From Methanomicrobia archaeon (GTDB lineage: Archaea; Halobacteriota; Bog-38; Methanoflorentales; Methanoflorentaceae): a stretch of DNA of 36,668 nt. The notes beneath the pieces were generated by a model. That model was not told where the DNA came from. It did not search any database and saw only the letters and a list, made by a program, of their open reading frames with translations. Shown here piece after piece: positions 1-36,668 of the stretch; position 1 is the first letter of the stretch, and each line of letters opens with the position of its first letter. The DNA lies in assembly GCA_015661395.1 (NCBI GenBank), contig JACWML010000013.1, positions 1-36,668 on the forward strand, read 5' to 3'. The position numbers and the translations under genes were made by a program.

Positions 1-96
1 TACGAACGCAACTACGAACGCAACTACGAACGCAACTACGAACGCAACTACGAACGCAACTACGAACGCAACTACGAACGCAACTACGAACGCAAC
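1..96. repeat. 12-bp tandem repeat, eight copies
   Basis: The unit tacgaacgcaac is repeated eight times without change and starts at the window edge, so the true array may be longer. It lies in frame inside the surface-protein gene below and encodes Thr-Asn-Ala-Thr per unit. A 12-bp unit keeps the reading frame, so copy number can vary without breaking the gene. Confidence 0.97.
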
Positions 97-607
97 CCCA
101 ACGTCAAGTGTCCCAACCGTCAGTTTAGCTCTTTGGACACCATCAACGCCTACCCTTGCTACCCATGTAGTAAACGACTCGCAACTCAAGCACTCGAGTG
201 AAGTTGCCGTAAGCTCCAACGAAAAACCCCAATCCAGCACGTCGCTGACAAACACCACGCAGTCGGCCGCGGGAGCAAAGGAGCTGAATGCAGACCCTGA
301 GAACTGCAGTGCGCCACTGACCCAGCCAACGAGTCTGGTTAGCGCGTCGCAGAAGTGTTTAGTGTACGCCCCGTCATTGCCGGTGCCTGCGGACTCGTCA
401 AATGCGTTCGCTGAAGCGACTGCGATATCAGCGGAAGCATCTGCGCTGTCACAGAATGGCTCAGTGCCGAGTTTGACCTTGCCAGTAGCCCAAACGAGCA
501 GCACAGCCAGTTTGCCCGCGCAGTCCGTGTTCGAGTTTGCTCTACTGGGGCTAGGAGCCCCGGCGCTCCTTGTCGGTTTGCTGTACCTGTTGCTAAGAAA
601 GGTTTAA
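2..607 (+). CDS. C-terminal part of a Ser/Thr-rich membrane-anchored surface protein (5' end outside window)
   Basis: The frame is open from the window edge to the TAA at 605-607, so this is a 3' fragment of about 201 codons. The first 32 residues are TNAT repeats, each with an N-A-T sequon. A low-complexity Ser/Thr/Ala/Pro stalk follows. The end is a hydrophobic segment (FEFALLGLGAPALLVGLLYL) with a short basic LLRKV tail, which fits a single-pass C-terminal anchor with the stalk outside the cell. Archaeal S-layer and adhesin-type proteins are commonly built this way, with N-glycosylated Thr-rich stalks. The N-terminal functional domain is missing, so the role is unknown. An internal ATG at 362 exists but the open frame upstream argues against starting there. 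Confidence 0.7.
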   Translation, partial: TNATTNATTNATTNATTNATTNATTNATTNATPTSSVPTVSLALWTPSTPTLATHVVNDSQLKHSSEVAVSSNEKPQSSTSLTNTTQSAAGAKELNADPENCSAPLTQPTSLVSASQKCLVYAPSLPVPADSSNAFAEATAISAEASALSQNGSVPSLTLPVAQTSSTASLPAQSVFEFALLGLGAPALLVGLLYLLLRKV

Positions 608-786
608 GAACTATCATCTTTTGGTTATCTTTTGTAGCTCCCCTGCTTACGACGCGCTTGACTGCGTAGTTTGTTGTAGCAAGGCATCGTTTGGCGTCAG
701 TAGCCAGCGCTTGTGACGTTTGGCGCTGTTTGTGACGCGCTCTTGCAACGAAAAAGGCTTTCTAAGATCAGGTTTAATGGGGATCG

Positions 787-1782
787 ATGATCAGAGTTGG
801 GATAATAGGCGGATCTGGTTACACAGGCGGGGAATTGCTGAGATTGCTCGTTCAGCATCCAGACGTCGACGTGACCATAGTGACTTCGCGGGCCCTCGAT
901 GCTGTCCCGGTCACCGATGTTCACCGCTATCTAAAGGGGTTTTATGACCTCCGGTTTGTAAACGCCGAAGCCAAGGCGGTGGCCGAACAATCGGACGTCG
1001 TATTTCTCGCGGTCCCCCACGGCGCCGCCATGGGAATCGTGCCGGATCTCATCGATGAGGATGTTCGCATTATCGACCTCAGCGCCGACTATCGTCTCGG
1101 ACGGAACTATGCGGAGGTCTACGGCCCGCACACCGATCCTCGAGACGCTGTCTACGGGCTACCCGAACTGCACCCCGAAGTTGCCCACGCCGACCTGTGT
1201 GCCAACCCCGGCTGCTACCCTACGGGAGCAATCTTGGCTGCGGCGCCGCTCGTCAAAGCAGGACTCGTCGATCACGCAGTATTCGATTCGAAGTCCGGGA
1301 TCTCGGGCGCAGGGGCAGCTCCAACGGAGACGTCGCACTATCCTAACTTGGCTGAGAACGTGGTACCGTACCAACTAACGAAACACCGGCACAAAGCCGA
1401 AATCGTTCAAGAGCTCCAGCGACTTGGAAACGTCGCCGTGAACTTCACCCCTCACGTTATCCCGTCCATTCGAGGCATCCTCACCACCGCGCACATCTTC
1501 ACCAGCGCTGAACTCGATGAGGATCGGATCCGATCACTTTACGAAGTGTTCTACGCCAACAGTCCGTTCATTCGGTTCAACGTTCCGTCGCTCGGGTCCG
1601 TCCGAGGCACGAACTTCTGCGACCTGTTCATTGAGCGAGACGCATCGACAAACCGCGTAGTCGTCGTCTCCGCCATTGATAACATGGTGAAGGGCGCGTC
1701 AGGCCAAGCCATCCAGAACATGAACCTCATGTTCGGTCTCGATGAGACGACCGGCCTCTGGTCTCCGGCACTGTCGCTCTGA
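787..1782 (+). CDS. argC: N-acetyl-gamma-glutamyl-phosphate reductase
   Basis: ArgC reduces N-acetylglutamyl phosphate to the semialdehyde with NADPH, the third step of ornithine/arginine synthesis in the cytoplasm. The 331-aa protein has the expected length. It begins with a Rossmann nucleotide-binding motif (GIIGGSGYTGGELLRLL, residues 5-21) and carries the catalytic cysteine in NPGCYPTGAIL (Cys143). The later HVIPSIRGIL stretch is also family-typical. The ATG follows a purine-rich GGGGATCG. The next gene starts 7 nt after the stop, so argC, the CBS gene and argJ are probably one transcript. Some family members act in LysW-dependent lysine synthesis, but the neighbouring argJ favours arginine. 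Confidence 0.97.
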   Translation: MIRVGIIGGSGYTGGELLRLLVQHPDVDVTIVTSRALDAVPVTDVHRYLKGFYDLRFVNAEAKAVAEQSDVVFLAVPHGAAMGIVPDLIDEDVRIIDLSADYRLGRNYAEVYGPHTDPRDAVYGLPELHPEVAHADLCANPGCYPTGAILAAAPLVKAGLVDHAVFDSKSGISGAGAAPTETSHYPNLAENVVPYQLTKHRHKAEIVQELQRLGNVAVNFTPHVIPSIRGILTTAHIFTSAELDEDRIRSLYEVFYANSPFIRFNVPSLGSVRGTNFCDLFIERDASTNRVVVVSAIDNMVKGASGQAIQNMNLMFGLDETTGLWSPALSL

Positions 1783-1789
1783 GGTGACA

Positions 1790-2263
1790 ATGAAAGTCGT
1801 AGACGTCATGAATCCAACCGTCATTTCAGTGACACCCAACACGACGGTGCGCGAGTGTATCAAGCTCTTACGGGAAAACAAGATAAGCGGCGTTCCGGTG
1901 GTGGCGGGTAGAGACATCGTCGGCATCATAACGGAGAACGACATACTCTCGCTCCTCGAGATACCCGAACACACAGGGTACTGGCTTCCGAGTCCCCTCG
2001 AGATCATCGAGGTTCCGGTGCGCGAAATTATCGAGCGCCTCGAGCTGAGAGACTCGATGAGCGAAGATATGGGCGAGTGGACGGTCGATCGCGTCATGAA
2101 AAAGCCCGTTCACACCATAGATGGCGATGCAGATATCGAAACCGCTACCGAACACATGATACGGCACAAGATCAACCGGCTTCCAGTCGTCGACGCAGCT
2201 GGTCAATTGATCGGAATCGTCACGCGCGGCGATATCATAAGAGGGATTGCTGAGGGCAGTTAA
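1790..2263 (+). CDS. Two-CBS-domain protein in the arg operon
   Basis: The 157-aa protein is a tandem CBS pair and nothing else. CBS1 covers about residues 4-55 (VMNPTVISVTPNTTVRECI, then GVPVV..DIVGIITENDIL). CBS2 covers about 98-153 (VMKKPVHTI, then RLPVVD..GQLIGIVTRGDII). Such pairs bind adenosyl nucleotides (AMP, ATP, SAM) and usually act as regulatory sensors. The ATG at 1790 is chosen because GAGGTGAC lies directly upstream, overlapping the argC stop. An upstream in-frame ATG at 1742 would overlap argC by 41 nt. Its TAA overlaps the argJ ATG by one base (taATG), which implies translational coupling. A role in adenylate-dependent control of arginine synthesis is inference only. Confidence 0.93.
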   Translation: MKVVDVMNPTVISVTPNTTVRECIKLLRENKISGVPVVAGRDIVGIITENDILSLLEIPEHTGYWLPSPLEIIEVPVREIIERLELRDSMSEDMGEWTVDRVMKKPVHTIDGDADIETATEHMIRHKINRLPVVDAAGQLIGIVTRGDIIRGIAEGS

Positions 2264-3453
2264 TGCGCGTCGTGGAGGGGGGCGTCTGCGCGGTGCGCGG
2301 AGTGAAAGCCTCCGGTTGCAGGGAGGGCAAAAATGGCCTCGCGGTCATCACCGGTGGCGGGCAAGCAGCAGCGGTGTTTACCACCAACAAAGTTACCGCA
2401 GCTCCTGTCATCGTTACGCGAAAACACCTCATCGAGAGTCAGCAGATCTTGGCGGTGGTGGCAAACAGCGGGAGCGCTAATGCTTTTACGGGACCAAATG
2501 GCATAGAAGATGCCGAGAGGGTCGCCGAATCCCTTGCGCGCCGCTTGCACATTCGCACAGCCGACGTTGCCGTTGCATCAACTGGCGTCATCGGAACCCC
2601 GCTCAACGTGAGCTGGATCGATTCGAAGATCATCGAGGCTCTATCGACGATAACTGATGAGGCCGATGGCAGTCTTGCAGCGGCACGAGCGATAATGACG
2701 ACTGATTCCACACCGAAGCAAATGGCAGTCGAGATCGACGGCGTGGCACTAGGCGGCATAGCGAAGGGGGCGGGGATGATTGAACCTCAGCTATCCACGA
2801 TGCTCGCTTTTATCTACACGGACGCTCGGCTCACTGCTGACGTTTTGCAGACGTGCCTGAAAAAAGCAGCCGATCTGAGCTTCAACATGGTCGTCATCGA
2901 TGGCGATACGAGCACCAACGATACGGTTCTTCTGATAACTACAGGCGAGAGCTCTTCGGCCATTGACATTGATGATTTTCAAAACGCGCTGAACTTTGTG
3001 TGCGTTGAGCTGGCGAAAATGATCGCACGCGACGGCGAAGGCGCGACAAAAATGATGGAAGTGACCGTCGCTGGCGCACGAAATCACGAGGACGCGATCA
3101 AGGCGGCAAAAGCTGTCGTACGATCACCTCTAGTGAAGACGGCGCTTTTTGGAGCGGATCCTAATTGGGGTAGGATCGTCACTGCCGTTGGCTACTCTGG
3201 TGCATTCATGGATCCGGAGGCCCTTTCACTCGCGCTGTCAGATGGAAAAGACACCTCCGTTGTATTGGTCGAAAAAGGCCTCATAAAAAGTGCGAGCGCT
3301 GATAGAGTCGACGAGGAGGCGCTTTCGACAATAATGAGCGGTAAGGAGATCTCGATCCTGGTGGATTTGGGGGTGGGGGCCGCAGCGGCCACGGCTTGGG
3401 GCTGCGACCTCACTGACGACTACGTGCGCATCAACGCCGAATACACCACCTAA
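2263..3453 (+). CDS. argJ: Glutamate N-acetyltransferase / ornithine acetyltransferase
   Basis: ArgJ moves the acetyl group from N-acetylornithine to glutamate (the cyclic arginine pathway). Bifunctional forms also use acetyl-CoA. The 396-aa length is normal. The precursor self-cleaves before a threonine nucleophile. Here the site is KGAGMIEPQLS-TMLAF, with Thr179 as the expected new N-terminus, and Ser-Thr replaces the usual Ala-Thr. The oxyanion-hole-like STGVIG motif lies at about 106-111. The gene starts inside the stop of the CBS gene. It ends 3 nt from the convergent helicase gene. Mono- or bifunctionality cannot be read from sequence alone. Confidence 0.96.
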   Translation: MRVVEGGVCAVRGVKASGCREGKNGLAVITGGGQAAAVFTTNKVTAAPVIVTRKHLIESQQILAVVANSGSANAFTGPNGIEDAERVAESLARRLHIRTADVAVASTGVIGTPLNVSWIDSKIIEALSTITDEADGSLAAARAIMTTDSTPKQMAVEIDGVALGGIAKGAGMIEPQLSTMLAFIYTDARLTADVLQTCLKKAADLSFNMVVIDGDTSTNDTVLLITTGESSSAIDIDDFQNALNFVCVELAKMIARDGEGATKMMEVTVAGARNHEDAIKAAKAVVRSPLVKTALFGADPNWGRIVTAVGYSGAFMDPEALSLALSDGKDTSVVLVEKGLIKSASADRVDEEALSTIMSGKEISILVDLGVGAAAATAWGCDLTDDYVRINAEYTT

Positions 3454-3456
3454 GGA

Positions 3457-5889
3457 CTAGCCTTCGATCTGCGATCTTATCCTGAGAGCCTGACGCGCTA
3501 TGTCCGTTTTGTTCAAAATCGTGGCCATTTTCGCAATAGATTCCATTAGTCGCACCGCTTGATCGAGGTAGCTCAGCACGTCGCCTGAATACGCGTGTAC
3601 ACCAAATTCGGACATCCGTTCTACGATCTCGCCGGGATCGAGACCCGCCACCCGTTGTTCGATGACCCACTTCGAGAAGTTACGTTCAGGACAGCCACAA
3701 AATGGCGACCCTTCGCAGCTGCAAGCAACGAATGCCACTGAAAAAGCCAGGACGCCGTCAAGCTCTTTTTGGTCGAGATAGGTCAGCTCATCGCTATTTC
3801 CTGAGAAGAGCATCTCAAGGTTTCCTCCGCTGAACACATTGGGAGATACGTTGACTCGGAGCGCCTTCGCGTAGCGTTGCACGTTGTTGAGGTATACCTG
3901 CGTAAAAACTTGCAGCTTCTGCAGGATATCGAACGGAGCGACGCCTTTCTTCACGGCCTCGGCCACTTGGACGGCTTCAGGGATAGTGAGAAAATCAGCA
4001 GCGACGACATGTCCAAGCTTCGTCGCTCGACCGTCCCCGGAAACAAACCCCAGGCGCTTGAGGCGCCGCAGCTGAGCGCTGCTGTCATAGTGGGCGAGCA
4101 TTTTGACGCTTCGACCGAACGTGAGGTTTGCGAGCACCTGCTCTGCCTGCTGGTCGTCGTCATATTCGATATCGACACTATCTGCGGAGCTTGAGAGTAG
4201 TTTGATCGCGATCTCATCCTCCGTTTGCGCCGCCTTGAATTTCTGGCTAGGGTCAGCAAGCAGGAAGACCTTGCCGACGTCGTGATAGTCTGGCCGCCCG
4301 GCACGCCCGAGCATCTGCTGAAACTCTTGCGGGGTTAGCCAGTTGATGCCCATCGCCAGGGACTCAAAGATGACTTGCGACGCGGGAAAATCAACACCAG
4401 CCCCGAGCGCCGCGGTGGTTACGACCGCTTCTACGGCGCCTTTGGCAAAGTTGGTTTCGACCTTCTTTCGTTCGCCGTACGAAAGGCCTCCGTGGTAGGG
4501 GGCGCTCTTCGCCGAGAGTGATTTAGACAGCCTATGACAACGCGCCCGGGAGTTCGTAAAAATGATCGACTGACCTTTATAGCCCTTGCTCGATGTCCGC
4601 GAGATCTCGTGTCGAACCAGCTTATTGATGATAGTCAGCTTGTCCCGCTCATTAGCGAAAACGAGGTGGCGCTCGATCGGCACCGGGCGTTCTTCAAACT
4701 CGATAAGCTCAGCACTAAGCTCGTGAGCGAGCGCGTGCGGGTTCCCGACGGTTGCAGACAGGTAAATCCGCTGTGAACGCGGGGCTAACGTCTTAAGCCG
4801 TGAGATGAGCCCGTCAAGCCGGCTTCCGCGCTCTTCGTCTTCTAGCATATGCACTTCGTCGACAACGATCGTCCCGATTTCGCCGAGGAGCTCAGCGTCG
4901 CCCGTGCGAAGCACCTGATCTATGCCCTCGTACGTCCCCACGAGAATGTCAGCTGAATAATCAGGCTCAACTCGGATCCAGTCTCGCGTCCGAATCCTGC
5001 TACCGCCGATTCTGAGGCTTACATTCAGGCCAAGGTCGCGGTAGCGGCCGTCAAAATCATCGTATTTCTGGTTTGCAAGAGCGACTAGGGGCACCACGAA
5101 TAATAGTTTTCCCTTGCCGCTGAGCAGGTTATTAACGCCTGCCAGCTCCCCAATAAGCGTTTTTCCCGTGGCCGTTGCCGACACGACCAGAAAATCCTTG
5201 CCCTTCAAAAGCCCCTGCTCCACTGCAAGAGATTGGACGGGAAGCAACGCTGATAGCTGTTTCTTAAGCAGCCGCTTCAGCCTGCTGTCCACTTCGAGTT
5301 CGTCGACCGTAATGCACGGGTAGCGCTCGGTGCCGCGCGAAAGCACATCATACCGTGTAAGCTCAGGATCGACACCGGAATCGAGGAAACGAGTAACTCG
5401 GTCGAGATCGCGCACTTTGTTAAGGAGCGTATTGAAGTGATCTTTGTGCATAAAACCGTGAAAACTGAGCTCTCGCCGCAATTCTGACTGGGCGCATTCC
5501 ATACAGATGAGCGCACCATGGTGGCGTACGAAATTGGCGTCGACGGGCTTGTAGCGGTGCATTCCGATGCAAAACCCGCAGACGAGTACCCGATCATAGG
5601 GAATCTGGTAAGCCTTTAACAGTTCCACGAGATCTTGAAACACCCTCTGGTCGGGTAGCGCGGCATCTTGGCGCTCGGCAAGCGTGATGTCGTGCTGACG
5701 CAAAACCTCAACGACGTCAGCTGGCCTCCTGAGATGCTCTTTCCCGCCGCGGATCTCCACGAATCGCTTCGGCCTCGGCCCTTTATGGGTGGGGCGAAGC
5801 GTCAACGTCGCGTCGAGGTCACATTGCGCGGGCTGGGTTGAAAAAACCTTAACGCTAGAGCGCTGCGCGTAGGCGATCAGGTGAGCCAT
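3457..5889 (-). CDS. Ski2-like DEAD/DEAH-box helicase with N-terminal zinc cysteines
   Basis: This 810-aa superfamily 2 helicase has the P-loop SATATGKTLIGE (about 237-248), DEVHMLEDEERGSRLDGL (344-361), YLSATVGNP (motif III) and QMLGRAGRPDY (motif VI). The ~200-residue N-terminus has CGFC (104-107) and CMEC (129-132), a likely zinc site. A second Cys-rich cluster (CSCEGSPFCGC) lies in the C-terminal third. This architecture is typical of an archaeal helicase family in methanogens, related to Hel308/Ski2. The substrate (DNA repair or RNA) is not known. Its ATG directly abuts the stop of the upstream regulator gene, so the two are co-transcribed. No truncation is seen. Confidence 0.93.
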   Translation of the reverse strand: MAHLIAYAQRSSVKVFSTQPAQCDLDATLTLRPTHKGPRPKRFVEIRGGKEHLRRPADVVEVLRQHDITLAERQDAALPDQRVFQDLVELLKAYQIPYDRVLVCGFCIGMHRYKPVDANFVRHHGALICMECAQSELRRELSFHGFMHKDHFNTLLNKVRDLDRVTRFLDSGVDPELTRYDVLSRGTERYPCITVDELEVDSRLKRLLKKQLSALLPVQSLAVEQGLLKGKDFLVVSATATGKTLIGELAGVNNLLSGKGKLLFVVPLVALANQKYDDFDGRYRDLGLNVSLRIGGSRIRTRDWIRVEPDYSADILVGTYEGIDQVLRTGDAELLGEIGTIVVDEVHMLEDEERGSRLDGLISRLKTLAPRSQRIYLSATVGNPHALAHELSAELIEFEERPVPIERHLVFANERDKLTIINKLVRHEISRTSSKGYKGQSIIFTNSRARCHRLSKSLSAKSAPYHGGLSYGERKKVETNFAKGAVEAVVTTAALGAGVDFPASQVIFESLAMGINWLTPQEFQQMLGRAGRPDYHDVGKVFLLADPSQKFKAAQTEDEIAIKLLSSSADSVDIEYDDDQQAEQVLANLTFGRSVKMLAHYDSSAQLRRLKRLGFVSGDGRATKLGHVVAADFLTIPEAVQVAEAVKKGVAPFDILQKLQVFTQVYLNNVQRYAKALRVNVSPNVFSGGNLEMLFSGNSDELTYLDQKELDGVLAFSVAFVACSCEGSPFCGCPERNFSKWVIEQRVAGLDPGEIVERMSEFGVHAYSGDVLSYLDQAVRLMESIAKMATILNKTDIARQALRIRSQIEG

Positions 5890-6708
5890 TTACTGGTTTC
5901 CTGCGCTGAGATCGACGGATTCGTAGGAAATATCGTGCGACATGAGGTTCGCGATGAGAGGCGGCACCGCCTCATCAACCGCGACGACCACCGTTGAGAG
6001 CCCCCGAAATGCCGCTTCGATGACGCCCTCAGCGGCACCGTACTGCATCAAGGGTGAAATGCCCGCTTTTCTTACCGAAACCAGCGCTTCCAAACCAAGA
6101 ATCGCGACAGGCTTGCCCGCCGCAATCCGCCTGAGTCCTTCTAGATCCACAGCTGCTGACCCGCCTCGTTGAACCCGAGGAACGACTGCGATCGTCACGT
6201 GCGCGCGGTCCATTGGGATGATCCCGCTCAAGTGCTCGACGCCAACGTCGTCGCCGCTACGCGCATCACCTATCGCGGTTCCACGCGCGCGCGACTCATC
6301 GCTGTCTGAGTGAAACGCATAAAGAAAGCCATCGCGCATCTTCAGCCCCACGGTTGTCCCTTTGCTGACGTCTTCTTCCGCGATAGCTGTCCACACGGCC
6401 ACTTTCCCCACGATGTCTTCCGTGATATATCGTATGTACTTGTTGAGCTCGTTCGTCCACTCGATGATCAGCTCAATGCCTGCCTTGGTGACCTCGTACT
6501 GCCCGCGTTTGTTAAACTTCACGTATCCGTCAGCGACAAGCTCCTTGAGATGCTCGGAGACGGCTTGAGGAGTCACCCCGACCCGGTCAGCAACTTCTCT
6601 TTGTCGGATCTTGGGCTGGAGCGCGGCTACTTCCACAAGCACCTGCATCTTGGTGCTCTTTCCTTTTTTCATCGGCCAAAAAAAGAGACTATCTTTTAGC
6701 CAGCTCAA
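5890..6708 (-). CDS. Winged-helix transcriptional regulator of the COG1497 type
   Basis: The protein has up to 272 aa. The N-terminal winged helix (about 20-75) contains QREVADRVGVTPQAVSEHLK, a clear recognition-helix pattern, followed by a wing and YEVTKAGIELI. The remaining ~190 residues resemble the ligand or regulatory region of the archaeal COG1497 predicted regulators. The 5' end is uncertain. The longest frame starts with TTG at 6708 and overlaps the upstream regulator gene by 20 nt. An ATG at 6672 (MKKGKSTKM) is the alternative and has no obvious ribosome binding site. It is followed with zero spacing by the helicase gene. The ligand is unknown. Confidence 0.85.
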   Translation of the reverse strand: MSWLKDSLFFWPMKKGKSTKMQVLVEVAALQPKIRQREVADRVGVTPQAVSEHLKELVADGYVKFNKRGQYEVTKAGIELIIEWTNELNKYIRYITEDIVGKVAVWTAIAEEDVSKGTTVGLKMRDGFLYAFHSDSDESRARGTAIGDARSGDDVGVEHLSGIIPMDRAHVTIAVVPRVQRGGSAAVDLEGLRRIAAGKPVAILGLEALVSVRKAGISPLMQYGAAEGVIEAAFRGLSTVVVAVDEAVPPLIANLMSHDISYESVDLSAGNQ

Positions 6709-7192
6709 ATCGATGACCCTTCACCACAAGATTCTGCGACCGTTTGGCGATGCCCCTGAGAAACGTCGGGCTCTGGTTCAGAGTGCGTGAAAGGTTTTGG
6801 ACTGAACTATTCCCATTTCTCACCTCGAATTCCATAGCATCGGCCACGTCGCGCAGCATTTCGTCATCGGTGATCGCTATACGGATGAGATCACATATGT
6901 CAGAAATCGAACACTGGAAGTCGGCACGAAGTTTCGAATAAGACGTGTGGTATTCAATTTGTGGCGTATTTCCTTGCTCGGGCATGCGCCATTTGGTCTC
7001 CACGAGACCAGTCCTTTGAAGCATGTCGAGGCTGTAATAGATATCTTCCTGCAACATCTCCCTGAGTTCGTCTTCGGTTCTCCAGCCGTTGAGCAGTGAG
7101 CTAAAGACCTTTTTGTGGGCGTCTGACTTAAAAACTCGTAAGAGCGGGACTAGATCAGCCGGATCATTGACGATGCGGGTCCTGTTGTTCAT
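6689..7192 (-). CDS. ArsR-like winged-helix regulator, archaeal type
   Basis: The 167-aa protein has an N-terminal winged-helix region (about 14-75; LLRVFKSDAHKKVFSSLLNG, then EDELREMLQ and SLDMLQRTGLVETKW). A helical C-terminal half follows, with a charged DICDLIRIAITDDEML stretch. The ATG at 7192 is chosen because GAGGTAG sits about 7 nt upstream. Ten more in-frame residues exist upstream without a better site. It is first in an apparent three-gene operon (this gene, the COG1497-type regulator, the helicase) with a 20-nt overlap to the next gene. It resembles predicted regulators found in methanogens. Target genes are unknown. Confidence 0.8.
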   Translation of the reverse strand: MNNRTRIVNDPADLVPLLRVFKSDAHKKVFSSLLNGWRTEDELREMLQEDIYYSLDMLQRTGLVETKWRMPEQGNTPQIEYHTSYSKLRADFQCSISDICDLIRIAITDDEMLRDVADAMEFEVRNGNSSVQNLSRTLNQSPTFLRGIAKRSQNLVVKGHRFELAKR

Positions 7193-7267
7193 GTGACTAC
7201 CTCGCATATTAGAACGTCGCAAAAGTAATTAAACTTTTTGAACTCCGGAATAGACATTAGATAGGAA

Positions 7268-7280
7268 CGCGTTTATAGAA
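7268..7280 (+). promoter_or_regulatory. Probable TATA box of hypF
   Basis: cgtttatagaa (core tttata 7272-7277) lies about 35 nt before the hypF ATG. Transcription starting about 25 nt downstream would leave a leader of roughly 10-15 nt. Confidence 0.45.
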
Positions 7281-7310
7281 TGCAACACGAATTGCGGCAA
7301 TTGGATTACC

Positions 7311-9578
7311 ATGGGACCACAGGCGAACGAGCGCATACGAGCGAAGATACGCGTTAAGGGCGTTGTGCAAGGGGTAGGCTTCAGGCCGTTCGTTTATGCG
7401 CACGCCGTCGAACTGCAACTGACTGGCTATGTCAAAAACCTTGGTGCGCACGTGGACATCGAGGTAGAGGGGTCGCGCGCCGCTATAGTTCAGCTCATCG
7501 AGTTTCTCAAACAGGGCCCGCCCATTGCGCGCATTGATGATGTAAGCGTGGAATGGGGTCGCCCACGCAAATACACCGAATTCACGATCGAGTCTAGCGG
7601 TGAGGGCGAGTTTGGCTTCACGTCGCCAGACATCGCGATGTGTGACGACTGCCTGCGGGATTTGAGGGAAAGTAGACGGTACGAAGAGTACTGGGCCACT
7701 TCGTGCGTAAATTGCGGTCCACGATTCACAGTGACCGAGAAACTTCCGTATGACCGCGAGACGACCTCGATGATCGACTTTCCCATGTGCTCGGAATGCG
7801 AACGGGAGTACCGCAACCCAAAAGATCGTCGTCATCACGCGCAAACCATCGCGTGCGAACGCTGCGGCCCGACGCTCGTGCTGCTCAACCGGGATTTGCA
7901 GCGCTTAAACGAACCAATCAGCACGGCCGGGCGATTGTTACTCGAAGGCCACGTTCTGGCTATAAAAGGGATTGGCGGCTTTCACCTCGCCTGCATCTTT
8001 GATTCTGCAAGAGAGCTAAAACGACGTTTGGGCAGATCTACGCAGCCCCTCGCGATTATGGCACCGAGCGAGACGTGGGTTGAGGACAATCTCCTCGCAA
8101 ACGGACAAGAGCGCGCACTGCTCACGTCAAACAAACGGCCCATAATGGTCCTCGACAAACGCGTCCAAGGCACGTTTAGCGAAGTCTCGAATCTCCATAA
8201 CATAGGCGTAATGCTTCCCTATAGCGGCCTGCACTACCTCCTCTTTGATATCGTAGATCAGCCACTGATCATGACGAGCGCGAACACGCCCGGCGAGCCG
8301 ATGATTATCGCCATCGATGATGCGCTCGCAAACCTGCGAGAGAAGGCCGATTTTTTCCTACTCCACGATCGGCGGATAGTCAACCGCTGTGACGACTCGG
8401 TACTGCGAGTGCTAGACCAACCTGCATTTATCAGGATGTCGCGCGGGTACGCGCCCGTCTCTTTTGCAGTGCCTGTAACGTACGACAAGAACATTCTCGC
8501 GCTTGGCGCAGAGATGAACGCGACCGTGACGACCTATAAGGACGGCCGGTGCTACATCAGCCAACACGTGGGCAACATCGACAAGCCGAAGACCTTCGAC
8601 TACCTTGAAGCATCCGTCCACAACCTCATCGAAATGAGCGGCGTCGACGTGAGCGTTATCGCGCACGACTACCATCCAACCTTGCGCTCCACACGTCTCG
8701 CCGCCGAGCTCGGAGCCGCTTACGCCGTTCAACACCACCAAGCGCATATCGCGTCGCTCATTGGCGAGGGGGCCCCTAATGACCTCATAGGTATCGCCAT
8801 CGATGGTATCGGCTACGGGTACGACGGTACTATCTGGGGTGGAGAGGTGTTTTTGCCCACTTTAGAACGGATAGGGGGCCTCATACCCGTTCCGATGCCA
8901 GGAGGCGATCTGGCCACGAGGCATCCTGTGCGGATGGTAGCCGGCATCCTGCACGGCATCTACGATGAGGGAGAACTTGCAGCGACGCTCGCCTCGCTTG
9001 GTCTCAGTCAACTCGAGTCGTCGATTCTCCTGCAGCAAATTGAACGGAACGTGAACGTCCCGATGACCTCGAGCACTGGGCGCGTGCTTGACGCTGTTTC
9101 TGCAGCGCTTGGAATATGTCAAAAACGGACCTACGATGGCGAACCGGCAATGACGTTAGAGGGCGTCGCGCGCTACGGTTACCCGGACGTAGCGCTACCG
9201 CTCGAAATTTCGACCTACCGCGATCGGCCGATTCTCGACACTCGACCGGTGCTCGCCGAGATCCTCCACGCAAAAAAGCACGGCCAAAGCACCAAGAACA
9301 TTGCCGCCTCGGCACAGGTCACGATCGCGCGCGGGATTGCAACGATAGCTGCCGAAGCAGCGGAAGCCATCGGAACGAGTAACATCGGACTATCGGGGGG
9401 TGTCGCGTATAATAAGGCTATTGTCACGACGATTAGCGAGGTGTGTGATACGCGCGACCTCGTCCTCTTTACCAATACAAAGGTCCCTCGAGGGGACGGC
9501 GGCGTTTCGTTCGGCCAAGCAATTCTCACCGCTATGGTCAAAAGCGGCAGCTACGATTTCAAACTGTCTGCAACGTGA
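7311..9578 (+). CDS. hypF: Carbamoyltransferase HypF, [NiFe]-hydrogenase maturation
   Basis: HypF uses carbamoyl phosphate and ATP to carbamoylate the C-terminal Cys of HypE, the first step in making the CN ligands of [NiFe]-hydrogenases. All four regions are present in 755 aa. They are an acylphosphatase domain (residues 11-95, VVQGVGFRPFVYAHA), two zinc fingers (Cys111/114/132/135 and Cys160/163/182/185), a YrdC-like domain (about 200-385, KGIGGFHLA), and a Kae1-like C-terminal domain with HHQAH and IAIDGIGYGYDGTIWGGE. The length is normal and there are no frameshifts. No other hyp or hydrogenase gene lies in the window, so this is a detached maturation gene. Its presence implies that the organism makes a [NiFe] hydrogenase. 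Confidence 0.97.
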   Translation: MGPQANERIRAKIRVKGVVQGVGFRPFVYAHAVELQLTGYVKNLGAHVDIEVEGSRAAIVQLIEFLKQGPPIARIDDVSVEWGRPRKYTEFTIESSGEGEFGFTSPDIAMCDDCLRDLRESRRYEEYWATSCVNCGPRFTVTEKLPYDRETTSMIDFPMCSECEREYRNPKDRRHHAQTIACERCGPTLVLLNRDLQRLNEPISTAGRLLLEGHVLAIKGIGGFHLACIFDSARELKRRLGRSTQPLAIMAPSETWVEDNLLANGQERALLTSNKRPIMVLDKRVQGTFSEVSNLHNIGVMLPYSGLHYLLFDIVDQPLIMTSANTPGEPMIIAIDDALANLREKADFFLLHDRRIVNRCDDSVLRVLDQPAFIRMSRGYAPVSFAVPVTYDKNILALGAEMNATVTTYKDGRCYISQHVGNIDKPKTFDYLEASVHNLIEMSGVDVSVIAHDYHPTLRSTRLAAELGAAYAVQHHQAHIASLIGEGAPNDLIGIAIDGIGYGYDGTIWGGEVFLPTLERIGGLIPVPMPGGDLATRHPVRMVAGILHGIYDEGELAATLASLGLSQLESSILLQQIERNVNVPMTSSTGRVLDAVSAALGICQKRTYDGEPAMTLEGVARYGYPDVALPLEISTYRDRPILDTRPVLAEILHAKKHGQSTKNIAASAQVTIARGIATIAAEAAEAIGTSNIGLSGGVAYNKAIVTTISEVCDTRDLVLFTNTKVPRGDGGVSFGQAILTAMVKSGSYDFKLSAT

Positions 9579-9638
9579 AGCGCTGCCGGGGGTGTCGTGG
9601 CGCAGCGCGCGCCCACGCGCAAGGTCCAACAACGCGTG

Positions 9639-10079
9639 CTACGCCTTTCTGACGATGACCTTGCCCTTGGTAGAGATATAGCCGATGCGTGCCTTCCCGT
9701 TTATCTCCACGTTTCCTTCAGCGACAATCCGGTCAATCACCGCGTCAGGCTTGATCGTAACACGCCCGGCGCTGTCTATTTCCCTTAGGCGAACGCCTTC
9801 CAAAAGTGTCGTGTCATCAGTCGTCGTCAATATGCCACCTATCTCAGCGTCGTTTCCAATAAAAGCGCTTTCTGCCCTAACGTCCCCGCGAACGGTCGAC
9901 CTGTTGCCTAGACTAAGCGACCCTTCTACAATCAGATCGCCCCAAAAGCCGACGTGGGTACCGGTGATCAAACTACCGCGCACGTGCACGCTCTTTTCAA
10001 AAAATGCGTCGTCTTTTATGACGTAGGTGTTGCTCTGCACGTGCTTTCGAACAAGGCGTGCCGTGTCATCCGCTTTCAT
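9639..10079 (-). CDS. Bactofilin-like / polymer-forming beta-helix protein
   Basis: The 146-aa protein is built almost wholly of short beta-rung repeats. Examples are VHVRGSLITGTHVGFWGDL, IVEGSLSLGNRSTVRGDVRA and IVAEGNVEINGKARIGYIS. This is the pattern of bactofilin-like (polymer-forming cytoskeletal) or left-handed beta-helix proteins. The ATG at 10079 is chosen because GGTGGATC directly precedes it. A longer frame to a TTG at 10121 has no support. It lies 87 nt downstream of ubiA on the same strand, so it may be the last gene of a nadX-ubiA-bactofilin transcript. There is no signal peptide or acyltransferase catalytic signature. The function in archaea is not established. Confidence 0.8.
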   Translation of the reverse strand: MKADDTARLVRKHVQSNTYVIKDDAFFEKSVHVRGSLITGTHVGFWGDLIVEGSLSLGNRSTVRGDVRAESAFIGNDAEIGGILTTTDDTTLLEGVRLREIDSAGRVTIKPDAVIDRIVAEGNVEINGKARIGYISTKGKVIVRKA

Positions 10080-10166
10080 GATCCACCGAGGCTCGCTGTA
10101 AAGTCCGTGCCTCAAATGCAACGGTAGGTCAGCCGAAGAGCTATTTACTTTTTTGGCCTGTAATCC

Positions 10167-10997
10167 TTAGATTCCGCCGACGACGTAGGCGAGCAATACC
10201 ACGACCATACCGTACTTAACCACGGTTGACGCCCTCGCCGGATCGCTCCGTGAGAGCGCGACGCCATACAGGAGTATCACGTCAGCCGCAATGACGATTC
10301 CGAGGTAGGGATAGCCGGACGCACCGATAATGAACGGCAGAGGGCTGACCGCGACCGCCGCGAGCATAAAAAGTGCAGCAGCTGCCAGCGATCCAAGCAC
10401 CCCATACCGAATAGGCAACGTCGACGCGCCCGCTCGCCGGTCTCCGGTGAGATCCTCAATATCCTTAACGACTTCACGTGAGGTGATTGCGAGCATTGCG
10501 CTCACAAAGAGCACACCAGGGATAAAGAACGAATAAACGGCTGCCCCGCCGAAGAGAAAGATCGACCCCGTCAGGTATCCAATCAACAGGTTACCAACGA
10601 GCACCGATCTCTTCAGCTTCCACGAATACAACACGAGGAGGACAGCATTAAGCGCCGCGAGCCCAAAACAGATGGGGTTGATGAGTAGGGACGCCGCAGC
10701 GCCGAAAAGCAAGAGCGTGAGCGCGTATACGAGTGCACTACGCCGCGTGATGAGCCCGCTCGGCAGGGCGCGACGCGGCTTGTTGACCCGGTCAATATCG
10801 ACATCAAAGTAGTCGTTGATGACATTGCCTCCGGCGGTGACGAGAAACACCGCGACGAACGCCAAAACCGCGGGCACGATCACGTCGTAGGCAAGCGGCG
10901 CCTTGCTCACAAAGACGCCGATGAGCGAAGCAAATGCCGCCATCAGGCAGTTGAAGGCACGTATCTCAGCAATGTACGAGCGGGTGCGTGATCGCAT
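10167..10997 (-). CDS. ubiA: UbiA-family prenyltransferase, probably digeranylgeranylglyceryl phosphate synthase
   Basis: This 276-aa membrane protein has about eight hydrophobic segments and both Asp-rich prenyl-diphosphate/Mg sites. They are NDYFDVDIDRVNKPRR (about 62-77) and DIEDLTGDRRAGASTLP (about 175-191). In archaea, UbiA enzymes of this kind add the second geranylgeranyl chain to geranylgeranylglyceryl phosphate, a core step of ether-lipid synthesis. Other UbiA enzymes make quinones or hemes, so the exact substrate is assigned by archaeal context. The ATG at 10997 is used; no strong ribosome binding site is visible. nadX lies 36 nt upstream on the same strand. Confidence 0.85.
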   Translation of the reverse strand: MRSRTRSYIAEIRAFNCLMAAFASLIGVFVSKAPLAYDVIVPAVLAFVAVFLVTAGGNVINDYFDVDIDRVNKPRRALPSGLITRRSALVYALTLLLFGAAASLLINPICFGLAALNAVLLVLYSWKLKRSVLVGNLLIGYLTGSIFLFGGAAVYSFFIPGVLFVSAMLAITSREVVKDIEDLTGDRRAGASTLPIRYGVLGSLAAAALFMLAAVAVSPLPFIIGASGYPYLGIVIAADVILLYGVALSRSDPARASTVVKYGMVVVLLAYVVGGI

Positions 10998-11033
10998 GCC
11001 TAATCGAATCAGCTTCCCTCAGATCGGACGGGC

Positions 11034-11825
11034 TCACGTTCCGAGCTTAACCGCGTCCGTCATTTTCTTGAGAGACGCGACTGCCGAGTACGCCGCGAGC
11101 TTGCTCGTGCGCTCATTTTCGGTCGGAACATTGTCAAATCGGGCAGTAAGCCTCCCAAAATCCCCTTCGACTTCGACGACGTGCACGTTTCTTGTCAGCG
11201 TCGGATCAACAGCGATGCGGACGATCGTTCGGTCAAATCCGACGCCGGCCAGAGCGAGCGTCGCTGAGACGTTAATATTTTGTGGGAAGCCTTGAATCGC
11301 CTCGTCGGCGGTACCTTCGAATATGAGGGCAGGGCGGGAGAGATCAATGGCGTTACGGATGACGTAGGGGGCGGTTTGGAGGCCCGCTGAAGGCTTGGTT
11401 GTAGTGAGTGTCACCCGGTTGATCGTTCCCTGAGACGCCGCAAGGAGCGCATCGATGCTCCCGATGGCGCCTGATGGGATATAAAGGCGACAGTCGTGCG
11501 TGCGCGCCGCCGCATACACCTGCTGTCGAAAGTCCGCGTCAACCAGCGCGCCGATACTGAGCAGCATCAAATCCGTGCCCTTTGTCAAAACGCTGAGCGC
11601 GATATCGCGCGCTGCCTGCATTGAGGCGCATTCCACAACGAGGTCAGCTTGGTCGATAACGTCGAACAGTGACACGGACGATGCCGCAGGGGTCGTATCT
11701 GCCAGATGCTGAGCGCGATCGGGGTGTCTGTCCATCAGGAGGAGTTTGCCCCTGAAGCCATCAGCCCCCAAGGCACGACAGATTTCTGTTCCTATCACGC
11801 CACATCCAATAATTCCGATGATCAT
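11034..11825 (-). CDS. nadX: L-aspartate dehydrogenase
   Basis: NadX oxidises L-aspartate to iminoaspartate with NAD(P)+, replacing NadB as the first step of de novo NAD synthesis. The 263-aa length is typical. An N-terminal Rossmann motif (IIGIIGCGVIGTEICRAL, residues 2-19) binds the cofactor. The middle has LYIPSGAIGSIDAL and the C-terminal part has DPTLTRNVHVVEV, which carries the conserved His. AAGGAT lies upstream of the ATG. The gene is divergent from nadC across a 50-bp gap, which places two NAD-pathway genes around one control region. The middle gene of the pathway, nadA, is not in the window. Confidence 0.93.
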   Translation of the reverse strand: MIIGIIGCGVIGTEICRALGADGFRGKLLLMDRHPDRAQHLADTTPAASSVSLFDVIDQADLVVECASMQAARDIALSVLTKGTDLMLLSIGALVDADFRQQVYAAARTHDCRLYIPSGAIGSIDALLAASQGTINRVTLTTTKPSAGLQTAPYVIRNAIDLSRPALIFEGTADEAIQGFPQNINVSATLALAGVGFDRTIVRIAVDPTLTRNVHVVEVEGDFGRLTARFDNVPTENERTSKLAAYSAVASLKKMTDAVKLGT

Positions 11826-11836
11826 CTTGAAATCCT

Positions 11837-11854
11837 TTAAGATAGTTAAGATAG
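11837..11854. promoter_or_regulatory. Direct repeat TTAAGATAG x2 in the nadX-nadC control region
   Basis: Two perfect adjacent copies of ttaagatag fill part of the 50-bp space between divergent nadX and nadC. The A/T-rich repeats could hold TATA elements in either direction or serve as an operator for a shared regulator. This is inference from position and repetition. Confidence 0.4.
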
Positions 11855-11875
11855 AAAAGCGTATGTGGTGATCGT

Positions 11876-12688
11876 TTGAATTCGCGCGACATTGAGAGGT
11901 TTCTGGCTGAGGATGAAGGATTCGGCGACATAACGACCGCTCTCCTGCCCGACGTCGAGGGCTCTGCTAACGTCATCGCACACGAAGACGGAATCATAGC
12001 AGGATTATCAGAGGCAGAGAGCATTTTTGCGTACTACAACCTCGTGACCGTCCCACTGTGCTGCGATGGAGACGTCATCAAAAAAGACGATACCATTTTG
12101 CGCGTCATAGGACCAGTCAGGGGTATTCTTGTCACCGAACGCGTCGCACTCAACTTCCTATGCCGCATGAGCGGCATTGCCACGATCACGCGCCGCTGTG
12201 CGGAGACCGCTGGTACGGTGACGATTGCCGCGACCCGGAAGACGACGCCAGGCTTCAGACTTTATGAAAAAAAGGCAGTGGCGATCGGAGGCGGAGACCC
12301 GCACCGCTACTCCCTCTCAGAGGCCTACCTCTTCAAAGATAACCATCTGAAAGTAATCTCTGCAGAAGACGCCCTGCGGGAAAAAGCGTTCTTCACGAAG
12401 AAAGTGGAGATCGAAGTCGAATCCGTTGACGAGTGCGTGAAGGCAGCAAAGCTTGGACCAGACATCATCATGTTCGACAACATGGACGTCGAACAGATCA
12501 CTGCGGCCGTCAGCAAGTTGAAGGCGCTCAACCTGCGCGGCAACGTGCTACTCGAAGCGTCAGGCGGCATTAAACCCGATAACGTCAGGAAATACGCTGC
12601 GACCGGGGTCGACGTGCTCTCACTGGGTTACCTTACCCACTCGTCGCGGTGGCTCGATTTCAGCCTTGAACTTGACGCGCCGGATTAG
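11876..12688 (+). CDS. nadC: Nicotinate-nucleotide pyrophosphorylase (quinolinate phosphoribosyltransferase)
   Basis: NadC converts quinolinate and PRPP to nicotinate mononucleotide, CO2 and PPi. The 270-aa protein carries the family landmarks ERVALNFLCRMSGIAT, TRKTTPGFRLYEKKAV and GGGDPHRYSL. It also has KDNHL, EIEVE, MFDNM and LEASGGI. The start is a TTG, chosen because GGTGATC lies 3 nt upstream; the first good ATG would lose conserved sequence. The TAG overlaps the stop codon of the convergent cysteine desulfurase gene (ttag, a 4-nt overlap). With nadX across the divergent promoter this forms most of the NAD de novo branch. Prs, further along, makes the PRPP it uses. Confidence 0.96.
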   Translation: MNSRDIERFLAEDEGFGDITTALLPDVEGSANVIAHEDGIIAGLSEAESIFAYYNLVTVPLCCDGDVIKKDDTILRVIGPVRGILVTERVALNFLCRMSGIATITRRCAETAGTVTIAATRKTTPGFRLYEKKAVAIGGGDPHRYSLSEAYLFKDNHLKVISAEDALREKAFFTKKVEIEVESVDECVKAAKLGPDIIMFDNMDVEQITAAVSKLKALNLRGNVLLEASGGIKPDNVRKYAATGVDVLSLGYLTHSSRWLDFSLELDAPD

Positions 12689-13866
12689 ACGAGCGAGGTC
12701 GCGATAAGACTCACCGATCCTGCCAAAAGGTCGACCTCTTCAGCCGTGTTATATGCCCCGAACGACGCCCGCACGGTTCCGTTGATGCCAAGAGACTCTA
12801 AAGCCGGCATAGCGCAATGGTACCCGCTCCTCGTGCAGATCTTGCTTGTCTCATCGAGGATCATCGAAACGTCGTGCGGGTTCAGCTCTCCGACGTTGAA
12901 GGGAACCACCGCCGCGCGGTCTTTTGGCCCATAGACCGTCACATTGTCGATTTCTGCCAGTTTTCTTGCGGCGACTCTCGCCAGCGTAGCAACATGCTTT
13001 TCGACGTTCGCGACGCCAAGCGCGTTGACGTATTCCACAGATCGCCCGAGGCCGATGACTCCTGGGATGTTGGGGGTGCCCGCTTCAAAACGGGCGGGCG
13101 GTTCGAGCAGTTTATATTCACAGCCGCGCACCCATTCGACCGCGCCGCCGCCGAGCGTAGTTGGACGCAGCTCCTCCGGATCACGCAGGATCAAGATGCC
13201 CGTCCCTTGCGGACCGAGCAGCCCTTTGTGGCCCGGCACAGCTAGATAGTCGCATTTCAAGTCTTTCACTGACAGATCCATATGACCCGCAGACTGGGCT
13301 GCGTCTATCAACACTGGCACATCGTTTTTGCGCCCAATCTTGACGATACGGCTTATGTCTTGGACAGAACCGAAGACGTTTGACACGTGAGAAATCGTGA
13401 TGAGCTTGGTTCTGTCAGTGATTGCTGCTTCAATCGTGGAAGGATCAACGATGCCTTCCTGATTCGCTTCAACAAGGTCGAGCACGACGCCTCGCGCACG
13501 GAGAGCGACCCACGGCAGGTAGTTCGAGTGATGTTCAATCATGGATGTGATCACGTGGTCTCCGGGCGTCCAATCCTGACCGTGGGCGACGATGTTGATG
13601 CTTTCTGTCGTGTTCTTGGTGAAGATAACGTTGCCAGGCTCACACGTGAAAAAATCTGCTACTGTCTCGCGTGCGGCTTCGTAGTGCTCTGTCGTCTGCT
13701 GGGCCAAGCGATGCGCTCCCCTTCCGTAGTTGCCAGCATAGCGAAAGAAGTACTCGTTCATCGCCTCGACGGCGGGCTTCGGCGTCTGGCTAGTCGAAGC
13801 GTTATCAAGATACACAGCGTGCTCGAGAACCGGGAAATCCTTCCGTATCGCATGAACGTCATACAT
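12685..13866 (-). CDS. Cysteine desulfurase-like class V aminotransferase (SufS/Csd type)
   Basis: The PLP enzyme (393 aa) has VYLDNASTSQTPKPAVEAM at its start and HHSNYLPW with the PLP-stacking His. It also has DAAQSAGH, the PLP lysine in VPGHKGLLGPQGTG (Lys214) and a Cys in SGYHCAMPALESLG (Cys351), which fits the persulfide-forming residue of group II desulfurases. It would release sulfur from cysteine for Fe-S clusters or other thio-cofactors. The ATG at 13866 matches the family N-terminus; the frame upstream (to 13986) is Arg/Pro-rich and not conserved-looking. No ribosome binding site is visible, so the mRNA may be leaderless. SufBC genes are not in the window. The selenocysteine lyase or Csd subfamily cannot be excluded. 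Confidence 0.9.
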   Translation of the reverse strand: MYDVHAIRKDFPVLEHAVYLDNASTSQTPKPAVEAMNEYFFRYAGNYGRGAHRLAQQTTEHYEAARETVADFFTCEPGNVIFTKNTTESINIVAHGQDWTPGDHVITSMIEHHSNYLPWVALRARGVVLDLVEANQEGIVDPSTIEAAITDRTKLITISHVSNVFGSVQDISRIVKIGRKNDVPVLIDAAQSAGHMDLSVKDLKCDYLAVPGHKGLLGPQGTGILILRDPEELRPTTLGGGAVEWVRGCEYKLLEPPARFEAGTPNIPGVIGLGRSVEYVNALGVANVEKHVATLARVAARKLAEIDNVTVYGPKDRAAVVPFNVGELNPHDVSMILDETSKICTRSGYHCAMPALESLGINGTVRASFGAYNTAEEVDLLAGSVSLIATSLV

Positions 13867-14003
13867 TGAGAACACATAGGGGGTGAGCAGAATAGCTTTT
13901 GCGGTTGTGATGGCGGCAAGAGGTCGGTAGCGCCCTCGGCCGCGTCTTCCTGAAGCCTCGCTTGGCGGTAAAGGCGGCAGTCTCAAGTAGCGAAGCCCCC
14001 AAG

Positions 14004-14408
14004 ATGCACCTGATGCACAGGAACCCGGCGCTCACCGTTGACGCGGTGGTAGTGAAGAACAAAAAAATCTTGCTGATAAAACGGAAGCGAGAACCGTATC
14101 GCGGACACTATGCGCTCCCTGGCGGCTTTGTGGAATACGGCGAAACCGTTGAGGCAGCCCTGCGGCGCGAAGTCCTCGAGGAAACTGGACTCGTTGTGAG
14201 GATAAAATCACTCGTAGGCGTATATTCCAACCCTCACCGCGATCCTCGCGGACACGTCGTTTCAGTGGCGTTTGCGGCGGATATTATCGGAGGTACGCTG
14301 GCAGGCGGCTCAGACGCAAGCGACGCATTGCTTTGGGACATCGCCGAATTGCCGCCTCTGGCATTTGATCACGCACAGATCATCAGCGATTCGCTCGTTC
14401 GTCGCTAA
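14004..14408 (+). CDS. Nudix hydrolase
   Basis: The 134-aa protein has a complete Nudix box, GGFVEYGETVEAALRREVLE followed by ETGL, preceded by YRGHYALP. The catalytic glutamates (REVLEE) are present. The substrate may be ADP-ribose, an oxidised nucleotide or another nucleoside diphosphate derivative, which the sequence does not decide. Two ATGs are close together (14004 and 14013); neither has a ribosome binding site, so a leaderless start is possible. It is divergent from the desulfurase gene with 137 bp between, and its stop overlaps that of convergent prs by 3-4 nt. It has no DNA-binding domain, so it is not an NrtR regulator. Confidence 0.9.
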   Translation: MHLMHRNPALTVDAVVVKNKKILLIKRKREPYRGHYALPGGFVEYGETVEAALRREVLEETGLVVRIKSLVGVYSNPHRDPRGHVVSVAFAADIIGGTLAGGSDASDALLWDIAELPPLAFDHAQIISDSLVRR

Positions 14409-15259
14409 AGTCCTGCGCCTTGCTTTATTAACGGCGCGACGGTTATGCTACTCTCTGCTTTTTCGATTGTGTCGGTCGCTATGATGCTGTCGACCCCTGC
14501 GCTGTATAGGCGAAGCCGCGCGTTCAAAGAGAGAACAGGGTGAATGCACGCAACGTGCACCTGCCGCGCTCCTTGTCCTCGCAGAAGTTTGATCGCTTCG
14601 GCCATAGTACCGCCGGTTGATATCATGTCATCTACGATCACCAGGTTGCGTTGGTCGACGTCCACCGTCTTTGGTTGTATCTCAACGTGTTCAGACGTGA
14701 CGCGCTTCTTGACTAGCACGTCGAACTCGCAGCCCATGGCGTGAGCAACGTCGCACACTAAGGCGGTGGCACCTTCGTCAGGAGCGATGAGCAAGGGTGA
14801 TGAGAACTCCATACTCTTCAAGTACGTGCCAACGAGGCCCGCAGCGGAGAGGTTCGCCGCCTTTTTGCCACTTCTGAGCCGAAAATGGTCAAGTGAGGCC
14901 GGGTCGTGGATGTTGACCACGTAAGCTTCGTCAACGTCGATCGTCCGCGCGATAGCACGAGCGCTGATTGGTTCGCCGAGCTTGAACCGCTTGTCTTGTC
15001 GCGCATAGCCAAAATACGGAATGACCGCCCTCAGGTAGCCATCAGAGGCAGCGTCAATGAGCTGCAGAAGGTACACGATATCGTCATTGGTCGTCGTGCT
15101 CTGTACGATGAGCGTGTCGCCGTCGAGTTCCTCTGCGATGCGCAAATACAGTTCGCCGTCGGGAAACTGCTTGAATTCAACAATAGCGAGTGCACACCCG
15201 ATTTCGCGTGCGACCCGCGAACCGAGCAATTGTGAAGCGGGACCTCCTAAGACTTTCAT
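14405..15259 (-). CDS. prs: Ribose-phosphate pyrophosphokinase (PRPP synthetase), archaeal type
   Basis: Prs makes PRPP from ribose 5-phosphate and ATP for nucleotide, His, Trp and NAD synthesis. The 284-aa length matches the shorter archaeal enzymes. Visible motifs are FPDGELYLRI (about 34-43), YFGYARQDKRFKLGEPISAR (the ATP-binding flexible loop region) and the PRPP-binding loop VDDMISTGGTMAEA. The ATG follows AAGGAGGC with ideal spacing. A TATA-like element lies at 15321-15331. It is convergent with the Nudix gene, with overlapping stops, and stands alone on its strand. Confidence 0.97.
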   Translation of the reverse strand: MKVLGGPASQLLGSRVAREIGCALAIVEFKQFPDGELYLRIAEELDGDTLIVQSTTTNDDIVYLLQLIDAASDGYLRAVIPYFGYARQDKRFKLGEPISARAIARTIDVDEAYVVNIHDPASLDHFRLRSGKKAANLSAAGLVGTYLKSMEFSSPLLIAPDEGATALVCDVAHAMGCEFDVLVKKRVTSEHVEIQPKTVDVDQRNLVIVDDMISTGGTMAEAIKLLRGQGARQVHVACIHPVLSLNARLRLYSAGVDSIIATDTIEKAESSITVAPLIKQGAGL

Positions 15260-15317
15260 GTTGCCTCCTTGAATGCGTATTCTTCTTACGAACTGAACAT
15301 AGATAATCGCTACCTTT

Positions 15318-15335
15318 TACTGTATAAGTACGCCT
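15318..15335 (-). promoter_or_regulatory. Probable prs promoter (TATA box)
   Basis: On the minus strand the sequence reads gtacttatacagta, preceded by a purine-rich gaaagg that could be a BRE. A start about 25 nt downstream gives a ~40-nt leader carrying the AAGGAGGC site. Confidence 0.4.
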
Positions 15336-15554
15336 TTCACATCGTCGATCCGACGGCGTGTGGTGTACCCCCCCTCGTGCCCGCGGCTACTACGCGGGAC
15401 ATTGAGGCGTTTATCTATTCCTCAGATTCGGCGGCACTGGAGACACGCGACCGCCGGCCGCGTCGGAAAAGGAACGAGCGTTCGCAGACGGAGGCGCACG
15501 AGCGTGCTAATCGGACCACAGGTGGCGCGCTGAAGGTCGCAAAGCGTCGTGTCC

Positions 15555-16169
15555 TCACGACTGGATGACGACGGTGTTTGCGACGCGATCGCCGAGACGC
15601 TGCTTATACTCAGATGCCCAGATAAGTACCGCTCCGAACAGATACGGGGCGATGAACGGGATCAGATCGATGATGCGCAAAATCGTCCGCACTGCAGCCT
15701 CACCATAAGTGATCGGGGAGTAGTCCACTTTTTTTGCGACCTTGATCTTAACGAGCATCTTGCCAACTGTTTGTCCGTTTCGTCCCTCGAGCAGTGTGAA
15801 GTAAAGGAACGCGATGATAACGTCGATCAAGATGAGCGCGCCAAAGAACGGGCTGATTGAGACCTGTGCCGTTGACGCATCAATGGTGATGGTGCCCGCG
15901 CCTGAGAAGCTCAGTATCAAAAAGATGATGGCAAGTATGATTACATCGACGAGTTGTGCGACAAAGCGGATAGCAACCCCCTGCAACAGCGGCGCGGCCG
16001 CATAGTGTTCCTGTGTTTCGGTTGCTCCTGATGGCGCATATACAGAGGCACCCTGCGCTGGTTGACCGGCAGGTGGCGCTTGGCCGGTGAATAGTGCGCC
16101 ACATGCCACGCAGTACTGGGCGCCGGGTGACGCAGGAGTACCGCATTGCGCGCATTTGTCTTCGCTCAC
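15555..16169 (-). CDS. Zinc-ribbon RDD-family membrane protein, paralogue 1
   Basis: The 204-aa protein has an N-terminal zinc ribbon (CAQCG, 12 residues, CVACG), a Pro/Gln-rich linker and an RDD domain from about residue 70. The RDD begins GVAIRFVAQLVDVIILAI, with the family Arg and Asp, and has about three membrane segments. It closes with the TILRIIDLIPFIAPYL and EYKQRLGDRVANTVV stretches. RDD proteins are integral membrane proteins of largely unknown function, some linked to ion or solute transport. The GTG at 16169 is chosen because a perfect GGAGGTGA lies 5 nt upstream; an earlier in-frame GTG overlaps that site. It is one of four tandem paralogues on this strand. Confidence 0.85.
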   Translation of the reverse strand: MSEDKCAQCGTPASPGAQYCVACGALFTGQAPPAGQPAQGASVYAPSGATETQEHYAAAPLLQGVAIRFVAQLVDVIILAIIFLILSFSGAGTITIDASTAQVSISPFFGALILIDVIIAFLYFTLLEGRNGQTVGKMLVKIKVAKKVDYSPITYGEAAVRTILRIIDLIPFIAPYLFGAVLIWASEYKQRLGDRVANTVVIQS

Positions 16170-16213
16170 TGTTTTCACCTCCTTTGCTTTTGTTAAGCCA
16201 TAAGGGGAGCATT

Positions 16214-16235
16214 CCTTTTAATCTTTCTTGCGATT
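16214..16235 (-). promoter_or_regulatory. Shared RDD upstream element, copy 1
   Basis: On the minus strand this reads aatcgcaagaaagattaaaagg. It is nearly identical to the elements upstream of paralogues 2 and 3. The gattaaaagg part fits a TATA box and the caagaaa part fits a BRE, about 45-50 nt from the start codon. Confidence 0.6.
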
Positions 16236-16420
16236 TGCTCTGATTGTGTGCGTGCTGTGGTTTCCTTTCGGCGTTACGCAACGATCGGCTCACTCAATAT
16301 TGCAAAATCGCAACGCGCTGTTCTCATTTCAAATCCTTTCGCTAGATGTGCCTGCCTGCGGGGTCGTACTTGCAGACTCAGAGCGACGATATGCGCAAAG
16401 TTAGCCGGTTATTGGCGAAC

Positions 16421-16450
16421 AAAAAAAGAGAAGAAGGGGCTTACACCCCT
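16421..16450 (-). terminator. Hairpin plus T-run after RDD paralogue 2
   Basis: On the minus strand AGGGG-tgtaag-CCCCT is followed by tcttctcttttttt, starting just past the stop codon at 16453. This has the form of an intrinsic-type terminator. Confidence 0.55.
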
Positions 16451-16452
16451 AA

Positions 16453-17142
16453 TCACGCTTTCAATACGACGGTGTGCGCGACGCGATCGCCGAAACGTTG
16501 TTTCTTGTCTGAGGTCCAAATGAGGATTGCGCCGAGCAGGTAGGGGATGACGTATGGAATCCCGTCGATGACCAACAAAATTGTTCGTATTGCCGCTTCG
16601 CCATAACTGATCGCTGAGTAATCCGCCTCTTTGACTACTTTTATCTTGACTACCATCATGCCCACAGTCTGCCCATAGCGCCCTAGAAGCAATATGAAGT
16701 ACAGAAGAGAGATGATGGCTTCGATCACTGCTGCCGCATAGTTCGCTGCGCCGAAAGGCAAGGCCAGTATTGTGGATATGATGCTTATGATTATTACATC
16801 GATGAGTATCGCGACAAAGCGAATAGCGACGCCCTGATAATGCATTTCAAAGCCTTGTGCAGAGTAAGGCGCTTGCGCCCCTGGTGCTGCGTACGCAGCA
16901 ACGGGCTCCGCGGCTGCTGGGCCTTGGACTGGTTGTGTAACGGCAGCTATTGGTGCGCCACAGCTTTCGCAGAACTTGGCTCCGGGTGCTGCTGGAGTGC
17001 CGCATTGTGTACATTTGTCTTCGTCGACGTGTTTCACCTCCGCAGGTTGCGAAGCGGCCGCAAACGGAGCGCCACAGCTTTCGCAGAACTTGGCTCCGGG
17101 TGCTGCTGGAGTGCCGCATTGTGTACATTTGTCTTCGTCCAA
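16453..17142 (-). CDS. Zinc-ribbon RDD-family membrane protein, paralogue 2, with duplicated zinc ribbon
   Basis: The protein has 229 aa. Unlike its three neighbours it has two zinc ribbons, near residues 6-25 and 44-63, each CTQCG, 12 residues, CESCG. A linker and the RDD domain (GVAIRFVAILIDVIIISI onwards, ending with DKKQRFGDRVAHTVV) follow. The second ribbon comes from an 87-bp direct repeat with 114-bp period, in which the ancestral ribosome binding site now encodes Ala-Glu-Val. The TTG at 17142 is chosen because GGAGGTGA lies 5 nt upstream, as in the paralogues. The ribbon may bind metal or a partner on the cytoplasmic side. The transported or sensed substrate is unknown. Confidence 0.85.
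   Translation of the reverse strand: MDEDKCTQCGTPAAPGAKFCESCGAPFAAASQPAEVKHVDEDKCTQCGTPAAPGAKFCESCGAPIAAVTQPVQGPAAAEPVAAYAAPGAQAPYSAQGFEMHYQGVAIRFVAILIDVIIISIISTILALPFGAANYAAAVIEAIISLLYFILLLGRYGQTVGMMVVKIKVVKEADYSAISYGEAAIRTILLVIDGIPYVIPYLLGAILIWTSDKKQRFGDRVAHTVVLKA
16955..17041. repeat. Intragenic direct repeat, copy A
   Basis: This 87-bp segment matches 17069-17155 at 85 of 87 positions by eye. It covers the zinc-ribbon codons plus the ribosome-binding-site sequence. Confidence 0.9.
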
Positions 17143-17155
17143 GTGTTTCACCTCC
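17069..17155. repeat. Intragenic direct repeat, copy B (original 5' end)
   Basis: This is the partner of 16955-17041, offset by 114 bp. It contains the functional GGAGGTGA of paralogue 2 and its TTG start. Copy A has a GTC where this copy has TTG. Confidence 0.9.
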
Positions 17156-17181
17156 TTTTTTTAAAACAATAGAGTCAGCAT

Positions 17182-17206
17182 CCCTTTTTAATCTTTTCTT
17201 GTGATT
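17182..17206 (-). promoter_or_regulatory. Shared RDD upstream element, copy 2
   Basis: On the minus strand the element reads aatcacaagaaaagattaaa, then aaggg. It matches copies 1 and 3 and includes a TATA-like core and a BRE-like purine tract. Confidence 0.6.
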
Positions 17207-17407
17207 GCAGTCAAACCACTGAATTATACGGATTTTCTCGGATCGGCGCCCTAGAAGCTGGATTCGCGGCGGGCATCAAGAACCAGTCCTCGCTAAAAAG
17301 ATTTATCTTGCGCTTATAATGAGCCGAAACACTCTTCGTGGGGCAGATGTTGTCCGTTTTACACGGCAGGCACCAGCAAAGACCAAAAACTCTGTCGATG
17401 CTAGTGA

Positions 17408-17430
17408 TAAGAAAAGGGGGCACGAGGCCC
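17408..17430 (-). terminator. Hairpin plus T-rich tail after RDD paralogue 3
   Basis: On the minus strand GGGC-ctcgt-GCCC is followed by ccttttcttatc directly after the stop at 17433. The stem is short, so the call is moderate. Confidence 0.4.
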
Positions 17431-17432
17431 AT

Positions 17433-18041
17433 TTATGCTTTAACCACGACCGTGTGCGCGACGCGATCGCCGAGGCGCTGTTTCTCTTCGGAAGACCAAA
17501 TGAGGATTGCGCCCAGCAGATAGGGGATTATATATGGGATCAGATCAAGAAACCGCAGGATCGTTCGGACCGCAGCTTCGGAATAGTCGATCGGTGCGCC
17601 GTCTGCTTCTCGTACGACTTTGATCCTGACGGCCATCTTCCCGACAGTCTGTCCGTAGTGACCCTCTAGCAACGTGAAGTACAAAACAAAGACTGCGAGC
17701 GAAACTAGTCCGCCGACAGCACTGGCCAGTGAAACAGTGACTGTTCCTGAAGCACTGTTCGTAATGACTGCAAGCGCATTGAACGGGATTGACGATATAC
17801 CCCCGATGATGGCTATAATTATGGTATCGATTAGGATCGCGACAAACCGAATGGCGACGCCTTGGTAGGGCGGTGCGATGTGCGGCACGTAAGAACGAGG
17901 TGCTTGATACCCTGGCGCAGGAGCGAACGTGGCCCGTGCGGGTTGTGCTGCTGGGGCCGAGAGTGGTGCGCCACAGCTCTCGCAGTATTTAGTGCCCGGT
18001 GACGCTGGAGTCCCGCATTGTGCACATTGATTTTCGTTCAA
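17433..18041 (-). CDS. Zinc-ribbon RDD-family membrane protein, paralogue 3
   Basis: The 202-aa protein has one N-terminal zinc ribbon (CAQCG, 12 residues, CESCG). A Pro/Ala-rich linker follows, then an RDD domain opening with YQGVAIRFVAILIDTIIIA. The central loop before the second hydrophobic segment is longer than in paralogues 1 and 2 (SNSASGTVTVSLASAVG-type Ser/Thr stretch). It ends with SEEKQRLGDRVAHTVVV. The TTG at 18041 is chosen because GGAGGTGA lies 4 nt upstream. It has its own upstream element and downstream hairpin, so it is probably transcribed alone. Confidence 0.85.
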   Translation of the reverse strand: MNENQCAQCGTPASPGTKYCESCGAPLSAPAAQPARATFAPAPGYQAPRSYVPHIAPPYQGVAIRFVAILIDTIIIAIIGGISSIPFNALAVITNSASGTVTVSLASAVGGLVSLAVFVLYFTLLEGHYGQTVGKMAVRIKVVREADGAPIDYSEAAVRTILRFLDLIPYIIPYLLGAILIWSSEEKQRLGDRVAHTVVVKA

Positions 18042-18076
18042 ATATTTCACCTCCTTCTTAAGCCTTAGGAAAGCTA

Positions 18077-18100
18077 CCCTCTTAATCTTTTCTTGCGATT
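18077..18100 (-). promoter_or_regulatory. Shared RDD upstream element, copy 3
   Basis: On the minus strand it reads aatcgcaagaaaagattaag, then aggg. It is the third copy of the element and lies about 40 nt before the start codon of paralogue 3. Confidence 0.6.
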
Positions 18101-18290
18101 CTACACTGTCGCTCTCAGTGGCCTCGTTTGCTATGAGCGATACCTAGCGTCGATCGACGCGAATAGCGGCTGCAATTTTAGTGCATTCTGCCATGGCAGA
18201 ATCAAGAAACGGGAAATCCACGAGGGGGCAGAGTAGCAGAAGCTAGGCGGTCAGCTATATATCCACAAAACCGGTGCCACTCTAGAACAC

Positions 18291-18315
18291 AAGAAAAGAT
18301 CGGAGCGCGCCGATC
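18291..18315 (-). terminator. Hairpin plus T-run at the end of RDD paralogue 4
   Basis: On the minus strand GATCGG-cgcgct-CCGATC is followed by ttttcttg. The 6-bp stem overlaps the stop codon of paralogue 4. Confidence 0.55.
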
Positions 18316-18925
18316 ACTTGCTGACTACAACAGTGTGTGCGACACGATCTCCGAGGCGCTGTTTCTCATCGGACGTCCAGATAAAAATTGCCCCTATTAG
18401 ATAGTCGAACAAGCCGTCGATGATGCGGAGGACAGTGCGCACAGCTGCTTCTCCGTAGTCGATCGGTGCCCCATCCGCTTCTCGCACGACCTTGATGCTG
18501 AGTGCCATCTTGCCTACCGTTTGCCCATAACGCCCCTCCAACAGCGTAAAGTAGAGGAACCATACGACTAGTCCTACGACAGATAGTGCAATAATAGGCC
18601 CCAGTGAAACCGCTGACACGTTGCCGTTCGTGACGTTGACAGCTATAGCCGCCACGAGGAGTGGGATCGCTAGTATGCCAGAAATAACCCCGATAATGAG
18701 GTAATCAATGAGTATCGCGACAAAGCGAATGGCAACGCCTTGATAGGGCGTAGGAGTGCCCGTGTAGTACGCAGGCGCTTGATAGGTCGGCGAAGGCTGC
18801 ATAGCAGAAGGAACCTGTTGTGAAGGGTGCGCCCTCTGACCGGTCAGCGTCGCGCCACAGGCCGCACAGAATTGTGCGCCTGGCGACGCGGGAGTACCGC
18901 ATTGTGCGCATTCTTCTTCATTCAC
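18314..18925 (-). CDS. Zinc-ribbon RDD-family membrane protein, paralogue 4
   Basis: The 203-aa protein has a zinc ribbon (CAQCG, 12 residues, CAACG), a Pro/Gln linker and an RDD domain starting YQGVAIRFVAILIDYLIIGV. It keeps the TVLRIIDGLFDYLIG and DEKQRLGDRVAHTVVV stretches. The GTG at 18925 is preceded by GGAGTGA at 5 nt, a weaker version of the site used by the other three. The region upstream (atactaaaagc) is TATA-like but lacks the shared element of paralogues 1-3. It is the first of the four in gene order on this strand. Confidence 0.83.
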   Translation of the reverse strand: MNEEECAQCGTPASPGAQFCAACGATLTGQRAHPSQQVPSAMQPSPTYQAPAYYTGTPTPYQGVAIRFVAILIDYLIIGVISGILAIPLLVAAIAVNVTNGNVSAVSLGPIIALSVVGLVVWFLYFTLLEGRYGQTVGKMALSIKVVREADGAPIDYGEAAVRTVLRIIDGLFDYLIGAIFIWTSDEKQRLGDRVAHTVVVSK

Positions 18926-19441
18926 GTATTTCACTCCTTTTTTTAGGAGTGTGCTGCTTTTAGTATTTCAAGCCTTCTTTCGCTTTCAGGATCCGAAAAG
19001 TGCGTTTATGCGCCTCTTAGACGTTGCGAAGGAGATAAATCAGGAGCTTTTCTTGCACGTCAGCCACTTTTGCTGTGAGACGGGCGACGTTCACGTGATG
19101 CGTGACATCGTCCCGCACTTTGCAGCAAGCTACTTTGCCAAACTTTACCAAACTTTACCACTGCGCAATATGCGGGTAGATCGAGTTTGCTTATCGGGCA
19201 AAAAAACGAGCGACCTTTTGCTCGGCAACGTTAACTGCAACATAGATAGATTATATATCTTTTTTTTGTAATCTAAAATATATCTTTAACTTCAGCGGTG
19301 GCGTGCGTTTCCGTCTCGAATCACACGTGAGGACGCTTCATCAATGCGACCGGAACGATCCTAGTATTTGTCGGCCTATCGCCAAGCTCGATTGCTCATA
19401 GTCCAGTATTCGAAACACACTAGCGATTCGTAGCGCGCAAT
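18926..19441. other. Gene-poor stretch between RDD paralogue 4 and the methyltransferase
   Basis: No convincing gene is seen. A + strand frame from 18951 to 19271 has no ribosome binding site and weak protein character. The stretch contains an 11-bp direct repeat (ccaaactttaccaaacttta, near 19137-19160) and an A/T-rich tract at 19240-19290. Confidence 0.5.
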
Positions 19442-20107
19442 CTATTTTAAAGCGGCCTCTTTCCGCTCCACGAAGGAGTAGCTGGCGAGATGCGAAGCAG
19501 ATTTGCTGTGCACTTCAATGGTTCGCAAATCAAGAATCGTAAAATGGGAATCGAAAAGCGCACGGAGCTCGCTTTCGGATGAGAAATACAGCACGGTGCC
19601 TAGCGGTGTCCTTCTATACTTTCCCACGCCGCTAAACGCGGGATCTCTCTCATTGAAGCACAGTGAGAGATACTTTGCTTTTGGATTAAGGAGCCGATGC
19701 ACGTTCGCTACGTACTGCTGGCGCTGCTCAGGGAAAATGTGGTGCAACAACTCCCAATCGTAGGCAAAGTCAAATTTTCCCGTGACGTCTTCCAAATCGC
19801 CGAGGACATCAGCAACAAGAAAAGTGCATTCGACCCCTTTTTTCGTTGCATTCTCCTTGGCGCGCTTGATCGTCGTGGGGGCACTATCCACTCCCGTGAC
19901 CTCAAACCCCCTGCGCGCAAGCCACACCGCGTAGTTGCCGGCACCGCAGCCGAGATCAATCGCTCGGCACGGAGTGACGATTCGACTGTTGACGAGCGCC
20001 ACCAGCGCCTCAGGTGGGGTTTCTATGTTCCAAGGAATCAGCTCCAGAGGTGTCTTTTGGTAAATCTCGTCAATCTCGATGTGCTTCATGGGATCAAAGT
20101 TGGTCAC
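19442..20107 (-). CDS. Class I SAM-dependent methyltransferase
   Basis: The protein has 221 aa from a GTG at 20107, or 215 aa from an ATG at 20089 (MKHIEIDEIYQ). The SAM-binding fold is clear: motif I AIDLGCGAGNYAVWLA (about 55-70), the acidic strand-2 end TGVDSAP, TFLVADVL and the motif-IV-like FDFAYDWELLHHI. The C-terminal half (RTPLGTVLYFSSESEL) resembles thiopurine/tellurite-type small-molecule methyltransferases, but the substrate cannot be deduced. Neither start has a strong ribosome binding site. The 51-aa zinc-ribbon gene lies 150 nt upstream on the same strand. Confidence 0.85.
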   Translation of the reverse strand: MTNFDPMKHIEIDEIYQKTPLELIPWNIETPPEALVALVNSRIVTPCRAIDLGCGAGNYAVWLARRGFEVTGVDSAPTTIKRAKENATKKGVECTFLVADVLGDLEDVTGKFDFAYDWELLHHIFPEQRQQYVANVHRLLNPKAKYLSLCFNERDPAFSGVGKYRRTPLGTVLYFSSESELRALFDSHFTILDLRTIEVHSKSASHLASYSFVERKEAALK

Positions 20108-20192
20108 GTCTAGTACCTTAATTAGCAGGCTTGATGTGTCGGCCGACGTGAAATGCCCACTTTTTAAAGAGCGCTGCTGTGATGACCCGGAC

Positions 20193-20262
20193 GATCAGAC
20201 TTCTTGCTTGCGCGCAGCATCGCTGCGAGACCTCAAAAAAACAGCTGCGAGCGCGTCTGATC
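20193..20262 (-). terminator. Nested inverted repeats after the small zinc-ribbon gene
   Basis: Outer arms gatcagac (20193-20200) and gtctgatc (20255-20262) enclose an inner perfect hairpin CGCAGC-atc-GCTGCG (20213-20227). On the minus strand there is also a run of seven T. It begins inside the stop codon of the 51-aa gene. It could be a terminator or a structured 3' RNA. Confidence 0.4.
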
Positions 20263-20416
20263 AATCGTCGGGAAGCTCCTCAAGATCGCTTGATTGGCAC
20301 GAGGGACACGCGGGGTCCTCGCCGACCGCCTTGAACTTCTTTCCGCACGCACTGCACCGATAGTTCTTAGGCCACACTATCTCTTCATCTCCGAACGGGC
20401 CGCCTACCGAACACAC
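20261..20416 (-). CDS. Small zinc-ribbon protein, 51 aa
   Basis: The protein reads MCSVGGPFGDEEIVWPK, then NYRCSACGKKFKAVG, then EDPACPSCQSSDLEEL and PDD. It has a CxxC-x13-CxxC zinc ribbon (CSAC and CPSC) and acidic ends. The GTG start at 20416 has GAGG about 5 nt upstream (gaggaagtcGTG). Small zinc ribbons like this are common in methanogens and resemble rubredoxin-like or FmdB-like ribbons; no function is known. It is too short for routine ORF cut-offs but the metal motif and composition are convincing. It lies between the nitrogenase-like cassette and the methyltransferase, all on the minus strand. Confidence 0.75.
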   Translation of the reverse strand: MCSVGGPFGDEEIVWPKNYRCSACGKKFKAVGEDPACPSCQSSDLEELPDD

Positions 20417-20634
20417 GACTTCCTCACTCTCCTAACAGGCGCCTACGCACCCATACTTGGTTGTGCTTCTCTTTGTATCATTCTTGCCCGCGACATCCGT
20501 GGACTCTGTTGATCCGGCTCCGCAGACCACCCTTTATGCTGAGGCAAAGCGGCGCTTTCATTTTCGGGCGCTTGCGTCAGCATAATCGAATGCGACCAGC
20601 GAGAGCGTGCCGACGGGGCGGGGCGCAAGCGGAG

Positions 20635-20802
20635 CTACCCGAATTTTGGCGTGAAACGCTTGCCGCTGTCGCCGGGATAAGGTTCCGTATGGCGAAAGCG
20701 ATTTTCCCATATCTCCAGAGGTATCGAAGCAAAGGCCTGACAGACGCGGGGGCTAATGTAGTTCTTACAACTTTGACACAACGGGATGTTTTTTTGTTTC
20801 AC
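20635..20802 (-). CDS. Small Cys-containing protein, 55 aa, end of the nitrogenase-like cassette
   Basis: The protein reads MKQKNIPLCQSCKNYISPR, then VCQAFASIPLEIWENRFRH, then TEPYPGDSGKRFTPKFG. Three cysteines (9, 12, 21) sit in CQSC and VCQAF and could bind a metal. The C-terminal pattern (IP-EIW, H, PYPGD-G-RF-P) recalls a widespread family of small conserved proteins of unknown function. The GTG at 20802 is chosen because GAGGCGAAC directly precedes it; a stop lies 13 codons upstream. It begins 42 nt after the NifH-like gene on the same strand, so it is probably co-transcribed. A role as electron carrier or assembly helper is conjecture. Confidence 0.75.
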   Translation of the reverse strand: MKQKNIPLCQSCKNYISPRVCQAFASIPLEIWENRFRHTEPYPGDSGKRFTPKFG

Positions 20803-20844
20803 GTTCGCCTCACACGGCAGGCAACGGTTTGGCCGCTAAGCCGG

Positions 20845-21699
20845 TCAAATGGCCTCAGCCCTCACCAGGTGTTGCCGATATAGGTCTTCGAGCTCGGGCA
20901 GCTCCTCCACAGGCGTCGGGATCACTTTCACGTCGTTTTCCATCACCTTCCGCGCAAGATCCCGGAAAATCGCCGCCTCCTCTGACTGAGGGGCATGTTC
21001 GACCACGGCGCGCCCTTCGAGCTCGCACGCTTGAATGACGGAGCTGCGCGGAACAAATTCCACAAACGCGCTGCCCAAACGCTGAGCAAACGCAGGAACC
21101 ACGGCCCGCTCCAACGCCTCATCGCCGTTGCTGTTGCAGATTATCCCTGACAGCCCTGTGTCGCCGCGGCGCGCAAGACGTTGCACCGCCCGCGCAATGT
21201 TGTTCGCCGCGTAGATGCTCATAAAGCCTCCGGAACAAACGAGGTAGATCTCACTCGCAAATCCTTCGCGGATGGGCATCGCAAACCCGCCGCAGACGAC
21301 GTCGCCGAGCACGTCGTAAATGGCCACGTCAATCGCAAAGGTTTCAAACGCCTTGAGGTCTTTCAGAATTTGGAGCGCCGTGAGAACCCCGCGCCCCGCA
21401 CAGCCGATTCCAGGCTCCGGACCTCCCGCTTCGACGCAGTAGATGCCGCTTGGCGTCTTAAAGACGATGTCGTCGAGCGAAATGGCGTGCGCGTCCTGTC
21501 CGTGGCGCAGCTTGTCTCTGTAGATCTCCAAGACAGCGGGGATGAGGTGCCCACCCGCGAGTATCCTCGTTGAGTCTCGCTTTGGGTCGCAGCCGACCTG
21601 CATGACGTTGACCCCTCGCTCATTGAGGGCCGCTGAGATGTTCGAAGCGATGGTGCTCTTTCCGATTCCTCCCTTACCATAGATTGCGATTTGTTTCAT
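20845..21699 (-). CDS. NifH-like ATPase (nitrogenase reductase superfamily)
   Basis: The 284-aa protein is a full-length NifH/ChlL/CfbC-type homodimeric Fe-protein. It has the P-loop YGKGGIGKST (7-16), VGCDPKRDST (35-44) and the two [4Fe-4S] cysteines, GPEPGIGCAGRGV (Cys100, with the NifH ADP-ribosylation-type Arg103) and DVLGDVVCGGFAMPIR (Cys136). It would couple ATP hydrolysis to low-potential electron transfer to its D/K partner. The ATG at 21699 has AGAGGAGAC about 8 nt upstream; the longer frame is a reading into the previous gene. It starts 13 nt after the NifK-like stop. Group IV membership (CfbC, MarH and unknown types) is inferred from context, not from a tree. Confidence 0.93.
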   Translation of the reverse strand: MKQIAIYGKGGIGKSTIASNISAALNERGVNVMQVGCDPKRDSTRILAGGHLIPAVLEIYRDKLRHGQDAHAISLDDIVFKTPSGIYCVEAGGPEPGIGCAGRGVLTALQILKDLKAFETFAIDVAIYDVLGDVVCGGFAMPIREGFASEIYLVCSGGFMSIYAANNIARAVQRLARRGDTGLSGIICNSNGDEALERAVVPAFAQRLGSAFVEFVPRSSVIQACELEGRAVVEHAPQSEEAAIFRDLARKVMENDVKVIPTPVEELPELEDLYRQHLVRAEAI

Positions 21700-21712
21700 T
21701 GTGATGTCTCCT

Positions 21713-23167
21713 CTACCAGCGTGCCGCGTACCGCCGTTGCGTTGACCGCCACCGATCGCTCCACTCGTTCTGGATGCACTCGAGCAGATTGAGGATGCCG
21801 CGGTAGCCGAAGTACTCCCGATTGAGCAACCGGAACTGCCTGACAGGGCGCACGACCTCAAAGATGTACGGTACGTCCAAGCCCTCGCTCGCGTGTCGCT
21901 CGATTGTGCTCCCGAAAACGACCCGCGGCCGCACCGCCTCTAGGCTCCGCCGCGTCGCAAAGACGTCAGTCCCGTACGCGACCTGCGGAGCCAGGCCGAG
22001 GTCGTTCAGCTCTTTTTCAAGCAGGCGCTGTGCTTCGGGATGCGCCGAGCGAAGGGCAACGAGCGCGGGCGTCAGCTCCATCTCCTCGGTCGCAAAGCGG
22101 ACAAGGGGGATGCCGACCGTGGCGTCAGCTACGATAGCTGCGGGAGTCCGATAGAAAAAGCGCGCTACTGGCCAGCGCCGGCGACATGTTTCCATTACTG
22201 TGCGCTCGCCTTCGGCGATCAGCTCCTCGGCCGAGCGCTCTGCGTCGAACCGCTCTCCCAGCGCAGTGAGCCAGCGCCGCGTGTTGGTCATCCCGATGGG
22301 GAGGGGAAGATCCCAACAGAGCGGTTCGACCCCAAAAGTGTCGACAAGATGCTTGACCGCCCCGTAACCCGCGTCGTGGCTTAACTGAAGCACCCCCTCG
22401 GCGGCCGACACGCTTGCAAACTCGCTGAGCGCCGTTGCGTGGGTGAGCGTAGCGAGTACCTGAACGCCGAGCTGGCCGAGAACGTTCTTTACCCATTCCA
22501 GATCGGCCATCCACGTTGGATTGGCGTTAGCGTGCGGAGCGACGAGGCACACCGAGTGCGGGATCTTAGGACACCCGTTCCCGGTAAGCGCGCGAAGCAT
22601 CGCGTCGAGCGCGAGATCGATGCCATCGTATTGCGAACCGCGAAAACCGGCGCACTCGATGGGAACAATCGTGAAGTCAACCCGGGGTTGCATTTCCTCG
22701 CACACCGCAATGATATCGTCGCCCACGATCTCGGGCCCGCACGCGCTTAGAACGAAGAGCGCGGCGATGTCGAGCTCTTTGGCCTCAAGGATCGTGCGCG
22801 CAAGGAGCTCCTCGCCTCCGTGGACGATTTCATCCTCGCAGAGCTTGGTGCACAGCGTCGTCGTTTGGGCGTAGTCGCAGTCCTGCCAAGAAAAGGCACC
22901 GTCAACGAGATAATTGCACCCCTGTGGTGCGTGAGCGAGAACGGCACTGTCACTGACTCCTAACGCTGTTTGGGCTGCGCCGCTCAGAGCACACCTGACG
23001 TACGGGTCAAGGCACGCATCGGTGGCCGTCGTGCGCGCGGCATGCGTCTGGTCAGTTTGTTTCGTTTCCGTAGAGCATCCCTCGAAAAAGCGTCGAACGC
23101 GGCAGGCGCTGGTTTTCCATAGCTTGTCTGAGCAGTGCGGCGATGTTGTGTATGCCCCGGAAGCCAT
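21713..23167 (-). CDS. Nitrogenase-like NifK/NifD-family subunit
   Basis: The frame gives 484 residues, but the true N-terminus is uncertain. Recognisable sequence begins near residue 54. Three cysteines match P-cluster-type ligands: Cys59 (VRCALSGAAQ), Cys84 (HAPQGCNY, 25 residues later) and Cys143 (SACGPEIVGDD). CTKLCEDEIVHGGEELL and the closing EYFGYRGILNL are also family-typical. The only in-frame ATG (23167) overlaps the NifD-like gene by 116 nt and has no ribosome binding site. No ATG, GTG or TTG occurs between the NifD-like stop and Cys59. It is followed by the NifH-like gene after 13 nt. It is probably the partner subunit of a heterotetramer. Confidence 0.88.
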   Translation of the reverse strand: MASGAYTTSPHCSDKLWKTSACRVRRFFEGCSTETKQTDQTHAARTTATDACLDPYVRCALSGAAQTALGVSDSAVLAHAPQGCNYLVDGAFSWQDCDYAQTTTLCTKLCEDEIVHGGEELLARTILEAKELDIAALFVLSACGPEIVGDDIIAVCEEMQPRVDFTIVPIECAGFRGSQYDGIDLALDAMLRALTGNGCPKIPHSVCLVAPHANANPTWMADLEWVKNVLGQLGVQVLATLTHATALSEFASVSAAEGVLQLSHDAGYGAVKHLVDTFGVEPLCWDLPLPIGMTNTRRWLTALGERFDAERSAEELIAEGERTVMETCRRRWPVARFFYRTPAAIVADATVGIPLVRFATEEMELTPALVALRSAHPEAQRLLEKELNDLGLAPQVAYGTDVFATRRSLEAVRPRVVFGSTIERHASEGLDVPYIFEVVRPVRQFRLLNREYFGYRGILNLLECIQNEWSDRWRSTQRRYAARW

Positions 23168-24482
23168 AGTGGGGCAGGTACACAGGATTGAGGAGTGTGA
23201 GGTTTACAACCGGACACCCTGGAAAGCGGGCGGCGTTGCCGAAGAATATCGGGTCGTCAAGACCTTGTGCGATTGCCTCGAGCTCGCCCTCCGTCTCGCG
23301 CGACGAACGAAAGCTGCCGAGACGGAAGAGGCCTTTCGTGAGAATCACTTCGGGATTGACCCCAGTGTCCAAGAGGAACTTGATACTGGGCATACGCTCC
23401 TTGATCGTATAAGGATGCACGTTAATGACGACCGGATGAGCGCCGCATTCTTCTGCCATACGCGCAAGAGAGAGCGCCCGTATCGGACCGGGAAACTCTG
23501 ATATCTCGATAACGGCAGTTTTGCCGTCGAGCGTGTCATGCAAGTAGGCTAAATCGGGCCGAATGCGTTCCGTCTCGCGCTTTATTACCCGTGTGGCCTC
23601 CTTCCTCATACCCAGCGGGCCCGCGATCCCCATGAGCCATTCCTCTGTCGCTTTGAGCCCGTAGGGCTGTCCAGTCCTACTGTACGGGATGCCAAAGCGC
23701 GCTTCCATGGCGTCACCAAGCTTCTGTCCCCAGTCGTAACACCACGAGGCATTCAGCTCGACTTCGCGCGCCCGCCTGATCTCATCCACCGTACACCCGC
23801 CAGCGATCACCGCGTTGATCTTAACCCCCACCTCGTGCAGCAGCTTTGTGATCTCATCAAGGTCGTCGCTGAACTCGGTAAGTGATGGGCCCATTCGCGC
23901 CCCGATAAGATTGATCGTTCCCTTCCGCATGGTTTTCGGCGGCTCCATCAGGTCCATAATGAGCTCAAATGCGTCCTCGTAGCCGCTGCGGAAGTCGCCG
24001 CCAAACCCCTCGCTGCGAAGCGCGAGCACGTGGGCGTGCACGAGCTTTTCGGCCTCACGGGCGACGCTTTCGACGTCGTCGCCGATGATCCCGGAGCAGC
24101 AGCAAGAGAGGATGACGATAAGATCGGGGTGGTAGCGCTCGTCCGCCTCCTTGACCGCTTCGAGCAGCTTCCCTTCGCCGCCGTAGATGACGTTCGTCTC
24201 GTCAAGGGAGGTGCAGGCAGTTGGCTCGAGGGGAACGCCGCGGAACTCGCAGCACTCCCTCGTCCTTACGATATCTGAGACCCATAAGGGGCATCCCGTA
24301 GGACCGTGCACCAGGGGGACCACGTGCCGAATCCCGTTGATGACATAAAACGAAGTGAAGAACTTGCACATCGGCGCGTGCGATGCCTGCAGCTTCGGAA
24401 CCATCTCGCCCGCTTCGACCTTCTCGACGAGCTGCTGTAGAGTTCCGTGAAAAACGATCTCGTCCATTTCGTCAGGTTCCAT
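23052..24482 (-). CDS. Nitrogenase-like NifD/NifE-family subunit
   Basis: The 476-aa component-1-type oxidoreductase has Cys39 (APMCKFF), Cys64 (VHGPTGCPLW, spaced as NifD Cys62/Cys88) and an unusual triple cysteine at 127-129 (SCCCSGIIGDD, at the NifD Cys154 position). A further Cys248 in WCYDWGQKLG lies 19 residues before the Tyr of FGIPY, exactly as FeMo-co ligand Cys275 lies before GIPW in NifD. The C-terminal PHYGFRGI replaces the NifD PYHGYDG region, so the His ligand is shifted by one. CfbD of F430 synthesis is a single-subunit type with a different N-terminus, so it is a poor match. The ATG has GGAG at 8 nt. It is first in the cassette, behind a TATA-like box. The substrate is unknown. 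Confidence 0.9.
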   Translation of the reverse strand: MEPDEMDEIVFHGTLQQLVEKVEAGEMVPKLQASHAPMCKFFTSFYVINGIRHVVPLVHGPTGCPLWVSDIVRTRECCEFRGVPLEPTACTSLDETNVIYGGEGKLLEAVKEADERYHPDLIVILSCCCSGIIGDDVESVAREAEKLVHAHVLALRSEGFGGDFRSGYEDAFELIMDLMEPPKTMRKGTINLIGARMGPSLTEFSDDLDEITKLLHEVGVKINAVIAGGCTVDEIRRAREVELNASWCYDWGQKLGDAMEARFGIPYSRTGQPYGLKATEEWLMGIAGPLGMRKEATRVIKRETERIRPDLAYLHDTLDGKTAVIEISEFPGPIRALSLARMAEECGAHPVVINVHPYTIKERMPSIKFLLDTGVNPEVILTKGLFRLGSFRSSRETEGELEAIAQGLDDPIFFGNAARFPGCPVVNLTLLNPVYLPHYGFRGIHNIAALLRQAMENQRLPRSTLFRGMLYGNETN

Positions 24483-24854
24483 ATGTCTCTCTCCGTGCCT
24501 CGTGTCGCGAGTCGGTACCTGATCTTAGCGCGATCGGGGCGGTCGGTGATTAAAATTTCTCAGCATTTATAATAGTCCGCGTTCCAACGTGATAAAGGTT
24601 AGCCGTTCGCGCGCCTCTGAGCGCGCTCACAAAGCTTGGCACGCAAACCACCCAGCCATCGCGCCCGGCTGCGTCCCGAGACGGTGTTTCTGGTCATGCT
24701 TGTCCCATGAGCGCCGCAGAGGGCAGCACGGTCAACGGCCTGCTGTGAAGCGTTTGGCCCGCCCCGTGAAATCATTTTTCATCTGACAAGTCGAAACCGT
24801 TCCAACAGGCGCCTTGACGCGCCATGTCCAAGCTAGTAGTTCAAGTGCCGCAAG
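24483..24854. other. Upstream region of the nitrogenase-like cassette
   Basis: No gene is seen here. The stretch carries the cassette leader and promoter near 24483-24580. The remainder to 24854 shows no convincing ORF, RNA or repeat. Confidence 0.5.
24560..24580 (-). promoter_or_regulatory. Probable promoter of the nitrogenase-like cassette
   Basis: On the minus strand ggactattataaatgctg contains the TATA-like attataaat (24565-24573). Transcription would begin near 24540, giving a leader of about 60 nt. Confidence 0.5.
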
Positions 24855-25181
24855 TCACGTCTTGGCGAGGCTCACCGATTGCAAGCCCACGACGTCATTG
24901 ACCAGTTTGATGTTGTTGTATGCAGGACCAATGAGCTTGATCTGCGCGTAATCCCTATGCACGATCGGAGTAGCCCCGCGATGCCCTAGTAGACTTTGGT
25001 CTCGATTGACGTGAGGTTCGCAGTCGCCACATTTCCGTTTTGTTAAGGTCGTCGACCAAGTACGACGCCTCATCAATCGACTTGAACCGGTGGTATATGC
25101 GCTTGGAGCGGTGCAGCTCGCAAAGAGAGCCCCTCCAACTAACAAAAGCGCCATCAGCCCAAAGAGGCAATATGGACGCAT
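24855..25181 (-). pseudogene. Decayed small secreted protein (several frameshifts)
   Basis: Three adjacent frames each hold protein-like pieces in register. The first has a signal-like start, MRPYCLFGLMALLLVGGAL, then FASCTAPSAY. The second has KSIDEASYLVDDLNK. The third has NGNVATANLTSIETKVY, ending at TAG 24986. The first frame then resumes with DYAQIKLIGPAYNNIKLVND to TGA at 24855. Adding one A to the aacaaaacgg run joins the second and third pieces smoothly. Read together they suggest a ~105-aa exported protein, perhaps lipoprotein-like, now broken or affected by indel errors. No family is recognised. Confidence 0.45.
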
Positions 25182-25311
25182 TTTTCAAGACCGCCGTTGT
25201 AGCGTTAAACAAGCTTAGAATACGAGTGTCGCCTTACGGCAGACGGCGGCATAATGCAGCAGGAGCCCCCTGTCTTCACTCTGAGAGTAAAAAAGCTCAA
25301 AGTTGTCTTCG

Positions 25312-25974
25312 TCACGGCCCTTCGGCAGTGTGTCCATATTCGATGTTCTCAAGCGTCGAGTATGCAGAGCCTCGCACATAAATAATGTCCGGATTGTTCA
25401 AATCAGGAGGTGACTCTGCCCCCTCATCAAACGAAAAAGACCAGTAGCGCATCAAGCCAAGGACAACGATTGCCGTAACATAACTCAGCGAAATCACCAA
25501 GATGAGTCCACTTCCACCACCTCCTGCTGAAACCGGGATTGGCGCAAGCGACCCGTTATCAGCCGTCGGCTGCGTCACGTTTGTGGTGACGGCATCCGCA
25601 GGATTCGCAGCATTGCCTGCCGCCGTGTCGGCACTGGGTGCGGCACTAGGTGCCCCTCCAGTTTGACTTGCCCCGACCGTCGCTGACGCGCTTGATGATG
25701 TAGATTCTGAAGCCGTTTGATTTACAACGGTGAGCTGAAAAGGCACTAACGGAATCGTAAGCGTTTGTGACTGTGGATCCGCTGTTGTCGATGTGCTTTG
25801 CGTCTGAGCTGACGAAAGGCTTGATAATATCTCGTACCGTTGCCCACTCGCCCCCGACGCGGGGGCCGACGCGTTGACATCTGTAGCCGCTGCTGGACAG
25901 ATTGTAGCCAGCGCAGAAAAGCACAATAGCGCGGCAACAATCATCGTCGCACATAGCAGGCGCCCTTTGATCAT
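25312..25974 (-). CDS. Exported Ser/Thr/Ala-rich membrane-anchored protein
   Basis: The 220-aa protein has a cleavable signal peptide (LLCATMIVAALLCFSALA, then TICPAAATDV). A ~130-residue low-complexity Ser/Thr/Ala/Gly region follows with several N-x-S/T sequons (NQT, NVT, NGS). A GGGG hinge precedes one membrane helix (LILVISLSYVTAIVVLGLM). The ~45-residue tail (FSFDEGAESPPDLNNPD onward) would be cytoplasmic. The topology suits a surface stalk with an inner tail. The ATG has GAGGAA at 8 nt, and a 12-bp palindrome (25985-25996) overlaps that site. No enzymatic domain is visible. Confidence 0.75.
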   Translation of the reverse strand: MIKGRLLCATMIVAALLCFSALATICPAAATDVNASAPASGASGQRYEILSSLSSAQTQSTSTTADPQSQTLTIPLVPFQLTVVNQTASESTSSSASATVGASQTGGAPSAAPSADTAAGNAANPADAVTTNVTQPTADNGSLAPIPVSAGGGGSGLILVISLSYVTAIVVLGLMRYWSFSFDEGAESPPDLNNPDIIYVRGSAYSTLENIEYGHTAEGP

Positions 25975-26671
25975 TCTAGTTCTTCCTCAATTGAGGGTTC
26001 ACGTCTATTTGACTGAGCTTCGCGGCTTCTATTCGCATCAAAAAAAACACTTGGGAACGAGGATCACTGCAGGAACGCAAGTCAATAGCCAGCGACAGAC
26101 GCACTTTTGTCCAGTGGCTCTCTACAAGTTGAACCATTACCGAGGTGTTGTGCAAAGAAGACGAGGCCCATGCGCAGCAGGTTCTTCGCTCTTCACAAAG
26201 AGGTGCCACTTCTTCGCAAAAAAAGGCGCGCCACGCCGTTGCCGTTTCTCGTCCTTACGCCACTTTTAGACCGCACGTTCGCCATTGGCCATTGCGGTTT
26301 GACTTGCGTTGTTTGTTGTGTTTCCTTGTCCGCGCGATATCTTCAAATGCTCGCGTACCACCTCCCCGTACCTTCCTATTTGCGGAGGCAGGTTACCCCG
26401 TGCCAACTCCCGGTACCGGAGACACCGCGGGATATTAAGCGTAATAGCATTTGCATTGCATGGATATATACTAATCCCTAATAAAAAGGTAGCGTAAGCG
26501 CATTATCGCATATATGTCCCTAGAGACTTTTATAGTCTAATTAATTTGCTTTAAGAGCTTTTTTGAAACATGAAAGCCGTTGAAGAGATAGACTCGAGAT
26601 GCGATCTCAATTGATTTTCGCCCTGATGCAATTCGACAGCCATTTATACGAGGATAATCGCCTAACATAAC
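25975..26671. other. Gene-free stretch of about 700 bp
   Basis: Several overlapping frames exist but none has a ribosome binding site plus convincing protein character. Visible elements are a 12-bp palindrome cctcaattgagg (25985-25996), a small hairpin agact-ttat-agtct near 26524-26537 and the promoter of the next gene near 26640. No tRNA was recognised. Confidence 0.5.
26640..26652 (+). promoter_or_regulatory. TATA box placing the transcription start at the ATG (leaderless mRNA)
   Basis: catttatacgagg lies 22-30 nt before the ATG at 26672, the usual archaeal distance from TATA box to start site. There is no ribosome binding site, so the transcript is probably leaderless. Confidence 0.5.
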
Positions 26672-26998
26672 ATGCCGCAAATTTGTACGGCAGTTAGCGA
26701 CGAACACTTTACCACGATCCTCACCCGCGCTGAAAGCGAAGGCAAATCAAAAGCGCGCATCGCAGCTGAACTCATAAGCTACGCATTAGCGGACAACGAA
26801 CACGAGGCTGCACGACTGAAACGAGAGATCGAGCTGAAAGACACGCTCATAGAACAGCTCCGCGACGAAAATAGCTTTATGAAGTCGTCGTTTGCAACCC
26901 AGACAGATATGGCCGGCCGGCTGTTGCACCTGCTGACTGAGGGCGTGCGAGACGACACAGAAGTCGCTGGCGATAACGGCACGGAAGATCGCTTATAG
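26672..26998 (+). CDS. Small helical/coiled-coil protein with a possible ribbon-helix-helix N-terminus
   Basis: The 108-aa protein starts with a short strand-like piece (QICTAVSDEHFTTIL). A Ser-Lys-x-Arg helix follows (EGKSKARIAAELISYAL), the pattern of CopG-type ribbon-helix-helix proteins. A charged coiled coil comes next (EAARLKREIELKDTLIEQLR), then an acidic tail. DNA binding is plausible but not proven. The TATA box fits leaderless transcription from this ATG. It stands alone, convergent with the ABC transporter genes. Confidence 0.65.
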   Translation: MPQICTAVSDEHFTTILTRAESEGKSKARIAAELISYALADNEHEAARLKREIELKDTLIEQLRDENSFMKSSFATQTDMAGRLLHLLTEGVRDDTEVAGDNGTEDRL

Positions 26999-27199
26999 AT
27001 CTTTGAGCAAAAAACCGCGAGGGGGTAGGGCCTTAACCGGTTGAATCACATAGCATTGCGTTTCGCAACCTACTTTCAACCGCCCAAAGCGTACAATAAG
27101 TCGGTAACATTTAAAGACATGCTAATGGTGCCGCTCTTATGCTTAGGATTCGTTTCCTCGCTCAAGACTTCACCCCGTCGCCCCTTGCCGCTATCAGAG

Positions 27200-27236
27200 G
27201 AAAAAACGCGACCGCGATCGAGCGGCCGTTCTCATC
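27200..27236 (-). terminator. Possible terminator after the ABC permease
   Basis: On the minus strand ccgc-tcgatc-gcgg is followed by tcgcgttttttcc shortly after the permease stop at 27238. The stem is only 4 bp. Confidence 0.3.
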
Positions 27237-27237
27237 T

Positions 27238-28005
27238 TCAGCCGCCAAATCTGCGAAATGCGGCCGTTTCGACAAAGATGGCGACGAGCGCAAAAACGCC
27301 GCATACCACCAACGCCTGCCCAATCGCAGTCCAGTCAAAGCCCGTGAGGAACATCGGTCGCACTGCAAGGATCGCATAGTTGACAGGGTTGAACTTCATG
27401 GCGTCTTGAATCCATTGAGGAGTCAGATACGCAGGAATCAGGATGCTTGATAGGAACATCAGCGGCAGCGTGATGAGGTTCGCGATAAGCACCACGGGCT
27501 CCGGCCGCTTCATCGTGACCGCGATCGCGGCCACCAAGCCCGTAAGACCGATTCCTAGCAAGCTTACGATGAGAAACGTCATGAGGACACCGCCGACTCC
27601 TGTTGCCACGCGTGCGCCCATCAAGAAGGAGACGATCAACACAACGAATACCTGCAGAACCCACGTCACCGCTATGTAGAGCAGACCGCCGACGATTAGA
27701 GAGTAGCGATTAACCGGCGTCGCGATCATTTTCACGAGCACGCCGTAGTTGATGTCGTTGAGCAGTCTAAATGCCAGAGCGTTCGCGTTGAACACCGCCA
27801 ACATGACGATGAGCCCAGGGGCAAAGAACTGCACGTAACTGCCTGACGTAAAGCCAAGCGTCGTGATGCTCTGGAAGAGCTGCGTAAACAGGACAAGCCA
27901 GACCAGTGGTTGGATCAATAGAATAAGCATCCAAAAGGGGTTGTGCACGAAGGTGCGCAGGTACCTGACCAGGGTGTACCACGTGTCCCACAATCCATCC
28001 AACAT
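27238..28005 (-). CDS. ABC-2 type transporter permease
   Basis: The 255-aa protein has six hydrophobic segments. It begins WYTLVRYLRTFVHNPFWMLI with QPLVWLVLF and ends with the NPVNYAILAVRPMFLTG region, both typical of ABC-2 (DrrB/NodJ-like) permeases. It would form a homodimeric channel exporting lipids, drugs or glycans; the substrate is unknown. The ATG at 28005 is preferred because AGGAGGCC lies about 9 nt upstream. A GTG at 28029 would overlap the ATPase gene by 22 nt. It is co-transcribed with the ATPase gene directly upstream. Confidence 0.92.
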   Translation of the reverse strand: MLDGLWDTWYTLVRYLRTFVHNPFWMLILLIQPLVWLVLFTQLFQSITTLGFTSGSYVQFFAPGLIVMLAVFNANALAFRLLNDINYGVLVKMIATPVNRYSLIVGGLLYIAVTWVLQVFVVLIVSFLMGARVATGVGGVLMTFLIVSLLGIGLTGLVAAIAVTMKRPEPVVLIANLITLPLMFLSSILIPAYLTPQWIQDAMKFNPVNYAILAVRPMFLTGFDWTAIGQALVVCGVFALVAIFVETAAFRRFGG

Positions 28006-28007
28006 GA

Positions 28008-29021
28008 CTATCGGGGCCTCCTGATCCACGCGGCCCTCGCGCCGACCGCCTTCCCTTTCTCCTCGCGTATTTTACGGCCCGTATATTTGAGGAAGACATC
28101 ATCGAGCGAGGGGCGCGCGAGGGCGATCTCTCCAACCGTCAGGCCGCTTGCCTCAAGCAAACGCAGGATCTGAGGCACGGCGACGCCTCCCTGGTCAACG
28201 TAGATATTGAGTGCCTCGGCGGTGGGCTGCACGTCCTTCACGAAGGGCTGCGCAGAGAGCAGCTGTCGTACCTTCTCTATCGTCTGAGCGTGTTGGTCAG
28301 GCTCCTCGACTGGCAGTGTCAATGATACAACGTCGCCGTGAATCTCTCCCTTTAGTTCGTCGGGCGTTCCGAGGGCGACGACGCGCCCGTGATCCACAAT
28401 CGCTACGCGGTCACAGAGCTTGTCTGTCTCCTCCAGGTAGTGGGTGGTCAGAAGGATAGACATACCGTCTTTGTTGAGCGCGCGAATATAATCCCATATG
28501 CGAACGCGGGTCTGAATATCAAGCCCGAGCGTGGGTTCGTCAACCACAAGAAGTTGCGGCCTATGCATGAGGGCAGTGCCGATTTCAAGCCGTTTGCGCA
28601 TGCCGCCCGAATACGTGGCTACCAGTCGATCAGCGGCGTCGGTCAGTTCCAAAAGCTCGAGGAGTTCATCGACCCTACTTCGGATCGTCCGATTGTCAAG
28701 ATGATAGTAGTGCCCAAAGAGCGTCAGATACTCACGGCCAGAGGAGTATTCGTCCACCCCTGCTTCCTGAGCGGAGTAGCCCGTTATCGCTCGCACCTTG
28801 CGTGGCTCCCTGAGCACGTCATACCCTCCCACGCGAGCACTGCCTGAGGTGGGCCGCGTGATAGTCGCGAGCATGTGAATCGTCGTCGTCTTTCCAGCGC
28901 CATTAGGCCCAAGCAGGCCGAATATTTCCCCTTCTTGAATCTCGATGCTGATATCGTCGACGGCGCGAATGGTCTTGTTGTAGATCTTCGTGAGATTGTA
29001 CGTTTCAACGATGTTCGTCAT
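28008..29021 (-). CDS. ABC transporter ATPase, DrrA-like
   Basis: The 337-aa ATPase has Walker A GLLGPNGAGKTTTIHML (about 34-50), the signature YSGGMRKRLEIG, Walker B LLVVDEPTLGLD and the switch His in LLTTHYLEE. The ~90-residue C-terminal extension, ending in ALARPSLDDVFLKYTGR, is the DrrA/DUF4162-type tail of ABC-2 exporters. It powers the permease encoded just downstream. The ATG is preceded by AGGA at about 9 nt. Family members give resistance to antibiotics or export glycolipids. No biosynthetic genes nearby indicate which. Confidence 0.94.
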   Translation of the reverse strand: MTNIVETYNLTKIYNKTIRAVDDISIEIQEGEIFGLLGPNGAGKTTTIHMLATITRPTSGSARVGGYDVLREPRKVRAITGYSAQEAGVDEYSSGREYLTLFGHYYHLDNRTIRSRVDELLELLELTDAADRLVATYSGGMRKRLEIGTALMHRPQLLVVDEPTLGLDIQTRVRIWDYIRALNKDGMSILLTTHYLEETDKLCDRVAIVDHGRVVALGTPDELKGEIHGDVVSLTLPVEEPDQHAQTIEKVRQLLSAQPFVKDVQPTAEALNIYVDQGGVAVPQILRLLEASGLTVGEIALARPSLDDVFLKYTGRKIREEKGKAVGARAAWIRRPR

Positions 29022-29214
29022 TTCGGGTTCCTGAGCTGTTCTGCAGGCTTTAATGTTGACGCGTCCCTAGTGCGGAAGCCGCTCGGCGCGCATTCCGAAG
29101 CTGCGCGCCCTCCAAAGAACAGCAGCAGTCGCTTGCCTTCTTTGACATCCTGTGACATCGTCTGGTCCTAAGCGACCTTCGTCATGCGTGAACAGCCGTA
29201 GGTGCGCAAAAAAA

Positions 29215-29439
29215 TTATTTCGTTTCCGACTCTTTTTCCTGCTCTTCGTCGGCGAACTCCACGAGCTTGAGCAGGATGATCCCCTTTTCCGGCTTTGCCT
29301 TCATAAGGAAGTACTCGCCGCCGTCCAGGTTAAAAAGTTCCCTGATCTTTTTGGGAATGACAACGTAGTAGGACGTGCCGTCAGGGCGCATGTACCCTTT
29401 GACGAGCACACGCTGATGTTCCGATTTTTCCTTCTCCAT
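29215..29439 (-). CDS. AbrB-like (SpoVT/MazE-fold) DNA-binding protein
   Basis: The 74-aa protein has the swapped-hairpin AbrB pattern RPDGTSYYVVIPKKIRELFN followed by LDGGEYFLMKAKPEKGIILL. The tail is acidic (EFADEEQEKESETK). Such proteins bind DNA as dimers, as transition-state regulators or antitoxins. No toxin gene adjoins it. It lies 58 nt downstream of the Met/His-rich small gene on the same strand, so both may share the promoter and palindrome at 29748-29777. It could be its own regulator; this is inference. Confidence 0.82.
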   Translation of the reverse strand: MEKEKSEHQRVLVKGYMRPDGTSYYVVIPKKIRELFNLDGGEYFLMKAKPEKGIILLKLVEFADEEQEKESETK

Positions 29440-29497
29440 TCTATCTCGTGTAGCGGCGCAGGCCGCTAGCAGTTAGGATAAGGGTGAGATACGGATC

Positions 29498-29716
29498 TCA
29501 CCGCTCGATCCAGCCCTTCATCAAGCGCAAGGTTTCCATTTTGTGCTGTACAAGCTTGACTTTAAACTCTTTCTTCATGATCTTCTCGTCGAGCTTGCGA
29601 AGCACATACTGCTTCTTGGCATCATCGTCCAGCTGCTCCCACATCATTTTCTTCATCATCCACTTCTTACCCATATCGTGATGGGTTCCCATCTCACCAT
29701 AGTGTCTTTCGTGCAT
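29498..29716 (-). CDS. Small Met/His/Lys-rich helical protein, 72 aa
   Basis: The protein starts MHERHYGEMGTHHDMGKK, then has a Met-rich stretch WMMKKMMWEQLDDDAKK, then a charged helix (VLRKLDEKIMKKEFKVKLV). There is no signal peptide. Met and His clustering suggests metal (Cu or Ni) contact, but this is only a hint. The ATG at 29716 is chosen because GGAG lies 10 nt upstream; a longer frame to 29767 would run into the palindrome. Comparable small Met-rich helical proteins occur in methanogens. It precedes the AbrB-like gene. Confidence 0.65.
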   Translation of the reverse strand: MHERHYGEMGTHHDMGKKWMMKKMMWEQLDDDAKKQYVLRKLDEKIMKKEFKVKLVQHKMETLRLMKGWIER

Positions 29717-29747
29717 AGTTTGTTCGCTCCATTTATTTATGTTAAGT

Positions 29748-29767
29748 ATGCTCAACAGTTTGAGCAT
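29748..29767 (-). promoter_or_regulatory. 20-bp palindromic operator candidate
   Basis: atgctcaa-cagt-ttgagcat is a perfect 8-bp inverted repeat. It lies just downstream of the minus-strand TATA box, over the expected transcription start. An extra half-site tttgagcat occurs at 29786-29794 on the other side of the TATA box. The layout fits a repressor site. Confidence 0.6.
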
Positions 29768-29778
29768 CTTTATACTTA
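29768..29778 (-). promoter_or_regulatory. TATA box for the Met/His-rich gene
   Basis: On the minus strand aagtataaaga, flanked by the palindrome and a third half-site. It lies about 55 nt from the ATG at 29716. Confidence 0.5.
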
Positions 29779-30008
29779 TACTTATGTTTGAGCATTGTTG
29801 GCGCCCTCGGCGGCCTCTTTATGCTAGACGTGCCCGTCCTGAGCTTATGGTTGCGTAGCATTGAAGCGCCGCCAACTCACTTCACAAACCTAGACACGCA
29901 ACTTATGAACGAATGGCGTAACAGGAATGCGCCGTTAAAACCCACAGTGGCGCACGCAATGGCGCTCGGAGCATAGCTTTTTATCGCTTCCAACCAAAAG
30001 ATCACGGC

Positions 30009-30149
30009 ATGGACAGCGAGGAGGACACAGATGCGCACAGCTATAGCGCGCAAAAAGAAGAAAAGAGAAGACTGATAGACGCCCTTGTAAAACTACTCCT
30101 TATTATCGTCGTCGTAGTCGTTATCTCCTCTTGTTTGAAGTTCGTGTAA
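30009..30149 (+). CDS. Tail-anchored mini-protein, 46 aa
   Basis: The protein has an acidic/charged head (MDSEEDTDAHSYSAQKEEKR) and a single C-terminal membrane helix (LVKLLLIIVVVVVISSCLKF). This topology is typical of tail-anchored small membrane proteins. A T-rich TATA-like ctttttatcg near 29975-29984 lies about 25-30 nt before the ATG, so a leaderless transcript is plausible. No homologue is recognised. The 3' end lies in a 55-bp imperfect direct repeat (30120-30174 with 30181-30237). Chance occurrence is possible. Confidence 0.4.
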   Translation: MDSEEDTDAHSYSAQKEEKRRLIDALVKLLLIIVVVVVISSCLKFV

Positions 30150-30237
30150 CGAACACCGTTGCTTAATTCTTCTGGTCTTTGTTATCCCATCTTGTTTGAA
30201 GTTCGTGCAGCGAATTAACCGTTGCTTAATTCTTCTG
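30120..30237. repeat. Imperfect tandem direct repeat (about 55 bp, two copies)
   Basis: 30120-30174 and 30181-30237 share gttatc, cttgtttgaagttcgtg and ccgttgcttaattcttctg, with small differences between. The second copy duplicates the 3' end of the mini-protein gene. Confidence 0.8.
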
Positions 30238-30383
30238 CATCGTCGGTCGAACTAACTGGTTCACTACATTAGTTAAGCGCTCTGCGCAACGTCTGCAGTT
30301 CGGATCATTCACGTTCACACAGCCTACGTGACGCCCGTAGTAGCACGCGTTATTTTCTGCGATCATTGTATAGTGGCGGCATC

Positions 30384-30524
30384 CTAACTCATTCGCTGCG
30401 CATTCTCGTGTGCAGCATCGAGGATCTCTGCTACGGTGAGATCGGTATGTACCAAGGTGTGAAGCGTGCTTTCGATGATGGCGGCGATGTGCCGCTCGTA
30501 TTCTGTTACTACTATTTTAGCCAT
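30384..30524 (-). CDS. Small helical protein of unknown function, 46 aa
   Basis: The protein reads MAKIVVTEYERHIAAIIES, then TLHTLVHTDLTVAEILDAA, then HENAQRMS. It is probably two helices, with no metal motif or membrane segment. The ATG at 30524 is strongly supported by a perfect GGAGGTGA 5 nt upstream, better than for most genes here. The frame continues upstream to 30653 but that part is unlikely to be translated. It is divergent from the nuclease gene. No family is recognised. Confidence 0.6.
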   Translation of the reverse strand: MAKIVVTEYERHIAAIIESTLHTLVHTDLTVAEILDAAHENAQRMS

Positions 30525-30789
30525 CACGGTCACCTCCAAACCAGACTGCGCAAGAAAGTTTCTTAAGGCCGCGTGAGACGGGCTTTGTGTGCGAAAGCGT
30601 GACCACAACTTTGCGTCACACTCCCTGCACAAGCGGACACCGTTCAGTGACAACTCCCATACGTCTATCGCTTCTGTAAGATGTTATTCTGGCATCTTAG
30701 GCGCCGGCAAGACTTCCTTCTTGAATCCAGAAAACCCAGGCAGCCGACATCAGGATCAGGCTCGAATAGAAAGCTTGATACAGTTAAGA

Positions 30790-31611
30790 ATGTCACATAT
30801 CGCTTGTATGGCGCACAAGGGTGAAGCGCATCTAACGATCGTCACGAAGCTGCTTGAGGAGATACGCATGCAAGATTCGGTGCAGACCATCGTTGTCGAG
30901 GCTAACAAGATACTCCACGGAAAAAGCGGTGCCACTCGCCAAATCGATATCTACTGGGAGTTTGTGACGGGCGCAACGGCGTGCAAGTGTGCAATAGAAG
31001 CAAAACATTGGGATAAGCCAGTCAGTCGAAGAGAACTCAGCAAGTTCCGTGCAGTGCTTAATGATTTGCAAGGGCAGCACAAGGGGGTATTCGTCGCATC
31101 GAGCGGGTATCAAAAAGGGGCGCACAACTTCGCGGAGCGCTATGGCATTGACGTCTACATTTTTCCCTTCACCATCGAAATGACCAACGATGAGGTTACC
31201 TTTTTTATCCCCAAATTTGAACATATCGCACCAGTATTTGACGAAGAATGGATAGAGAGCGTCTTGATGCCTAAGCTCCGAGAGGGGGCGTCTTTAGAGA
31301 TTAACGCGCGCAGTCCTGACGAACAAACGCGTCTTTTTGATGAGCACTACGCCGCTAAGACCGTACGAGAGGTCCTTCACGAACACTACTTGGCTGAGAT
31401 ACGAGAGGTGCCCGCTCACGAAATCTGCATACGGTTTGATCGGCCAACGTATGTTGATACCGGCGATCAAAACGTGCCGATGTTGAGGGTGAACGGCTTA
31501 GACGCGCTTTTTTCTGTAACGTCGCGCGTTGAGACCTTCAAACGCGTTTCGAAGGATTACGCGCACGGCGCGGTCGAATTCATGCTCACCGACGCGCTCA
31601 CTGGGCAGTAG
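30790..31611 (+). CDS. PD-(D/E)XK restriction-endonuclease-like protein (Mrr type)
   Basis: The protein has 273 aa from the chosen ATG; the frame is open further upstream (to 30589) and the start has no ribosome binding site. The nuclease core is visible as RQIDIYWEF (Asp53) and CAIEAKHW (Glu70, Lys72), the PD-(D/E)XK pattern. VFVASSGYQKGAHNFAER then IDVYIF follows, as in Mrr-like endonucleases. The C-terminal ~130 residues are unassigned and could recognise DNA. No methyltransferase or helicase adjoins it, so this is not a complete restriction-modification locus. It may act on modified DNA or be a remnant defence gene. Confidence 0.75.
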   Translation: MSHIACMAHKGEAHLTIVTKLLEEIRMQDSVQTIVVEANKILHGKSGATRQIDIYWEFVTGATACKCAIEAKHWDKPVSRRELSKFRAVLNDLQGQHKGVFVASSGYQKGAHNFAERYGIDVYIFPFTIEMTNDEVTFFIPKFEHIAPVFDEEWIESVLMPKLREGASLEINARSPDEQTRLFDEHYAAKTVREVLHEHYLAEIREVPAHEICIRFDRPTYVDTGDQNVPMLRVNGLDALFSVTSRVETFKRVSKDYAHGAVEFMLTDALTGQ

Positions 31612-32640
31612 TCCGACCGCTTAAAGCAGAGACTCACGAGTGGAGCAAACAAAGCCAAACCGTCTCGTCCCGTTTTTTCCTAGCGCCTGCGTAGGCGTCG
31701 AGCATGACTAGGTTCATCACGAGATGATGATGCCGCGTTCAAAGGCGAATTCTTGTAGTTCGAATTGAATGCTCGCGCCGACATCCAACGGCTGAGTGAC
31801 CGCAAAAAACGTTTATCTCTAGTGCGACACCTGCTTTAGGTGGGGTCCAATGACGCGCGAAAAGAAGGTTTTGGTGAATCTATGCCATTTAATGGCTTTT
31901 ACGCTGGTTGCCGGAAACTCCAACGTCAGCGCCGTTTTTCAAAGTGGGGCTGGGTTTACGATCATGTATCCCGCACGCCCCGCCTGTTCACACCTCCAAG
32001 TTGCCCACCTGCGGCTTAAGATAAACAGGTTTAGAACGAAAATAGCGATTTTCTTGTCTCTAGTTATGCAGTTTTGTTTGCCCGTTTAGCAGTTATCGCG
32101 AGGCCGTAAAAAAAACCGAGAGATGCCTGCGCTTACAGAAAGGTCCCTTTTACTATTGGACGGTCTTGTAACGAAGGCTGCGATCAAACGTAGTCGTGAG
32201 TCGTGTCTGGCGTTCTTCCACTGCACGTGGGCGCAAATAGAAGGCGCGCGGCCAATACAGAGCTTGAGCCCGCCGCAAGACGGATTGTTCGAGGTAGCCC
32301 ACTGGGCGGGCTCGTGCTCTTCAGCATCGACACGCCTATGCTGTGTAGATCGTATTTAACAGTCTTCCGCGCGGTGTGAAAGTTTTGCAGCATTGACCAA
32401 AGCAGCGTAAGGCCCCTGGTTAGGCCAACCGTCCGCACAGCGAATAGGACGTCGCTCGCGTTGCGGCGTCTTTTTTTAGCTTCACAATACGGTCGATACT
32501 GAGCTGAACCGAACAAGAGGAATGAAGAGCGTTTTGCTGGCAGCTTTGAGATTACCTTGTGTATTCTCCGAGCTTTCCGTCACCCTCACCGGGTCGCCAA
32601 AAGGGCCGGACGCGCAGCTAACGATAACACTTAAATTAGG
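31612..32640. other. Gene-poor stretch of about 1 kb
   Basis: No confident gene is seen. A + strand frame at 31850-32089 (79 aa) has TAGGTGGGG upstream and a TATA-like cgtttatctc at 31809, but its sequence looks random after a hydrophobic start. On the minus strand a short protein-like remnant (DVGASIQFELQEFAFERG) ends near 31719. A hairpin cgcct-gcgt-aggcg occurs near 31684-31699. Confidence 0.4.
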
Positions 32641-33447
32641 TTAGCGTCTCCCAGTAAAGATATCAAGGTCGATTGCGTTCCCCATCGCAGTATATCCCGC
32701 CGGGTTCGGATGCACGCCGTCAGACATTACGAGCGCTGGATTTGAATGTCCGGGATTCAGTGGGTTGTCTATGACTGCATAAAAATCGATGAGGGGGTAT
32801 CCCTTCAAATTAGCGTACTCGGCTATCCACGCGTTCAAACTATCCCGTTCGGCTAGGTGGTAACTGTTGGGTATGACGGTACACAGCACAGGCACGGCGC
32901 CGTAGGATTCGACACGAGTGCACATCGCTTTGATATTTGCCTGTGTCGTTGCAAGCGGTACCTCACCATTTGCGAGGTCATTAGTACCGCCCATTATAAT
33001 GACGAAATGCGGGTTTAACGCGAGGGCCGCATCTGTACGGGCGAGCATATCCGCCGTTTTAGCCCCACCAACGCCCTGATCGACTACCTTCCAATTGCCG
33101 CCGAGCCGTGCTTGGAGATGATACGGCCAGTTGTTGGGGGCAGAAAACCCTTCCGTAATTGAATCCCCGATGCAAACTACAAGGTGCGCGTGCAGCGGGT
33201 GCGGCGAAGCGGTTGGAGACGGGCTGGTGCTGTCGCTGCTACCGAGGCTAAACGTGCCCGCGCTTGGGAACCCCCAACCGCCGCCGGACGGTAAACCCCA
33301 ACCGCCGCCGGACGGTAAACCCCATACATTAGGACTGGGAAAACCAAAACCGAGCACAGGAACTACCAATATGACAATTGCGATACTCGCTGCTAGTTTC
33401 TGCTTCATAAACCAATTCGCAAGACGAGAGCGATGCAACTTAAACAT
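32641..33447 (-). CDS. Exported SGNH/GDSL-type esterase-like hydrolase
   Basis: The 268-aa protein has an N-terminal signal/anchor (KLAASIAIVILVVPVLGFGF), a Trp/Gly/Pro linker with GLPSGGGW repeated twice, a Ser/Pro stretch and an SGNH hydrolase domain from about residue 88. All blocks are present: GDSITEG (Ser), QGVGGAKTADM (Gly), GGTNDL (Asn) and SDGVHPN (Asp/His). It probably removes acyl or acetyl groups from extracellular polysaccharide or lipid; the substrate is not known. Possible starts are the ATG at 33447 and an ATG at 33408, both without a clear ribosome binding site. Confidence 0.88.
   Translation of the reverse strand: MFKLHRSRLANWFMKQKLAASIAIVILVVPVLGFGFPSPNVWGLPSGGGWGLPSGGGWGFPSAGTFSLGSSDSTSPSPTASPHPLHAHLVVCIGDSITEGFSAPNNWPYHLQARLGGNWKVVDQGVGGAKTADMLARTDAALALNPHFVIIMGGTNDLANGEVPLATTQANIKAMCTRVESYGAVPVLCTVIPNSYHLAERDSLNAWIAEYANLKGYPLIDFYAVIDNPLNPGHSNPALVMSDGVHPNPAGYTAMGNAIDLDIFTGRR
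33272..33319. repeat. 24-bp tandem repeat inside the SGNH hydrolase gene
   Basis: Two exact copies of a 24-bp unit (33272-33295, 33296-33319) encode GLPSGGGW twice in the linker before the catalytic domain. A diverged third unit (GFPSAG) adjoins. Confidence 0.9.
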
Positions 33448-33859
33448 TGCTATTTTCAACGTAAAGCTAGTTTTACACCCCTTTCTACAAGCCTCTGCGC
33501 CGGCCCAAACAACGACGGAACGATTAGAACGGTTCTTGTGCTTAACAAAAGGGAAGGTAGTGCAATGATTTGCTCTATTTGCCTTAGTGTGTACAAACAG
33601 TAGCGATTATCGTTATTATTGATTTGGATCATCTCATCCCTTCAAGGCGCAAAATCGATTTTTTAAGCCGTGCCTAGTCACTAGTTTGAACGGGCCTAGA
33701 AATCGCTCTAAATCGAAAGAACAAATGCAAGGTAGACGGAAAAAATAGGCCTAAACCACGGGACCTACCGGCTTTTTTTTTAATGGCCCGAAAAACATGA
33801 AAACACTAAAGAAAGAGAATAGGAAATGTTAAGTCAGGATTACAAAGGGGGATTAATCA
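33448..33859. other. A/T-rich non-coding stretch before the Lrp-like gene
   Basis: No gene is seen. There is a poly-T tract at about 33772-33782 after ctaccggc and an A-rich leader before the AAGGGGGAT ribosome binding site at 33845. Confidence 0.5.
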
Positions 33860-34105
33860 ATGCTAATTGGGTTCACAATGATGAACGTTAATCGGGGCGC
33901 AGAATACGAAGTGTGGCAGGAACTAGTGAAGATTAGTGGCGTAACAAGAGCTGTGCATGTTTTTGGAGAGTTTGATTATGTCGCCATCATCGAAGCGAAC
34001 GAACTTTCCGAGTTGAACCGCGTGGTTGATGACATAAAGCTCATTCAAGGGGTTACGACGACACGCACGTTTGTTGAACATCAGCTTCCATTTATGAAAA
34101 AATAA
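33860..34105 (+). CDS. Stand-alone Lrp/AsnC ligand-binding (RAM) domain protein
   Basis: The 81-aa protein is one alpha/beta RAM domain of the Lrp/AsnC family. It has IGFTMMNVNRGAEYEVWQEL, then VTRAVHVFGEFDYVAIIEA, then IKLIQGVTTTRTFV. The DNA-binding helix-turn-helix found in full Lrp proteins is absent, so this is a single-domain member. Such proteins bind amino acids or form oligomers that may modulate other regulators. AAGGGGGAT precedes the ATG with good spacing. No amino-acid gene is adjacent. Confidence 0.88.
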   Translation: MLIGFTMMNVNRGAEYEVWQELVKISGVTRAVHVFGEFDYVAIIEANELSELNRVVDDIKLIQGVTTTRTFVEHQLPFMKK

Positions 34106-34299
34106 AAGAACGACCAGTATAGCTCTTCGTTATGTACGTTCGAATAACGGCAAAAATGAACTTTATCGTTAATTTGCCAACGCCACATGGGAGGCTCAGA
34201 TTCGTGCAATGACAGCTTTAATGGTCTCGTTTGGAACTGTCTGGACTGCCGAGCCGTTTTTTAAAGAAGTGCAAGAGCGGTTCGGAATAGGTCGCCGTT

Positions 34300-34455
34300 C
34301 TAAATGCGCCCCCCTAGCCGCTTTACCAGTTCGTCGTCAAATCTGTAAATATCTGGCACTATTCTTTCAGGACGTATTTTCTCGCGGAGTTCTTTACAAC
34401 ACGCCTCAAGTTGCTCAACTCGCTTTTTTAACTCCTCAACATCGTCTTCGATCAA
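34300..34455 (-). CDS. Small coiled-coil protein, 51 aa
   Basis: The protein reads MIEDDVEELKKRVEQLEAC, then CKELREKIRPERIVPDIYR, then FDDELVKRLGGRI. A heptad-like coiled coil (EELKKRVEQLEACCKEL) with paired cysteines is followed by a short conserved-looking tail. The TTG at 34455 is chosen because GAGGTGA lies 5 nt upstream, the same arrangement as in the RDD genes. No family is recognised. It probably oligomerises. Confidence 0.6.
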   Translation of the reverse strand: MIEDDVEELKKRVEQLEACCKELREKIRPERIVPDIYRFDDELVKRLGGRI

Positions 34456-34628
34456 GTTCGTCACCTCTCTGCATTGTGACAAGCGTTAGCTACAATCAGG
34501 GATTAAAGACCTTGCGTCGGTTTCAAGCATGGTATATTACAGTTCTGGCAGTTAAAGTCAACTAATTAGCGCGTCCTATGGTCCCCGCATAGGGTTGGAG
34601 GCGTCGAGTATCGCTAAGCGCGGGGGCA

Positions 34629-35429
34629 TTACACGCATAGATGAACAATAGATAAAGCGTTGGTCAGGTCGCTCGCGTCTATGTTTTCTAAGGTTTGCTC
34701 TCCCCACGCTGGATCTCGAGGAATTAAGTAGGCCGGAGTCTGGTCAATGAGCTTAAGGCGGCTATCCCATTGGGTAATGACGCGTGCGTCCTCCAACTCC
34801 CACTTCACTTCTACGTCCATATCAACGGACTTTAATGAGTCATTAACAATCGACGCCCCGAGCTTAGAGCTCGCCTCACAGATAAGCTCTGCTCCCGGTA
34901 GCGCATCAGCGAGTGATGAGAAAAAGCGCTTGATCTCTGCCTCTTCAAAGAACCACAAAATGCCCTTTGCTAATATGAAGATGCCGTTATCGGTGTGACC
35001 CATGTCAGCACACCAGCTCGTGTCAAACAGCGACTTGGCGATGTACTTGACTCGATCGGTTTCAGGCAGCAACTGCTTGCGCAGAGCGATCACGTTCGGG
35101 AGATCGAGATCGTACCATTCAATGGATCCGTTATCGACCCTGTAAAAGGCTGTGTCGAGGCCTGCGCCGAGATTCATTATCGACGCATCAGGATGTGTGC
35201 TGATGTACGTTCGAAGCTTATCGTCGAACTGCCGCGCTCGTGCCGCAGATCTGAAGCTATCCTCAACAGTGAAGCGCTGCTCGAAGATTGAAAAATCGTA
35301 GTCAAGATGATTGACGAGCTCAATAGCTTTAACATCGTTCAGTAGCTCAGGGTGTGCTTTGCTTGCCTGTGCTCTGTGCCACAGCGAGACTACCAACGTC
35401 TTCTCAAGTGAACTGAGCTCAGCGCTCAT
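34629..35429 (-). CDS. LCM-type SAM-dependent methyltransferase
   Basis: The 266-aa protein matches the leucine carboxyl methyltransferase-like (LCM) family. It has an N-terminal helical cap with ARARQFDDKLRTYI, SAM motif I MNLGAGLDTAFYRVD (about 84-98), the acidic motif EWYDLDLPNVIALRK and the ILAKGILWFFEE segment. Prokaryotic members are mostly O-methyltransferases of small molecules; the substrate is unknown. The ATG at 35429 has no ribosome binding site. It stands alone, with non-coding sequence on both sides. Confidence 0.87.
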   Translation of the reverse strand: MSAELSSLEKTLVVSLWHRAQASKAHPELLNDVKAIELVNHLDYDFSIFEQRFTVEDSFRSAARARQFDDKLRTYISTHPDASIMNLGAGLDTAFYRVDNGSIEWYDLDLPNVIALRKQLLPETDRVKYIAKSLFDTSWCADMGHTDNGIFILAKGILWFFEEAEIKRFFSSLADALPGAELICEASSKLGASIVNDSLKSVDMDVEVKWELEDARVITQWDSRLKLIDQTPAYLIPRDPAWGEQTLENIDASDLTNALSIVHLCV

Positions 35430-35611
35430 AATTCATTGAGAGATGAAATAGATGTGATAAAGCTTTTGTGAGCGCGTAGGATGAACGTATAAGTCGGCGC
35501 TGCCTGAGCACGGTTATCCTATATGCAATATAGAATTTGAGCAAATCTGACTAGACTTAAACGGACTCAAGCAACGCTAGGTGGTCAATGAAGCAACGGC
35601 TTTGCAAGTGC

Positions 35612-35911
35612 TTAGCGCTGAATGCCTATCTTCTTCGCCCACGCGGTCATATCTGAGAGCTTCAGCACGGGGTGCACCTTCACCTTGCCAACGAGCCTGA
35701 ATGGTTCCAAGGCAGTGTTCAAGGCTTCGTTGTCGTTTGTATCAACAACCAAGAACCACAAGTGGCCTGGTGCATCGGTATATGCCTCAGTGAGGGTAAC
35801 GCCGGACCGCTCCACGTGTTCGACGACCTTAGCAATGAAATCTTCATCACGTCGCACAAGTCCTCCCGGACAGTCTTCAGCGGTATGCTTAGCAACGACC
35901 ATAAAGAGCAA
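35612..35911 (-). CDS. Small alpha/beta-barrel-like protein (DUF3303-like)
   Basis: The 99-aa protein starts MLFMVVAKHTAEDCPGG and has VERSGVTLTEAYTDAPGHLW followed by FLVVDTNDNEALNTALEPF and VKVHPVLKLSDM. This ferredoxin-like alpha/beta pattern resembles dimeric-barrel proteins such as DUF3303. The assignment is from memory of the pattern. A perfect GGAGGTGA lies 4 nt before a TTG (35911), used here as the start; an in-frame GTG (35914) is one codon earlier and an ATG four codons later. A TATA-like gatataaac lies upstream at about 35957-35966. The function is unknown. Confidence 0.75.
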   Translation of the reverse strand: MLFMVVAKHTAEDCPGGLVRRDEDFIAKVVEHVERSGVTLTEAYTDAPGHLWFLVVDTNDNEALNTALEPFRLVGKVKVHPVLKLSDMTAWAKKIGIQR

Positions 35912-36234
35912 CACATCACCTCCACAGACAGCTGGCAGCGGGTTGTGCTGGCGTGTTTATATCTCTTCCCGCTTTTTTGGACCGCTTGAGGTCTAGATTG
36001 CCGCTGTGCATAGCATTTGTCAGTGCTTACGCGCGTCTGTGATGTATGACGCAGAAGTTTACCGCGGTAAGCTTTGCTCTGACCGTGCGCCTCGCTTTGC
36101 TTATCCCCTCAGCCAGATAGCAGCGACACTTTCGTGGTGGCTTTTTCCCAGCACCCAATCCCTGATTTCAGTGTGTAGTGCTGTTCGTCTCTTACCCTAG
36201 TAAACCTGCTTTAATGGAAAAGCACATGGTTAAG
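35912..36234. other. Intergenic stretch holding the promoter of the DUF3303-like gene
   Basis: No gene is seen. A minus-strand TATA-like element lies at about 35955-35968. The rest (36000-36234) shows no ORF of protein-like character. Confidence 0.5.
35955..35968 (-). promoter_or_regulatory. Probable promoter of the DUF3303-like gene
   Basis: On the minus strand gggaagagatataaacacg combines a BRE-like purine stretch and a TATA box. The expected start is near 35935, giving a ~25-nt leader with the GGAGGTGA site. Confidence 0.5.
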
Positions 36235-36668
36235 CTACGTTCTAGAGACGGTGACTGAAGCCAGCGTTACGCATCCTGAGGGGAGGGCAGGCAACCCCGG
36301 ATAATCACCGCTCGACTCACTGGCCGCTTGGTATAGTAAGAGAATCTCGTTGGCGTTTTGGTCTGCAGCGAGCGCAGTAATATCATACCTTCCGCTGGTC
36401 TCAAAATCTCCCATTGACCGTTTGAGGAGACAGCAACGGGTCCATCTTGTGGGTAATGGCGGTTCGCGTTGTAATCATATAATGCAAGCCATAGCCAATA
36501 TTGTCCTCCCCCAATGTTTTGGGCCGTGCCCTTAACAAATACTGAGTTTTCCACCCGCGTATTATTAGTGGGGGTTGTAATGGTAGCTGCTGGAATTCCA
36601 GGTATATACTCAGGTTGATGAACGAATGGCATAGGAAAAGGTTGCGGAGGGCTGTGACTTAAGTTTTT
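36235..36668 (-). pseudogene. Frameshifted Ig-like surface protein (5' end outside window)
   Basis: The frame is open from the window edge through a Pro-rich linker (SHSPPQPFPMPFVHQPEY) into an extracellular Ig-like domain. That domain reads ITTPTNNTRVENSVFVKGTA, then GGQYWLWLALYDYNANRHYP, then PVAVSSNGQW. After NGQW the frame turns into unlikely sequence ending at 36267. The neighbouring frame continues naturally as GDFETSGRYDITALAADQNA, then NEILLLYQAASES, to a TAG at 36235. One extra G in the tgggag run (36409-36414) would restore a single protein. It may be a true frameshift, phase variation or an assembly error. Confidence 0.65.

What the first reader, a model, noticed from the sequence alone, without database searches (positions are those of the whole stretch)
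20635..24482. Uncharacterised nitrogenase-like D-K-H cassette with a small Cys protein
Four same-strand genes encode NifD-like, NifK-like and NifH-like proteins and a 55-aa Cys protein, behind a TATA-like promoter. All [4Fe-4S] and P-cluster-type cysteines are visible. No nifE, nifN, nifB or hyp/cfb neighbours are present. CfbCD of F430 synthesis uses one NifD-like subunit, so two distinct component-1 subunits argue against it. The set resembles the overall plan of nitrogenases or methylthio-alkane reductase but has its own sequence features. The substrate is open: a small sulfur or nitrogen compound, a tetrapyrrole or an alkane-related molecule.
Basis: partly seen in the sequence, partly recalled or inferred. 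Interest (0 to 1): 0.85.

Follow-up and report, generated by a model that had tools for sequence, protein, structure and literature searches.

The report
Stand-alone nitrogenase-like reductase, VnfEN relative
A methane-producing archaeon carries a three-gene enzyme built like nitrogenase that belongs to no characterised family and is the closest known relative of the scaffold that assembles the vanadium-nitrogenase cofactor, so it probably reduces an unknown small molecule with a nitrogenase-type iron-sulfur-carbon cluster.

Summary
The D-K-H cassette is real and its coordinates are right. D and K each form a well-supported clade (45 and 43 sequences; methanogens, Bathyarchaeota, Chloroflexota), sister to VnfE and VnfN of the V-nitrogenase in Nostoc and Methanosarcina and outside Nif, Mar, BchNB and Cfb. 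Grouping with Mar is rejected (AU p about 0.001 for D and for K). The six P-cluster cysteines and the cofactor cysteine (D C248 = NifD C275) are invariant; nitrogenase Q191, H195, H442 and the Mar hallmark R428-H429 are absent. In Chloroflexota the operon is D-K-H-NifB, and six genomes hold one NifB, one NifH and no other NifDK homologue, so D-K is the only Nif-type recipient of the NifB cluster. I infer an ATP-driven reductase (H to P-cluster to [Fe8S9C]) with unknown substrate. In the host genus H is the only full NifH-family protein found and stays intact in two species where D and K were not found, so it probably also serves CfbD (F430 synthesis). The 55-aa Cys protein is real but genus-limited, not a core part. 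The cassette also occurs in a genome of M. acetivorans size, so it should be testable genetically.

The parts
23052..24482 (-). D: NifD/VnfE-like subunit, 476 aa; P-cluster-type C39, C64, C128 and cofactor-type C248
   Evidence: PF00148 242.8 bits; sister to VnfE 100/99; residues invariant in 45 D
21713..23167 (-). K: NifK/VnfN-like subunit; start uncertain (conserved part from about 23008); P-cluster-type C6, C31, C90 numbered from 23008
   Evidence: PF00148 245.2 bits; sister to VnfN 100/99; residues invariant in 43 K
20845..21699 (-). H: NifH-type ATP-dependent reductase, 284 aa; only full NifH-family protein found in the genome
   Evidence: PF00142 320 bits; genome search; H clade 98/96
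20635..20802 (-). 55-aa Cys protein; conserved neighbour of H in all 7 genomes of the genus, not found at cassettes of other genera; not a core part
   Evidence: tblastn full length in congeners, none in the other loci held
19442..20107 (-). SAM-dependent methyltransferase (TPMT-like), next to H in several methanogens; optional partner
   Evidence: PF13649 73.6 bits, PF05724 49 bits; gaps; broken in G003, G004 and G006

Best explanation
D2K2 is a nitrogenase-like catalytic component and H2 is its ATP-dependent reductase. Electrons go from the [4Fe-4S] cluster of H to a P-cluster held by three D and three K cysteines, then to an [Fe8S9C] (L-type) cluster made by NifB and held in D by Cys248 and probably by a second, weaker ligand (Gln/His438 or His356). 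There a small substrate is reduced that is probably neither N2 nor a tetrapyrrole, in the way methylthio-alkane reductase works but in a differently built pocket. My best guess for the substrate class is a small organosulfur or other methylated compound (about one in three). Shown by sequence: the clade, the ligand pattern, the operon and the NifB linkage. Inferred: cluster type, catalysis and substrate. In this genus H probably also reduces CfbD for F430 synthesis.
For: Six P-cluster cysteines and C248 invariant. NifB just behind H in bacterial and Bathyarchaeal operons. Six Chloroflexota genomes hold exactly one NifB, one NifH and only D and K of PF00148, and none has McrC, so D-K is the only known type of recipient there. 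AlphaFold models match MarD and MarK best. MarDK holds P- and [Fe8S9C] clusters with the same Cys pattern (PMC12552129). H alone in the genome and kept where D and K are absent.
Against: The sister group VnfEN is a scaffold, not an enzyme, and also keeps all six cysteines, so the cysteine pattern does not prove catalysis. No strong second cluster ligand (His) is conserved. No substrate gene is conserved at the loci. The structure models are single chains with weak loops around the cavity.
Confidence: 0.6

Rival explanations
1. D-K is a cofactor maturation scaffold like its sister VnfEN: it takes the NifB cluster, modifies it with H and hands it to another enzyme.
For: Sister to VnfE and VnfN with full support; gene set E-N-H-B is what a maturase needs; in methanogens the MCR activation complex is a possible L-cluster user (PMC12176620).
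Against: Seven Chloroflexota genomes have no other PF00148 protein and no McrC, so no known recipient. D438 is Gln or His in 42 of 45 D but Arg in all VnfE, and D C127, K C57 and K C154 are absent from VnfEN.
Confidence: 0.2
2. A minimal nitrogenase: the L-cluster on D-K reduces N2 without NifDK.
For: NifEN loaded with the L-cluster reduces N2 weakly in vitro and in E. coli (PMC13245594); D-K-H-NifB is the natural counterpart of that set.
Against: NifD Q191, H195 and H442 are replaced by Arg165, Tyr/Phe168 and Tyr439. Some carriers already have real nitrogenases (vnf cluster in G398).
Confidence: 0.08
3. Methylthio-alkane reductase proper (a Mar ortholog).
For: Best PDB sequence hits are MarD, MarK and MarH; best fold matches too.
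Against: Mar grouping rejected by AU tests (p 0.0011 and 0.0007). The R428-H429 loop is Gly-Asn/Ser/Thr in all 45 D, W195 is Arg. No O-acetylhomoserine sulfhydrylase or transporter neighbours as at the Treponema and Chlorohelix Nfl loci.
Confidence: 0.07
4. Tetrapyrrole reductase like CfbCD, DPOR or COR.
For: H scores 346.8 bits to the CfbC model, as much as to nifH, both below cut-off; the host makes F430.
Against: CfbD is a separate, distant gene in the same genome. NifB linkage and the cofactor Cys are not features of tetrapyrrole reductases. The cassette occurs in Chloroflexota without McrC.
Confidence: 0.04

Closest known systems
VnfEN of Nostoc and Methanosarcina (V-nitrogenase scaffold)
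   Same: Sister clade of both subunits (37-38% identity over nearly the full length); same six cysteines, C248, H356, R165
   Different: VnfEN lies in vnf clusters with VnfDGK; here a free operon with its own H (and NifB in bacteria); D438 Gln/His instead of Arg; D C127, K C57 and K C154 only here
Methylthio-alkane reductase MarBHDK
   Same: D-K plus H plus NifB-type protein; P-cluster Cys and C270 equivalent; best fold match
   Different: Separate clade; Loop I R428-H429 and W195 missing; no sulfur-metabolism neighbours
Mo-, V- and Fe-nitrogenase NifDK/VnfDK/AnfDK
   Same: Component-1 plus Fe-protein plan, P-cluster cysteines, C275
   Different: Q191, H195 and H442 missing; different clade
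Isethionate reductase IsrBHDK
   Same: Stand-alone HDK with a radical SAM protein
   Different: By the Isr paper IsrD keeps one of three Cys, lacks C275 and its RSE is BciD-like (PMC11423573); here all Cys and a NifB
CfbCD (F430 synthesis)
   Same: NifH-type reductase plus component-1 homologue in methanogens; H may serve CfbD in this genus
   Different: CfbD is a homodimer without a large cluster and is a separate gene in the same genome

Membership tests
Nitrogenase (NifDK/VnfDK/AnfDK) | FeMoco-type ligands C275 and H442 with Q191 and H195 | tested here: not met
   C275 kept (C248), the other three replaced
Nitrogenase (NifDK/VnfDK/AnfDK) | phylogenetic clade and model cut-off | tested here: not met
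   trees; no NCBIfam cut-off reached
Methylthio-alkane reductase | clade with MarD/MarK | tested here: not met
   AU p 0.0011 (D) and 0.0007 (K)
Methylthio-alkane reductase | R428-H429 hallmark on Loop I | tested here: not met
   Gly415-Asn/Ser/Thr416 in 45 of 45 D
Methylthio-alkane reductase | C-S bond cleavage activity | not testable with these tools
   needs protein
VnfEN/NifEN scaffold | clade with VnfE and VnfN | tested here: met
   sister, 100/99 for both subunits; reciprocally monophyletic, so kin but not inside
VnfEN/NifEN scaffold | linked to or co-occurring with a catalytic NifDK/VnfDK | tested here: not met
   no other PF00148 protein in 7 Chloroflexota genomes; in the own genome only cfbD and a NifD-like gene lying on two contig ends besides D and K
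CfbCD | single homodimeric NifD-like CfbD with CfbC | tested here: not met
   two distinct subunits; CfbD is elsewhere
Isethionate reductase | IsrD with one of three P-cluster Cys, no C275, BciD-like partner | tested here: not met
   all Cys present, NifB partner; Isr sequences themselves not aligned, features from PMC11423573
DPOR/COR (BchNB, BchYZ) | clade with BchN/BchB or BchY/BchZ | tested here: inconclusive
   BchN and BchB fall elsewhere on long branches; BchY/BchZ not in the tree; BchZ model 39.8 bits against cut-off 529

The most novel reading that the evidence does not exclude
A self-contained L-cluster reductase lineage (D-K-H-NifB) with a third way of holding the [Fe8S9C] cluster, catalysing a reaction not yet known, from whose stock the V-nitrogenase of cyanobacteria and Methanosarcina took its VnfEN scaffold, so that VnfEN has more than one origin and not only a NifEN duplication.
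Probability: 0.35. Interest if true: 0.9.

Novelty: new variant of a known kind. Interest (0 to 1): 0.72.

Why it matters
It adds a distinct, apparently self-contained branch to the few enzymes that may use the nitrogenase-type [Fe8S9C] cluster, in methanogens and Chloroflexota. Because it is sister to VnfEN, it bears on whether NifEN-like scaffolds began as reductases. Its presence in a genome of M. acetivorans size, a genetically tractable species, makes the substrate and the shared role of H directly testable.

Tried and rejected
Mar membership: rejected by trees, AU tests and the missing R-H loop, although Mar is the best PDB hit. Nitrogenase: ligands and second-sphere residues missing. 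Isr: cysteine pattern and radical SAM partner differ. CfbCD: CfbD is a separate gene. Small Cys protein as a subunit: it stays with H where D and K are gone and was not found in other genera; my first reading that it was frame-broken in G004 and G006 was wrong and was corrected by tblastn. Methyltransferase as a core part: broken or missing in several congeners. Sulfur-neighbour argument: no conserved sulfur gene found at cassette loci. A locus-tag literature search for the Methanosarcina copy (tags guessed from position) found nothing relevant.

Full report
Observation. The window holds D (23052-24482), K (21713-23167), H (20845-21699) and a 55-aa Cys protein (20635-20802), all on the - strand. 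D and K match only PF00148 (243 and 245 bits) and H matches PF00142 (320 bits); none reaches an NCBIfam equivalog cut-off. The genome is a 2.16-Mb, 88% complete assembly with cfbB, cfbD and cfbE on contig C30, nifB on C102 and mcrC on C23, so the host is a methanogen or close kin. Its nearest named relatives are 'Methanomicrobia' and 'Euryarchaeota' MAGs, several with peat or fen sample names.

Family. D is 87-96% identical in congeners and 69-80% in other families. A scan of one genome per species found 44 loci: Methanoregula, Methanolinea, Methanosarcina, Methanothrix, Ca. Methanolliviera, a Bathyarchaeon, Dehalococcoidia and Anaerolineae. The order D-K-H is kept.

Placement. In a joint tree of 81 component-1 proteins D is sister to Nostoc VnfE and K to Nostoc VnfN, both at 100% SH-aLRT. 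Careful trees with Methanosarcina VnfEN give 100/99 for D+VnfE and for K+VnfN, with clade D (96/100) and VnfE (100/100) each distinct. Forcing D or K into the Mar/Nfl group is rejected (p-AU 0.0011 and 0.0007). The published view is that VnfEN, as in A. vinelandii, derives from a NifEN duplication (PMC7216921); in my trees the Nostoc and Methanosarcina VnfEN do not group with NifEN. Azotobacter VnfEN was not available here.

Ligands. Over 45 D and 43 K, D C39, C64, C128 and K C6, C31, C90 are invariant (NifD C62, C88, C154; NifK C70, C95, C153), as is D C248 (NifD C275, MarD C270). NifD Q191, H195 and H442 are Arg165, Tyr/Phe168 and, in all but one or two, Tyr439. MarD R428-H429 is Gly415-Asn/Ser/Thr416. 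D438 is Gln in 32, His in 10, Arg in 2 and a gap in 1, but Arg in all seven VnfE. In NifEN the second ligand of the L-cluster is a Gln and in NifD a His (PMC13031127), so 438 is a candidate ligand; this is inference, and the alignment puts it one residue before H442. H356 is invariant also in VnfE. D C127, K C57 and K C154 are invariant here and absent from VnfEN. AlphaFold models of D (pTM 0.84) and K (0.83) match MarD and MarK best; several loops are of low confidence and no cluster is modelled.

NifB and closed system. In nine loci of Chloroflexota and Bathyarchaeota a minimal NifB lies downstream of D-K-H: right behind H in seven, and about 1.1 kb away in L084 (in L087 the gene caller hid H, which lies at 5496-6383). 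TIGR01290 scores 238-348 bits in the three tested, one above cut-off. Six Chloroflexota genomes (G102-G107) hold exactly one NifB, one NifH and two PF00148 proteins, D and K. G101, whose H is interrupted by N, has D and K only and no NifB match. None of the eight bacterial or Bathyarchaeal genomes has McrC. So in these bacteria no recipient of the NifB product other than D-K is known. This is the main argument for a reductase with an [Fe8S9C] cluster and against a pure scaffold. Draft genomes may be incomplete.

H as a shared reductase. The window H is the only NifH-family match in its genome, and no second full NifH was found in the six congeners (small P-loop fragments and one duplicate cassette fragment apart). 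cfbB-cfbD-cfbE is contiguous without cfbC, while G023 has cfbE-D-C-B. In G004 and G006 (85% and 70% complete) D and K are absent, but H is intact (97% identical in G006, dN/dS about 0.05 against the window H) together with the 55-aa protein. Since F430 synthesis needs a CfbC-type reductase (established knowledge), H probably fills that role here. In G008 (99% complete) the only NifH gene lies beside other component-1-like genes, again without cfbC in the cfb cluster.

Neighbours. The SAM methyltransferase (19442-20107) is next to H in several methanogens and 37 bp behind H in G398, but is interrupted or truncated in G003, G004 and G006. It hints at a methylated substrate but proves nothing. 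I saw no conserved sulfur gene.

Earlier work. Dos Santos et al. 2012 described broad groups of NifE/NifN-like pairs with three Cys each and the C275 equivalent but no H442 (PMC3464626); this clade may have been among them. I found no description of this clade, its VnfEN kinship, its NifB linkage or a function in the open-access library searched; most subscription papers are not held.

Noticed in passing
window 7311-9578: hypF (TIGR00143, 732 bits) lies in the window, contrary to the finding's remark on hyp neighbours, but about 11 kb from the cassette.
   Followed up: yes
L003 1465-1845 and L005 1480-1827 (contigs C92 and C69 of the own genome); L043 9381-10553, L044, L045, L046, L047: A second, single NifD-like protein of about 390-430 aa without K or H, 39% identical to D over about 320 residues, in the genus and in other Methanomicrobiales; in L046 it lies beside a cfb cluster. 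Function unknown.
   Followed up: partly
L048, L034, L035; G008:C1:15907: Another small H-D-K-like operon (component-1-like proteins of about 350-410 aa). In G008 a NifH of this kind of locus is the only NifH gene found, and no cfbC lies in its cfb cluster, so it may serve CfbD there.
   Followed up: partly
L187 9938-12157 (Bathyarchaeota) and G398:C1:2521866-2522666: Long open frames (739 and 764 aa) that begin with a NifH domain, apparently the NifH-NifE-like fusions noted by Dos Santos et al. 2012.
   Followed up: no
window 15555-18934: Four neighbouring genes for related membrane proteins of about 205-232 aa with an N-terminal CxxC...CxxC zinc-ribbon-like motif.
   Followed up: no
window 20845-21699 against L037 7020-7874: Between the window genome and G003 the synonymous distance of H (0.26) is much lower than that of D (0.68) and K (0.78), as if H recombined or is more constrained.
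   Followed up: no
L042 3883-5195: D of G002 is split by a frameshift or stop; sequencing error or pseudogene not resolved.
   Followed up: no
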